DNA of 54,468 nt from Nitrospinaceae bacterium. Its GTDB lineage: Bacteria; Nitrospinota_A; UBA7883; JAJDBK01. Shown here piece after piece: positions 1 to 54,468 of this stretch. The position numbers were made by a program, and so were the translations under genes. The stretch lies in assembly GCA_029261405.1 (NCBI GenBank), contig JAJDBK010000069.1, positions 1 to 54,468 of the forward strand, in the 5' to 3' direction. The notes beneath the pieces were generated by a model. The model did not search any database, was not told where the DNA came from, and worked only from the letters and a program-made list of their open reading frames with translations. The first letter of the stretch is position 1; the number at the start of each line of letters is the position of its first letter.

Positions 1-56
1 TTTACCATTTGCCCTCGACCAATCGGTGTTAATCGGGCATTCTTATGAATGTTCAT
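1..56 (-). mobile_element. IS481-type transposase, N-terminal piece cut by window edge
   Basis: The minus strand reads ATG at 56-54 and then MNIHKNARLTPIGRGQMV, which resembles the conserved start of IS481-family transposases (MN-HKNARLTP). The codons stay open to base 1, so the rest lies outside the window. An AAGGA ribosome site sits about 7 bases upstream of the ATG. A C-terminal fragment of the same kind of transposase lies at the other end of the window (53817-54110). Whether this copy is intact cannot be seen. Confidence 0.7.
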
Positions 57-142
57 GCGGAGTTCCTTTTGCAATGATATGAGATCGATACCCATAGCAT
101 CGCTCAAATACTCCGTGTGGACAACCTATTGCAACTTCACAC

Positions 143-1180
143 CTAGAGTCCGGAGAGTTTTGTTCTGTAGGTTATGTTGTCCGGGTCGGATACGCGGTAG
201 TAGAGATAGAGGCTACCGTCAATATCGAGTAGTTCCGGTCCGTCGTAGCCGTATCCTGTGACCGGATTCTGTAGCAGAGGGCCTTTCTCCCAGATTCGCC
301 AGTTATCGCCAGGGGTGCGTGATTTGGCTATGGTTGTTCCCCACCAGGCGTCCGCGAAGTCGAGGGTTATAGCCGGGTGGGAGCTTATTTCGTAGGCCAT
401 GTAATACCAGCCGTTTTTGTATATGATGTTGCTCCGGTACCCGGCGGTACCGTTATAAAATCCATCCTGAACATTGATGAGAGCCTGTTGGGAGACGGTC
501 AAAGCGGTCAGGTCGGAGCCGTAGGCGTATCCGATACGGACTTTCCATTCGTCGGCGTCGGTCATGTGGAAATAGACGTGCCATAAACCATTTTCGTAGA
601 AGAACGTAGGTGTCCCGACATCCGCGTCACCCAGCCCTCCCGGATTTGGCATTGACGTACCCAGAGTGAGCGCGCCTACCCCGTAAGGACGGATGATCGG
701 TCCTTGTTTCTCCCAGTTTTCTCCGTTGGATGATGTCGCAAGACAGACGGTATTCATGTCGGAGTAGAGATCTTTCCCTTCGTAGAGCATGTACCATACG
801 CCACCTGTAACATGGACCGAGGCGAAGCTCGCCTGGTAGAGGTCGTACCACTCGTCACGTTGCAATGTCTTGCCCCGGTAGTTGAAATTGAGACCATCGG
901 AAGTGGTGGCGAGTCCGACCTCGTTGTCGAAATCCCCGGAGTGATCGATGAAATATGTGTAGAGAAGACCTGTATTCGGATGAGCTACGAAGTGGGGAAA
1001 ATGGAAGTGTTGTATATCTTCGGCCACCCTCTCGGAAGGGCCCAGGGTGATATCGTCGGTAAAAGCGTTATCACCCTCGTTCACCGGTTCACAGGAGCCT
1101 AACGCCAATGCGCCCGCTGTGGCGCCTGCTATTTTCAGAAAATCCCTCCGGTTGACGTTTTGTCTTCGGTAAAGGCGCAT
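143..1180 (-). CDS. Tat-exported lipoprotein with GH43-like beta-propeller
   Basis: The 345-residue protein opens with a twin-arginine signal (NRRDFLKIAG) followed by a lipobox-like ALGSC near residue 30, so it is probably exported folded and lipid-anchored. The rest shows repeated blade-like segments, GLATTSDGLNF, CLATSSNGENW and TIAKSRTPGDNW, the pattern of five-bladed propellers of the GH43/GH32/GH68 type. These enzymes act on glycans, but no substrate or catalytic triad can be assigned here. It is the last gene of a minus-strand run behind the methyltransferase (4-base gap), which suggests a link to surface polysaccharide. The propeller call is from pattern, not from search. Confidence 0.7.
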   Translation of the reverse strand: MRLYRRQNVNRRDFLKIAGATAGALALGSCEPVNEGDNAFTDDITLGPSERVAEDIQHFHFPHFVAHPNTGLLYTYFIDHSGDFDNEVGLATTSDGLNFNYRGKTLQRDEWYDLYQASFASVHVTGGVWYMLYEGKDLYSDMNTVCLATSSNGENWEKQGPIIRPYGVGALTLGTSMPNPGGLGDADVGTPTFFYENGLWHVYFHMTDADEWKVRIGYAYGSDLTALTVSQQALINVQDGFYNGTAGYRSNIIYKNGWYYMAYEISSHPAITLDFADAWWGTTIAKSRTPGDNWRIWEKGPLLQNPVTGYGYDGPELLDIDGSLYLYYRVSDPDNITYRTKLSGL

Positions 1181-1184
1181 AAAG

Positions 1185-2591
1185 CTATCTGCGGGCCAAA
1201 ACGGCGTAGTCGGCGTGGGAGAAGAGCACGTTGTTAAGTTTTTCGACGTTGAGGTTATACTCCACCACCAGATCGGCCCCGGCCCCCGAGAGCGATTCGG
1301 TATAAGGGATGGGCTGTAATCTTATCTCTTCCGGGTAAGGGCTCAAGTATTCGATCCGCACGTCGCTGTAACCTATCCGCTCCAGAGCAAAACGCAAGGC
1401 GAAAGGGTGGATCGGTTTGTTGTGGGTGATATCGACATAAAACGCGCCGCAAAATGTCGCAAGACAAGCCGGGTTAACCGTTTCGGCCACCACTAACCCT
1501 CCCGGCCTCAGCTTGTCAATTGCCAGCGTAAAAAATTCAATCATCTTTTCGGTGGGAAGATGTTCGATGAACTGCACCGCCGACACTCCTCCCAAAGAGC
1601 CATTCTCAAGTTTTCCGATATGAAGAAGGGCGTCATCAGTTTCCGCTTTCAGTCCCAGCTCGCGACACTTTTCCACCATCGTTTCGTTGATGTCGATCCC
1701 TCTGGCTTCCATACCCGCGTCCCGGAAAAGCTCCAGTAGCTCCCCTCTACCGCAACCTACGTCAAGCAGGTCGGTCAGACCTTCAAACCAGGTGGTATAG
1801 ACTTTCAGTCGTTCCCGAATCTCTTCGCGCGAACCTCGATGCAGGTTTTCGAACTTCACATAATCTTGTGAGTCGAGTCTCTCTATCTCCTTTTTCGCCA
1901 CCGCAACGTCGTTGGCGGAAGGGCCGTTTTCGATTTTTTCAAGAAGCGTAACAATACGCCTTTTGAGGAAAATCCCCTGCCGGTCGGTATCATCCAGCGC
2001 CGATGTCAATCTTTTGACCTGAGAGGCGAGATCGACACCATTCTCTTCGGCTGACTCAAGCCGCGCAGTAAAATCTTCCGAAGCGTCTTCGAGCCTCCAC
2101 ATCCTCCTGCCAAGACCGTTCTGGCGGACAGACATCCTCTTGATCTCATCTTCGGCTTTGACCAGCGCCTCGAATGTTTTGTTTAGCGTCCTGACAAGGC
2201 TGGCGTTGAACTGCGCCTGATGTATAAGGGAGATGTTTAAAGCCGGTTGAATTATCTTCCGGTACGCCCGTTTGTAGAGTTTGGTGATAGCCCCGACAAT
2301 GCCACCCCTTGGAGACTCCACATCGATCGGCCTGATGGTGTCCCATCGATCGTTTATCTCGCCGTAAAGGTTTGTCAGTTCAGTTCGCTCGTCTTCTGTC
2401 GAAACCACCGGCGTCGGCGCGTCCACCTCGGCGAGTTTCATCTTTTTCACATGGGACAGTTCCTTGTCATCGTAGAAACCGTGGGCCATCTTTTCGTGGA
2501 TTCTGCTCTTTATTGTTTTGCCCAGAGCGGACATATTGGGGTCGTCCTGGCGGGTTACCAGAGGAGTTTCGTTATCTTCTTTACCAGTCAT
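1185..2591 (-). CDS. SAM-dependent methyltransferase with long coiled-coil N-terminus
   Basis: The 468-residue protein has a class I methyltransferase domain in its C-terminal half. Motif I reads LLDVGCGRGELLELF, with the acidic end of strand 2 at ARGIDIN and a later QFIEHLP segment. About the first 250 residues are charged and predicted coiled coil (for example residues 140-240), with a short hydrophobic IIQPALNISLIHQ stretch. The arrangement resembles methyltransferases that act on O-antigen or other surface glycans, but the acceptor is unknown. Its ATG overlaps the upstream thioesterase stop as ATGA, so the two are probably translationally coupled. Confidence 0.8.
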   Translation of the reverse strand: MTGKEDNETPLVTRQDDPNMSALGKTIKSRIHEKMAHGFYDDKELSHVKKMKLAEVDAPTPVVSTEDERTELTNLYGEINDRWDTIRPIDVESPRGGIVGAITKLYKRAYRKIIQPALNISLIHQAQFNASLVRTLNKTFEALVKAEDEIKRMSVRQNGLGRRMWRLEDASEDFTARLESAEENGVDLASQVKRLTSALDDTDRQGIFLKRRIVTLLEKIENGPSANDVAVAKKEIERLDSQDYVKFENLHRGSREEIRERLKVYTTWFEGLTDLLDVGCGRGELLELFRDAGMEARGIDINETMVEKCRELGLKAETDDALLHIGKLENGSLGGVSAVQFIEHLPTEKMIEFFTLAIDKLRPGGLVVAETVNPACLATFCGAFYVDITHNKPIHPFALRFALERIGYSDVRIEYLSPYPEEIRLQPIPYTESLSGAGADLVVEYNLNVEKLNNVLFSHADYAVLARR

Positions 2592-2989
2592 CTTTCGGGT
2601 CCAAGCTTGCCGACTATCGCTGTGGGTATTCTTTGGGGTCTCATTTTTTCATTCAGGCAGGCCATATCTGTTTCGCCCGTTACAACGGTCCTTCGTTCCT
2701 CACCGACAGTTATTGTGTAGGAAAAATTCAGCCTGACACCGTTTGTCGGGGCGAGAGTTGTTGTCACCAAAAGCCTGTCGCCATAGACGGCTGGGCTTTT
2801 GTAGAAAACCTCCGCCCGGATCACAGCGAAGGTTACACCGTCTTTCGCCCACGCCACCGGATCGACATCGAGAGTTCGCAATAACTCCGTTCTGCCGCGC
2901 TCAAAATAGTTGAGATAATTGGCGTAGTATACTACGCCACCGCAGTCGGTGTCCTCGTAATAAATATCTATTTCGACGCTACCTGTCAT
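2588..2989 (-). CDS. ybgC: YbgC/4-hydroxybenzoyl-CoA-type acyl-CoA thioesterase
   Basis: A hot-dog-fold thioesterase. The family signature is near the N-terminus: YYEDTDCGGVVYYANYL includes the catalytic Asp of the DT/DC-G-V-Y-NY motif, and it is followed by FERGRTELL. From the ATG at 2989 the protein is 133 residues, normal for YbgC. A longer reading frame starting at 3052 would add 21 residues unlike the family and run deep inside mazG, so the inner start is preferred. It overlaps the mazG stop by 11 bases. YbgC proteins hydrolyse acyl-CoA or acyl-ACP and often sit with tol-pal genes. No tol-pal genes are visible here. Confidence 0.85.
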   Translation of the reverse strand: MTGSVEIDIYYEDTDCGGVVYYANYLNYFERGRTELLRTLDVDPVAWAKDGVTFAVIRAEVFYKSPAVYGDRLLVTTTLAPTNGVRLNFSYTITVGEERRTVVTGETDMACLNEKMRPQRIPTAIVGKLGPER

Positions 2990-3776
2990 TCTGAACTTCC
3001 CTTTTCGACTCGACCCAAAGCTCTTCCATTCGATCAATACCGGTTTCATCAAGAGACGAGCCTGACTCTTCGATCTTTTTCTCTATATAAGCGAAACGTT
3101 CCCTGAACTTGGCGATACTCTTGTTGAGGGAGCGTTCCGGGTCTATTTTAAGGAAACGGGCGACGTTTACCATACTAAAGAGGAGATCACCCATCTCATC
3201 TTCAATATCTTTACGCTCACCGGCCCTGACTGCCTCATCGAGTTCCCCGATCTCCTCGTGGAGCTTTTCGAGAGGGCCGTCTATGTTCTTCCAGTCAAAT
3301 CCCGCATGAGCCGCTTTCTTCTGGATCTTCATCGCTTTAAGCAGAGCGGGCATACTTTTTGGTACGCCGGAAAGGGCGGAGGTTCGGTCCGGTCCTGTTT
3401 TTTCGCTCTTTTTTATCTCTTCCCACTGGGCGATTACCTCTCCGGGCGTGTCGGCTGTCGATTCTGCGAAGACATGAGGGTGCCGCCTGACAAGTTTGTC
3501 ACTTATCGCCTTGCATACGTCTTCTATAGTGAATCCCCCCTTTTCAGAGGAGAGTTGCGAGTGGAAAACGACCTGGAGCAGAAGATCACCCAGCTCGTCG
3601 GCAAGATGTTTCTCATCTTTGGAATCAATAGCTTCGATCACCTCGTAGGTTTCTTCCACCAGATAGGGCGCGAGGGTTTCGTGGGTCTGCTCCCGGTCCC
3701 ACGGACAGCCGTCAGGCCCCCGGAGGTCGGCCATGATCTTTACAAGACGTTCAAATTGCGATGACATAGAGTGCAC
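2979..3776 (-). CDS. mazG: Nucleoside triphosphate pyrophosphohydrolase MazG
   Basis: A 265-residue all-alpha NTP pyrophosphatase with two MazG domains. It hydrolyses NTPs to NMP and pyrophosphate as house-cleaning. The first domain begins LRGPDGCPWDREQTHETL and carries the metal-binding EETYEVIEAID and DELGDLLLQVVFH motifs. The second has EEIGELDEAV and EDEMGDLLFSMVNVARFL. Both EExxE...DExxD sets look complete. Two possible ATGs, at 3776 and 3767, precede the SQFERLVKIM start, and neither can be excluded. It heads the minus-strand run with the thioesterase and methyltransferase. Confidence 0.93.
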   Translation of the reverse strand: MHSMSSQFERLVKIMADLRGPDGCPWDREQTHETLAPYLVEETYEVIEAIDSKDEKHLADELGDLLLQVVFHSQLSSEKGGFTIEDVCKAISDKLVRRHPHVFAESTADTPGEVIAQWEEIKKSEKTGPDRTSALSGVPKSMPALLKAMKIQKKAAHAGFDWKNIDGPLEKLHEEIGELDEAVRAGERKDIEDEMGDLLFSMVNVARFLKIDPERSLNKSIAKFRERFAYIEKKIEESGSSLDETGIDRMEELWVESKREVQNDR

Positions 3777-3883
3777 GATTGTAGTTCCCCGTCAAAACCA
3801 GGTCAAGTCCGGGATCAGAATGATACTTGACGCTTGGAGCTGGACCGTGCTATTTATTCCCATTTCCCCGCACAGGAACAACA

Positions 3884-5224
3884 ATGAAAAATGCCGTATT
3901 CGCGTTTATATTTCTAACGGTTATAGCCATTGCAGGCAACGCCACCGCTATTCCCGCATTCTCCAAAAAATACGAAGCGCCCTGCTCCCTTTGTCACACC
4001 GTATGGCCGAAACTGAACACCGAAGGATTTCGATTCAAACTGAACGGTTTTCAGTTGCCAAACTCCGAGGATGGTGGTGAAACGAGCAAGTTTGCGCCGA
4101 GCGATAGCCTCTTTCTCGATATAGGTAACGCAAGCCCCCCCATTTCGGTCATGCTGGAGGGTGGGGTCACGGTTATTCAACCGGGTAGCGGCCCCGAAAA
4201 CGATCAACAGGACAATATATTCTGCTGTGTCACCGGAAACACAATAACCGCCATGATGGGTGGAACCATCGGTCCGAATATCGGTTATTATTTCGCACTA
4301 CCGTGGGGGAAACAAGACGCTAATCAGGCGTACCTGCGTTTCGTAAACGCTTTCTCTCCGGGTCTTGCAAGTGTGGATCTGGGTGTTATGAAAGTCGTGG
4401 ACAACGACGTAGTACCCCATGACAGGAACTTTATCGGAGCGTCGAGTATCGCCCTGCTTGGTCATCCGTACAATAACAACGGTAACCAGGTCGGCATGAC
4501 CGCCGCTGGATACGACACAGGAGCGAGAATATACGGTCAGCCCGGTTACGGTAAGTTCTATTACGAAGTCGGTTTTTTTACTGGTAACCAGATTACCGGC
4601 GCCGCCGAGAACGACAGCTCGCTTGCTTACACATTCATGGGAAGACTCGACCTTGCGCAACTCTCCTTCTCCCTTCGCTACTGGACCAATACCACAGGGG
4701 TCGCCGACCAGACCCTGATTTCGGGTGACGGTACGAGCGTAACCTTTCCGGCCAACGCTTTTTCAAGCGACGAGAACCTTCTGGAGTTTTACCTGTCGGC
4801 GCAATACAGGCATCCATCTTTCGAGATTGATGTCGCTTTGGACAGGACCGCATCTGATATAAGCGACCGGAGTTTCGACGATAGTGACGGGACTACCCGG
4901 ACATATTCGAGAAATACCATTAACAGGCTGGGCGTTTCCGTCGAGGCGACGTGGCTTGTGAATAACTGGTTCAGGACCGGTCTCTCATACGGCTACACCA
5001 CTTTCGACGATTACACCACCACTGCTGACGGCGTGGAATACACCACCAAAGGGGTCTCCACCGGACTAGTACAGTGGCGTATGGAGATGGCGCCTGTCAC
5101 GAATATGAAACTCGGCCTCGAACTGCAAATCGACACATCATCAGCCGATTCGAGAATACTTGCCGACGGGTCGGAGCATGACGCGCAACACAAGGTTGTA
5201 TTGCAGTGGGATCTGGCCATATAA
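3884..5224 (+). CDS. Fused monohaem cytochrome c / outer-membrane barrel, Cyc2-like architecture
   Basis: Reading from the ATG at 3884 (AGGA just upstream), the 446-residue protein has a signal peptide (KNAVFAFIFLTVIAIAG) and, right after cleavage, one haem c site, CSLCH, at residues 34-38. This is followed by WPKLNTEGFRFKLNGF. The remaining 380 or so residues alternate polar and hydrophobic positions with many Gly, Asn and aromatic residues, as in a porin-like beta-barrel. A single haem fused to a barrel is the layout of Cyc2-type outer-membrane cytochromes, some of which oxidise Fe(II). Other cytochrome-barrel families share the motif, so substrate and direction of electron flow are open. 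The C-terminal residue is Ile rather than the usual Phe or Trp. Confidence 0.7.
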   Translation: MKNAVFAFIFLTVIAIAGNATAIPAFSKKYEAPCSLCHTVWPKLNTEGFRFKLNGFQLPNSEDGGETSKFAPSDSLFLDIGNASPPISVMLEGGVTVIQPGSGPENDQQDNIFCCVTGNTITAMMGGTIGPNIGYYFALPWGKQDANQAYLRFVNAFSPGLASVDLGVMKVVDNDVVPHDRNFIGASSIALLGHPYNNNGNQVGMTAAGYDTGARIYGQPGYGKFYYEVGFFTGNQITGAAENDSSLAYTFMGRLDLAQLSFSLRYWTNTTGVADQTLISGDGTSVTFPANAFSSDENLLEFYLSAQYRHPSFEIDVALDRTASDISDRSFDDSDGTTRTYSRNTINRLGVSVEATWLVNNWFRTGLSYGYTTFDDYTTTADGVEYTTKGVSTGLVQWRMEMAPVTNMKLGLELQIDTSSADSRILADGSEHDAQHKVVLQWDLAI

Positions 5225-5880
5225 AAAACCGGTTCGAGGTCGATGTCCTGGTATTCGACCTCGACGGCACACTGATCGACTCGAAGAAGGATATCGCCGA
5301 TTCGCTCAACGCCACCTTTCATGTGGTTGGATACGACCCGTTGCCTATGCCGGTCATATCCTCCTTCGTCGGAAACGGTATACGTCCCCTTATCGACAGG
5401 GCGGTAAAAGCCGCTGGACATCCTGATAGGGGAGAGGAGGTTCTTGCAGTATTTCGGGGTGAATATATGGCCCGACTGCTCAACAACACCACCCTTTTTA
5501 ACGGTGTTGAAGAGACACTGGAAACCTTGGCGGATAGGTACGATATGGCGATCATAACCAATAAACCTGCGATGTATACCGGCCCTGTCGTTGATGGAAT
5601 CGGGTTGCGCAGGTTTTTCGGGGATATGGTCTATTCTGGTGACACACTGCCGCAAAAAAAACCGGATCCCGCCCCTCTTCTTGAGGTGGCCAGACGGTTC
5701 TCCGCCGAACCTTCCCGTCTGCTTATGGTGGGCGATTCGGCCACAGATATCAACGCCGGACTCAACGCCGGCGCCAGAACCGTGGGGGTCACCTACGGAT
5801 TCAGGGATGTATCGGAGCTCGCCGACGCGGAACAGCTCATAGATAACTTCCCGGACCTGCTACCGCTCCTCTCCACTTGA
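5206..5880 (+). CDS. gph: Phosphoglycolate phosphatase-type HAD hydrolase
   Basis: A HAD-superfamily phosphatase of 224 residues. Motif I is FDLDGTLIDS with the nucleophile Asp, motif II lies near AIITNKP, the motif III lysine is in KKPDPAP, and motif IV is MVGDSATDINAG. The alpha-helical cap follows motif I. This set is typical of Gph, which removes 2-phosphoglycolate. It starts at a GTG inside the end of the barrel gene (19-base overlap), so expression is probably coupled. Other small phosphate esters are possible substrates. Confidence 0.85.
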   Translation: MGSGHIKNRFEVDVLVFDLDGTLIDSKKDIADSLNATFHVVGYDPLPMPVISSFVGNGIRPLIDRAVKAAGHPDRGEEVLAVFRGEYMARLLNNTTLFNGVEETLETLADRYDMAIITNKPAMYTGPVVDGIGLRRFFGDMVYSGDTLPQKKPDPAPLLEVARRFSAEPSRLLMVGDSATDINAGLNAGARTVGVTYGFRDVSELADAEQLIDNFPDLLPLLST

Positions 5881-5887
5881 GTCGTTT

Positions 5888-6205
5888 ATGAATCGTAGCG
5901 GAGATTGTGTGTCATGCGGTGAATGTTGCAAAAGCATGAGGATCACATCGGTCTTAAGCAACATAATCGCCCAGCACGGCTCTTTCGCCGAAGCGTCGAA
6001 ATATTACTCCTACAGAGGGATGAGAATATTATCTCCCGATACTGCGACAGACACGCTCCTTATTGAGATAGATATTCCTTGCGATAAACTCACAAGCGAC
6101 AATCTATGCGCGCTCCACGACAAACCTTCGGTAAAACCGCTGATCTGCCACCGGTATCCGTGGTTCCCGGACGATATCGAAACCTGCGGATACAGATGGA
6201 AATAA
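5888..6205 (+). CDS. Cysteine-cluster protein, YkgJ-type putative metal-chelating
   Basis: A 105-residue soluble protein with an N-terminal CVSCGECC cluster and a second group CDKLTSDNLCALHD...PLICHRYPWF followed by a late Cys. This is the YkgJ/CxxCxxCC pattern described as a putative zinc- or iron-chelating domain. Its biochemical role is not established. It begins 7 bases after gph and likely shares its message. It ends 13 bases before the convergent phasin-like gene. Confidence 0.75.
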   Translation: MNRSGDCVSCGECCKSMRITSVLSNIIAQHGSFAEASKYYSYRGMRILSPDTATDTLLIEIDIPCDKLTSDNLCALHDKPSVKPLICHRYPWFPDDIETCGYRWK

Positions 6206-6218
6206 GGCTTCCGATAAG

Positions 6219-6533
6219 CTAACCTTCCGGGTTCTCTTTCTCCTGTAGCTTTTTCTCCAACTCCTCAATCCGCTTTTGCAGGTCATCAACTTCCGATTTC
6301 TTGGTCAGCCCCATCTGATCGACTACCTTGCGGGCTGTTTTTTCCACCGCTTCGGAGAGGTTCTTTTTATGCTCCTCCGCCGCTTCTTCAAGCTCGGCAA
6401 AAAGCCGCTCCCCCTCTTCGCCGCTCATCTTCCCCATTTCGGCGAGGTTGTCGGTCAGTTTCCTGAGGTTCTCTTTCGACAGCGAGAGCGCTCCCACGCC
6501 GATCTTCGCCGCTTCCCTGATAACATTGAACAT
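6219..6533 (-). CDS. Phasin-like coiled-coil protein
   Basis: The 104-residue protein is highly charged and almost entirely helical. It has an N-terminal amphipathic segment (IREAAKIGVGALSLSKENL) and a C-terminal heptad stretch (VDDLQKRIEELEKKLQEKE). It resembles small phasin-family or PHA-granule regulator proteins. These are commonly found next to UbiB/AarF kinases, as here (24 bases downstream). No PHA synthase is seen in the window, so a granule role is not proven. Confidence 0.65.
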   Translation of the reverse strand: MFNVIREAAKIGVGALSLSKENLRKLTDNLAEMGKMSGEEGERLFAELEEAAEEHKKNLSEAVEKTARKVVDQMGLTKKSEVDDLQKRIEELEKKLQEKENPEG

Positions 6534-6557
6534 TTCCCTAATCTCCTTTGTAAAATA

Positions 6558-8216
6558 TTAATCGAGCCGGTCAGAGACCATCAACGACCAGAGTATTCGT
6601 AAAGCCATCAACAATGAAATGATATAGCCCAATATTCCGGGGAGTGAAAGCCCGAAAAGAAGGGGCGGTACACTGGCGCTTAACACCATCGACGACCCTA
6701 TTATCATTGAGGCTGTCAGAACGCCAAATACTAAACGGTTGACCGACTGCTCCAGCCTCTTATGCTCCATATGGATTTCGAGGGTTCCCCTCCGGAACCT
6801 CTCGATTATATCCGACATGGCCGGTGGAGCGGTCTCTATAAAATCGGATAACTCCTCGTAAAACCTTCTGGCCCTCGTAATCTTGCGCATTGCCGCAAAC
6901 GCGGTGGCGTTCATCTGCTTCTGGTACGGCTCGATAAGGGAGAAGAGGTTGAAGTCGGCTGTCAGGAACCGTCCTGTTCCTTCCAGTGTGACAAGCGTCC
7001 TCATAAGGGTCACGATCTCCGCCGGAAGCACTATATGGTGCCGATGGATAATCTCCACAAGCTCGTTTAACGCCTCGAACATCTTTATTTTCGAGACCGG
7101 CATAGACCCGTAGTAGGTTATATAGTCGGTAATATCGGCCGCCAGAGCCGTCTGGTCGAAATCCCGGGGAAGCTCTCCGGCTTTAGTGACGGCTCTTACA
7201 AGTTTGTGATTGTCTTTAGTGATAATGGCGGCGACCATATCTTCGATATACTCACGCATCCTCGAAGAGAGCCGTCCCACCATTCCGAAATCGAGCAAGC
7301 CGATCTTCTTTCCGCCATCGATTACCATGATATTGCCGGGGTGCGGGTCGGCGTGATAAAAACCGTCTATCAGGATCATCTTCAGAAAAAACTCGGCGCC
7401 CCGTTCGGCTATCTCTTTCCGGTCAACGGCAAGATGGCTCTTTTCGTCGATCCTGTTAAGCGAAACACCGTCGATCCATTCCATGACCAGCAGTTTTTCA
7501 CTTGTGTGCTTTTCGTATACCAGCGGAATTACAACGTTGCGATCATCCGCGAACCGTTCCTTGATGTTCATGATGTTGCGGGCTTCCCGGTGGAAGTCCA
7601 GCTCCCTCGTCAAGGTTCTGGAAAACCGGTCAACGGTCTCTTTCGGTCTGAAATAGCGCGACTCGTCGATGTAATTTTCCATCAGCTCCGCCAGATCCTT
7701 CAGGATGGCGAGATCAGCGGCTACAACCTCCGCTATGCCCGTCCTGCGTACCTTCACCGCCACCTTCTCACCAGACTTTAGTCGCCCTCGGTGAACCTGT
7801 CCGATCGACGCCGAAGCCACAGGCTCTTTATCAAATTCCGCAAAAACTTCATCAAGAGCGGTCTTTAATTCCTCGCAGGCGGTCTTCTCCACCTTTTCAA
7901 ATGGATCGGGAGGAACGTTCGACTGCAACTGGGTCAGCTCGTCGGAGAGAGCCACTCCGATAAGGTCGGGGCGTAACGAGAGAGTCTGACCGAACTTGAT
8001 GTATGTAGGGCCAAGCTCCACCAGAGCCATCCTGATCCGCTCCTCTGTGGAGTGAGCCAGGAGGTTGGGGTCGGCCTTGTTGGTAAGGATCTCGCGGGCA
8101 AAGTCAATGTCTATACGACGCGCCCAGTCGGCGAGCCCATACCGGACAAGGACACCGATGATCTCCCGGTATCGGGAGATGTAGCGGGTCGCACGGCGTA
8201 TCTTACCTATCGGCAT
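6558..8216 (-). CDS. ubiB: UbiB/AarF family atypical kinase (ABC1)
   Basis: A 552-residue protein of the UbiB family, which supports ubiquinone or other isoprenoid-lipid metabolism through an atypical kinase-like ATPase. Family marks are visible in order: KFGQTLSLRPDL (KxGQ motif, near residue 73), an Ala-rich nucleotide loop ASASIGQVHRG, HADPHPGN (catalytic loop, near residue 292) and LLDFGMVGRL (DFG). Two C-terminal membrane helices follow (LVFGVLTASMIIGSSMVL and LFGLSLPGILGYIISLLMAL). The length is normal for the family. Confidence 0.92.
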   Translation of the reverse strand: MPIGKIRRATRYISRYREIIGVLVRYGLADWARRIDIDFAREILTNKADPNLLAHSTEERIRMALVELGPTYIKFGQTLSLRPDLIGVALSDELTQLQSNVPPDPFEKVEKTACEELKTALDEVFAEFDKEPVASASIGQVHRGRLKSGEKVAVKVRRTGIAEVVAADLAILKDLAELMENYIDESRYFRPKETVDRFSRTLTRELDFHREARNIMNIKERFADDRNVVIPLVYEKHTSEKLLVMEWIDGVSLNRIDEKSHLAVDRKEIAERGAEFFLKMILIDGFYHADPHPGNIMVIDGGKKIGLLDFGMVGRLSSRMREYIEDMVAAIITKDNHKLVRAVTKAGELPRDFDQTALAADITDYITYYGSMPVSKIKMFEALNELVEIIHRHHIVLPAEIVTLMRTLVTLEGTGRFLTADFNLFSLIEPYQKQMNATAFAAMRKITRARRFYEELSDFIETAPPAMSDIIERFRRGTLEIHMEHKRLEQSVNRLVFGVLTASMIIGSSMVLSASVPPLLFGLSLPGILGYIISLLMALRILWSLMVSDRLD

Positions 8217-8433
8217 GACCTTTTATATCCTGTTGGGAGCCTGTGGTTTATTATATCAATATTCATGAGACAAGGAATTTTGCAAATAGAGTCACGGTTC
8301 ACTTGCGCAACATACAGGATTTAATATACAGTATTCATTGTTTATTTGGTCTTTATTCAAAAGGTTAACCGGCAGGCTGTTTTATTCGCCGGGAAATAGT
8401 AATGACGTTGAGGGTAGCGCAGGGGATTAGGCA

Positions 8434-8733
8434 ATGACTAAAATTGATATCATCAACCGTGTGGCGGAAAGCACCGGTCTTCCGAAGCAGGACGCCGATG
8501 TTGCCGTGGAGACGATTATAAGCCTTATCAAGGCGTCGTTGTCCCGTGACGAACCGGTTATCCTGCGCAGATTCGGCTCTTTCCAGACCAGAGCAAAAAA
8601 CTCCCGGATCGGAAGAAACCCGAAAACCGGTGAAGAAGCGGAGATAACCGCCCGGAAGGTTGTAAGGTTCAAGGCAGGGAAACACTTTAAAGAGACGGTA
8701 AACGGTCAGCCATCATCTACCGAAGAGAGCTGA
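8434..8733 (+). CDS. HU/IHF-family nucleoid DNA-binding protein
   Basis: A 99-residue bacterial histone-like protein. It has the N-terminal KIDIINRVAES helix, the LRRFGSFQ core and the DNA-intercalating arm with RIGRNPKTGEE (the Pro at the arm tip is present), then VVRFKAGKHFKE. It binds and bends DNA as a dimer. The arm sequence fits either HU or an IHF subunit and cannot be settled by eye. The 217-base region upstream is AT-rich and shared with the divergent ubiB promoter. Confidence 0.92.
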   Translation: MTKIDIINRVAESTGLPKQDADVAVETIISLIKASLSRDEPVILRRFGSFQTRAKNSRIGRNPKTGEEAEITARKVVRFKAGKHFKETVNGQPSSTEES

Positions 8734-8781
8734 CTTCATCTTAATTTACCACACCAGTTTCCTAAATACTCCTGACCCGAA

Positions 8782-9330
8782 ATGAAAAACGCCGTTCGTA
8801 AACTGCTTGAGATAGTCGGAGAAGATCCTGAGAGGGAAGGGCTGAAAAAAACGCCCGCACGGGTCGAAAGCTCCATGCGTTTCCTTACAAGTGGTTACCG
8901 GATGGACGCCGACCAGATCATAACAAGCGCTCTTTTCCATGAGAAGTGCGACGAGATGGTGATAATCAAGGATATCGACCTTTTCTCCCTCTGCGAACAT
9001 CACCTCCTCCCTTTCTACGGTAAAGCCCATGTGGCCTATATCCCCAACGGCTCGATCCTCGGTCTCTCGAAAATTCCGAGGGTGGTGGAGGTTTTCGCCA
9101 GAAGGTTGCAAGTGCAAGAGAGACTCACAAACCAGATTGGCTCCGCCTTGTATCAAGGGCTTGGCGCCAAAGGGGTCGGTGTTGTCATCGAGGCGTTGCA
9201 TCTTTGCATGGCTATGCGTGGTGTTACGCAAAAAAGCAGTAAGACCGTCACCTCGGCCATGTTCGGCAATTTCAAGGAAGATCACAGAACCAGACAGGAA
9301 TTCCTCTCCCTCATAAAATCGAGTTCCTGA
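8782..9330 (+). CDS. folE: GTP cyclohydrolase I
   Basis: A 182-residue FolE that converts GTP to 7,8-dihydroneopterin triphosphate, the first step of folate and tetrahydrobiopterin-type pterin synthesis. The N-terminus shows [21 protein letters not shown]. The zinc and catalytic signature is [18 protein letters not shown], with the partner Cys in [10 protein letters not shown] and the C-terminal [11 protein letters not shown]. All expected zinc ligands (Cys, His, Cys) are visible. It follows the HU-type gene by 48 bases and may be co-transcribed. Confidence 0.96.
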
Positions 9331-9459
9331 CATACCTTTTCTTTTTTGGCTTGACGCTCCATCAATCGGGGCAATACACTTCTACACTTGGATTTTTACG
9401 AATAATAAATTAGCGACGATCGGGCCAGCCTGGAAAAATCCGCCGACGTCGCCTGGTTC

Positions 9460-10224
9460 ATGGAGATACAGTTGAATAAAGCTCTACCCCTGATTGTTTC
9501 AATCATAGCGATCTTTTCCCTGCAGGCGTGCGAATCGTTGCCGGATAAACTGATCTGGAAAAACGAAGATTCAAGCGCCGCCCGCCAGAAAAGAGATCGA
9601 AATCGGACTGAAGAGCTATCCCCGGCCGGTCTCAAGGAGTCGGCGACTACGAGTCCTATCACAACCGAAGAGGCCCGCAAAACGGCATTGTCACGACCGA
9701 AAGTTATCAAGGTGGAGGATCTGGCCAATCAGGATGGGAGCCAGACCAAGTATTTTGACGTGGTCGATGAACGCGCTTCGGAAACCTTGGCGCCGACCAT
9801 AGACGAATCAGCCAGAGCGTTCAAGATAATCACATACGACAACAAAGCGGTGGCCAAGGAATTCAGGCTACGGTTCGGAACAGCATGGGAGCGGGCCTTG
9901 GAAGGGCTACTGAGTATCGCCCTTAACACCGTTGATCGCTCCAGTGGCATTATCACTACTGAATGGATCTATGACGAGCCGTCAGGCTCCGGCGGTCCGT
10001 CGCTAAACCCGTTCGGGTCCGATAGGCGGCTTCGTTACAAATATACGGTCCGCATTCTCGACAAGGGCGCCTCAACCCAGATAAAAGTGGTTCCTTTCAT
10101 GCAGGTACTCTCCAAAGGGGGAAGCGGCTGGAAACCGGCGTTACCGTCTCTCATGGTAACGGATCGGCTCTTCGATCAGATCGAAAAAGAGTTGATGATA
10201 CCCTTGCCGAACGAACGTTTCTGA
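9460..10224 (+). CDS. BamC/DUF3576-like outer-membrane lipoprotein
   Basis: The 254-residue protein has a lipoprotein signal ending in FSLQAC (Cys near residue 24). Starting at the TTG at 9472 would give an equally good signal. After a charged, low-complexity linker comes a domain with KEFRLRFGTAWERALEGLLS, a GIITTEWIY strand and a YKYTVRILDKG strand. This pattern matches both the helix-grip domain of BamC (NlpB) and the DUF3576 lipoproteins. A role in outer-membrane protein assembly is therefore inferred. Its stop is 4 bases from the convergent neighbour. Confidence 0.6.
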   Translation: MEIQLNKALPLIVSIIAIFSLQACESLPDKLIWKNEDSSAARQKRDRNRTEELSPAGLKESATTSPITTEEARKTALSRPKVIKVEDLANQDGSQTKYFDVVDERASETLAPTIDESARAFKIITYDNKAVAKEFRLRFGTAWERALEGLLSIALNTVDRSSGIITTEWIYDEPSGSGGPSLNPFGSDRRLRYKYTVRILDKGASTQIKVVPFMQVLSKGGSGWKPALPSLMVTDRLFDQIEKELMIPLPNERF

Positions 10225-10228
10225 TACG

Positions 10229-10879
10229 TCAGGCAGATTCCCTGCGGTTGTCGATCCAGTAAACGGCTGGGATGAAGAGCCACAGAAGCAGACCTGACAT
10301 GGCGATCATCTTTTCATCCGGCGGTGGCGGACCGAAAATCGCGCCCGCGAATATGAGCAGGAGCGTCAGAACCAGAACGGTCAGCCCCGCTCTTTTCTTC
10401 TTCCCCGCATTCCTTGTCGCCTTCGTGTAGAGGGCCACACCCGCACAGAACAGGGCAAGTTCCACAATGACCGTAGCCGACACAAAATTCCATAAACCAA
10501 ATCCGTAGACAGCATCAAAACCGGGGGCCAGTTTCAGGTCGGGACGATGGGCTATCAGGTCGAGAAACCAGTGGCTAAGGACCAGACCGGAAATGACAGC
10601 CGCCTCCACGATCTTTTTCCTGATAACAAAACAGATTCCCCCTGCAAGAATAGCCCAACATAAAACCCCCAGCAGTGAATGGGTATATGGATAGTCATAA
10701 AAATCTATGGGGGTGAACTTTGTCGCTGTCAGATCGATCCTGATACGCTCCAGTCCGGCGAACAGAAAGAAGGGCCAGAGAAGATCGATCAACTGCGAGG
10801 ATAAAACAAGGACGGCAAGGGATGTCTTCGGCGCAACCTTCTTTGCGGCGAAAGCGGCGCCGTAATGAGCAAGAAACAT
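10229..10879 (-). CDS. YdjM-like polytopic membrane protein (putative metal-dependent hydrolase)
   Basis: The 216-residue protein has about five or six membrane helices. Its N-terminal FLAHYGAAFAAKK and later DFYDYPYTHSLLG and LSHWFLDLIAHRPD segments hold the histidines typical of the YdjM/DUF457 membrane-bound hydrolase family. The conserved His and Asp residues suggest a metal site within the membrane. The substrate is unknown. It lies downstream of ftsK on the same strand, after a 71-base gap containing a GC-rich palindrome. Confidence 0.7.
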   Translation of the reverse strand: MFLAHYGAAFAAKKVAPKTSLAVLVLSSQLIDLLWPFFLFAGLERIRIDLTATKFTPIDFYDYPYTHSLLGVLCWAILAGGICFVIRKKIVEAAVISGLVLSHWFLDLIAHRPDLKLAPGFDAVYGFGLWNFVSATVIVELALFCAGVALYTKATRNAGKKKRAGLTVLVLTLLLIFAGAIFGPPPPDEKMIAMSGLLLWLFIPAVYWIDNRRESA

Positions 10880-10926
10880 CTTTATTTATCCCAGTGTAAA
10901 TGTACTAACGTAGAACAGTCACCGCT

Positions 10927-10945
10927 GTGGCCGCGCCACTGGCCG
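10927..10945. repeat. GC-rich palindromic 13-mer shared with 26158-26170
   Basis: GTGGCCGCGCCAC at 10927-10939 can fold as GTGGC-CGC-GCCAC and is followed at once by a partial direct copy (TGGCCGCGC). The identical 13-mer occurs inside the inverted-repeat element at 26026-26228, with CGC also shared three to five bases further left. It lies just beyond the ftsK stop and could act as a 3' hairpin, but no T-run follows on the minus strand. Confidence 0.5.
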
Positions 10946-10950
10946 CGCAC

Positions 10951-13392
10951 CTAGTTATAAGTCTCTACATCATCCAATGAACGCATTAGCACTTCGCGCG
11001 GTTTTGCGCCGTCTGATGGACCTACGAGTCCTTGTCGTTCCATGGTTTCGACGATTCTGGCGGCCCGGTTGTAACCGATTCTGAGGCGCCGTTGTATCAT
11101 CGATACGCTGACATGTTTCATGTTTGACACAAGCTCCACCGCCTTGTCGTAACACTCGTCCGTATCTTCGTTGATCTCTTCACCCGCTTCTTCCGGTGGC
11201 GCCATGAGAATCTCTTCGTTGTAATCGGGGGCTTTCTGGGCTTTTAAAAATTTCACGACCCGGTGAATCTCCTCGTCCGATACGAACGGACCCTGCACCC
11301 TTTTAAGCGCCGAAGCGCCGGGTGGCAAGTAGAGCATATCCCCTTTGCCGAGCAGTTTTTCGGCGCCCATGGAGTCGATGATGGTTCTCGAATCGACCCT
11401 TGAACGGACCTGAAAACTGATTCTGGCCGGGAAATTCGCTTTTATAAGGCCGGTGAGCACATCGACGCTGGGCCGTTGTGTCGCTACAATCAGGTGAATA
11501 CCGGAAGCGCGAGCCATCTGCGCCAAACGGGCGAGTGATTCTTCCACATCCTTTGAGGAGACCATCATAAGATCGGCCAGTTCGTCCACGACCACAATGA
11601 TGAACGGCAGTTTCTCCGTAAGCGAGTCGCGGGTGACTCTGACATTTTCATCGCCCGATTCCTCCGCTTTAGCCCGGACATCGGCGGGATCTATCCCCTT
11701 TTTCGCCAGATCTTTTAAATTCGCCTCAACGAGTTTGTTGTAGCCCTGGACATTCCGAACGCCTATATTGGCCAGGGCGGCGTATCGACGTTCCATCTCA
11801 CCGACCACCCACTTTAACGCGTTGGCCGCTTTCTTCGGGTTGGTGACAACAGGGGCGATCAGGTGGGGAATACCGTCGTAGATCGACAGTTCCAGCATTT
11901 TCGGGTCGATCATTATGAATTTCGCCTCTTTCGGTGAGAGGCGGTACAGGATCGAACAGATCATCGTGTTGATACCGACACTTTTCCCTGATCCTGTGGA
12001 GCCCGCTATGAGCAGGTGCGGGACGGAGGCCAGGTCGGTCGCCATCGGCTCTCCCGAAATATCTCTTCCCAGAGCCAGGGGGAGGGCCGCGTCGTTAGCC
12101 AGGAATTCTTCGCTGGAGAGGATCTCCTTGAGGAATACCGGTTCCCGTTTGGCGTTCGGCACTTCGATACCCACAACCGACTTGCCAGGTATCGGCGCCA
12201 CTATGCGGATCGACAACGCCCTCAAAGACATGGCCAGATCGTCTGATAGGCTGACGATTCTGGAGACTTTTACGCCAGGAGCGGGGGCGAATTCGTATAT
12301 GGTTATGACCGGACCGGGAAGAACCTGCGTCACTTTACCATCGATCCCGAAATCGGCCAGTTTCATTTCCAGAATTTTAGATCCCTTGAGCAGAGACTCT
12401 CTGGAGATATGATTCTCCACAGGGGGGGTGGAGTCGAGAAGCTTTAGTGAAGGGTACTCGTAGTCGCCATCTTCTGAAAGTTCGAAAATCTCCTGCTGGA
12501 AAACGTATTCCGCTTCTTTCGGTCCTTTTTTCTTTGCTTTGGGCACGATTACCGGCTCCTGTTCGTCGGCCTCATTAACTTCATCCACCCTGCCTTGTGG
12601 CAATGAATGAGCGGCAATTTCATCTTCATATGGTTGCTCGATCCTGGGTATGAATGGAGCTTCGCTTTCGTCCGACAACGAGTCGTCGTACGGATCGAAC
12701 TCTTCATCGAGTTCCCGCTCTCTTTTCCGTCTTTTTTTATCTTTTACGCTTCTGCTCTCTACGGTCTCCATGAAAAACGGAATCCTGATTGCCGGAACGG
12801 ATTGCAAAAGCGCCTTTATCTCTCCTGAAAGAACTATTTTTATCTTCCACAAGACGTTTCCTGTTCCGCCAGCAAGCGATGCAAGGGAGACTCGCGCCAT
12901 GACCTGTATCGCTGTCAGAGCCATAGCGCCCAGGACTATGTACGATCCGTAAGTGGCGAACCACGGCATGGTGAGCCTTTCGGACACAAGTTGACCCAAC
13001 ATACCGCCCGATACAGCCGAATCGAAAAGCGGATCGGTTTCACTGAATCGTATGTTTACAATAGCCGAGGTGGAGCATACGAGGGTCATGAACCCGGCCA
13101 GAAATGTTGCAAGGGACGATAGCCTGGTTCCCATGACGAGGGTCACGCCGATGTAGAGCAGGGCCAAAGGGGCGATGCACGCAAGCGCCCCTACCATCTG
13201 AACCAGCAGATCGGAGACAAAAGCGCCAGCCACACCGGCGAAATTGGATACTTTTTCCGGGTCGGACATGTAGCTGTTGTAGGATGGGTCGGCCTGATCG
13301 TAGCTGTAAAGACTAAGAGTGACAAACGCTGTCAGGGCGAGAACTATAACGCCGAAGGTTTCGGCCACCAATTTCGGCTTTGACTCACCCAT
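10951..13392 (-). CDS. ftsK: DNA translocase FtsK
   Basis: An 813-residue FtsK/SpoIIIE translocase that pumps DNA during chromosome segregation and dimer resolution at the septum. About four membrane helices occupy residues 10-170, an acidic and basic linker follows (215-310), then the motor. The Walker A motif is AGSTGSGKSVGIN near residue 465 and Walker B is IIVVVDELADLMM. RISFQVRSRVDSRTI and the C-terminal winged-helix gamma domain (VSVSMIQRRLRIGYNRAARI) complete it. The short linker places it with compact FtsK/SpoIIIE forms rather than the 1300-residue E. coli type. Confidence 0.96.
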   Translation of the reverse strand: MGESKPKLVAETFGVIVLALTAFVTLSLYSYDQADPSYNSYMSDPEKVSNFAGVAGAFVSDLLVQMVGALACIAPLALLYIGVTLVMGTRLSSLATFLAGFMTLVCSTSAIVNIRFSETDPLFDSAVSGGMLGQLVSERLTMPWFATYGSYIVLGAMALTAIQVMARVSLASLAGGTGNVLWKIKIVLSGEIKALLQSVPAIRIPFFMETVESRSVKDKKRRKRERELDEEFDPYDDSLSDESEAPFIPRIEQPYEDEIAAHSLPQGRVDEVNEADEQEPVIVPKAKKKGPKEAEYVFQQEIFELSEDGDYEYPSLKLLDSTPPVENHISRESLLKGSKILEMKLADFGIDGKVTQVLPGPVITIYEFAPAPGVKVSRIVSLSDDLAMSLRALSIRIVAPIPGKSVVGIEVPNAKREPVFLKEILSSEEFLANDAALPLALGRDISGEPMATDLASVPHLLIAGSTGSGKSVGINTMICSILYRLSPKEAKFIMIDPKMLELSIYDGIPHLIAPVVTNPKKAANALKWVVGEMERRYAALANIGVRNVQGYNKLVEANLKDLAKKGIDPADVRAKAEESGDENVRVTRDSLTEKLPFIIVVVDELADLMMVSSKDVEESLARLAQMARASGIHLIVATQRPSVDVLTGLIKANFPARISFQVRSRVDSRTIIDSMGAEKLLGKGDMLYLPPGASALKRVQGPFVSDEEIHRVVKFLKAQKAPDYNEEILMAPPEEAGEEINEDTDECYDKAVELVSNMKHVSVSMIQRRLRIGYNRAARIVETMERQGLVGPSDGAKPREVLMRSLDDVETYN

Positions 13393-13508
13393 CTATACTG
13401 TTCCTTAAAGCGTTTGTTTAAGAGATCTTGCGTAATAGCCTGAAATATAACATAAATATGGCAATTACGCAAGTCTCAGCCGGGGAACAGCCTGATTATA
13501 TGCCCGGT

Positions 13509-14012
13509 TTAATCGTCGTCATCCTTGTGGCTCTCGCCACCCATACCAAATGCGCCTCCAGCGCTGAAGCCAACCGAGCCTGCGAATACCTTGGCGGCGT
13601 TGTGACGGTAGACAAGTTCAGCCCCTGAATGGCCGGTCGGAATTGCCATGAACAACACCAATGCGCTACCAGCGACAGCGCCAGCTTTTAAATAGGGGCT
13701 GGCTGAGAAGAGAATCGAAGCGCAGAAGGCCAGCGGTACCAGGGTGACCCAGCCAAAAGCCTCGCCCCACTCCTCATGCTCTTCTATAATTCTTTCTGAA
13801 ACCACCTTTTCGACCATCTCTTCGTCCCCCTCTCCAAGAGACATCGCTATGAAAGACGAAGTGGTAAGAACGAATTGTAACGCCAGTACAGCCACCCAGA
13901 TGGAGCCATGGATGCGGGTTTTCCGTGAAACCAATAGAATCGTTACCAGAACTACGGGGGACAAAACAGCAAGAACCATTGGGAAATGGACTATCATCGG
14001 ATGCAAAGGCAT
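13509..14012 (-). CDS. DUF2231-type four-helix membrane protein
   Basis: The 167-residue protein starts MPLHPMIVHFPMVLAVLSPVV, the HP-hydrophobic-VHFP signature of DUF2231 membrane proteins. Four membrane helices follow, with an acidic loop (EGDEEMVEKVVSERIIEEHEEWGE) and a second conserved HSGAELVYRHN. The spaced His residues suggest haem or metal binding, but the family has no settled function. It is separated from ftsK by 116 bases and may be transcribed alone. Confidence 0.75.
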   Translation of the reverse strand: MPLHPMIVHFPMVLAVLSPVVLVTILLVSRKTRIHGSIWVAVLALQFVLTTSSFIAMSLGEGDEEMVEKVVSERIIEEHEEWGEAFGWVTLVPLAFCASILFSASPYLKAGAVAGSALVLFMAIPTGHSGAELVYRHNAAKVFAGSVGFSAGGAFGMGGESHKDDDD

Positions 14013-14141
14013 TTTATCTACTCCTTATATTGTTGTTTGAATTCGTGTTGATGCTATGATTACAAAAGGAGCCGGTTATGAGAATGTGTCTTGTGACTTA
14101 ACGGGTAACAGATTGAATTACAACGTCTAATTTGAGGCCTT

Positions 14142-14663
14142 ATGTCAAAAGACACTATCCTGACAGCGGTGGGGCTGATCGTTGTGGCTCTCCTTATCGC
14201 AGGGGATGTCGGGCTGGACCTCGGTTCCGGAGGTTCCCTCGCTCATATACTGATAGAGGGCGCGATCTTTCTTATGGCCATAGGCGGTCTCGGAGTTATG
14301 GTACGCCGCTATTTCGCCATGAGAAAGGAGCGGGAGAAACTGCTCTTTACGTTGGCAAAATCGAGAGAGGACGCAATATCGTGGAGGCGAGAGGCGGAGA
14401 AGTATTTAGACGGACTCGGCGTCGCTATCGACAGCCAGATGAGCAAATGGAATTTCACTCTGGCTGAAAAAGAGATCGGACTCCTGATTCTGAAAGGATT
14501 CAGTTTTAAGGAGATAGCCGCTCTGCGAAACACAAGCGAACGAACTACAAGACAACAGTCCCTCGAAATTTATCGAAAATCGGGATTATCGGGGAGGGCG
14601 GAGTTTTCCGCTTTCTTTCTCGAAGATCTTCTGTTGCCTACCAAACGGAACGAGGAGTTATAA
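14142..14663 (+). CDS. Membrane-anchored LuxR-type HTH regulator
   Basis: The 173-residue protein has two N-terminal membrane helices (residues about 8-25 and 33-53), a basic helical linker, and a C-terminal LuxR-type helix-turn-helix: LAEKEIGLLILKGFSFKEIA, ALRNTSERT and IYRKSGLSGRAEFSAFF. Small two-helix membrane regulators with this NTSE-x-T...IYRKAGVSGR motif are a known but poorly characterised group. No receiver or ligand domain is visible. Its stop overlaps the convergent TRAP-type gene by 6 bases. Confidence 0.75.
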   Translation: MSKDTILTAVGLIVVALLIAGDVGLDLGSGGSLAHILIEGAIFLMAIGGLGVMVRRYFAMRKEREKLLFTLAKSREDAISWRREAEKYLDGLGVAIDSQMSKWNFTLAEKEIGLLILKGFSFKEIAALRNTSERTTRQQSLEIYRKSGLSGRAEFSAFFLEDLLLPTKRNEEL

Positions 14664-15827
14664 ACCCTTCGCCTCCATGTAGGCTCGTTCACTCATTTTC
14701 GTCCACGGTTCCACCTTCCGTGAAAAAGCCATAAACGCATCGTGAACTTTCTTCACTTTGGGATTGGACTCGACAAGCTCAGTCATGGTTTCATCCGCCA
14801 AACCATGCAACCCGCGCAAAACTTCGTCCGGGAACTTTATGAGCTTCACTCTGTATTTATCGACCAGAACTTCGAGCGCTTCACCGTTTCTGGAGTCAAA
14901 CTCAGCTAGCGCCCTGACGTTAGCTTCCGTGGAGGCGGCTGTAACGATGGCTTGCAGATCTTTTGGCAGACTGTTCCACGCTTTCGAGTTGATGATCAGT
15001 TCAATCACCGAACCAGGTTCATGCCAGCCCGGATAGTAGTAATATTTGGCCGCCCTGTAAAAGCCGAGTTTCATGTCGTGGTACGGTCCCGCCCACTCCA
15101 GAGCGTCCAAAACACCCCGTTCAAGGGATGTATAAAGCTCCGATGCGGGTAGCAGGACAACATTAACACCGGCTTTGTTCATGACTTTGCCGCCGAGACC
15201 CGGTATCCGCATCTTCAGCCCTTGGAGATCGGCCATGGTTTCGATCTTCTTGTTGAACCAGCCTCCCATCTGTACACCTGAGTTTGCTATGGGAAAAGCC
15301 ACCAGATTAAAAGGGGCGTAGACATCGTTCCAGACCTTCTGGCCTCCACCGTAATAGAGCCATGCGTTCATCTGCTGGGCGGTAAGCCCGAACGGAATCG
15401 CCGTGAAAAACTGCGCTTCGGGAGCCTTGCCGGCCCAGTAGTAGGCGGCTCCGTTCCCCACCTGCACGGTTCCTGAACTTACAGCGTCGAAGACAGACAG
15501 GGGCGGCACAAGCTCACCTCCGGCAAAGACATCTATCGAGAGGCGCCCTCCACTCATCAGTTTAACCTTGCGAGCGAAATCCTCCGCGCCGGTCTGGAAT
15601 ATAGGAAACCTCGGCGGCCAGGTGGTGACCATTCTCCATCTGAATTTTCCTGAGGCGTGCACAGCGGGGGCTCCCGCTATGGCGCCAACCGCTCCCGCGC
15701 AGACAGCGCCAATGGCGCCACCAATGAAATCTCTTCTTTTTACCTGTTTATCACAGGTTGAGTCGCTTGTAGCGGAGTCACGATCCTTAGGAGAATCGTT
15801 TTCCACAGGGCAATTATCATCAACCAT
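14658..15827 (-). CDS. TRAP-type solute-binding protein with Tat signal (DctP family)
   Basis: The 389-residue protein has an unusually long N-region, then RRDFIGGAIGAVCAGAVG (twin arginine at residues 31-32) ending AVHA near 58. It is therefore probably a periplasmic protein exported folded. The mature part has DctP/TRAP features: FAGGELVPPLSVFDAVSSG, GWFNKKIETMADLQGLKMRI with the usual substrate-carboxylate Arg, and LYTSLERGVLDALEW. No DctQ or DctM membrane subunits lie nearby. It begins one base after the stop of the REC-HisKA gene, so it may serve sensing, or a permease encoded elsewhere. Confidence 0.88.
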   Translation of the reverse strand: MVDDNCPVENDSPKDRDSATSDSTCDKQVKRRDFIGGAIGAVCAGAVGAIAGAPAVHASGKFRWRMVTTWPPRFPIFQTGAEDFARKVKLMSGGRLSIDVFAGGELVPPLSVFDAVSSGTVQVGNGAAYYWAGKAPEAQFFTAIPFGLTAQQMNAWLYYGGGQKVWNDVYAPFNLVAFPIANSGVQMGGWFNKKIETMADLQGLKMRIPGLGGKVMNKAGVNVVLLPASELYTSLERGVLDALEWAGPYHDMKLGFYRAAKYYYYPGWHEPGSVIELIINSKAWNSLPKDLQAIVTAASTEANVRALAEFDSRNGEALEVLVDKYRVKLIKFPDEVLRGLHGLADETMTELVESNPKVKKVHDAFMAFSRKVEPWTKMSERAYMEAKGL

Positions 15828-15828
15828 T

Positions 15829-16503
15829 TCAGGGATCTAAGCTGTCGATCGACTGTTCCAGATCAACCATCTCGCTATCGGTCAGATAATCTGTCGCTAC
15901 TACTTTTGATATCCTGTTTACCTTGACCATAATCTCCTTGATTCTGATAGAGAGGGCGAGGGTATTCTTGAGGATCTCATCAATTTCTTCCTTTTCAAGG
16001 GTTTCCCAATCCTGCATCAGTTCCATGCTACCGATTATGCCGGTTAGCGGATTGTTAATTTCATGCTGGAGCGTAACGGCCATCTTCAGGGCCACATCGA
16101 CCTCTCTGCGGTCGGCTAGTTCACTTTCGAGAGCTTTAATACGAAGATGGGCCTGGACCCGCGCCAGGAGTTCGTCAGGGTTGAACGGTTTTGTTATATA
16201 GTCGTTGGCGCCGATGTCCATACCATAAATCTTGTCGGCCATCTCACTTTTTGCAGTAACCATGATTACCGGAATAAACTTGGTTTTCTCATCCGACTTG
16301 ATCTTCTTGCATACATCAAAACCGTTTATGCCCGGCATCATTATGTCGAGTAGCACAAGATCAGGAGGTTCCCTTTTGATCTTTTCGAGAGCGTCCATAC
16401 CGTTGGAGCTTATCTCTATTTTGTACCCTTTTCTTTTGGAGAGGGCCATCTGCACAAGGAGAGCGATGTTCGGGTCGTCATCAACGATCAGTATTTTGCT
16501 CAT
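15829..16503 (-). CDS. Response regulator with HisKA-like domain but no ATPase domain
   Basis: The 224-residue protein has an N-terminal receiver domain: acidic pair DDD at 8-10, phosphoacceptor Asp53 in LVLLDIMMPG, and Lys105 in TKPF. A short coiled linker leads to a dimerisation/phosphotransfer-like H-box, TLQHEINNPLTGI, with His147. The chain then ends without any HATPase (N, G1 or G2 boxes). It could be a phosphotransfer protein, a kinase that borrows an ATPase, or a decayed hybrid. It is tightly linked to the downstream TRAP-type gene. Confidence 0.85.
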   Translation of the reverse strand: MSKILIVDDDPNIALLVQMALSKRKGYKIEISSNGMDALEKIKREPPDLVLLDIMMPGINGFDVCKKIKSDEKTKFIPVIMVTAKSEMADKIYGMDIGANDYITKPFNPDELLARVQAHLRIKALESELADRREVDVALKMAVTLQHEINNPLTGIIGSMELMQDWETLEKEEIDEILKNTLALSIRIKEIMVKVNRISKVVATDYLTDSEMVDLEQSIDSLDP

Positions 16504-16567
16504 AAACTTATCCAGATTATCTACATAAAATTGTTACATTCTATCATAGAGGTGTAACAGTGGGAAA

Positions 16568-18097
16568 TTAAAAATTTAATAATCTTGCAATTTTATTGGG
16601 GTCGTGGAGGAAAAACGGGTAGTCCCGGGCGGTGGCGGTCTGCGCCTCCTTTTCGAGTTCGACAATTTTTTCAAGCTCGGCGTTCAATCGACAAGTGGCG
16701 TTCGCAAACGCCGCCCCCATAGCTGTGTTAAGTTCCGAGATCGATAGCCCTATACTTTTTTTGTCGCTCTCCTGTCTTGCGATCATGACCACGAGTTCTC
16801 TCTTTTTTTCTATCAGCCCTGAAATATCGTAATCGGCAAGTTCGGCCACCTTTTCAGGACGCATCTTTATATCGCGCAACTTTTCCCTTAATTCGGTGGG
16901 CGAAACGTCAAAAGGCGTCGTTTTGATACCGCAGGAGATGGAGGCTGAGACACAGGCGTAAGCGGGTGGTGTGATCTGGTAAAAGTCCCTGATGATAGCG
17001 TCGGTGACCGAGTCGTACTTGGCGCCACCTACTCCATGCAGGAAATAGTCGCAAACGAAAAGCCGCATGAACATCGAAAGGGTGATGGCTCTTGGGCGTA
17101 TCCTGATCCCGCCTGACTTCAGATCATAAACGGAAAAAACTCCCCCCCCCTCACCCCGTAATTCGGAGTGACCCTCTCTTTTTCGGACATACAGCCGTTC
17201 CCGTCCCAGGTCGGTCACTACCCAGAAAGGAGCTTCCCGCCAATCCCCTTCAGACTTGAGGTCGGGGAATGGATTGGCTTTGTATCGGAGTTTATGAGCT
17301 TTCCGATATTTATCGAGGTTTCCGTTGAAGATAGTGGTGAAATTTTCGATCCGTTCAATAATATCGAGCGCATATACGATGAAAGACTCGCTTGCGCAGA
17401 TCATCGATACCGGGATTTCATATGGTGATGTAGTCTGGTCCAGCCAGACCCTTCGCATGGCGATAGCCATAGAGGTGAAATCATCTTGCGGCAGATCTTT
17501 TGTTTCGAGTTTGGCGATAAACCGTTTCAGGGCCGTCACCGGTTTTTCCGACATGTCTCCTTCCATCTGGTTGGCAAGGGAGCGCAGATTAAAAAGCAGA
17601 CTCTCTTTGTCTGGAGATACCGCGCTCTCGAAGACGGTTTTCCCTGTTTGAGGAAAAAGTATATGCGCTTCTCGAACAAGTCTTCCGTCTCTCTTAACCG
17701 GCGCAGAAACGGTCTCGGCGCTGAATTCGTCAAAATCGACACTGATGAAAAGAGTATTTGCCAATAGCCGTTTCGATATTTCGGTGAGCGCCATGGTTTT
17801 CAGGGCAATTCCTGGATGAAACATCGATGGCTGGTGACCAGAGGCTACTACGGGCGCATTAAGATCCGGTTCGGAAGGAGCGGGGTTTGTTCCCAATCTT
17901 CTTGTGTAGTCAAAGGCCAGGGAGAGTATCTCCTTGCGGGCGAGGAGAGCGAGGTCGGCCATTTTCGTATCACCCACTACCGTATTCCGGCTCATCGACA
18001 TGTTGCATGCTATCTCGTTTTCGTATCGTGAAAGCTCGGGAACGAAAAGCGTCTCACCGTTCCTTTCAGGAACAGCGAACAGGTCATGTCTTTTCAT
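16568..18097 (-). CDS. Unknown 509-residue protein, possibly distant BshC (bacillithiol ligase)
   Basis: A soluble 509-residue protein without clear catalytic motifs. VVASGHQPSMFHPGIALKTMAL near residue 88 resembles the TGQQ..LF.GP..T..K region of BshC, the cysteine-adding enzyme of bacillithiol synthesis. The size also fits, and a C-terminal helical, coiled stretch is present (GLIEKKRELVVMIARQESDKK, LNAELEKIVELEKEAQ). The next gene upstream encodes a BshB-type deacetylase, and the two coding regions touch (1-base overlap at 18097). That context is the main reason for the suggestion. The match by eye is weak and the call could be wrong. Confidence 0.45.
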   Translation of the reverse strand: MKRHDLFAVPERNGETLFVPELSRYENEIACNMSMSRNTVVGDTKMADLALLARKEILSLAFDYTRRLGTNPAPSEPDLNAPVVASGHQPSMFHPGIALKTMALTEISKRLLANTLFISVDFDEFSAETVSAPVKRDGRLVREAHILFPQTGKTVFESAVSPDKESLLFNLRSLANQMEGDMSEKPVTALKRFIAKLETKDLPQDDFTSMAIAMRRVWLDQTTSPYEIPVSMICASESFIVYALDIIERIENFTTIFNGNLDKYRKAHKLRYKANPFPDLKSEGDWREAPFWVVTDLGRERLYVRKREGHSELRGEGGGVFSVYDLKSGGIRIRPRAITLSMFMRLFVCDYFLHGVGGAKYDSVTDAIIRDFYQITPPAYACVSASISCGIKTTPFDVSPTELREKLRDIKMRPEKVAELADYDISGLIEKKRELVVMIARQESDKKSIGLSISELNTAMGAAFANATCRLNAELEKIVELEKEAQTATARDYPFFLHDPNKIARLLNF

Positions 18098-18783
18098 CAG
18101 CGGATGATATCTCTTGTATCCGCAAGACCGAGCGGTTCCCGGGCCTTTATCGGCTCCCCGTAAGTGATCCCGATCATCTCGCCGTAGAATCTTCCCGCAG
18201 TCTCGATTTTGTTCAGAATCATCTCTTCGTTACCGGTGGCGTGGAATTGGGATCGGTAACACTTTATCGCTTCGATTTTCGTGGCGAAGGTCTCTGTCAC
18301 ATCGAGGATAAAGGTTGGGTCGAACAGGCTGGCAAGGTGCGACGCATTGTAGTCGAACATTTTTTTCGGGTACCAGGGGGCGCCTCTCATTTCAGTTTTG
18401 GTCAGTTTGGCGTCGAATCTTGCCTTGAAACATATTTGTGAACCGGCAAGGTGGTCCGGGTGGGCGTCTATAGACCCGTGAATGAACAGAAGGTCGGGTT
18501 TCAACTCCCTGTAGACTTCGGCGACCGCTCTTCTCGACTCAACGGTTTCTGTAAGGGTCCTGTTCGGCAGGCCCAGGTTGATTCTGGTTGTAACTCCCAG
18601 GACAGAAGTGGATCTCTTAGCCTCCTCAGCGCGGGTTACAGGGTCGCCGAAAGGGGTCGGTTCACCGTTGGTAAGATCGAGAATCGCTACGTCATACCCC
18701 GCCTTAACCCACTTTGCAACAGAGCCGCCGAGACCCAGCTCTACGTCGTCCGGGTGAGTTCCGACGACAAGGATACTGGACAT
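18097..18783 (-). CDS. LmbE/PIG-L-type deacetylase, BshB1-like
   Basis: A 228-residue zinc N-deacetylase of the LmbE/PIG-L family. Zinc ligands sit in GTHPDDVELGLGGSV (His and Asp) and IHGSIDAHPDHLAG, with LDLTNGEPTPFGDPVTRAEEA between. This GEPTP..G....R..E pattern is typical of BshB1, which removes acetyl from GlcNAc-malate in bacillithiol synthesis. Related enzymes act on other GlcNAc conjugates. Its start lies inside the end of the glycosyltransferase gene (43-base overlap). Confidence 0.8.
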   Translation of the reverse strand: MSSILVVGTHPDDVELGLGGSVAKWVKAGYDVAILDLTNGEPTPFGDPVTRAEEAKRSTSVLGVTTRINLGLPNRTLTETVESRRAVAEVYRELKPDLLFIHGSIDAHPDHLAGSQICFKARFDAKLTKTEMRGAPWYPKKMFDYNASHLASLFDPTFILDVTETFATKIEAIKCYRSQFHATGNEEMILNKIETAGRFYGEMIGITYGEPIKAREPLGLADTRDIIR

Positions 18784-19469
18784 TTCTCAAGCTCAAGTTC
18801 CAGAACCCGTTTGTAATGTTCGTATCGCAGGCCCGCGTCATCTAACACGCCTCCGAAAGAACGGTCGAGGTTCTTGTATATTCTCGGGACGGCTACCTCT
18901 GATACTGCAAATCCGAGACGCCACGCCTGGATCCAGAACTGTAGTGGCATCGCGTATCCTGGTTCCGTTAGCGCCATTCGGGCAAGAGAGCTTACCCTGT
19001 AACATTTCAACCCGCAAAAGGCGTCGGTCAGGTGGTACCCGGTAATCTGGTTGACCTGTTCGGTGATTTTCATGTTTATCAACCTGCGCTCTTCCGGCGC
19101 ATTGTCGTCTTCACGGTTTTCCTTTAGGTAGCGGCTTCCGGAGAGGATGTCGAGATCTTTCAAGCCATCAAGCAGGACGGGGATCAATCGTGGTTCGTGC
19201 TGTTCGTCACAATCGATGGTGACCGCTTTGTCGTAGCCGTTTTCGATGGCGTACTGAAAACCGCCGATTAACGATTGACCGTAGCCCCTGTTATTCTTGT
19301 GCCTGATTATCTCGATGGTGTCGAATTTTTCGAGAACCTCGCTGGAGCCATCGGTAGAGCCATCGTCTACAGCCAGCAGATCACCATTATGAAAATGACG
19401 AATCCGCTCAAGAACCCTGGCAAGGGCCGGGACTTCGTTGTAGACAGGAACAATAACGATATTTTTCAT
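18741..19469 (-). CDS. Family 2 glycosyltransferase, polyprenyl-phosphate type
   Basis: A 242-residue GT-A enzyme of family 2. It shows VPVYNEVPALARVLERI, AVDDGSTDGS, NRGYGQSLIGGFQYAI and the metal-binding TIDCDEQHEP (D-x-D-like), close to dolichyl- or undecaprenyl-phosphate sugar transferases. Unlike many bacterial relatives it has no C-terminal membrane helices. It heads the run containing the LmbE deacetylase and the BshC-like protein. Family 4 BshA is not what is seen here, so it is not the standard first enzyme of bacillithiol synthesis. Confidence 0.85.
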   Translation of the reverse strand: MKNIVIVPVYNEVPALARVLERIRHFHNGDLLAVDDGSTDGSSEVLEKFDTIEIIRHKNNRGYGQSLIGGFQYAIENGYDKAVTIDCDEQHEPRLIPVLLDGLKDLDILSGSRYLKENREDDNAPEERRLINMKITEQVNQITGYHLTDAFCGLKCYRVSSLARMALTEPGYAMPLQFWIQAWRLGFAVSEVAVPRIYKNLDRSFGGVLDDAGLRYEHYKRVLELELEKCPVSLSSELTRTT

Positions 19470-19497
19470 CGAATAATCAGTAGGGCTATCTGAAATC

Positions 19498-19959
19498 TTA
19501 ACTGTCGAATGACGCCTCTACGACAAACGCATGTCCTTCCACCGTGAACGGGATGGCAACCACCGGACCCTTGGTGATGCTCTCAATCTCGTGGTTCGGC
19601 CCGGTAACTATATTCGGAATACCGGCTTCAAACATTATCCCCGCTTCGGCAAGCTGTCTCCTTGCGTCTCCCGATATCATGTTTGTCAGTTCGCCAACAG
19701 CGTCCTTGACATCATCGTTCATCTCGGTGTACTCCGTGCCGAGCATACTGCCGACAATCTTGCAAATGGCCGCAGAGGAGAACGAAAGAACGACAGAACC
19801 CCTTTTATGACCAGTCATCCCTATCACACCGGAGATATCCCCGATGGCCGCCTTGTCTTTCTTGAGGTAAGGTTTTCCGGCTATGGGAGTAAGCATCGCC
19901 ATCATGGAAATAACGTTGACAGTCCCCTTCAGGAAAGGATTGATATATTCCGATTTCAC
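19498..19959 (-). CDS. cheX: CheX-type chemotaxis phosphatase
   Basis: A 153-residue protein of the CheC/CheX/FliY phosphatase fold. The catalytic helix shows GELTNMISGDAR with Glu90 and Asn93, the ExxN pair that positions water for CheY-P dephosphorylation. IGMTGHKRGSVVLSFS and VEGHAFVVEASF are the flanking strands. Only one ExxN helix is visible, as in CheX rather than CheC. No cheY lies next to it. The chemoreceptor at 22744 is the nearest taxis gene. Confidence 0.85.
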   Translation of the reverse strand: MKSEYINPFLKGTVNVISMMAMLTPIAGKPYLKKDKAAIGDISGVIGMTGHKRGSVVLSFSSAAICKIVGSMLGTEYTEMNDDVKDAVGELTNMISGDARRQLAEAGIMFEAGIPNIVTGPNHEIESITKGPVVAIPFTVEGHAFVVEASFDS

Positions 19960-20050
19960 GCCTACACCTCATTTAAACAGGTTCATGAATTACATATTAA
20001 CGTCCAGGTTCCGTAAAATCTGGAATCGTAAAAAAAATCTCCCTCTTATT

Positions 20051-20500
20051 CTATTTCAAAGAGCCGGTTTCTTCAATGCGATCTATCGCCGCTGTGACTA
20101 GTTCGACAAAAATCTCTCTCTTTTCCTGGTCCAGCTTCAGTAGAAGGTCTGAGGCTATCCTGTCGGAGATTCGTTCTATCAACCGCGCCAGAGCCTCCCC
20201 TTTTCCGGCAAGTTCCACCCATACTTTCCGTCGATCCGATTCGTCCGGAGTCCTCTGGAATATTCCTCGTTTTACCAATCCTCCGACGATCCATGTGGTG
20301 GTCGATGCCGGAAGATTGAGCGCTTTACCTATTCCGCCGATCGGTATTCTTCCGGCGCTCGCCACAACCTTGAGCGCTTTACGTTCCGAATGACTAAGCT
20401 CCCTGCTCAAGAGTGGCAGAGTCGATTCGATCTCCTGATATCTTGCTACGATATGGTCTATCAGTTTACCGAGTTTCTCGGATTCTTTTGTTGGTTTCAA
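20051..20500 (-). CDS. MarR-family transcriptional regulator
   Basis: A 149-residue winged-helix regulator. The DNA-binding core is GGIGKALNLPASTTTWIVGGLVKRGIFQR followed by the wing with TPDESDRRKVWVELAGKG. The DxRxx wing signature of MarR proteins is present, flanked by dimerisation helices. Its ligand and targets are unknown. It follows the YihY-family gene by 16 bases and may regulate it. Confidence 0.88.
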   Translation of the reverse strand: MKPTKESEKLGKLIDHIVARYQEIESTLPLLSRELSHSERKALKVVASAGRIPIGGIGKALNLPASTTTWIVGGLVKRGIFQRTPDESDRRKVWVELAGKGEALARLIERISDRIASDLLLKLDQEKREIFVELVTAAIDRIEETGSLK

Positions 20501-20516
20501 TTTGCTTTTATTTCGA

Positions 20517-21911
20517 TTAGGCGGCTGTGGTGTCGTTTTGCTTCATATCCCGCTCCCTGTCTTCGGAATGGATAGTGGGCGGAATATAGCCCTTCTCAGT
20601 TTCCGAAAGACGTTCTGACAGGGTCAGAAGGTCGAGGCCGTCCATCTCTTTTTCCATGGCGCCCCGCATGTTGGCGAGAACACCGCGCAGAAGTTCTCTC
20701 GCCGGATCAACAGGCTCCGGAGCCACGCTTAACGATTCTCCGCTCAGGCTCATCAATACATCGGTCACATGGATCGACTCGGGTGGTTTGTTCAGCAGAA
20801 ACCGACCGGAGGAGCCGTCGATGATTTCCACCAGGTCGAGTTTTTTGAGTTTACGAACGATGTCGTCGTAGAATTCGCTGGTTATTTCCAGCTTTTTAAC
20901 CAGATATTTCGGATCGACCGGTCCCGATCCAGACTCGAATGTCCAGGTAGCTTCGATCAGGATTCTTAACGAGAAGTAGTTGGAATATTTTATCCTGTCG
21001 AAACCCTCGTCCTTGGACGATTTTATCTCCTTGGGGTATTGAATCGCATAGGCTATTACGGAGCCTAGCAGAACTATAACCCAGGTTAGATAGAGCCAGA
21101 ACAGGAATATCGGAATGGTAGCCAGAGCGCCGTAAACAGCCGTATATGTAGCAAAGTTTGTAAGATAAAAGTTAAAAGCGTTTTTCGCCACCTCGAAGAG
21201 AAAAGTGGCCACCACAGCCCCGGTGAGGGCCGGTTTAAAATAGACCGTTGTGTATGGAATCAGCTTGTATACAAGAAAGAACGCTACCCAGGTCAGCAGA
21301 TATGGTATCGCTTGCAGAGTGAAACTTTGGATATATGTGTATTGCGCCCACTCTTCACTTAATACGATGTTCTGGACCCGGGCGGCCAGAATAATGGAGA
21401 GAGCGATCAGGATCGGGGTGAATGTTACCGAACTCCAGTAGGTCACGAACTGGCTTATCAGCGGTCTTGAACGGCCAACTTTCCAGATCATATTGAAGGA
21501 GTATTCTATGGTGGAGAGTACCCATACCGCGAAGATGACGAGGAAAATCACACCGAACACGGAGACGGAAGCGGCGTTAGAGGAGAACGACTCGATGTTC
21601 TCCTCGATAATTCCAGCCAGGTCCTTGTTCGGCAACAACCGCTGAAAGAAGAAGTTCAGTACGGTCTTTTTCGACATTTCGAAGGAGGAGAAGATCGACA
21701 GGCTTATGGCCATCAGCGGCGCTAATGCCAGCAGGGTGGTGTACGCCAGCGATGAAGCGTACATCAGGCAGTCGTCTTTCCAGAATTTCTCGCCTATTTC
21801 GTAGACGAGTTTTATCCTCCATGCGCTCCACTTGATAATGACCGACTTCTCTTCAAGGTCGGTCTGCAGAACTTTTACGATCCTGTCATAAAGCGCGTTT
21901 GACTGGCTCAT
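20517..21911 (-). CDS. YihY/BrkB-family membrane protein with C-terminal winged helix
   Basis: A 464-residue inner-membrane protein of the YihY/BrkB family (historically mis-annotated RNase BN). Conserved family segments are visible: ASSLAYTTLLALAPLMAI, LVIFAVWVLSTIEYSFNMIW, VYGALATIPIFLFWLYLTW and WVIVLLGSVIAYAIQ. There are about six membrane helices. The last 150 residues form a soluble domain resembling a winged helix (YLVKKLEITSEFYDDIVRKL, KKLDLVEIIDG). Function is unsettled, and roles in transport or stress have been suggested for the family. Confidence 0.85.
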   Translation of the reverse strand: MSQSNALYDRIVKVLQTDLEEKSVIIKWSAWRIKLVYEIGEKFWKDDCLMYASSLAYTTLLALAPLMAISLSIFSSFEMSKKTVLNFFFQRLLPNKDLAGIIEENIESFSSNAASVSVFGVIFLVIFAVWVLSTIEYSFNMIWKVGRSRPLISQFVTYWSSVTFTPILIALSIILAARVQNIVLSEEWAQYTYIQSFTLQAIPYLLTWVAFFLVYKLIPYTTVYFKPALTGAVVATFLFEVAKNAFNFYLTNFATYTAVYGALATIPIFLFWLYLTWVIVLLGSVIAYAIQYPKEIKSSKDEGFDRIKYSNYFSLRILIEATWTFESGSGPVDPKYLVKKLEITSEFYDDIVRKLKKLDLVEIIDGSSGRFLLNKPPESIHVTDVLMSLSGESLSVAPEPVDPARELLRGVLANMRGAMEKEMDGLDLLTLSERLSETEKGYIPPTIHSEDRERDMKQNDTTAA

Positions 21912-21941
21912 GGAATACGGAAATTCCTTGCTGTCGGTTTG

Positions 21942-22016
21942 TGGAGGCGCCGGGCGGATTCGAACCGCCGGATAAAGGTTTTGCAGACCTCTGCCTTACC
22001 GCTTGGCCACGGCGCC
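21942..22016 (-). tRNA. tRNA-Cys (GCA)
   Basis: The minus strand folds as a complete cloverleaf. Acceptor GGCGCCG pairs with CGGCGCC, the anticodon loop is CTGCAAA with GCA, the T-loop is TTCGAAT, the discriminator is U, as is usual for tRNA-Cys, and CCA is encoded (21942-21944). It lies just upstream of the YihY-family gene on the same strand. Confidence 0.96.
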
Positions 22017-22119
22017 TTATACCCTCTTGAGAGGAATTGCATATGGTATCATCATCCGGGATTATTACACTAGATTTTTTGATTATACCATAAATTGAAC
22101 TAATAACCGCAGTTTATCC

Positions 22120-22125
22120 AAGGAG
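22120..22125 (+). promoter_or_regulatory. Strong ribosome binding site ahead of ATT codons
   Basis: AAGGAG sits 5 bases before ATT at 22131 and 8 before ATT at 22134, with no ATG, GTG or TTG in range in that frame. It is the main argument for AUU initiation of the following gene. Confidence 0.6.
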
Positions 22126-22130
22126 ATAAC

Positions 22131-22598
22131 ATTATTCCACCTGCAACATCAAAGATTGTCAAGGCGCTAAAAGAGACTATTCCGAAAATTAGCGCATTGG
22201 CCGAAAAAGAGGGGGAAGAGAGCCTCAAGAGGAAAACTACCAGCAACGGGCTTACCGTTATGGAGCGGATAGTAAGCCTTTTTCGTATCGAAACCCGTAT
22301 GATCCGCCCCGGTATGACAATTATCCTTGGCGGTTATGAAACCGAGCTTCCCTTATATGACCCCCTGCAAAACGCAAAAGGAGAGGCGTTTAACTCGTGT
22401 GATTTCGAGCCGTTTCTCGTTTCGTGGCTAAATTCCAGGAACAGGTTGATAGCAATGGTTTCGGCATTGACAGAGGAAGACTTGTCATTAAAGGGAATGC
22501 AAATGAACGGGAGGGGGGAACTTGCCCTGATCGAACTGCTTGAGTCGTGGGTAGAAAATGAGAGAAAAGGTATTTCGGAGATATTCGACCCCTTCTAG
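22131..22598 (+). CDS. Unknown 156-residue protein, probable AUU start
   Basis: Not recognised. The frame is open from 22107, and its first conventional start codon is TTG at 22197, which has no ribosome site. A strong AAGGAG at 22120-22125 instead points to ATT codons at 22131 and 22134 (5 or 8 bases away), giving an N-terminus IIPPATSKIVKALKETIPKISALA that reads like real protein. The body has LFRIETRMIRPGMTIILGGYETELPLYDP and an acidic helical C-terminus (LLESWVENERKGISEIFD). It is soluble and has no motifs I can name. The cautious minimum extent is 22197-22598. Confidence 0.6.
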   Translation: MIPPATSKIVKALKETIPKISALAEKEGEESLKRKTTSNGLTVMERIVSLFRIETRMIRPGMTIILGGYETELPLYDPLQNAKGEAFNSCDFEPFLVSWLNSRNRLIAMVSALTEEDLSLKGMQMNGRGELALIELLESWVENERKGISEIFDPF

Positions 22599-22743
22599 GA
22601 GTCTGGGCGGCCCGAGCGGGGAAGAGTCAACAATATAAACTTGCTCCAGCGGCTGAAAAGATATACCCTCACAAAGGCGGGGGAAAGATGTTCTTCAACG
22701 CCTTGGCTTAAAACAAAGAATACACTACTAGGGATTGTCGCCG

Positions 22744-24741
22744 ATGAGAAACGCTTCCATGAAGATAAAAATATACGCCCTTTTTCTACTCATCGGGTTT
22801 GTTTCACTCTCAACCATCGTGGTGGTGGTGGTTTCCCTTGACACCGCCAAGAACGACGCCAACATCGTAAACGCCCTCGGAAGACAGCGGATGCTTACCC
22901 AGGCTATGGGCAAGACCGCGTTGGGGTACGCCTCGAAGATCGAATACAAGATTCTCGATAATCAGGTGGTCATCCTGAACCGCTATATTACAGAGATGCG
23001 GACACTCTATACGAAGTCGGTTATCGGGGCGGCGAAAAAGACCGGCCTTGATATCTCCATGGACCCCCTTAACGAAGACCACCCGGCGGTCCCCTTTCCG
23101 GCCACCCTTACCCGAATGGTGAACGAAAAATTCGGAGGGGGTGGTGGCGGCAAGGCTATGTCAATAGACATAATAGCTGAACGACCTGTGAACCCGGATA
23201 AGGGCTTTGCAACCGACATGGACAAAGAGGCGAACAGGTTCCTCAAGAACAATCCGGATAAACGGTTCTCCAGTACGATTGAAGAGGGGGGGAAACTCTA
23301 CACGGTTTTCTATACCTCAGATATAGCCACAGTCCAGGGTTGCGCCTCTTGCCACAACAAATTTATATCGGGCGCCAATTTTGCCATCGGCGACATGCTC
23401 GGAATAAGAAAATTCAAGGTTCTCTTCTCAAACGATATCGTTCTCGGCAGGGAAGCGATAAATCCGAGCATGACAGAATACAAGGTCGCCAACGAGATCT
23501 TCACAAGAACTCTGGCCGCCATGAAATCGGGTGGTGGTTATCCCGGCGATCTGGCGATGAAGACCAGCGTTAACGTTAAAGCGTTAAATAGCTCCGAAGC
23601 GCAGTCGAAAATCGTCGAGATCGAAAGGAAACTCCAGGACTTCCTCAAGGCTGTGGATAATTTCTCCAACTCTTTTATCGGCGCAGGGTTTGTGGAAGCC
23701 AGAAGAGATGTTCTGACTACGTCCAATCAGCTCAGAAAGTTAAGTGACGACCTGGTTACAATTTATACCGTTATCGCCAACCAGAATCAGACGAACATTT
23801 TCTGGGCGGTAGTGATATCGGGAATCGCCATCTTTGCCCTTATAGGGGCGGCCTCGGTCTACTTGTCTCGTCAGGTTATAACACCGCTACTTGAGATGAT
23901 TAACAGCTTGAAGAACGGGAGCGCACAGGTCTACTCCGCCTCAACGGAGATATCCCAGGCCAGCCAGACCCTCGCATCGGGAGCGTCGGAACAGGCGTCC
24001 TCCATAGAGGAGACATCCTCGGCCATTGAAGAAGTGTCATCCCAGACGTCAAGGAACGCTGATAACGCCAACTCCGCCAACGAACTCTCTTCACACGCCC
24101 GTGAGGAGGCTGAAAAAGGGACCGTCGCCATGAACGAGATGATCTCCGCCATGGGCGCCATCAGGAAATCATCCGAGGAGATATCGAAGATCATCAAGGT
24201 TATCGAAGAGATTGCTTTCCAGACCAACCTGTTGGCGTTAAACGCCGCCGTCGAAGCGGCCCGGGCTGGTGAACATGGTAAAGGTTTTGCCGTGGTGGCT
24301 GAAGAGGTCAGAAACCTTGCGCAACGCTCCGCCGCCGCCGCCAAGGATACCGCTTCGTTGATAGAGGACGCCGTGAAAAAATCTTCCGACGGAAGCGATA
24401 TTGCCAACCGCGCGGGAAAAGCGCTTACCGGAATTGTAGCCGGAGTCAACCAGGTCTCCGACCTCGTGGAGCAGATTGCGGGAGCGTCGGGCGAACAGGC
24501 CCAGGGCGTAACACAGGTCAACTCCACTATCCGGGAGATGGATCATATAACCCAGCAAAACGCCGCCAATGCGGAAGAGTCGGCCGCCGCCGGAGAGGAA
24601 CTTGCCGCTCAGTCGCAGTCGTTGAATGAAGTGGTGGAGAGGCTTACCCGTCTTGTGACAGGCGGGAACGAGAGTGGCGGGACGAGTCGATCATCAAGGG
24701 GTATCTCCTCTAATAGAGCCTTGCCGGGTCGCAGGGGCTGA
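22744..24741 (+). CDS. Methyl-accepting chemotaxis protein with haem c-type sensor domain
   Basis: A 665-residue chemoreceptor starting at the ATG at 22744 (AGGGA 9 bases upstream; a TTG at 22735 is the alternative). Membrane helix 1 covers residues 5-28. The periplasmic part opens with a PilJ/NIT-like [19 protein letters not shown] and then has a Tll0287/DUF3365-like sensor domain with a haem-attachment motif, CASCH, at residues 200-204. Helix 2 ([20 protein letters not shown]) leads to the signalling hairpin [35 protein letters not shown]. Periplasmic haem receptors are expected to sense redox state or gases such as O2 or NO, but the ligand is not shown here. Confidence 0.92.
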
Positions 24742-24824
24742 TACGGCTCTGTGCCGATACGTTGCCAACTCCGAAGGGAGTGTGCTACGATTAGCTCAGT
24801 TCAACAAGCTTGAAGGACTCTTTC

Positions 24825-25208
24825 ATGCCGGAAGAAACGCCGTTTCACGAACATGGCGGGGAGATAGAGAAACTTTCCAAGGCCATTGTAGAAGCAATTG
24901 TACGGTCCGAAGAAGTGCAGGAGGCGATGCGGAAAATCATCGAAACCGATGGTGTCGGCCTTAACGCCCACATGGTGATGATGTTAAAGCTTGATGGCCT
25001 GGTAAAATCTCTCGGTCTGATCGACGGCGATGATACAGACACTCCGGAGATAACCCCCCTGGACGTAAACGATATCGTAGGGGGATTGAGCCTCAGAGAT
25101 GTAAACAAAGGCGACGAGCTTTCCGAAGCGGAACTGGCGTTTCGCGAGTATCTCGCCAAAACATTCGACGAAGACGATTGGCTGAAGAGAAACAGACTCA
25201 TATTTTGA
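24825..25208 (+). CDS. Unknown acidic protein
   Basis: Not recognised. The 127-residue soluble, very acidic protein starts at the ATG at 24825 (AAGGA 7 bases upstream). It has an N-terminal helix (IEKLSKAIVEAIVRSEEVQEAM), a middle with LGLIDGDDTDTPEITPLDVND, and a C-terminal acidic helix ending in DEDDWLKRNRLIF. There is no signal peptide or membrane segment. It lies between the chemoreceptor and the methyltransferase and may be co-transcribed with both. Confidence 0.7.
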   Translation: MPEETPFHEHGGEIEKLSKAIVEAIVRSEEVQEAMRKIIETDGVGLNAHMVMMLKLDGLVKSLGLIDGDDTDTPEITPLDVNDIVGGLSLRDVNKGDELSEAELAFREYLAKTFDEDDWLKRNRLIF

Positions 25209-25966
25209 CCCGTTCCCGCTCTCGTCAATGCGCGAATGTTCAATCTACCTGGAACAAGGCGTCAACGCTTGTAGCATCTATCGTACTTATCTTTTCTACA
25301 AGCTTCTGTCTTGCGGATAATATGACACCAGATAACCTTTCATTCGCCAAGCGCCGAATGATCGACTCGGATTTGAAAGCGCGGGGGATTACCAATCAAG
25401 CGACCCTGACCGCCATGAGCGCGGTACCACGAGAGAAATTCATCCCACCTTCCCTTGCCAATCAGGCGTATGCGGACCACCCGTTGCCAATCGGAGAAGG
25501 CCAGACCATAAGCCAGCCATACATTGTGGCCCTGATGACCCAGGCTATTGATCCGAAAAAAACCGATAAGGTACTGGAGATCGGGACCGGTTCCGGGTAT
25601 CAGGCGGCTGTTCTCTCGTTGATTGTCGATCATGTCTATAGCATCGAGATAGTCGGTTCGTTGGCTGAATCGGCTCGCAAGATTTTTGACACTCTCGGAT
25701 ACGTAAACATTACCTCCGTTCACGCCGACGGGTATAAGGGATGGCCCGAATACGCCCCGTTCGACAAGATCATAGTCACCGCCGCTTCAGACGCCGTACC
25801 GACCCCTCTGGAAGAGCAACTTGCTGAGGGTGGTCTTCTGATTATGCCGGTGGGAGGCAGTCGATACCAGACCCTGCTACTGGGAACGAAAACCGATGGA
25901 AAAATGAGTTACCGGAGGGTTTCCGATGTCAGGTTCGTGCCAATGACCGGCGAAGCGCAAAACTAA
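25205..25966 (+). CDS. pcm: Exported protein-L-isoaspartate O-methyltransferase
   Basis: A PCMT-type enzyme that methylates L-isoaspartyl residues in damaged proteins. Family motifs are complete: VPREKFIPPSLANQAYADHPLPIG, GQTISQPYIVALMTQ, VLEIGTGSGYQAAVLS (SAM motif I) and IIVTAASDAVPTPLEEQL. Unusually, the N-terminus carries basic residues and a hydrophobic segment (TLVASIVLIFSTSFCLA) that looks like a signal peptide. The TTG at 25205, overlapping the upstream stop as TTGA, is preferred; an earlier TTG at 25178 is possible. Periplasmic forms of this enzyme are known in some Gram-negatives. Confidence 0.9.
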   Translation: MTRSRSRQCANVQSTWNKASTLVASIVLIFSTSFCLADNMTPDNLSFAKRRMIDSDLKARGITNQATLTAMSAVPREKFIPPSLANQAYADHPLPIGEGQTISQPYIVALMTQAIDPKKTDKVLEIGTGSGYQAAVLSLIVDHVYSIEIVGSLAESARKIFDTLGYVNITSVHADGYKGWPEYAPFDKIIVTAASDAVPTPLEEQLAEGGLLIMPVGGSRYQTLLLGTKTDGKMSYRRVSDVRFVPMTGEAQN

Positions 25967-26440
25967 AGACAGAGCGTTTAAGGATAAGGGGACTGGAACC
26001 TTCCGGTGTGTTGGTTACGATAAACTTAACCCGGATAATTCATGAGGCTTCTGTTACATCTTCGTATCCACCTGCCACTGCGTCACTTTCGGTCATTTTG
26101 GTTCTCGAGTAGTGCGACCACAAGCGAATAAAGCACGCCTCCGAGCCAATAAACGCAGTGGCCGCGCCACCCCAATGACAAGCGCCTACGAACCTTCACG
26201 ACGAGCCCTCATGAATTATCTGGGTTAAGAGGAGCTTGCCAAATCTCACTCCATCCGGCTATTTATACTCACCGGCTATTGACATTTTCCGGTGTGGGGT
26301 CTACATTGGGAACTTGGAGGTGTGTGTTTTGAGCGTCTTTTCAGGGGAGCCTCTATTATCGTCTGGATCATTAAATTTTCAGTCCTGATATATAAAATTT
26401 TTTTTGTATTTGCGTTTGGTCCAGCTCTTGGAGTGTTGCC
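25967..26440. other. Gene-free interval holding a MITE-like element
   Basis: No convincing gene is seen in these 474 bases. The interval is dominated by the inverted-repeat element described at 26026-26228. The last 120 bases before the sensor kinase are AT-rich and probably carry its promoter, with GGAG at 26430-26433 as the ribosome site. A 60-codon frame from 26292 overlaps the kinase start and looks like chance. Confidence 0.7.
26026..26228. repeat. 203-bp element with 22-bp terminal inverted repeats (MITE-like)
   Basis: The left arm TTAACCCGGATAATTCATGAGG (26026-26047) and the right arm at 26207-26228 are inverse complements at 21 of 22 positions (one G-to-A difference). The interior has no reading frame of note. 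It contains GTGGCCGCGCCAC at 26158-26170, also found at 10927. Size, long terminal repeats and lack of coding suggest a non-autonomous transposon derivative or a dispersed palindromic unit. No clear target-site duplication is visible in the flanks. Confidence 0.65.
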
Positions 26441-29377
26441 ATGGTTGGCGTCTTTGGAAAGTTATTCGCATTAATTCTTTCAGTCGGTCTCATTTCCACA
26501 GGTGTAGCCGTTACCTGGGGTTATCAGAGCAGTAAACACGCCCTGGAAAATAACTCTCTTAACCATCTTGTCTCCATCAGGGATATAAAAAGTGCGCAAA
26601 TAGAACGCTACTTCACGCACAAACTGGCGGAAACGGAAGCCATGGCCGGTGATAGTTCCAATATCAAACTCCTCGAAAAACTTACCGGTGATCAGGTGAT
26701 CGTGAAAAATATTCAGGAAAATCGTGGCATAACAAAAGACATTCTTGCCGGATGGAAGTTATCTACTCTCCTGTCCACAGAGAAACTCGATTATTACGAT
26801 ATATTTCTGATAGATAAAGAGGGGAATATCCTATTTACCATCGCCGGGGAAGACGACCTGGGAACAAGTCTTAATACCGGGATATACCGGGATACCATGC
26901 TAGCCACGGCTTTCAGGCGGGGTCTTAAAGGGTCGGCGATTTCCGACATGGAGTTTTACGCCCCGTCCAAAGGTATAAAAAGCCTCTTTTTCGCAACGCC
27001 GGTAAAAAGTGGGACCGGGGATGTGATTGGAGTTCTGGCCGCGCAAATTACCACAGAAAGAATTGACGAAATAATGTTGGAAAGAAGTGGGCTCGGAGAA
27101 ACAGGGGAGACATTCCTTGTGGGGCCGGACCTGCTTTTAAGGTCGGACTCCCGTTTTTTTGAAGAGAAAACAGCGTTAAAAAGGAAAATAGAGAGGGAAG
27201 CGCCACAAAGAGCGTACACCGGGCTGACGGGAACTATGTGGTTGCTCGACTACAGGGACGTTCCGGTCTTTAACGCATACGGGCCACTGAAAATACCTGG
27301 TCTTAGTTGGGGAATCGTCGCCAAGATCGATGAAGCTGAGATCATGGCCCCAATTACCCTTTTACGAGATCAGTTGATGTTATTTGCCGGGGCGCTGGTT
27401 CCGATCATCATGATAATCAGCTATTTTGTAGCGGGAAGGATCAGCCGCCCGATCATCGCCCTTGAGCTGAAAATGAAGGAAATCACATCAACAGGGAAAT
27501 ACGGAGACCGACTGCCTGTCCCCGGCAACGATGAAATAGGGTCGCTTGTCGCATCCTTCAACGATATGAACTCTACCCTCCAACGCAGGACCAGTGAACT
27601 GAAGGAAGAATTGTCGAAGCGTGAGATGGCGGAGATGGCTTTGAGCGAATCGTACGAAATGTTGGAGTGGCGTATAAATGACCGTACCGCAGACCTTGAG
27701 AAAGAAATAACGGAGAGAAAACGGACGGAGGATAGTTTACATGAGAGCGCAGTCAGGCTCAAGCGACAGCGGGAAGCCCTTAGCCGCCTGGCGGGTTATG
27801 GAGTGAAGGAGGGTCGCGGGTTAGGGGAGTTTACGGAGATTTCCACAAATGCCCTTGGAGTGACACGGGTTGGTGTATGGATAAATGATGAAGTGGATGG
27901 CCATCCTGTATTCAGGCTACTCGATATGTACTCCATGGGGGATGGGGGACATAGCATTGGCGCCATAATAAGGCTGTCTGATTGTTCTGGCTTTTATAAC
28001 TCTTTGATAAACCGGAATATCATCGCCACCGATGACGTAATGTCAGACCCCGTTACAGCGGAGTTGAAAGATTTGCGCCTCAATCCGAACGATACCGTGG
28101 CTATGCTTGCCACTCAATTCAGGATCAAGGGTATACGAGCCGGGATAATACTCCATGAACACGCAGGGAAACCGAGAAAATGGTTCGATGATGAAAAGGG
28201 TTTTGCTGTTTCAGTAGGTGAGATGGTTTCGTTATGGTTCGAGGAGAAAGAGAGGACCAAGGCCGAAAACGAATTACGGATAGCCAAAGAGCTTGCGGAG
28301 GACGCTACGAAACTGAAAGATGAATTCGTCTCGCTTGTGGCCCACGATCTGAAGAACCCGATAATCTCGATCATCGGTTTTCTCCGAATCATAATCAGGG
28401 AACAGGAGGGGCAACTGGAGGAGAGACACGGGGCGCTTCTTAAAAGGATACACGACAGTTCCGTCAACATGATGAACATAATCGATAACGTTCTGAACCT
28501 GTCGAGGCTTCAGACAGGTAGACTGGTGGTGACCAAATCATTTGCAGACATGCGTGTCCTCGCGGGTCGGGTGTTGGATGACCTTGAGATCATGGCAAGG
28601 GGAAAGAATATAGTGTTGGAGAACGATATTCCGGGAGGGACACACATTTATGCCGATAAAACCATTTTCCGGGAGGTCATTTTCAACATTGTCGGCAACG
28701 CCATAAAATTTTGCGATACTGGAGGGAAAGTATCGTTATATCTTCCCGATAACGAAAAAGGAACCATCGCCATACGGGACAATGGTGTAGGAATCGATGA
28801 AAGTATCCTCCCCGATATTTTCAAGGATACAGCAAAAACATCGACCAGTGGGACTGCTGGCGAGGCGGGTACCGGGCTGGGGCTTCCTTATTCAGCAAAA
28901 ATAATGGAGGCGCACGGCGGGTCAATCAGCGTTGAATCTGTCGTCGGTGAAGGAAGTGTGTTTTACCTCAAGCTACCTTTCCACAAACCAAAACTTCTCC
29001 TTGTGGATGACGATGACGATATGCATTTTATGGTCAGAGAGCTTTTTGACTCCGAGGATATCGAAATTCATTCGGCGTATAACGGCGCTGAGGCTATTGA
29101 TATATTGACGAAAGTTACGCCGGATATTGTGGTTACAGATATCAAGATGCCTGAAATGGACGGATTCGAGTTGATCGAACGTTTGGGTAAAGAGCCTTCA
29201 ATAAAATCGGCGCCGATAATACTTGTTTCGTCGATGAAGAATGAAGAGACCAGGATAAAAGCGTTCAAACTTGGAGCGGATGACTTCCTGAGCAAGCCTG
29301 TCGGGAACAAGGTGTTAACGGAGAGTGTAATGGCTGTTTTAAACGGGGAAAAGAGTGGAATAATTACGGGGCGTTAA
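26441..29377 (+). CDS. Hybrid sensor histidine kinase (Cache-like, HAMP, GAF-like, HisKA, HATPase, REC)
   Basis: The 978-residue membrane kinase has helix 1 at residues 5-27, an extracytoplasmic double-Cache-like sensor to about 305, helix 2 (LMLFAGALVPIIMIISYFVAG), a HAMP region (ISRPIIALELKMKEIT), a coiled coil, and a GAF-like domain near 450-620. The H-box is SLVAHDLKNPIISIIGF with His635. ATPase boxes are FNIVGNAIKF, IRDNGVGIDE and GTGLGLPYSA. A C-terminal receiver has DDDDD and a phosphoacceptor Asp near 900 in VVTDIKMPEMDG. No cognate DNA-binding regulator is adjacent. The start has GGAG 7 bases upstream. Confidence 0.94.
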   Translation: MVGVFGKLFALILSVGLISTGVAVTWGYQSSKHALENNSLNHLVSIRDIKSAQIERYFTHKLAETEAMAGDSSNIKLLEKLTGDQVIVKNIQENRGITKDILAGWKLSTLLSTEKLDYYDIFLIDKEGNILFTIAGEDDLGTSLNTGIYRDTMLATAFRRGLKGSAISDMEFYAPSKGIKSLFFATPVKSGTGDVIGVLAAQITTERIDEIMLERSGLGETGETFLVGPDLLLRSDSRFFEEKTALKRKIEREAPQRAYTGLTGTMWLLDYRDVPVFNAYGPLKIPGLSWGIVAKIDEAEIMAPITLLRDQLMLFAGALVPIIMIISYFVAGRISRPIIALELKMKEITSTGKYGDRLPVPGNDEIGSLVASFNDMNSTLQRRTSELKEELSKREMAEMALSESYEMLEWRINDRTADLEKEITERKRTEDSLHESAVRLKRQREALSRLAGYGVKEGRGLGEFTEISTNALGVTRVGVWINDEVDGHPVFRLLDMYSMGDGGHSIGAIIRLSDCSGFYNSLINRNIIATDDVMSDPVTAELKDLRLNPNDTVAMLATQFRIKGIRAGIILHEHAGKPRKWFDDEKGFAVSVGEMVSLWFEEKERTKAENELRIAKELAEDATKLKDEFVSLVAHDLKNPIISIIGFLRIIIREQEGQLEERHGALLKRIHDSSVNMMNIIDNVLNLSRLQTGRLVVTKSFADMRVLAGRVLDDLEIMARGKNIVLENDIPGGTHIYADKTIFREVIFNIVGNAIKFCDTGGKVSLYLPDNEKGTIAIRDNGVGIDESILPDIFKDTAKTSTSGTAGEAGTGLGLPYSAKIMEAHGGSISVESVVGEGSVFYLKLPFHKPKLLLVDDDDDMHFMVRELFDSEDIEIHSAYNGAEAIDILTKVTPDIVVTDIKMPEMDGFELIERLGKEPSIKSAPIILVSSMKNEETRIKAFKLGADDFLSKPVGNKVLTESVMAVLNGEKSGIITGR

Positions 29378-29395
29378 CTTGATCTCACTGAGGAG

Positions 29396-31423
29396 TTAAC
29401 TTTCGTTTTTCAACGAGGAGGTTTCCTTATTCCCGTTATCGTTGAATTCATCGGCGATCCGCATAAATGTATCCTTTATTTCAAGAAACGCATCCAACAT
29501 CACCGGATCAAAATGAGTCCCTCTTCCCCTGGTCATGATGTCAATGGCCGATTGGTGAGACATCGGTTCTTTATAAGGCCGTTTGCATATTAAAGCGTCA
29601 TAAACATCCGCTATCGCCATAATGCGCCCGGCGACAGGGATTTTGTCTCCTTTAAGCTGGTTAGGGTAACCTGATCCGTCCCATTTCTCCTGGTGGCAGT
29701 TTATAATCTCCTTGGCGATTTCAAAGAACGGGTTTTCTCCGAACTCCTTCTCGGCAAGTTTGAATGCGTCGTTGCCATAGGTCGTATGTTTTTTCATGAT
29801 TTCAAACTCTTCAAAGGTGAGTTTTCCTTTCTTGAGAAGGATGCTGTCCGGAATGCCCACCTTGCCTATATCGTGCAGTGGCGCCAGTTTGAATATCAGA
29901 TCGACGGTAAACTCGTCGAGGTACTCCGAATATTGATCATGAGCCTTCAGGTGATTGGCCAGGGCCAGCACGTAGTGTTGTGTGCGGTTGATATGCGCTC
30001 CGGTTTCCGCGTCCTTGTGTTCGACCAGATTCGACATGGCGCCGATGGTCACGTTTTGAGTTTTGACCAGAGCCAGGGTCCTGCGAAGGGTTTTCCTCTC
30101 TTCGTATATATACTTAAACAGTGTAAGAACTGTGTAGTTACCCGCCAGGGTGACAAGTAACCAGAGAGGTTGAATGAAAAGGCCAGATGTTGCGAAGATC
30201 CATTCTGCGGCAAACCATATGCATATTGCAACGACTACCACTATAAGCATACTCCTGCCGGCTTTAGCCAGGACCAGAAGGGCGGTGGAGAATAGACCCA
30301 GGATCAGTATCATTATAAGCTCCAGTCCCTGGATATAGTGCGGCCTGTAGATAAAATCTTTTGCAAGAATGTTATCGGCGATATTTACGTTGATTTCGAC
30401 TCCTGGTGTTACCGGGCTTAACGGAGTGGCACGAAGCTCTTTAAGGCCAGCGGCCGTGGCGCCGATGTATACTATTTTATCTTTCAACCGATCGGGTTTT
30501 AATGATCCGTCGAGAATGTCTGAAGCGGATATATATTCAAAAAATCTTGCTCCCCCCCTGTAATGAATCAACAGGTTGCCTTTTTTGTCTACGGGTACAA
30601 CAGTATCGCCGATGGTGATCGATTCGATGGAATCGCCTAATATATCAACAATAACCTGGTTTAGATTCAGTGAAATAAGCAAGGGGGCCAGGGCCAGGCT
30701 CGGATAGAGTTTGCCTTTATAGTGAATCAGGAGCGGGGCGCGGCGGAACACACCGTCCACATCGGGAGCTATGTCTATAAAACCGGACCTCGTAGCCGCG
30801 GTTACCAACTCTTCGAGAGGACAAACAACATTTGAAGCGTTAAAAAACAGGCTTTCCGGTTTTACATCGCTCCCCCCGGTTCTGAAAATAACGTTCACAG
30901 GTTTTATCGAACATTCGTTGTCGGTCGTATCACTTTCGGCATAGAGGAATTTAAAACCGAGAACATTTTTGCCTTTTGAAAGGGTTTTGGAGAGTATCTG
31001 GTCGTTGTCCTGAAATTCTATCGGCAAACCGGTGATACCGACCGAAATGCCAAGGTTATCGTTCAGATCTTTTATATAGTTGGCGGGTGAAGTGCGATCA
31101 TGTTCCGAGAAGACTATATCGAGTCCGACAACCTCCGCTCCGGCTTCGTTAATTTTTTCGATGAGGTTTGCAATACGGTAGCGAGGCCAGGGCCATTGAC
31201 CGTATTTTGTCAGACTATCGTCGTCTATCTCTACAATGACATGTCCATCGGCTGAAGTTTCGTTGTGGGACGATTCGAGAATAGTGTCGAATACCTTGTT
31301 GGCTACAAGGAGATAGATGAAGGGCTGGAATGCGTAAACAGTCGCCATAAGGGCGGAGACCCCCAGCCCGACCATCATCATATCCCGGCGTTTTTTCGCC
31401 GAACTCCAGTAACTTTTTTTCAT
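29396..31423 (-). CDS. CHASE2 sensor with HD-GYP c-di-GMP phosphodiesterase domain
   Basis: A 675-residue membrane protein. The N-terminal helix is followed by an extracytoplasmic CHASE2 domain (VIVEIDDDSLTKYGQWPWPR, VVGLDIVFSEHD, GGARFFEYISASDIL, IVYIGATAAGLKELRATP). Three helices come next (about residues 360-440) and then an HD-GYP domain. The HD part shows ETGAHINRTQHYV and LHDIGKVGIPDSIL. The GYP part is INCHQEKWDGSGYP with GRIMAIADVYDAL. All metal and GYP residues look intact, so it should hydrolyse c-di-GMP. It is last in a run with FecR and OmpA genes. Confidence 0.93.
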   Translation of the reverse strand: MKKSYWSSAKKRRDMMMVGLGVSALMATVYAFQPFIYLLVANKVFDTILESSHNETSADGHVIVEIDDDSLTKYGQWPWPRYRIANLIEKINEAGAEVVGLDIVFSEHDRTSPANYIKDLNDNLGISVGITGLPIEFQDNDQILSKTLSKGKNVLGFKFLYAESDTTDNECSIKPVNVIFRTGGSDVKPESLFFNASNVVCPLEELVTAATRSGFIDIAPDVDGVFRRAPLLIHYKGKLYPSLALAPLLISLNLNQVIVDILGDSIESITIGDTVVPVDKKGNLLIHYRGGARFFEYISASDILDGSLKPDRLKDKIVYIGATAAGLKELRATPLSPVTPGVEINVNIADNILAKDFIYRPHYIQGLELIMILILGLFSTALLVLAKAGRSMLIVVVVAICIWFAAEWIFATSGLFIQPLWLLVTLAGNYTVLTLFKYIYEERKTLRRTLALVKTQNVTIGAMSNLVEHKDAETGAHINRTQHYVLALANHLKAHDQYSEYLDEFTVDLIFKLAPLHDIGKVGIPDSILLKKGKLTFEEFEIMKKHTTYGNDAFKLAEKEFGENPFFEIAKEIINCHQEKWDGSGYPNQLKGDKIPVAGRIMAIADVYDALICKRPYKEPMSHQSAIDIMTRGRGTHFDPVMLDAFLEIKDTFMRIADEFNDNGNKETSSLKNES

Positions 31424-31459
31424 GCCGGGTATATTCTGGTTGGTAGAGTGGTCTTGAGG

Positions 31460-32062
31460 TTATCTGACTGTTACTTCAACCCTCCGGTTCTTGCGGTTTG
31501 AAACATTGTCGCCGGTCTGTATCAGCGGATCGTTCTCTCCGTGGGATGTGATTTTTAAAATATCAGTATCGACACCTTTAGAGCTTAATATGCCCGCCAC
31601 GGCTTCGGCTCGTTTTGTGGAGAGCCTCTTGTTGTATTCTTCATTCCCCGCTGTATCGGCGTGACCAACCACGCTTGTATCTACAGATTTGCGATCCGCT
31701 ATTATTCTTATGATGTCATTTATAAGCGCCGCTGATGAATCGACAAGCTCTTTCGAACCCGGTTTGAAGTATAAAATAAATACGACGCCAGGTTCCGGCT
31801 GGGCGGCCATTGCCTCTCCGAACGTGGCTTGAATTTCTTCTTCTTTCAACGCAACCTGGTCCGAGGGGGCTGAGTTTGGTCCGGTTACCGTTGTTGATCT
31901 CATCGGCTCTGATATTGTGGTGGAGCCTTTTTCGGTTGTTACGGTTATCTCCCCAACGGCGCCATCAAGGTCAGGCAATAGCACAAACGTGCTCTTTTGG
32001 GAGCAAGCGAAGCTCAGCATGGCAAGGGGTATAAGCAAGGCGTATTTAATTCCTTTTAGCAC
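31460..32062 (-). CDS. OmpA-family peptidoglycan-associated lipoprotein
   Basis: A 200-residue lipoprotein with signal LLIPLAMLSFAC (Cys near residue 20). A Thr/Ser-rich linker leads to a C-terminal OmpA domain: VVGHADTAGNEEYNKRLSTKRAEAV with the diaminopimelate-binding Asp and Arg region, and NRKNRRVEVTVR. It should tie the outer membrane to peptidoglycan. It lies between the FecR-domain gene (5 bases) and the CHASE2/HD-GYP gene (36 bases), probably one operon. Confidence 0.9.
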   Translation of the reverse strand: MLKGIKYALLIPLAMLSFACSQKSTFVLLPDLDGAVGEITVTTEKGSTTISEPMRSTTVTGPNSAPSDQVALKEEEIQATFGEAMAAQPEPGVVFILYFKPGSKELVDSSAALINDIIRIIADRKSVDTSVVGHADTAGNEEYNKRLSTKRAEAVAGILSSKGVDTDILKITSHGENDPLIQTGDNVSNRKNRRVEVTVR

Positions 32063-32067
32063 CGGCC

Positions 32068-32514
32068 CTATCCCTCCACTTTTGCAAGAAATCTGGTGCC
32101 GCGAATTCCGATGGTGGCGACAGGAGTTTGAAATTTAACAGACTCAGGCGATAGTTTGCCTATCTTGCCCGAAATGTATGAGATTGTGCCTTTGAACATT
32201 TTAGATATAAAAGAAAATTCGCTTTCAGCCGGATTGAACAGGAATTCATTTACAACAAACTCACTTCCACTTCCCAGGGAAACCAGAGTATTGTCGCGGA
32301 AGGTCACACCAAGGCTCGAAGCGTTACCTGTCAGGAACTTGTCGTGAGCGTATATCTTCTCTCCAGCGTTTGCCGGAATCGTTTTACCATCACGAACGAT
32401 GGAGGCGTCTCCTTTTACGGTTTTTACGCTTCCGATGACGCTCTCCCCCGCAGTGGAGATATCGGCGACGAAGGTAAGCGTGAGTGTAATGAGAAAGAGA
32501 GGGACGTAACGCAT
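32068..32514 (-). CDS. Secreted FecR-domain protein
   Basis: The 148-residue protein has a signal peptide (YVPLFLITLTLTFVADISTA) and a single FecR domain: GSVKTVKGDASIVRDGKTIPANAGEKIY, TFRDNTLVSLGSGSEFVVNEF and a final TPVATIGIRGTRFLAKVEG. There is no membrane anchor, so this is a periplasmic FecR-like module rather than a sigma regulator of the FecIR type. Such proteins recur with CHASE2 proteins, which suggests a common envelope-sensing role. Confidence 0.88.
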   Translation of the reverse strand: MRYVPLFLITLTLTFVADISTAGESVIGSVKTVKGDASIVRDGKTIPANAGEKIYAHDKFLTGNASSLGVTFRDNTLVSLGSGSEFVVNEFLFNPAESEFSFISKMFKGTISYISGKIGKLSPESVKFQTPVATIGIRGTRFLAKVEG

Positions 32515-32581
32515 GGTGATACCCGCCTGATGATCCTGGTTAGAGTGATTCTATCAAATTTGGCGACAACACACAAAATTT

Positions 32582-33916
32582 TTACCTGCCAGCAAAATAG
32601 CGTCGTGTCTCCGCAACTACCACAGGCGCAAGTACGACAAGCCCCACAAGGTTGGGGAAGGCCATCAATCCGTTTGCAATATCGGAGAAGGTCCATACGA
32701 CCTCAAGTTTCAGAGCCGCTCCCAGCGCCACAGAACAACAGAACAGGGCGCGGTACGGCATAATCGATCTGGTTCCCATCAACGATTCGATCGCTTTTTC
32801 GCCATAATAAGACCATCCGAGCATGGTCGAATAGGCGAATAGCGCCAGCCCCAGGGACACCACCACACCTCCCATCCCCCCCGGCAGGGTGGATGCGAAC
32901 GCCACGGTAGTGAGGGCGGCTCCGTTGGCGCCGCTTTGCCACTCTCCCGATATCACAATTACGAGAGCTGTCATGGTACAGACGATGATGGTATCGATAA
33001 ATGTCTGGGTCATAGATACCAACGCCTGAGCCACCGGTTCTTTTGTTCTGGCGGCGGCGGCGGCGATGGCGGCGGAGCCTAACCCCGACTCGTTGGAGAA
33101 GATTCCCCGGGCCACCCCCATCCTGACGGCGACCCATATGGCGGCCCCGGCGAAACCCCCTGTGGCGGCGGTTGGCGTGAAGGCTTGAACGACGATCAGC
33201 TTTAACGCTCCGGGGATTTCGGCGATATGCAGGATCAGGATCATTGTGGCGCAAGAGCAGTAGGCCAGAATCATTACCGGCACGATAATCGACGCCACTC
33301 TGGCTATCGACTTTATTCCACCTATGATGACGACGCCTGTCAGGAGCGCAAGCGTAATCCCGGTAGCCATCTTCGGTGTCCCGAACTCGGAAAAAAGGGC
33401 GTCCGCCACAGAATTGCTCTGGACCATTGCGCCGATACCGAAGGATGCTGTAAACGCAAAAAGGGCGAAAGAGATGGCCAGATAATTCCAGGCCGGGTTC
33501 TCGCCACAAGCTTTCAGGTAGACCATCGGGCCTCCCACCATCTTCCCATTCTCATCCTTGTAACGGTATTTGACAGCCAGCAGGGCTTCCGCGTATTTGG
33601 TGGCCATTCCAACCAGACCCGTCATCCACATCCAGAAGATCGCTCCCGGCCCACCGATAGCGATAGCCGTAGCCACGCCAGCGATATTACCTGTACCGAC
33701 AGTAGCCGACAACGCTGTCATCAGAGCCTGGAAATGCGATATGTCACCATCGCCCGTCTTTTCGTCCCGGATAACGAACGCAAGTTTTAATGCGTAAAGA
33801 AGGCGGGTAAACTGGAGGCCATACAACAACGAGGTCAGGTATACACCGGTCCCGAGCAGGAGCAGGATCATCGGCGCGCCCCAGACGCAAGAGTCGATGG
33901 CATTCAGAACAGTCAT
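32582..33916 (-). CDS. Alanine/glycine:cation symporter (AGCS family)
   Basis: A 444-residue sodium/proton-coupled amino-acid transporter with about ten membrane helices. AGCS signatures are visible: [56 protein letters not shown], and [19 protein letters not shown]. It probably takes up alanine or glycine. A CCCGCCAGGCGGG palindrome lies in its short leader (33930-33942), just ahead of a GGGGA ribosome site. Transcription is away from the GGDEF gene. Confidence 0.93.
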
Positions 33917-33929
33917 ATTCTTCCCCGGT

Positions 33930-33942
33930 TTCCCGCCAGGCG
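33930..33942 (-). promoter_or_regulatory. Small GC hairpin in the symporter leader
   Basis: CCCGCCAGGCGGG forms a five-base stem about 15 bases before the symporter ATG, close to its ribosome site. It could affect translation, but no known riboswitch pattern (including glycine) is recognisable around it. Confidence 0.3.
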
Positions 33943-34170
33943 GGTTGTTGAATAACTACGAGAAGTACATATTAAAATGGCGCGATCCGAATGTTAACAC
34001 AAGCGTATCTATGGATCAGGTCTCCTGTCGAATAATATTTCTCTTTTCGGGTTAATTGTCGTTACTATTCATCAAAAAGAGGGTAAAATCAGGTTTTTTC
34101 GTAATGATTTCTCCATTCGGGTTGATGACAGATCGCAGAAGCGGAACAGGGAGTTTGCAAGGAAAGAAAA

Positions 34171-35496
34171 ATGAGTGAGCTAATAGCCCTTATAGAACGC
34201 AACCAGGATTTGCTGGGTGAAACTGCTCATTCGCTGGAGAACGGCGGTTTTCAGGTGAAATCCGCTCCCGACTTCGAGTGTGGGTTACAGCTTTTCATCG
34301 ACAACAGCTTTGATCTTGCCATCATCGACACCGAAACCGGCCTGATGGGGGGGTTAGGATTCCTGCAATCCTGGGTAGAAGAGGCTCCCGAAGATCACAC
34401 TCCGGTAATATTCCTGATGTCCGATGCCGTGGGCAAGGCGGAGCTGGATGAAATAATATCCCAAAGCCATTTCAAGTCGAGGGTTATCGAAACTCTCTTC
34501 AAACCGATAGAGCCTGACAGGTTGACAAGCTTTATCTCCACTTATTTCGAGTCGAAACGCTTTGTGCCCCCAAAAAAATCGAAGGTGATGGCCGTTGACG
34601 ACAGTCCCATCCTCTGCACCATGTACCAGTGCCTGTTTGAAAAGCACGAGTTTCTCTACGAAATAGTGAGCGATTCGACAAAAGCTGAGACGATAGCCCA
34701 ATATTTCAAGCCGGATCTTATCCTGATGGACGCCAGTATGCCGGATATAGATGGCTTTACCCTGACAAAGAACATCACAAGCAGTAAGGAGCTTGCTAGC
34801 GCGAGGGTCATTATGGTGACGGCGGACTCCCGCAAGAGCGTAATTTTACAGTCGCTTATTAACGGGGCGGTCGATATCCTGAACAAACCTTTCGACGAAG
34901 AAATTCTCCTGGCGAAGATGAAATCCCACTTGGATAAAAAGCGGGTATACGACGAGCTTTCCGGGGCGTACCAGCGGGTCAAGGCGACCAACGAAAGATT
35001 ATCCGCTCTTGCCGCCACCGACAGCCTGACAGGTCTTTATAACCATGGAAGGTTGCACGAATACCTGATAAAGGAGATCAGCAAGGCGAAAAGACACGAC
35101 CGTAGTCTCGCTCTGGTTATGCTTGATGTGGACCATTTCAAGCGGTTCAACGACAAGTACGGGCACCGTTGTGGCGATGAGGCGTTAAGGACGTTGGCTG
35201 TGGTGTTGCAAGGGGCTTTGCGAGACGGTGACGTGCCCGCAAGGTATGGTGGCGAGGAGTTTTGCATTATCCTCCCGGAAACCGATCTCGAAGGTGGGGC
35301 GCTTGTCGCGGAAAAGATCAGAAACGTTGTGGAGAACACTCTGGTAAGCGCCGATTGTTGTGATGAGACGTTGACCGTAAGCCTGGGCGTGGCCCAGTGG
35401 AAAAATGGATGTAGCGCCATAAAACTGATCGACAGCGCAGACAAGGCGATGTATGTAAGCAAGAATAGCGGGAGAAATCAGGTGACCAAAGCCTGA
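34171..35496 (+). CDS. Diguanylate cyclase with two receiver domains (PleD-like)
   Basis: The 441-residue protein has receiver 1 (residues 1-125) with Asp53 in LAIIDTETG, only a partial acidic pocket (IER instead of DD), and LFKP. Receiver 2 (140-260) is canonical with VDDSP, LILMDASMPD and LNKPF. A GGDEF domain follows: DHFKRFNDKYGHRCGDEALR and active site RYGGEEFCIIL. The product-inhibition I-site RDGD stands five residues before GGEEF. It should make c-di-GMP from two GTP under phosphorylation control. The REC-REC-GGDEF order matches PleD. Confidence 0.94.
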   Translation: MSELIALIERNQDLLGETAHSLENGGFQVKSAPDFECGLQLFIDNSFDLAIIDTETGLMGGLGFLQSWVEEAPEDHTPVIFLMSDAVGKAELDEIISQSHFKSRVIETLFKPIEPDRLTSFISTYFESKRFVPPKKSKVMAVDDSPILCTMYQCLFEKHEFLYEIVSDSTKAETIAQYFKPDLILMDASMPDIDGFTLTKNITSSKELASARVIMVTADSRKSVILQSLINGAVDILNKPFDEEILLAKMKSHLDKKRVYDELSGAYQRVKATNERLSALAATDSLTGLYNHGRLHEYLIKEISKAKRHDRSLALVMLDVDHFKRFNDKYGHRCGDEALRTLAVVLQGALRDGDVPARYGGEEFCIILPETDLEGGALVAEKIRNVVENTLVSADCCDETLTVSLGVAQWKNGCSAIKLIDSADKAMYVSKNSGRNQVTKA

Positions 35497-35583
35497 CCGG
35501 CGCTTCCGGTTGTTGCGTTATTCCTCAGATTCCCCGCCGCTCTTTGAGCCTTTAATACGGGCTTATCAAAATAGTTCTTTATA

Positions 35584-35629
35584 ATTGCCCCACGTTATGT
35601 GAGGATATGTAGCCCTGTTTCGGGGCAAT
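35584..35629 (+). promoter_or_regulatory. Inverted repeat in the etf operon leader
   Basis: ATTGCCCC (35584-35591) and GGGGCAAT (35622-35629) are perfect inverse complements about 75 bases ahead of etfB. They could form an operator with half-sites roughly 38 bases apart or an RNA stem. AT-rich sequence before it (TTATAAT at 35579-35585) looks like a -10 element. No known regulator site is recognised. Confidence 0.35.
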
Positions 35630-35705
35630 TCATTTTAAGTGAAGGCCGTTTTTTTAGCGGTCTTAGGTAGGTGGACGAATCTAGCGAAAAGGGAGTGCAT
35701 TTTAG

Positions 35706-36554
35706 ATGAGCGACGGATTAAAAATGGTCGTACTCTTGAAACAGGTGCCGGATACAAGCTCGAAGGCGGGGGTTAATCCAGACGGTACGGTCGATAGAGC
35801 TCGCGCAAAAAAGATGCTGAATCCCTTCGATAAATACGCGCTACAAAAGGCGCTGGAAGTGAAAAGGGCTGTGGGCGGAGAGGTTATCGCCGTCACCATG
35901 GGGCCACCACCAGCGATCTCGGTCCTGTCCGACGCTCTCGAATATGGCGCCGACACCGGATACCTTCTGACCGACAGGCGTCTGGCCGCCTCAGACACCC
36001 TCTCCACCGCTTTCGCCCTGCACAAGGCGATCATATATATCGGGTCCGATGTTGATATGGTCTTCACCGGACTTCAGACAACCGATGGCGATACCGCCCA
36101 GACCGGCCCGCAGATAGCCGAACGCCTCGATATGCCGCAGATAACATACTGTGACAGACTTGAGATGAAAGATGGCAAGGCGCTGGTCCGAAGAGTGGTC
36201 GAAGGTGGTCATCAGGATCTTGAAATTCCGTTGCCGGCTCTCATTACCGTGGCCAACTCCGCTACACCGCTCGAACCGAAAAGATTCGCGGCGGTATATA
36301 AAGTAAGGGAACTCTCCCGTGACAAGGGCGCATACGACGAGAAGATAAAAACCGTCAACCTCGACGACATAGATGTCGATCCCGCCAAGACTGGTCTTGC
36401 CGGTTCCCCCACTGTGGTTGGTAAAACCTGGAAAATGGGTGATATCGGTGGGACCTGCGTTATGTTTCAAGGGGGCGCCCCGGAACACGAGGTGGAGCAA
36501 CTCGTGGAGAGGCTCACAACCGATGAACGTGGAATAGAGGAGTTGATCCAGTGA
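35706..36554 (+). CDS. etfB: Electron transfer flavoprotein beta subunit
   Basis: The 282-residue beta subunit forms the nucleotide-binding half of the ETF heterodimer. Visible marks are VVLLKQVPDTSSK, VDRARAKKMLNPFDKYALQKAL, VIAVTMGPPPA and TGLQTTDGDTAQTGPQIAE. The last is close to the DGDTAQVGP segment of FixA and bifurcating-type EtfB, and unlike the mitochondrial type. It carries electrons from dehydrogenases to the quinone oxidoreductase encoded downstream. The stop overlaps the etfA GTG by four bases. Confidence 0.94.
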   Translation: MSDGLKMVVLLKQVPDTSSKAGVNPDGTVDRARAKKMLNPFDKYALQKALEVKRAVGGEVIAVTMGPPPAISVLSDALEYGADTGYLLTDRRLAASDTLSTAFALHKAIIYIGSDVDMVFTGLQTTDGDTAQTGPQIAERLDMPQITYCDRLEMKDGKALVRRVVEGGHQDLEIPLPALITVANSATPLEPKRFAAVYKVRELSRDKGAYDEKIKTVNLDDIDVDPAKTGLAGSPTVVGKTWKMGDIGGTCVMFQGGAPEHEVEQLVERLTTDERGIEELIQ

Positions 36555-37615
36555 GTGATTTCGCCAATGTAATGGTAATTGCCGACCAGTTGCAAAATGA
36601 TCTGCAACCGATCACTTTCGAGCTTTTAGGCGCCGCTTCCGAGCTTGCCGAGAAGCTGGGCGTTAAAGTTCAGGCGATGGTGATGGGACACGACCTCGGA
36701 GATATTCCGCAGACGCTGATCCATAACGGCGCGGATGAAGTGTTCGTGGTAGACGAGCCGGAACTTGCCGATTATACAACGTTACCCTACCGAAGGGCAG
36801 TTATCACCGTCCTGGAGCGGTTCGACAGGCCGCCTCACATTATTTTGTGCGGCGCCACGACCATCGGACGGGATCTGGCGCCCAGGATCGCCGCCCACCT
36901 CGAAGTCGGGCTGACGGCTGATTGCACCGAACTTGATATCGGAGAGTATATCCATAAGGGAAAAGCCGACCCGAACAAAGTTGGCGCATTCGAGAATTGC
37001 CTCTACGCGATCCGCCCCTCTTTCGGTGAATCTCTGAAGGCCAGGATCATCGGCCCGTGGAAAAATCCGCAAATGGCCACGGCCAGAGCGGGGGCCATGG
37101 TTCCTTCCAAACCAGACACATCAAGAACTGGCGCTATTATTCCTGTTAAAGCGACTTTTACCGAGTCAGATTTCAGGGTGAAAGTGATCCAGACAGTACG
37201 GGACATCTCCAAGGCGGTTGACCTGATCTCCGCCAAGGTCATCGTAACGGGTGGGGCCGGGGTCGGTGGACCGGAAGGATTTGAAGTCGTCAGGGATCTG
37301 GCGTCTGTTTTTGCCGACTCCGCTGTCGGCGCGTCGAGGAAAACCGTAGACGCAGGGTGGATACCATACGCTCATCAGGTGGGGCAGACAGGCAAAACCG
37401 TCAGGCCAAAAGTCTATATAGCTCTGGGAGTATCCGGCGCCATCCAGCACCGAGTCGGCATGAGCAACTCCGATACGATAATAGCCGTCAACAAAGACGA
37501 ATCGGCGCCCATATTCCAGTTCGCCGATTACGGTGTCGTGGGCGACCTGTTTGAGATAGCGCCCCTACTCAAAAAACAGTTTCAGAAAACAATGGCGGGC
37601 GCCACAGCGCAATAA
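36551..37615 (+). CDS. etfA: Electron transfer flavoprotein alpha subunit
   Basis: The 354-residue alpha subunit starts at GTG inside the etfB stop (GTGA). The C-terminal FAD domain is clear: TGGAGVGGPEGFEVVRDLASVF, VGASRKTVDAGWIPYAHQVGQTGKTV, YIALGVSGAIQHRVGMSNSD and IIAVNKDESAPIFQFADYGVVGDL. These residues bind the FAD that shuttles electrons. It acts with EtfB and, by context, with the FixC/FixX-like protein that follows 37 bases later. Confidence 0.95.
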   Translation: MSDFANVMVIADQLQNDLQPITFELLGAASELAEKLGVKVQAMVMGHDLGDIPQTLIHNGADEVFVVDEPELADYTTLPYRRAVITVLERFDRPPHIILCGATTIGRDLAPRIAAHLEVGLTADCTELDIGEYIHKGKADPNKVGAFENCLYAIRPSFGESLKARIIGPWKNPQMATARAGAMVPSKPDTSRTGAIIPVKATFTESDFRVKVIQTVRDISKAVDLISAKVIVTGGAGVGGPEGFEVVRDLASVFADSAVGASRKTVDAGWIPYAHQVGQTGKTVRPKVYIALGVSGAIQHRVGMSNSDTIIAVNKDESAPIFQFADYGVVGDLFEIAPLLKKQFQKTMAGATAQ

Positions 37616-37652
37616 TAACGACCTTTTTCGTCTTCTTTGGAGGAATTACCAG

Positions 37653-39356
37653 GTGAGCGACCGGATAGAATATGATGTTGCGCTTGTAGGCGCCAGCCCG
37701 TCAAATCTGACTTTGGCCTATAGAATGGTGGAGCTTGCCACGGGGCCGCTAAGGATAGCCGTTCTGGAAAAGGCAAAAGAGGTGGGCGGTCACCTCCTCT
37801 CTGGCGCCGTCTCCAATCCTCGTGTATTAAAAAAACTGTTTCCCGACTGGGATAATAGTGATTTTCCGCTGGAGGGTATCTGCAAAAAGAGTTACCTCAC
37901 CATCGTCGGCCCTACCGGCTGGGCCGATGTTCCGCAACTTGTTATGCCTCCCCATTTTGACAAAAGAGGCTACGCCATACTGAATATCTCTGATATGGCG
38001 GCTTATATTGCAGGCAAGATCGCGGAGAAAGCCGGAGAGAAAGAGGGAGTGGTTGTAGACTTTTACCCTGGTTTCCCTGCCCGGTCGATTCTTTTCGATG
38101 GTGATACCGTGATCGGTGTCAAGGTGGATGACACCGGCGATGAGACCGCTGACAACCTATATGCGAAAGTGACCGTCTTCGGCGACAAGGGTTTTGTCTC
38201 TCGTGACCTCGTTGGCAAGCTGAACCTGAGGCAAAATCCGCAGGCTTGGGCTGTAGGCGTGAAAGAGGTCTGGGAGACGAAAGAGAGCCACGAAGGGCAA
38301 GTCTGGCATACCGCAGGTTACCCGCTCGAAAAAGGACATCTCGGCGGTGGATTTATATATGGTTGCAAAAATAATAAACTCATCGTTGGCATGGTAATGG
38401 CCCTCGACCATGAGAACCCGAATATCAGACCGCCGATAGCTTTGCAGAACCTGAAGAAAAACCCTGTAATACAGGAGATGATAAAAGGCGGGAAGCTCCT
38501 CAAATATGGAGCGTCTGTCCTGCCGGAGGGAGGCTACTACTCCTTGCCGAAAAAATTCGCGGTATCGGGCGCGGTCCTTGTCGGAGACGCCCTCGGAACC
38601 CTCGACGTAAAACGTTTCTCCGGAGTCGATAAGGCGATGGAGTCGGGGTACATAGCCGCTGAAGTGATTACCGGGGCTCTATTCAAAGGTGATACATCGG
38701 AGGCCGGGCTCGCCGGTTTTCAGGAAAAACTGATGAACTCCTTCGTCGGTAAGGAGCTGTACGACAGCAGGTATTTCAAGAGAACTTTCCAGGAGCATCC
38801 GGAGCTTTTGAACAACGTGATCCCGACCCTGGTGAATCATGTCGAGTCTGGCAGAGGGGTTATTACCGCAAGCGTGGCCTACGGTCTCGCCGATCCCATA
38901 GGCGGTTTAAAACTGCTCGGCGCAAAAACAATGATGGACAATCCATCGGAGATCGGGCCGACAAAATATAACGAAGACAGAACCCACATCAACAAGTCGT
39001 ATAGCAGTGTACCGCTGGAACCTGCGGAGGATTACGACGAAGATACGATCCACACAGCCGCCGACATAGTTTTTTACGCTCATACGCATTACGGCGAAGA
39101 GAATAAACATATCGACGAGTTTGACTCTTCTGTATGTGGTCAATGTGTTGAGGAGTATGAAGGTCGCGACACTCCGTGTGTCGGGGATTGTACAGCTGAA
39201 GTTCATCAGATCCTTGAGAAAGAAGGGAAGAGAACCCATGCCATGGCCCTTGAGAACTGTGTCCAGTGTACAACGTGCGAGATTGTCTGCCCGAAAACCA
39301 ACCTCAGGGTAAACGCCGCGCTACACGGATACGGACCCGACTTCTCAGGTATGTAA
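37653..39356 (+). CDS. ETF-quinone oxidoreductase, FixC/FixX-like fusion
   Basis: The 567-residue flavoprotein starts at GTG with GGAGG upstream. The N-terminal two-thirds is FixC/ETF-QO-like (EKAKEVGGHLLSGAVSNPR, LVGDALGTLDVKRFSGVDKAMESG). The usual GxGxxG FAD motif reads GASPSN at residues 13-18, which is strongly altered. The C-terminus is a FixX-like ferredoxin with Cys536, 539, 542 and 546 followed by Pro (C-x2-C-x2-C-x3-CP), preceded by more cysteines (VCGQC, CVGDC). It should pass ETF electrons to the quinone pool. The four-Cys cluster and second Cys group differ from mitochondrial ETF-QO. Confidence 0.88.
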   Translation: MSDRIEYDVALVGASPSNLTLAYRMVELATGPLRIAVLEKAKEVGGHLLSGAVSNPRVLKKLFPDWDNSDFPLEGICKKSYLTIVGPTGWADVPQLVMPPHFDKRGYAILNISDMAAYIAGKIAEKAGEKEGVVVDFYPGFPARSILFDGDTVIGVKVDDTGDETADNLYAKVTVFGDKGFVSRDLVGKLNLRQNPQAWAVGVKEVWETKESHEGQVWHTAGYPLEKGHLGGGFIYGCKNNKLIVGMVMALDHENPNIRPPIALQNLKKNPVIQEMIKGGKLLKYGASVLPEGGYYSLPKKFAVSGAVLVGDALGTLDVKRFSGVDKAMESGYIAAEVITGALFKGDTSEAGLAGFQEKLMNSFVGKELYDSRYFKRTFQEHPELLNNVIPTLVNHVESGRGVITASVAYGLADPIGGLKLLGAKTMMDNPSEIGPTKYNEDRTHINKSYSSVPLEPAEDYDEDTIHTAADIVFYAHTHYGEENKHIDEFDSSVCGQCVEEYEGRDTPCVGDCTAEVHQILEKEGKRTHAMALENCVQCTTCEIVCPKTNLRVNAALHGYGPDFSGM

Positions 39357-39817
39357 GTCCTCCGGTGAGTCAGCACAGTTGACCTGTTTTGATATATCTG
39401 TCCGTTGATGGACGGACTGTTGTTCGTCTCACCCCGATAGAAACTTTAGACTTGCTTTAAATGGAAAGTTCTGTAAGATGGCGCGGTTGTTGCCCAGCTT
39501 CCATTAAACCAGATAATAGCTTTGTGAGGAGCCACAATTGTTTTGCAGGTTCGATTTCTTTCTCATTGCGCTGACCGCTCTTGCCATCATCAGCCTGATT
39601 CTCTTTGAGACGGCGCGATAAATAACATGTTTATAATCCATAAGTTATAACTACCCCACATTTCCCGGCCTGTTACAAAGACCAGATTCTCCGATTACCG
39701 CCAAAGACACTTCCAGCGTCAGATTGTTGACTTCCTGAAAAACCGCAAATAACCGCTAAAGTTTTATCAACCGGGACCGATAAGCAGACAAGGGTCAATT
39801 CACACAGGAAACAGACA
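39357..39817. other. 461-base interval with a hairpin, a possible tiny gene and a palindrome
   Basis: Beyond the ETF dehydrogenase there is a GTCCGT/ACGGAC stem with a 6-base loop (39400-39417) and no T-run, so it is a weak terminator candidate. A 27-codon membrane-type frame follows at 39538-39621 (separate entry), then the 10-base palindrome AGTTATAACT at 39643-39652, which might be an operator. Nothing else is recognised up to the unknown gene at 39818. Confidence 0.5.
39538..39621 (+). CDS. Possible 27-residue single-helix membrane protein
   Basis: TTG at 39538 lies 6 bases after AGGAG (39527-39531) and opens a short frame, FCRFDFFLIALTALAIISL and then ILFETAR, ending at TAA. A single hydrophobic helix with a basic N-side and a charged tail is typical of small membrane subunits or regulators. 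No homologue is recognised and chance cannot be excluded. Confidence 0.4.
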   Translation: MFCRFDFFLIALTALAIISLILFETAR

Positions 39818-40180
39818 ATGCAAATGGCGATGAAAAAAAAGCCCGGCTCAAGACTGGAGCCGCATCAGGCGTGGATTAATTTTTTCGCCTACGTTAATGC
39901 TGTGGGTAACGGAGTCATCGACAGGGTCGTCGTCCAGGATACGTTGCCCATCTATACAGAGTGCGTCTATAAGGGGATCGACCTGACAAGCGCCGAACCA
40001 CCCCCATCTCCACCTGTGGAGAATATAAGCGCTTTGCGGGTCACCGGATACAGCCCGGAATGGACTAAAATTGTCGCTATAGCCGAGGAGTTCCGGTTTT
40101 GTGAGTTATATGATCTTACAATCGAAAACGGTACCCCTGTCAGAATCGGCAGGCTGGTCAACAAGGAAAAGATGACCTGA
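39818..40180 (+). CDS. Unknown 120-residue protein
   Basis: Not recognised. The start ATG at 39818 has AGGA 9 bases upstream; in-frame ATGs at 39824 and 39830 are alternatives. The sequence is soluble with a basic N-terminus (MKKKPGSR), an [21 protein letters not shown] segment, a Pro-rich turn ([11 protein letters not shown]) and ITVENG-like strands at the end ([15 protein letters not shown]). It could be a small alpha/beta domain. It stands alone, 100 bases before glyQ. Confidence 0.6.
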
Positions 40181-40280
40181 TCAGAGTCGAATTCCCTTCC
40201 ATTCTTTATTTCCCTTTCTCTCTCTCCTAACCTTCTGGCGGCTGTGTTATCATCTTGCCTTTATTATTCATGAGGGTTTT

Positions 40281-41165
40281 ATGCTGTTTCAGGATGTCAT
40301 ACTAAACCTGCAAAAATTCTGGGCGGAGCGGAACGTTCTGATCGCCCAGCCGACAGACATTGAGGTGGGGGCCGGTACATTCAACAGCGCCACCTTTCTT
40401 CGCGCCTTGGGGCCGGAACCGTGGTCGTGCGCTTATGTGGAGCCATCCCGCCGTCCCACAGACGGGCGATACGGCGAAAACCCGAACAGGTTGCAACGTT
40501 ATTACCAGTTCCAGGTGGTTATCAAACCGAACCCGGAAGATACTCAGGCTCTCTACCTCGAATCGCTAAAATATCTTGGAATCGACCCGGAAGATCACGA
40601 CATCCGATTTGTCGAAGACGACTGGGAGTCGCCGACTCTCGGTGCGTGGGGTCTTGGTTGGGAGGTCTGGCTCGACGGCATGGAGATCACCCAGTTCACA
40701 TATTTCCAGCAGTGCGGCGGTATCGACTTGAACCCGGTCACAGCGGAGCTTACTTACGGACTGGAGCGGATAACCATGTATCTGCAGAACTGCGATAACG
40801 TCTACGACCTGCAATGGACCGACGGCGTGACGTATGGTGACGTTCATCATCGGGACGAAGTGGAGTTTTCCGATTACAACTTCAATCACGCCGACATCGA
40901 TCTTCATTTCAGATGGTTCGACGAATACGAGAGCGAGGCGGTACGGCTGATAGAGGCGGGGCTGGTCCTGCCCGCATACGATTTCTGTCTCAAGGCGTCC
41001 CATACGTTCAACATGCTCGACGCGCGAGGCGCCATTTCGGTAACGGAACGGACCAGATATATCGGCAGGGTCAGGAATATCGCCCGGAAGACCGCAAAAG
41101 GTTATCTCGAATTAAGGGAGTCGCTGGGGTTTCCTATGTTATCCCCTGCGAATAAAGCGGGTTAA
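40281..41165 (+). CDS. glyQ: Glycyl-tRNA synthetase alpha subunit
   Basis: The 294-residue alpha subunit of the tetrameric bacterial glycyl-tRNA synthetase holds the class II catalytic core. Typical stretches are [77 protein letters not shown] and [16 protein letters not shown]. The beta subunit gene, glyS, normally comes next but is absent here. A convergent GH57 gene abuts the stop with no spacer. Confidence 0.97.
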
Positions 41166-42749
41166 TCAGCGAATATAAACCTTAAAGTCGATTTCGGGAA
41201 AGATATTGTCCAGTTCTTCGATTCCCGACAACCACTCTTCATCGATTACTCCTGAGGTTATCCGCTCGTAGAGCCTGTTAAACCGGATCAGGTGATCTTT
41301 CGTCCGTTTCTCGGCGTAAGGGGCCACGGCTCCTGTCTTCATGATAAACGCCCAGTCGCTGGCTTGTGCGAGCAACAGCTCCCTTGCCGCCTGATTAAGC
41401 GCTCTTTCCAATAAACCGCGCGCGTTACGGTGACTGACCGCCACCTTGACCATCCTGTCGGCGGCTTTATGGAGGTGGCGATATACCCAGTCGTTCGTTT
41501 CGTTGAGCCAAATATCGGAATAGCCCATTCTGCCCCACGAAGATGACGATGGCACAGAAATCTGGCTCTCTTTATGCAAATCAAGGTAGTCTGACGGTGT
41601 TACGGAGCGGATTTTATCGCGCCGGTCGTCGATCCTGCGCAGAACGGACTCCAGAAACTCCGGCCCCTCGAACCACCAGTGGCCGAAAAGCTCTGCGTCG
41701 AAGGGGGATACAATTAACGGCGGGCGGTCTGTAAGCCCGTCAAGCTCCACGGTTCTCTCTTCGAGCCGGTTGACAAAATCTATAGCGTGAAAATTTGCTG
41801 TTTCAATCGCCGAGTTCGGGTCGTATATATCTTTCGCTTCCCCGCCGTTTGTGATGCAGTGATATTTTATGCCGGTCATCTTCCTCAAACCGTTTTCCTG
41901 GACGTAAGGGCCGATATAGGAGAGGTCGAAATCGAAACCGATATCCCTGTAGAAATCACGGTAGGAGGGGTGACCCGGATAACCGGCTTTGGAACTCCAT
42001 ACCCTGCGGGACGAATCGAGATCCCTTCCGAATACAGCTACACCGGCAGGAGTCGTAAGCGGAGCGAAAACACCCCGCCTGGGGGGAGGTTCGGCGTTTA
42101 AGATACCGTGAGCGTCTACGAAAAAATACCGGATACCCGCATCGCCCAGAATAGTTTCGAACCCGCGCTGGTATCCACATTCGGGTAGCCAGATACCGAC
42201 AGGCGATTTATCGAACAATAGTTCGTACTGTTTTTTTGCGATTAATATCTGCGCTTTGACCGCTGTTTTGTTCAGAGCCAACAATGGTAAAAAACCGTGG
42301 GTGGCGGCTGTGGTAATGATTTCAATCCGACCGCTGTCAAAAAATCGTTTGAACGCCGAAACGAGGTCACAGTTATATCTACCCGAATACGATTCACGCG
42401 AGCATACGAAACGGGCGTTATACATCCTTGCAAGTTCGTTCATGCCCGGGTCGTCGGTCGTCCTCTCCATCTCTTTTTCCGATAGTTCTATCAGCTTTTC
42501 AAGATGGCGAAGGTATCGCTCCCGCAATAACTCGTCCATGAACATCGAAAGCAGGGTAGGCGATAAGGTCATGGTGATTCGGTAACGCACACCATCTTTT
42601 TCCAGGCGCTCAAAAATATCGAGAAGAGGAAGGTAGGTTTCGGTTATGGCTTCAAAAAGCCACTCCTCCTCCAGAAATTCATCGTACTCCGGGTGCCGCA
42701 CAAAAGGGAGGTGGGCGTGGAGAACGAGAGTGAAATAACCGTCAGGCAT
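41166..42749 (-). CDS. GH57 1,4-alpha-glucan branching enzyme
   Basis: A 527-residue GH57 enzyme of the branching-enzyme type, which moves alpha-1,4-glucan segments to make alpha-1,6 branches in glycogen. The start FTLVLHAHLPFVRHPEYDEFLEE is diagnostic. The nucleophile Glu lies in GIWLPECGYQRG and the acid/base Asp in SPFDAELFGHWWFEG. A helical DUF1957 C-terminal domain follows. Upstream on the same strand is the DUF4912 protein, a frequent partner of this family. Confidence 0.93.
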   Translation of the reverse strand: MPDGYFTLVLHAHLPFVRHPEYDEFLEEEWLFEAITETYLPLLDIFERLEKDGVRYRITMTLSPTLLSMFMDELLRERYLRHLEKLIELSEKEMERTTDDPGMNELARMYNARFVCSRESYSGRYNCDLVSAFKRFFDSGRIEIITTAATHGFLPLLALNKTAVKAQILIAKKQYELLFDKSPVGIWLPECGYQRGFETILGDAGIRYFFVDAHGILNAEPPPRRGVFAPLTTPAGVAVFGRDLDSSRRVWSSKAGYPGHPSYRDFYRDIGFDFDLSYIGPYVQENGLRKMTGIKYHCITNGGEAKDIYDPNSAIETANFHAIDFVNRLEERTVELDGLTDRPPLIVSPFDAELFGHWWFEGPEFLESVLRRIDDRRDKIRSVTPSDYLDLHKESQISVPSSSSWGRMGYSDIWLNETNDWVYRHLHKAADRMVKVAVSHRNARGLLERALNQAARELLLAQASDWAFIMKTGAVAPYAEKRTKDHLIRFNRLYERITSGVIDEEWLSGIEELDNIFPEIDFKVYIR

Positions 42750-42783
42750 CAGCCGGTGTTATTCCCAGGTCCATTGAAAATTG

Positions 42784-44343
42784 TTATTCACCGCCAGAAT
42801 CGATCTTGATCTCGCCATCACGCAACATTAATCTGATAACGAATTCCCCGTCCGGGTCGGCTTTAACCTCAATACCGTTTAACGTTAAATCAGCGCCGGG
42901 AGTCACATGACCTTGTATTGGAAGCTCACAATCAAATTGCGACAATTCTGACATGTTCGAGGCGAGAGTCTCGGAGCTGTAACCACCAAACGAAGCTATA
43001 TCGTAAGATGATGCGCTCTCGTCCACGCCCGAAAGCTCCGAGGAACCCATTCCCAATGATCTAATTGAGTCCTTGTACATGCTGGAGAGCCGGTACAAAC
43101 GCCAGAAAGTCTCTTCGTCCACACCTTCGCCCTGAAAACCGGCGGGTGATATCGCCGAAGGCTCTGACCTCGGAGTCTCGACCCTGTTGGAAACAGCTAA
43201 TATCCTGATGGCGCCGCTACTGTTTATCAGCGCAAGGGCAACTACATATTCGGCCCCGGCCCGATCAACGTCCACATATGCGTCACCTGTGGTGATATCG
43301 ATATCCAGATCGAAACTGCGCTCGTGATGACCTGCGCCCGGCGTTCCGGTAACATCGAAAATACGTAATATCGCTCGAACGTCGCTTGCCGACCCTCCGA
43401 GGTTCTCAAAAGAGTCTTCGTATGACCCAAGCTCGATTTCCCAATATGCGTAGAGCTTGAAAGGATCGCGAACCATGACCGTAACGCTTGTCTGGTCGTT
43501 GTAACTATCGGGCAACCCCTCCCGGAACTCCTTCTCCTCTTCTGAAGGCGTGAAGTCCGCTTGTTCTCTTGCGACAAAAAACTTTTCACCGTCAAGGTTG
43601 ATGTCCCAACCTTTCTTGCTGGTCCGTTCTGACTTGATCGACAAGGCAGGTTTGGCAGTAGCTCTTTTCTTCGCGGCGACCGGTTTAGCCGGTTTGACCA
43701 CGGTTTTTTTCTTGGCGACCGGTTTAGCCGGTTTGACCACGGTTTTTTTCTTGGCGACCGGTTTAGCTGGTTTGGCTACGGCTTTTTTCTTGACGACCGG
43801 TTTAGCTGGTTTGGCTACGGCTTTTTTCTTGACGACCGGTTTCGCCGGTTTGACCACGGTTTTCTTTTTGGCGACCGGTTTAGCTGGTTTGGCTACGGCT
43901 TTTTTCTTGACGACCGGTTTAGCCGGTTTGGCTACGGCTTTTTTCTTGACGACCGGTTTTGCAGGTTTGGCCATGGCTCTCTTTCTGGCAACAGGTTTAG
44001 CCGGTTTGGCTACAGCTTTTTTCTTGACGACCGGTTTCGCCGGTTTTGTCACGGTTTTTTTCTTGGCAACAGGTTTCGCCGGTTTTGTCACGGTTTTTTT
44101 CTTGGCGACAGGTTTAGCCGGTTTTGTCACAGTTTTTTTCTTGACGACCGGTTTCGCCGGTTTTGTCACAGTTTTCTTCTTGACGACCGGTTTTGCTGGT
44201 TTTGTCACGGTTTTTTTCTTGGCAACAGGTTTCGCCGGTTTTGGCGTGACTTTTTTCGTCGTGACAGTTTTCCCGGGTTTGGCAGATGACTTTTTTGGTG
44301 TCTGCCCTTTCTTAGCCGAGACTCTTTTCTTCTTGCCAGCCAT
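42784..44343 (-). CDS. Lys/Pro/Ala-repeat protein with C-terminal DUF4912 domain
   Basis: Reading from the ATG at 44343 (MAGKKKRVSAKKG), the protein has 519 residues; an ATG at 44382 would add 13. About residues 35-230 are 15 copies of a 13-residue unit KPAKPVxKKKxVx, extremely basic and histone H1-like, likely disordered and able to bind nucleic acid or anionic polymer. The C-terminal 270 residues contain DUF4912 (DQTSVTVMVRDPFKLYAYWEI) and a Ser-rich acidic tail. The DUF4912 gene commonly precedes GH57 branching enzyme, as here. Repeat number may vary between strains. Confidence 0.85.
   Translation of the reverse strand: MAGKKKRVSAKKGQTPKKSSAKPGKTVTTKKVTPKPAKPVAKKKTVTKPAKPVVKKKTVTKPAKPVVKKKTVTKPAKPVAKKKTVTKPAKPVAKKKTVTKPAKPVVKKKAVAKPAKPVARKRAMAKPAKPVVKKKAVAKPAKPVVKKKAVAKPAKPVAKKKTVVKPAKPVVKKKAVAKPAKPVVKKKAVAKPAKPVAKKKTVVKPAKPVAKKKTVVKPAKPVAAKKRATAKPALSIKSERTSKKGWDINLDGEKFFVAREQADFTPSEEEKEFREGLPDSYNDQTSVTVMVRDPFKLYAYWEIELGSYEDSFENLGGSASDVRAILRIFDVTGTPGAGHHERSFDLDIDITTGDAYVDVDRAGAEYVVALALINSSGAIRILAVSNRVETPRSEPSAISPAGFQGEGVDEETFWRLYRLSSMYKDSIRSLGMGSSELSGVDESASSYDIASFGGYSSETLASNMSELSQFDCELPIQGHVTPGADLTLNGIEVKADPDGEFVIRLMLRDGEIKIDSGGE
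43655..44241 (-). repeat. 39-bp tandem repeat (about 15 copies) inside the DUF4912 gene
   Basis: A 39-base unit encoding KPAKPVxKKKxVx is repeated in frame about fifteen times. Copies differ mainly at the A/V and T/A codons (AKPVAKKKTVT, VVKKKAVA, VARKRAMA). The third-base differences show that the array is old rather than a fresh slip. The opposite strand also stays open, but this is a by-product of the repeat. Confidence 0.92.
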
Positions 44344-44416
44344 CCTTTTCCCTTTCAACATATACGGTATATACAGTTTCAATCAATGCAGAAATTATAC
44401 TATATATTTCAGTCTT

Positions 44417-45019
44417 TTACGTTCCTGTTTTTATCAGCGCAAGTGTCTGCAAAACCTCAGCGCCGGTTTTGGCGATTGTCCCGGAGTTATCAATAACGTA
44501 GTCGGCAAGTTCCACCTTTTTGCTTAACGGCCACTGAGTGGATATCCGTTTCCTGACATCCTCCATCGACAGGCCGTCTCTCTTCATGCCCCTGTCTACC
44601 TGCTGAGCTTCAGTGCAAGTTACCACTATGTTGCAATCCATGCTTTTATACAACCCTCCTTCAAAAAGAAGGGCCGCATCTACAATGACAACAGCGTCAC
44701 GATTGTCACTAAATATTCGATCAGAGGCCCGGAAAATTTCGTGACGAATCAGGGGGTGTAGAATCGATTCAAGTTGTTTGCGAAGATTTTCGTCACAAAA
44801 AACAACGTTCGCCAGAACCCCTCTGTTGAGCGATCCATCATCATTCAGAACTTGCGACCCGAATTTTTTCGCAACCTTTTTCAGGCCTTCACTACCGGGT
44901 TCAACAGCGTCTCTTGCGTATACGTCGCAGTCGAGAATGTGAGCGCCATTCCTTTCGAAAATGGAAGAGACAAGACTTTTCCCTGCAGCAAAACCTCCCG
45001 ACAGACCGATAAGTGGCAT
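44417..45019 (-). CDS. coaE: Dephospho-CoA kinase
   Basis: A 200-residue P-loop kinase that phosphorylates dephospho-CoA, the last step of CoA synthesis. The Walker A motif LSGGFAAGKSLVSSIF is at the N-terminus, followed by HILDCDVYARDAVEPGS. VVIVDAALLFEGGLY is the substrate and lid region and ADYVIDNSGT is near the end. It starts 4 bases after maf. The order maf-coaE is common. Confidence 0.95.
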   Translation of the reverse strand: MPLIGLSGGFAAGKSLVSSIFERNGAHILDCDVYARDAVEPGSEGLKKVAKKFGSQVLNDDGSLNRGVLANVVFCDENLRKQLESILHPLIRHEIFRASDRIFSDNRDAVVIVDAALLFEGGLYKSMDCNIVVTCTEAQQVDRGMKRDGLSMEDVRKRISTQWPLSKKVELADYVIDNSGTIAKTGAEVLQTLALIKTGT

Positions 45020-45023
45020 AGTT

Positions 45024-45617
45024 TTATTTCTTTGAATCCAGATAACCGAACTGTTTAAAAGCTTGTATTACAGGTTCCATAGGTAACCCTACTATATTTG
45101 TAAAGCTACCTTCATAACCGGCCACAAGTTCTGAATTGTCACCCTGGGCGGCGTAACTTCCGGCTTTGTCCATGGGAATCCCGCTCTTCACATAACTTTC
45201 AATCCAGGAGGAACTCACCTTATTGAAACGAACAATAGATGTTTCGACATGAGTCCACGTAATATTACGATCAACGTGTATCAGGGCAACCCCGGTCATT
45301 ACCTCATGTTCGGCGCCAGAAAGACGCGACAGCATGTTAACGGCGTCTGACTTATCGACAGGTTTTCCCAGAATATCATTGTTATGGACAACCAATGTAT
45401 CCGCCGCCAATACAGGTCTGCCGGGAAACCTGCCGGAAACAGAATGTCCTTTTAATACCGCTATGCTTGCAACGTTATCGTGTGGTGTTACGCCATGGTC
45501 CAAAAGTTCACCCGAAGTGGGCGCAACTATGTCGAATACGATTCCAGCGGACTTGAGTAACATGGAGCGTCGTGGTGATGTGGAGGCCAGTACGAGCCTG
45601 TTTGAGCTATCGTTCAT
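45024..45617 (-). CDS. maf: Maf-type nucleoside triphosphate pyrophosphatase
   Basis: A 197-residue Maf protein that hydrolyses non-canonical or pyrimidine NTPs. Signature parts are LVLASTSPRRSMLLKSAG, VLAADTLVVHNNDILGKP, AVNMLSRLSGAEHEVMTGVAL and YVKSGIPMDKAGSYAAQG, with the catalytic Asp in AADT. It is first in the maf-coaE run. Confidence 0.95.
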   Translation of the reverse strand: MNDSSNRLVLASTSPRRSMLLKSAGIVFDIVAPTSGELLDHGVTPHDNVASIAVLKGHSVSGRFPGRPVLAADTLVVHNNDILGKPVDKSDAVNMLSRLSGAEHEVMTGVALIHVDRNITWTHVETSIVRFNKVSSSWIESYVKSGIPMDKAGSYAAQGDNSELVAGYEGSFTNIVGLPMEPVIQAFKQFGYLDSKK

Positions 45618-45818
45618 TAGTCAGAATTACTATCGATAAATAATAAAAAGAGCATAGTCCTTATATCGCTATTCCGGCTATATGATGTCAGGCATATATT
45701 ATGGTTTATATTGCTATTCATTTTCGCAGATATTCTTTCGATTATATACTATGGTATAGTACCATCTCGTTTCGTATTTGGTAATAACAGGTTTCAACTA
45801 AACATAGGGAGAATATTT

Positions 45819-46226
45819 GTGTCGATAATAAATATAAAGGAGGTAAAACTGAAAATAGCCTTCCACGAGGAGCAGCTAGAAACACTCAAGCGCCTGCTCA
45901 AGGTTGCAGGTGATTTAGACGGTGGTACAACCTCCGTACGTCAAGGCAAAACCAAAGTCGCCCCGGAAGCTGGCGAGACCGAAAAGCCGAAAAAGAAGAG
46001 GGGCGCTGTTACTTCAGCTATCATGAAAATGCTGGAGAAGTCATCCAAACCCGTCTCATCCGGTGAGATCCGTAGCGCCCTCGAAAAGAAAAAAATCATC
46101 CAAAAAGGCTCTACCACAATCTATTCCCAGCTACAGCAGATGGCTAAACGTGGCAGTATAAAAAAGACAACCGGAAAAAACGGTATCGGGTACACAACGA
46201 GTGGATCGGCTGACACAGCGAAGTAA
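45819..46226 (+). CDS. Small basic protein with C-terminal winged-helix-like domain
   Basis: The reading frame is open from 45711, but its first 36 codons look non-coding. Two good starts exist: GTG at 45819 (GGGAG 7 bases upstream, 135 residues) and CTG at 45849 with a near-perfect AAAGGAGG 5 bases before it. The protein has a helical N-terminus (FHEEQLETLKRLLKVAG), a basic linker (EKPKKKRG) and a domain AIMKMLEKSSKPVSSGEIRSAL that continues as STTIYSQLQQMAKRGSIKKT and resembles a winged helix. It may bind DNA. Its targets are unknown. A hairpin terminator follows. Confidence 0.65.
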   Translation: MSIINIKEVKLKIAFHEEQLETLKRLLKVAGDLDGGTTSVRQGKTKVAPEAGETEKPKKKRGAVTSAIMKMLEKSSKPVSSGEIRSALEKKKIIQKGSTTIYSQLQQMAKRGSIKKTTGKNGIGYTTSGSADTAK

Positions 46227-46242
46227 CAACAAACGAAAATCG

Positions 46243-46274
46243 AAAAGCCTCTCGTATCATGCGGGAGGCCTTTT
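46243..46274 (+). terminator. Rho-independent terminator after the winged-helix gene
   Basis: AAAAGCCTCTCG and CGGGAGGCCTTTT form a long GC-rich stem around a 7-base loop, flanked by A-run and T-run, 17 bases after the stop at 46226. It could also work in the other direction. Confidence 0.75.
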
Positions 46275-46298
46275 GCTTGTTGAGGGTTTGCAAACAAA

Positions 46299-46694
46299 AT
46301 GATTATATTCGGATACACCATCACATACGTTCCCGATGTGGCGACGGCGCTTTCGTTTTACGAAGAGGCGTTCGGATTTTCCCGAAGGTTTCTTCACGAT
46401 AGTGGCGAGTATGGAGAGCTTGAGACAGGCGCCACTACTCTTGCGTTCGCCAGCCACACCCTTGGCGAGTCCCATTTCCCCCAAGGGTACGTTCCGGCTT
46501 CAGGTTCGGAGAAACCGTTGGGTATGGAGATAGACCTTATCGCCACCGATGTGGACACCGCACATCAAAAAGCGATTGAGCATGGCGCCACAGAAGTAAC
46601 TGCGCCCGAAGAGAAACCGTGGGGACAGCGGGTGTCATATATACGATGTCCCGCTGGAATCCTTGTCGCTCTCGGTTCACCCATGAAAGGATAG
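46299..46694 (+). CDS. VOC-superfamily (glyoxalase/bleomycin-resistance-like) protein
   Basis: A 131-residue vicinal-oxygen-chelate fold protein. The N-terminal YTITYVPDVATALSFYEEAFGFSRRF half and the C-terminal LIATDVDTAHQKAIEHGA...PWGQRVSYIRCPAGILVAL half are the two beta-alpha-beta-beta-beta modules. Metal ligands typical of glyoxalase I (His/Glu) are not all evident, so the activity is open. It ends 18 bases from a convergent gene. A small GAGCC/GGCTC hairpin at 46694-46709 may separate the two. Confidence 0.8.
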   Translation: MIIFGYTITYVPDVATALSFYEEAFGFSRRFLHDSGEYGELETGATTLAFASHTLGESHFPQGYVPASGSEKPLGMEIDLIATDVDTAHQKAIEHGATEVTAPEEKPWGQRVSYIRCPAGILVALGSPMKG

Positions 46695-46712
46695 AGCCCA
46701 ACTCGGCTCAAA

Positions 46713-47945
46713 CTACTCGCTGGGTACAGGTTCGTTGCCCTTCGTATCGAAGGTCCCTATCTGATTGCCCAGCCGCACCTTGATAGCCCCGGAGCCATAG
46801 CTCCCCTTTTCAAATACCATGATGAACAGTGATCCACCGTAGTAGAAATTCCCAAGCTCCTCTCCACGGACCAGGGGTACTGGTTTGGATATATCACGGA
46901 ACTTTTCCTTGAATACTATGGAGCTGATGGTATCCAGCCCTACAGGAATGAACGCTACATGGCCGTATGACCCGGTATCGACTATGAAGTAGCCTCGTTT
47001 GAAATTCTCGAACTGGCTGAAATCTGTCCCGTAATACCCGACATTGCCATTGGGGAAAGCCCAGTTCGGGAAGTCGTAAAACCCGAAATATGGCCCTTCA
47101 AGTATCTTCGCCTCCAGCACATTTCCGCTCACGGGCGCGTGAAAATGGTGATACGTGTTTGGCATCAGCACACACGACAATGCGGTTCCACCGATAAACC
47201 TGTCCGCATATTTCGACCCGCCGAGCATATCGTGGATATTGAGCTTCTGTCGGAACTTGGTCGGGATCAGGGTATTGGCGTCGGTTATCACCATGGGGAT
47301 GGAGTTTATTATACAGTCTGTCGGCGCGGAGATTATATAGTCACGCTCCGGCATGGTCTGGGGTCTACTCTTCCCCTGATCTTTTAACGTCCTGGCGAAG
47401 AAGTGGTTGAACGATGTAAATCCTCCGTCCACAGCTTTCTGATCGGGGAGGTTGTAGTCTTCTTTCTCGATCCGCACATCGGAGAGCCACTCGGCGACGA
47501 TGGAGGCGGACGCAGGACTGTCGAGATACTGTCCGCGCTGTTTGGCAAACGCCTGAGTGATTTCTCTGCCAGGAGACTCCTTGACGAATCGCATCCCGTA
47601 TTCGTTTTTGTAATAAAACCAGGCGAAATCCTCGATGTATTTGAGGCCCGTATCGCCGCTACCCTGAGCTATGGGGAGAAAAGTACACCAGTCGGCGAAA
47701 AAATCGACCAGATCGGGAAATGCTTTTCCGGCCCATGGGTTACCGCTCTTATATTCCGGTGGTAACTGTTGAGTGTTTTCAAAAGCGGACAAGATCAGCC
47801 GCGTAAAAGAAGGATCGTTTAAATACGCCGATTTCAGATCATCGATAGATTTCTGGCAAGGGTTTACGGCTTCGGCGGATGGCGCCAGAGTCGTTACTAC
47901 GACCCACATTGCAAATATCAGTTTTTTGATAAATCCGGTTTTCAT
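46713..47945 (-). CDS. Exported phosphatidylserine-decarboxylase-like protein
   Basis: The 410-residue protein has a signal peptide (LIFAMWVVVTTLAPSAEA) followed by a PSD fold. FTSFNHFFARTLKDQGKSRP and ISAPTDCIINSIP match the start of bacterial PSD. PNTYHHFHAPVSGNVLEAK has the conserved His, and GNFYYGGSLFIMVFEKG carries a Gly-Ser at residues 371-372 where LGST self-cleavage makes the pyruvoyl group. Asp, His and Ser of the processing triad are thus present, though the Asp is followed by Cys. True PSD is cytoplasmic; a secreted relative may act on another amino acid or lipid. It follows rpoH by 40 bases. Confidence 0.8.
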   Translation of the reverse strand: MKTGFIKKLIFAMWVVVTTLAPSAEAVNPCQKSIDDLKSAYLNDPSFTRLILSAFENTQQLPPEYKSGNPWAGKAFPDLVDFFADWCTFLPIAQGSGDTGLKYIEDFAWFYYKNEYGMRFVKESPGREITQAFAKQRGQYLDSPASASIVAEWLSDVRIEKEDYNLPDQKAVDGGFTSFNHFFARTLKDQGKSRPQTMPERDYIISAPTDCIINSIPMVITDANTLIPTKFRQKLNIHDMLGGSKYADRFIGGTALSCVLMPNTYHHFHAPVSGNVLEAKILEGPYFGFYDFPNWAFPNGNVGYYGTDFSQFENFKRGYFIVDTGSYGHVAFIPVGLDTISSIVFKEKFRDISKPVPLVRGEELGNFYYGGSLFIMVFEKGSYGSGAIKVRLGNQIGTFDTKGNEPVPSE

Positions 47946-47985
47946 TATTTTTATCTCTCCCTTAAACGTTTATCAGGGCCAACTA

Positions 47986-48885
47986 TTAATCGTCCTCGAC
48001 GAAGTCTTTCAACTCCTCTTTCAAAAAAACCTTGAGCCTCTTTAGTAGCCGACCTTCGGCCTGACGCACCGCCTCTCGTGTAATGCCGTGCATCTCTCCT
48101 ATCTCCTGCAAGGTTATCGGGTCTTCAGAGAGGATACGTTTGTCGAGCAGTGTTTTGTCGGAGGGTTTGAGTTGCGGGCGAAACCTGTCGATAGCGTCGT
48201 CAAACATCTCTTTCCATTGCTTATTGGCCAACGATTCGGAATAGTCGTCGGTTTCCGCCTTGAGCGTGTCACCTACCTGCCACGAAGACCCTTCATCTAC
48301 CGGTTGATGTATTGAGGTGTCTGTGACTCCAAGGCTCTGCTGTACCTCAACGACATCCTTCTCGGTTGTCCCGAAATGCTTCGCCAGTAGTTTGGCGTCC
48401 GGTTCGTGTCCCTCCAGGGCCAGTTTTTTTTCGATATCTTTCAGGTTGTAGAGCAGTTTTCGCCTTACGTTGGTGGTGCCGACCTTTACCAGCCGCCAGT
48501 TGTCGAGCATATACTTGAGCATATACGCCCGAATCCAGTAGACGGCGTATGTGGATAACCGTGTCCCTTTGAACGGATCGAACTTTTTTATTGCGCGTAA
48601 CAGGCCATAATTGCCCTCCTGAATCAGGTCGAGGATGTTCTGGAACTGGGACCGGAACTCAAACGCAATTTTCACCACCAGCATCAGGTTTGACGTAGCC
48701 AGCTTGAACGCCGCCTCCCTGTCGCCCGTCTGATGATACATGACCGCCAGTTCATACTCTTCTTCGCGGGTCAACGGGGGGTTTTCCCTGATTTGATTGA
48801 TATAAAGCTGAAGCGGGTCGAGGGGAGCGAGTCGATCATCGCTTGCGATTACGGGTAGCTTTTCTGAAATCTGGTTCTCGTCCAT
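47986..48885 (-). CDS. rpoH: RNA polymerase sigma factor RpoH (heat shock)
   Basis: The 299-residue sigma-70 family factor has region 1.2/2 (DPLQLYINQIRENPPLTREEEYELA), region 2.4 (RLSTYAVYWIRAYMLKYML) and the RpoH box RRKLLYNLKDIEKKL at about 141-155, followed by region 4 (TLQEIGEMHGITREAVRQAEGRLLKRL). The RpoH box strongly favours heat-shock sigma over RpoS. It should direct transcription of chaperone and protease genes. The first 20 residues lack similarity to E. coli RpoH. Confidence 0.9.
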   Translation of the reverse strand: MDENQISEKLPVIASDDRLAPLDPLQLYINQIRENPPLTREEEYELAVMYHQTGDREAAFKLATSNLMLVVKIAFEFRSQFQNILDLIQEGNYGLLRAIKKFDPFKGTRLSTYAVYWIRAYMLKYMLDNWRLVKVGTTNVRRKLLYNLKDIEKKLALEGHEPDAKLLAKHFGTTEKDVVEVQQSLGVTDTSIHQPVDEGSSWQVGDTLKAETDDYSESLANKQWKEMFDDAIDRFRPQLKPSDKTLLDKRILSEDPITLQEIGEMHGITREAVRQAEGRLLKRLKVFLKEELKDFVEDD

Positions 48886-48945
48886 CCGGTCATTCTAACA
48901 TGAGCCGACCGGGGTTAATGAGTGTCAATATCGTGACGCTAATGT

Positions 48946-48960
48946 TGGCACAATAATTGA
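48946..48960 (+). promoter_or_regulatory. Putative sigma-54 promoter upstream of flgB
   Basis: TGGCACAATAATTGA resembles the sigma-54 consensus TGGCAC-N5-TTGC with one difference in the -12 element (TTGA instead of TTGC). It lies 36 bases before the flgB ATG. Flagellar middle genes are often under sigma-54 control, so the site is plausible, but an enhancer site is not visible. Confidence 0.5.
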
Positions 48961-48995
48961 ATCTATGTTTGCCATGAGATTAAAAGGTGGTCGAT

Positions 48996-49415
48996 ATGGG
49001 ACTTGTTAAAGATTTACTCTATACGAATAAAACAGGGTTGTTGGCGAAAAAAGCGCTCAACCTGCACGCGGATCGAGCAAGCCTCACCGTAAGTAATATC
49101 GCCAACGCCGATACTCCAGGTTACAAAGCGGTGAAAATGAGACCGTTCGAGGACGACTTGAAATCGGCATTCCGGAAACAAGCGCCCTTGACGACGACCA
49201 ACCCCAGGCATATTGCGGGGAGCGCCGGAGATATCATGGCTTTTCAGCCGACCTACGAGATCTCTACCGAAACTCCGAGACTCGATGGCAACAACGTCAA
49301 TCTAGACACAGAAGTCTCCGATATGGCGCAAAACAGCGTCATGTACCAGGCGATTATCAAGGCCAACTCGAAAAGAGGGAAGCTCATCAGCGCCTCAATG
49401 GAACCGGGAAGATAA
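48996..49415 (+). CDS. flgB: Flagellar basal-body rod protein FlgB
   Basis: A 139-residue proximal rod protein starting at the ATG at 48996 (AAAGGTGG 5 bases upstream; GTG at 48987 is less likely). Family signature: ALNLHADRASLTVSNIANADTPGYKA, and near the end VNLDTEVSDMAQNSVMYQAII. It polymerises into the rod of the flagellar basal body. The expected flgC does not follow; fliE is the next gene after 26 bases. Confidence 0.94.
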   Translation: MGLVKDLLYTNKTGLLAKKALNLHADRASLTVSNIANADTPGYKAVKMRPFEDDLKSAFRKQAPLTTTNPRHIAGSAGDIMAFQPTYEISTETPRLDGNNVNLDTEVSDMAQNSVMYQAIIKANSKRGKLISASMEPGR

Positions 49416-49441
49416 GTAACTAATATTTCAGGATTGTAGTC

Positions 49442-49738
49442 ATGGATATGAAAATAAACTCGATGATGGAGCCTTTGGGCGCGTCGCTGAAACTCAAGAG
49501 TGGCGAAACACCGAATGGCAATGCGTTCGCGAATTCCTTAAGCGAGGCGTTTAACGACGTTAACAAGATGCAACTGGAGGCCGACACCGCCCTGGAAGAC
49601 CTTATCACCGGGAAAACAAAAAACATTCACGAAACAATGATGACCCTGGGCAAAGCCGAACTCGCCTTTAAACTGACCATGCAGGTCAGAAACAAGGTTA
49701 TGGAAGCCTATAAAGACGTGATGAATACCGCTGTATAA
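49442..49738 (+). CDS. fliE: Flagellar basal-body component FliE
   Basis: A 98-residue adaptor between the MS ring and the rod. FANSLSEAFNDVNKMQLEADTALEDLITGK and then IHETMMTLGKAELAFKLTMQVRNKVMEAYKDVM are the conserved FliE helices. The usual neighbours flgC (before) and fliF (after) are absent. Immediately downstream lies a broken htpX-like remnant. Confidence 0.94.
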   Translation: MDMKINSMMEPLGASLKLKSGETPNGNAFANSLSEAFNDVNKMQLEADTALEDLITGKTKNIHETMMTLGKAELAFKLTMQVRNKVMEAYKDVMNTAV

Positions 49739-49740
49739 GC

Positions 49741-50060
49741 GACACGGCACAGCAATCCGCTTGCGATGGCCGCCATGCTGGTTCAGATGGTCATATCACG
49801 GACACTGGAGTATCAGGCGGACAAGGGGTCGGCGCCGAACTGCCCGGTAACCCGATCCCGCTTGCCAACGCGCTTGCCAAACTCGAAAGAGGCGCGCTCA
49901 GGCCATACCGATGGACGCGGAACCTGCCACGGCCCACATGTTTATCGTCAGCCCGTTATCGGGGAGGGATATGGCCTCACTCTTCTCGACCCATCCCCCG
50001 GTGGAGAAGAGGATAGCGGCCTTGCGGGGTATGGTAACAGGCTACCCAGGCGGGTTCTAA
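49741..50060 (+). pseudogene. htpX: Frameshifted 3' remnant of htpX (M48 zinc protease)
   Basis: Starting three bases after fliE, the plus strand reads NPLAMAAMLVQMVISRTLEYQADKG, shifts frame to [20 protein letters not shown] near 49835, then shifts again to [21 protein letters not shown] near 49907 and on to [18 protein letters not shown], ending at TAA 50058-50060. These pieces are colinear with the C-terminal hundred or so residues of HtpX. The membrane helices and HExxH active site are missing. At least two frameshifts show decay. A single 129-codon frame across the region is not a gene. Confidence 0.85.
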
Positions 50061-50079
50061 AATGCGTTGCCCCGGATAA

Positions 50080-50550
50080 TTACGATCCTGTTCCCCAGAT
50101 GGACGGGGGTTTGATGCCGTTCATGCGGGCGTATACCCATGCCTGTCCACGGTGATGGACTCCCTCCTCCCATGTCCAGTCAAGCATGGCATCCACAGTC
50201 ATTTCCGGGCCGCCCCATGGGGGGGTAAAGGAATACGATGTAATGGTTTCAGGTTTTGACAACAGGTAGTCGCGAAACATTTTCCAGCCGTTGCGCAACT
50301 GCTCTGATGCGTGTTTTCCGTCACTGGCAAGATTTTCCCTGTATATTTCCGGAAACCCGTGATCGGGGTTGCCATCGATCAGTCGAGTAAACACTACCCA
50401 GTGTGTGGCCGGATGTGAGACGAGATAGAGCCACGGCATGGAGTTTTCCGAGGGTTTGAACTGGATTTTATCATCCGGTATCTGTTCTGCGGCCTGAGCC
50501 AGATGCTCAACGATAGTCTCGTAACACTCTGTAAATTTGACAATATCCAT
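50080..50550 (-). CDS. DinB-like four-helix protein
   Basis: A 156-residue DinB/YfiT-superfamily protein. The spaced metal histidines are visible in LVSHPATHWVVFTRLIDG and WTWEEGVHHRGQAWVYARMNGIKPP. These small helical bundles bind a divalent metal, and some act as thiol-dependent transferases (for example using bacillithiol). Its substrate is unknown. It lies 98 bases downstream of dinG on the same strand. Confidence 0.82.
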   Translation of the reverse strand: MDIVKFTECYETIVEHLAQAAEQIPDDKIQFKPSENSMPWLYLVSHPATHWVVFTRLIDGNPDHGFPEIYRENLASDGKHASEQLRNGWKMFRDYLLSKPETITSYSFTPPWGGPEMTVDAMLDWTWEEGVHHRGQAWVYARMNGIKPPSIWGTGS

Positions 50551-50648
50551 ATCGTATCCTCCTGTCCCCTCATTCTATCATGACTTGGATCAGCGCACGG
50601 CACATCTCCTCCGGCTGTTTCAGAATTCTGCCCGGCCCGGTTGAACAC

Positions 50649-52553
50649 TTACAGGAGGTTTTTTAGCCGCTCCTCAAGAATGGTTTTATCTGTGATGACT
50701 TCAAACGGCGGGAGGCTTGCGAAAAAGATCCTGCCGTAACTTTTTGTCTGCATTCTTTTGTCCAGTACCGCAAGCAGACCCCTGTCACGCTGTGACCTTA
50801 TTAGTCGGCCCAGCCCCTGTTTTAACATCAGCACAGCCGAAGGGAGTTGATACTCTTTAAAGGGGGACTTTCCCGCTTTGCGGATCATCTCGATCCTTGC
50901 TTCCACCAGCGGGTCATCCGGCGCCGCAAAGGGTAATTTATCTATTATAACAGCGGAGAGCGCGTCTCCCCGGACATCGACCCCTTGCCAGAAGGACGCC
51001 ATGGCGAAAAGCACACATCCCGACTGTTCGGTAAACTTCTCCAGAATCACAGCTCTCGGCGCGTCCCCCTGTTTCAATACAGGATATGGAAGTCTGCCTT
51101 CCAAAATTCGGCTTACGAGATTCATACTTCTTTTACTGGTGAACAGCACAAAAGCCCGGCCTTCGGTCTGTTTCAGCAGAAACTCGATCCTGTTGGCCGC
51201 CTCCAGCGGGAATCTCTCTGAAGACGGCTCCGGCAGGTCGGACGCCAGGTGAAATACCGCCTGACTTCGGTAATCGAAAGGAGATTCCATGACCACCTCC
51301 TTACCATCAGACAGTCCCAACCTCGACCGCATAAAGGAAAAATCCCCCCTGATAGAGAGGGTAGCCGAGGTGAAAACTATGCTGTGAGCTTTCGGATAGA
51401 GCTTTTCTTTCAGGTGTTCGGAGACATCGATGGGGCTGGCTTGCAGGAAAACTCCCCTACCCCTCGTCTCCACCCAATAAACATGGTCGTCCTTGTCGAA
51501 AGCGGTTATCCCGGACAGGATATCGCCCAACCCGCGATACCGTACAGCCAGCGCCTTTACAGGGTCGGTAGCTTTGCGCATCGAAGAGAGGATATCAGCC
51601 ATCATATTGAGGCTGTTTAAAAACGACTCTGTCTCAACTTGAATCGTTTCGATCTCCTTTTGGAGTAATTTGCGCCGCCCCTCCAGTCGGTTGCCGACAA
51701 GGGCAAAGAACTCTTTCGTTCTCCGACCCAGGTTCGCGATCATTTTCGATACGTCCGGGTCGTCAAGACGCTCCGATTTAAGCTCCCGTTCCGTATCTCG
51801 TAATGCGTCGAGAATTCTGTGGTTCGATATGGCCAGGCCGAAATAACTTGTAGCAACCTCCTCCACAAGATGGGCCTCGTCGAAAACCACAGAGTCGTAG
51901 CGGGGAATCACCTCGCCAAACTCCGATTGTCGAACGGCAAGGTCGGCGAAGAAGAGATGGTGGTTGACGATCACAATATCAGCGACAGCCGCGTCGGATC
52001 GCATTTTCCTGATGAAACAGGAATCGAAAGTGGAACATGCGCTACCAATACAAAGATCGGACCGGGAGTTTATCTCCTGCCAACCGGCGTAATCGTCGGG
52101 TAGATCCTCGATTTCAGAACGGTCACCAGTTTCGGTTTTCTCCGCCCATTTTACAATCGAATCGAAGAGACGACCCATAGGATCGTCCTTGAACAAAAAT
52201 CCTTGCGAAAAACTTTTAAACCTTCGTTTGCAAAGGTAGTTCTGGCGACCCTTCATGATAGCCGAAGTGAAGGTGTCGGGGAAAACGGATTCGAGGATAG
52301 GAAGATCCTTGCGGGCGATCTGCTCCTGAAGGTTTTTGGTGCCGGTAGAGATTATTACCTTCGAGCCTGAAAGAATGGCGGGTATAAGGTAGGCAAGCGT
52401 CTTGCCGATCCCTGTTCCAGCTTCTGCAAGGAGATAGCCCCCTTCTTGCATGACACCATGTATCTCCTCAGCCAGTTCCTGCTGCCCGGGCCGACTCTCG
52501 AAACCTGAAAGCTGTTTCGATAACTCGCCACCCGGCTCGAAATACTCTTTCAC
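50649..52553 (-). CDS. dinG: DinG-family ATP-dependent helicase
   Basis: A 634-residue XPD/DinG superfamily 2 helicase. The Walker A motif AEAGTGIGKTLAY is near residues 43-55 and the DEAH box is at 225-228. Between them four cysteines (108, 168, 173, 179) can hold the Fe-S cluster that couples ATP use to 5'-3' unwinding. Motif VI is GQGLGRLIRS-like (KQGLGRLIRSQRDRG). It should resolve forked or RNA-containing DNA such as R-loops. It starts 13 bases after the DAHP synthase gene. Confidence 0.95.
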   Translation of the reverse strand: MKEYFEPGGELSKQLSGFESRPGQQELAEEIHGVMQEGGYLLAEAGTGIGKTLAYLIPAILSGSKVIISTGTKNLQEQIARKDLPILESVFPDTFTSAIMKGRQNYLCKRRFKSFSQGFLFKDDPMGRLFDSIVKWAEKTETGDRSEIEDLPDDYAGWQEINSRSDLCIGSACSTFDSCFIRKMRSDAAVADIVIVNHHLFFADLAVRQSEFGEVIPRYDSVVFDEAHLVEEVATSYFGLAISNHRILDALRDTERELKSERLDDPDVSKMIANLGRRTKEFFALVGNRLEGRRKLLQKEIETIQVETESFLNSLNMMADILSSMRKATDPVKALAVRYRGLGDILSGITAFDKDDHVYWVETRGRGVFLQASPIDVSEHLKEKLYPKAHSIVFTSATLSIRGDFSFMRSRLGLSDGKEVVMESPFDYRSQAVFHLASDLPEPSSERFPLEAANRIEFLLKQTEGRAFVLFTSKRSMNLVSRILEGRLPYPVLKQGDAPRAVILEKFTEQSGCVLFAMASFWQGVDVRGDALSAVIIDKLPFAAPDDPLVEARIEMIRKAGKSPFKEYQLPSAVLMLKQGLGRLIRSQRDRGLLAVLDKRMQTKSYGRIFFASLPPFEVITDKTILEERLKNLL

Positions 52554-52566
52554 GAAAGAGTCAGGG

Positions 52567-53583
52567 CTAAATCTCCCTTCCCACAGCGGTCGCTATCGGT
52601 CTCAGAGCTTTCATCAGTTTGTCGAATTTATCCGGTTTCAGTGATTGCGGACCATCGCTATACGCCTCTTCCGGTTTCCAGTGGACTTCGATCATCAGAC
52701 CGTCCGCTCCAACCGCCACCGCCGCTCTGGACATGGCGTCTACATACTGCCAGTACCCGGCGCCGTGACTCGGGTCGATTATGACCGGAAGATGGGTCTT
52801 CTCCTTGAGGACCGGCACCGCCGAAAGATCGAGGGTGTTTCGGGTAGCGGTCTCAAACGTGCGGATACCACGCTCGCACAGGATCACCTCCCTGTTTCCT
52901 TCGGAAAGGATATATTCAGCCGACATCAACCATTCGTCGATAGTTGTGGCAAGCCCTCTTTTGAGCAATATAGGTTTGTCAAGTCTGCCGATTTCCTTAA
53001 GCAGAGAGAAATTCTGCACGTTTCTGGCTCCGACCTGGATGATGTCGGAGTATTTGTATACGAGATCAATCTCTCTCGGATTCATCACCTCGGTCACGAT
53101 CGGCATCCCGGTCTCATCGGAAACCTCTTTGAGAAGTATTAATCCCTCTTCGGCCATCCCCTGGAAACTGTAGGGGGATGTGCGTGGTTTGAATGCGCCA
53201 CCACGTAATATATCGGCGCCCGAGGCCTTGCACGCCAAACCTGTGGCCACAAGCTGTTCGCGGCTCTCCACAGAACAGGGGCCAGCCATTACGACCAGCT
53301 TATTGCCACCAATTTTGATACCCTTGACATCTATTATGGTGCTCTCACTCTTGACTTCTTTGGAGCATAGTTTGTACGGCTTCAATATTGGCATCACTGA
53401 TTCCACATGGTGTAACGATTCGAGAGACTGCAACCGCGCCTTGTCCCGCGCATCACCCAGAGCGGCGATGACCGTCCGTAGAGACCCTTCGATAAGCTGG
53501 GGCGAGTACCCGTACTCTTTTATACGACTGACGACATCTTCAATATCCTGAGGCGTTGCCTTCTCCTGCATTACGATAATCAT
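52567..53583 (-). CDS. aroF: 3-deoxy-7-phosphoheptulonate (DAHP) synthase
   Basis: The 338-residue type I-beta DAHP synthase joins PEP and erythrose 4-phosphate to start the shikimate pathway. An N-terminal ferredoxin-like regulatory domain (residues 1-70) precedes the TIM barrel: [84 protein letters not shown] and [12 protein letters not shown]. The layout matches the Thermotoga enzyme, where the extra domain mediates feedback by aromatic amino acids. Confidence 0.96.
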
Positions 53584-53709
53584 TACCGATAACTCCTATT
53601 ATTCAATTCTCTTCCACCCGGACAAACCCGTTACCGGAAGAAAACTTTGTGTGCTTTTACTAAATTATTCAATCTCTTCATTTTAACCCGGAAACAAAAG
53701 TTTTTGGAG

Positions 53710-53715
53710 TATAAT
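53710..53715 (+). promoter_or_regulatory. -10 element of the tRNA-Leu gene
   Basis: A perfect TATAAT lies 12 bases before the first base of the tRNA, at the distance expected for a sigma-70 promoter. No good -35 element is seen at 16-18 bases spacing. Confidence 0.6.
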
Positions 53716-53727
53716 GTCGATCCTTGG

Positions 53728-53814
53728 GCCGGAGTGGCGGAACTGGTAGACGCGCGAGACTCAAAATCTTGTGTCCTTACGGGTATGGGGGTTCGAGTCC
53801 CCCCTCCGGTACCA
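53728..53814 (+). tRNA. tRNA-Leu (CAA)
   Basis: An 87-base tRNA with a long variable arm. Acceptor GCCGGAG pairs with CTCCGGT (one G-T), the anticodon loop is CTCAAAA with CAA, the T-loop is TTCGAGT, the discriminator is A, and CCA is encoded (53812-53814). IS remnants begin 3 bases after it. Confidence 0.95.
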
Positions 53815-53816
53815 CT

Positions 53817-54110
53817 TTAGAATGGGTCCGACCCGGAGACATGGGTAACACAACGTACCCAAGGCATAGGTAACGACCTCGGGCCGACCGGGTCATCGAG
53901 GGGATGCAAAGTTTTCCGCTCCAAATCTATATATCCCATACGGCCACAGGTTGTGACAAGAATGTCTCTATCGTGGAGCGGATACGCAACTTCAGGTAAC
54001 CCTTTATAAGCTTGTCTCGATGGGATGTAGACCTGTGCCGGAGACTTCATATTGAGAGCTTCATGTGGTCTTTCGTTGTTAAACTCATCGACGAAGTCAT
54101 CAAACCTGGC
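53817..54110 (-). pseudogene. C-terminal remnant of an IS481-type transposase
   Basis: On the minus strand the frame opens after a TAA at 54113-54111 and reads ARFDDFVDEFNNERPHEALN, then MKSPAQVYIPSRQAYKGLP and DRDILVTTCGR, the end of the DDE integrase core and tail of IS481 transposases. After CGR the text jumps to MGYIDLERKTLHPLDDPVGP, as if about 40 residues were lost by an in-frame deletion. The N-terminal part is missing. It ends 3 bases from the tRNA-Leu. Confidence 0.8.
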
Positions 54111-54180
54111 TTACCGCTGAAGACTCCTGGTGTCGCGTTCGCCAAATAGCATGATATAATGCGTCCAAAGAGGTTCAGCC

Positions 54181-54468
54181 ATGGGACGAACGATAACCAG
54201 GATCACATTAAGCGGTGAAGAGTAGCAAACGCTGAGGATGTGGGTGGGCGCTTGCAAGACGGAACAACGGATGGTTCAGCGGGCCAAGGTGATTCTTTAT
54301 TCAGCCGAGGGATTGCCTTTACATTCTATCAGTGAGAAAAGTGGTCTTGGCAAACAAAACTGTTCAAAGTGGCGAAAGCGGTTCTCCGAAAACCGGCTTG
54401 AAGGATATGAAGGGCCGGGGCAGACCGCGATAGATCACGCCACAGCAACATCTGAATGTCATCGCGCT
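54181..54468 (+). pseudogene. N-terminal part of a broken IS630-type transposase
   Basis: ATG at 54181 opens MGRTITRITLSGEE and meets TAG at 54223-54225. The frame then continues QRMVQRAKVILYSAEGLPLH and ISEKSGLGKQNCSKWRKRFS, the helix-turn-helix start of IS630 transposases. Near 54410 the expected GRGRPR text moves to another frame, where a further TAG occurs before ITPQQHLNVIA. With a nonsense codon and a frameshift it is inactive. The catalytic DDE region lies beyond the window. Confidence 0.8.

Follow-up and report, generated by a model that had tools for sequence, protein, structure and literature searches.

The window (the whole stretch of 54,468 nucleotides that was analysed) contains three genes on the minus strand which, in the order of their transcription, encode a family 2 glycosyltransferase (GT2), an LmbE/PIG-L deacetylase, and a protein of 509 residues that we refer to as protein C. 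The coordinates of the genes and of the motifs discussed below are collected in Table 1. Adjacent genes of this run, from here on called the module, overlap or touch: the GT2 frame runs 43 nt into the deacetylase frame, and the frames of the deacetylase and C meet in the sequence TGATG, with one base in common. The first-pass annotation had described a tight run of these three genes headed by a GT2 enzyme, and we find all three frames at the positions it gave and a clear GT2 domain in the first.

Table 1. Genes and motifs of the module in the window
Feature	Positions	Strand	Size	Assignment or counterpart
GT2 glycosyltransferase	18741..19469	-	242 aa	PF00535, 5.5e-22; proposed first enzyme replacing BshA
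LmbE/PIG-L deacetylase, BshB1 equivalog	18097..18783	-	228 aa	TIGR04001; PF02585, 1.4e-21
Protein C, putative distant BshC homologue, proposed cysteine-adding enzyme	16568..18097	-	509 aa	Structure and profile comparison
GT2 metal/donor motif DCDEQH, residues 86-91	19197..19214	-		PfDPMS 89-DADLQH-94
GT2 acceptor-site R128 and N132	19074..19088	-		Positions of PfDPMS R131 and S135
C motif GHQPSMFHPGIALK, residues 87-100	17798..17839	-		BshC TGQQxGLFxGPLYTxYK
C motif RLFVCDYFLHGVGGAKY, residues 345-361	17015..17065	-		BshC RPxxQDxLLPTxAYVxGPGEIAY

Several other genes were noted in the window. A CheX-like protein is encoded directly upstream of GT2 (19498-19959) and is found near the module in several relatives too. 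The module is followed, at 14658-16503, by genes for DctP, a solute-binding protein of the TRAP type, and for a response regulator that has a HisKA-like domain; homologues of this regulator occur close to the module in several relatives belonging to the same order. The frame at 20517-21911 joins a BrkB-type membrane protein to a C-terminal Rrf2-like regulator domain, and a DinB-superfamily protein (50080-50550; PF05163, 3.7e-8) is unlinked to the run; it might conceivably be a thiol transferase, but nothing ties it to a thiol.

The glycosyltransferase and the deacetylase

By both sequence and fold, the module GT2 groups with dolichyl-phosphate mannose synthase (DPMS), ArnC, and GtrB, its nearest solved relatives being DPMS and ArnC. 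Glycerate and phosphoglycerate glycosyltransferases, the acceptors of which are small acids, appear further down among the fold matches. The alignment of 34 members of the GT2 family has a mean column identity of 56%, which is above the 39% obtained for C, and Asp-86, Asp-88, Gln-90, and His-91, as well as Arg-128 and Asn-132, are invariant in it. When GT2 is aligned to PfDPMS (5mlz), Arg-113 and Arg-128 are the counterparts of PfDPMS Arg-117 and Arg-131, and PfDPMS Ser-135 is replaced by Asn-132, a replacement seen throughout the family alignment. The roles of these PfDPMS residues, including that of Ser-135 in holding the acceptor phosphate, have been described (PMC5526996). The retention of the DPMS motif and arginines, together with the change of Ser-135 to asparagine, suggests that GT2 is likely to bind its donor as DPMS does and that its acceptor may be different from that of DPMS. 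By analogy with its family, GT2 would be expected to use an inverting mechanism. Overall, the module enzyme resembles DPMS, ArnC, and GtrB in its GT2 fold, its DxDxQH motif, and its acceptor-site arginines but differs from them in that it is short (242 residues) and without the membrane part of PfDPMS, in the residue at the position of Ser-135, and in its partners, which are BshB1 and a putative BshC homologue.

The deacetylase scores 195.8 bits against the BshB1 model (TIGR04001), above the curated cut-off of 182.5, which confirms the resemblance to BshB1 proposed in the first-pass annotation. It is far from both MshB and BshB2 (MshB score of 29.7 versus a cut-off of 224) and is the sole match to the BshB1 family in the source genome.

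Protein C and its relationship to BshC

When compared with Pfam and NCBIfam, C matched no family, and no BshC model was found at E ≤ 1. The BshC model (TIGR03998) had no match in the source genome, and the relatives of C had no BshC match in Pfam either. Single-sequence searches of Pfam, NCBIfam, and the PDB with C gave nothing useful, and a search of PDB sequences with its profile returned coiled-coil noise only. A likeness of C to BshC, as had been suggested from the DNA, was thus seen only by structure and profile-profile comparison. The AlphaFold model of C is confident (pLDDT of 91.5), and a Foldseek search with this model returned B. subtilis BshC (4WBD) as the sole PDB match with E < 0.001 (E = 2.8e-13). 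The match spans nearly the whole chain, with TM scores of 0.56/0.54, and class I tRNA synthetases come next among the fold matches (E of ~3e-3). The comparison of the C profile with 23 canonical BshC proteins in hhalign gave a probability of 82% (E = 1e-5), which rose to 96% (E = 4.5e-9) when C was sampled more broadly. The C/BshC profile score was 53.7, compared with 25.8 or less in controls with reversed profiles and 30 column shuffles. Further, 13 positions are both conserved and identical in the C and BshC families, compared with 0.7 on average and at most 4 in shifted alignments; this last control is to some extent circular, since those columns had also served to optimise the alignment, and the shuffles are the fairer control.

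The alignment of 23 relatives of C, from which its mean column identity was obtained, contains two strictly kept motifs, GHQPxxFHPGVxxK and RLFxxDxFIHGxGGAKYD. Seven of the nine BshC invariants (Gly, Gln, Lys, Asp, Arg, Gly, and Tyr) are kept in C; Gly-87, Gln-89, and Lys-100 align with BshC Gly-95, Gln-97, and Lys-110, and Arg-345, Gly-355, and Tyr-361 align with BshC Arg-340, Gly-356, and Tyr-362. The other two are changed (Glu-359 to Gly and Arg-383 to Val), and the identity between C and BshC is ~13%. From the fold match and the profile comparison with its controls, we conclude that C is, as judged by sequence and modelled structure, a very distant homologue of BshC that lies outside the curated BshC family. 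The mechanism of BshC has been described as unknown, and its in vitro activity was unproven as of a 2015 review (PMC4360819). C, being so distant from BshC and having a conserved active-site pattern of its own, may help to explain this mechanism.

We also noted two very divergent C-like proteins (L125:6092-7489 and L126:5240-6622), in which SHQP replaces GHQP. Neither has an adjoining GT2 or BshB1 gene, both genomes carry BshB1 elsewhere, and the two proteins perhaps form a branch of their own, the third, within the BshC superfamily.

Distribution of the module and of canonical thiol genes

C is present in 20 of 24 Nitrospinota genomes, the source genome included, and in 11 other sampled genomes. 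In each of the 33 distinct loci whose C resembles that of the window, the gene immediately upstream of C, or of the BshB1-C pair, is GT2; this count excludes L125 and L126. These loci come from Nitrospinota, Planctomycetes, and other lineages, and BshB1 sits between GT2 and C in 25 of them. The order GT2-BshB1-C is identical in all 19 loci retrieved from Nitrospinota relatives; outside Nitrospinota, the full run was found in six loci, and in eight more (five of them titled Planctomycetes) C directly follows GT2; GT2 is always upstream. Because this order is repeated across the 19 Nitrospinota loci and also in other lineages, the three-gene run is far beyond chance. When all neighbouring frames were clustered, no family besides GT2, BshB1, and C recurred across lineages. 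A BshB1 match was found in 22 of 22 module genomes (two of which have the divergent C-like form only) and was above the cut-off in 20, counting unlinked copies such as those in Planctomycetes; on inspection, no shared thiol genes were seen around these unlinked BshB1 genes of Planctomycetes or around YpdA. In one locus (L124:4991-7278, genome G077), BshB1 and C are split across frames by decay or sequencing error.

With regard to the canonical genes, no protein of the source genome (3.27 Mb, 99.5% complete) reaches the cut-off of the BshA model (TIGR03999, GT4 family), the best GT4 protein scoring 94.9 bits versus 273.7. At a threshold of 1e-60, BshA was not found in any of 19 module genomes, in contrast to three control genomes carrying BshC, which do match. 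Canonical BshC was found in 0 of 21 module genomes, and the 25 of 145 sampled genomes with a BshC match show no overlap with those that carry C. The glutathione synthetase domain PF02955 is absent from the source genome; among 21 module genomes, one has a strong match and seven have weaker matches, which are probably to RimK-like proteins because B. subtilis and archaea match too. Most module genomes are thus without glutathione synthetase as searched for with PF02955.

YpdA/Bdr is the bacillithiol disulfide reductase. It scores 443.2 bits in the source genome and 415 bits in genome G001 (cut-off of 339.9), and these are the only 2 of 20 module genomes in which it is above the cut-off. Because it is missing from the 18 others and also from a genome with canonical bacillithiol genes (G032), we regard YpdA as a patchy marker. 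In the source genome, YpdA/Bdr is encoded on another contig (L167:7937-8905, contig C20), with no thiol gene recognised nearby. The bacilliredoxins BrxA/B were not found in module genomes, a marker that is uninformative because two canonical bacillithiol genomes (G032 and G081) are also without them.

A proposed variant of bacillithiol synthesis

Bacillithiol is a small sulphur compound with a protective role in bacteria. We consider it probable that the three genes together direct the synthesis of a low-molecular-weight thiol of the bacillithiol type, with GT2 replacing BshA and the divergent homologue C replacing BshC. In the first step, GT2 would act in the place of BshA and move an N-acetylamino sugar onto a small acceptor; the donor would probably be UDP-GlcNAc, giving GlcNAc, and the acceptor could be malate or a comparable acid. 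The deacetylase, as expected of a member of the BshB1 family, would then strip the acetyl group and free the amine, to which C, by its homology to BshC, would couple cysteine. Genomes that carry YpdA/Bdr would use it to reduce the disulfide form of the thiol. If GT2 inverts like its relatives, the product would be the beta-linked isomer, and the thiol may then be related to bacillithiol rather than identical with it. Several observations favour this reading: the BshB1 assignment, the fold and profile match of C to BshC, GT2 recurring upstream of C with no further family around the loci, a BshB1 match in every module genome examined, the lack of canonical BshA and BshC in module genomes, YpdA/Bdr in two of them, and the lack of PF02955 in the source genome. 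We infer this donor, acceptor, anomer, and amino acid, as well as a role of the product as a thiol buffer.

The proposed pathway shares with the BshA-BshB1-BshC pathway its three-step logic, consisting of a glycosyltransferase, a BshB1 above the cut-off, and a third enzyme with the BshC fold, and YpdA/Bdr is found in two module genomes. It departs from that pathway in starting with a DPMS-like GT2 where the canonical route has a GT4 enzyme, and in a third enzyme, C, that escapes the BshC model. Its genes also lie tightly together, unlike those of B. subtilis, where bshC belongs to another operon (PMC4360819). Because two of its three enzymes fall outside the canonical families, we describe the module as a variant of bacillithiol synthesis and not as bacillithiol synthesis itself. 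We count against a thiol product that the nearest known GT2 relatives transfer sugars to polyprenyl phosphate and not to malate, that YpdA is so rare among module genomes and BrxA/B is absent, and that two BshC invariants are changed.

The main rival to a thiol is a lipid-linked amino sugar, for which GT2 would make polyprenyl-phosphate-GlcNAc, the BshB1-like enzyme would deacetylate it, and C would add an amino acid, resulting in decoration of the envelope. The ArnC/ArnD logic provides a model for such a pathway, DPMS, ArnC, and GtrB are the closest relatives of GT2 by sequence and fold, and the metal motif and the two acceptor-phosphate arginines of PfDPMS are present in it. However, the phosphate-binding serine is an invariant asparagine in the GT2 family, no partner such as a flippase or a GT-C transferase is seen repeatedly beside the module in different lineages, and BshB1 and BshC, to which the deacetylase and C are related, are both known for a soluble sugar. 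Given also the YpdA of two genomes, we consider a lipid-linked product unlikely.

An amino acid conjugate of a sugar that is no thiol buffer, either because C adds an amino acid other than cysteine or because the product is a secondary metabolite, appears more doubtful still. Sequence cannot tell which amino acid C adds, and the two altered invariants would fit such a change; against this, the module is widely kept across lineages without the recurring partners expected of a metabolite cluster, it occurs where the canonical bacillithiol genes and mostly also glutathione synthetase are absent, and two genomes have YpdA. The first-pass annotation had left room for ordinary bacillithiol synthesis with bshA elsewhere in the genome, which would make GT2 a bystander. 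The presence of a BshB1 above the cut-off, a BshC homologue, and YpdA agrees with this, and GT4-family proteins do occur in the source genome, but the best of them falls far short of the BshA cut-off, none of the 19 module genomes has a BshA match at 1e-60, and GT2 is better conserved than C and always upstream of it. We therefore regard ordinary bacillithiol synthesis as highly improbable; of the options in the earlier reading, it is the other, a variant pathway headed by GT2, that we favour.

More specifically, the module may give Nitrospinota, Planctomycetes, and other lineages a previously undescribed cysteinyl-glucosamine thiol that has a beta linkage, an acceptor different from malate, or both, a proposal that we advance tentatively. 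We did not find this gene set described in searches of the open literature, which took in only a minority of subscription journals and preprints. According to a 2018 survey, no low-molecular-weight thiol has been documented or predicted in Planctomycetes, Verrucomicrobia, and Spirochaetes (PMC6282198). The module offers named genes for this gap in Planctomycetes, and also for Nitrospinota, so that the proposal is open to a direct test in cells and mutants. A survey that looks for BshA-C with Blast-style searches would overlook it.

N-Methyl-bacillithiol synthesis (BshA-C plus NmbA) is likewise a variant of the bacillithiol pathway in other phyla but adds a methyltransferase to canonical BshA-C, whereas the module would replace BshA and BshC (PMC6282198). 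The mycothiol pathway (MshA-MshB-MshC) also consists of a glycosyltransferase, a deacetylase, and a cysteine ligase. However, MshA is a homologue of BshA and not a GT2 enzyme, the module deacetylase is far below the MshB cut-off, and C matches BshC far better than it does the class I tRNA synthetases.
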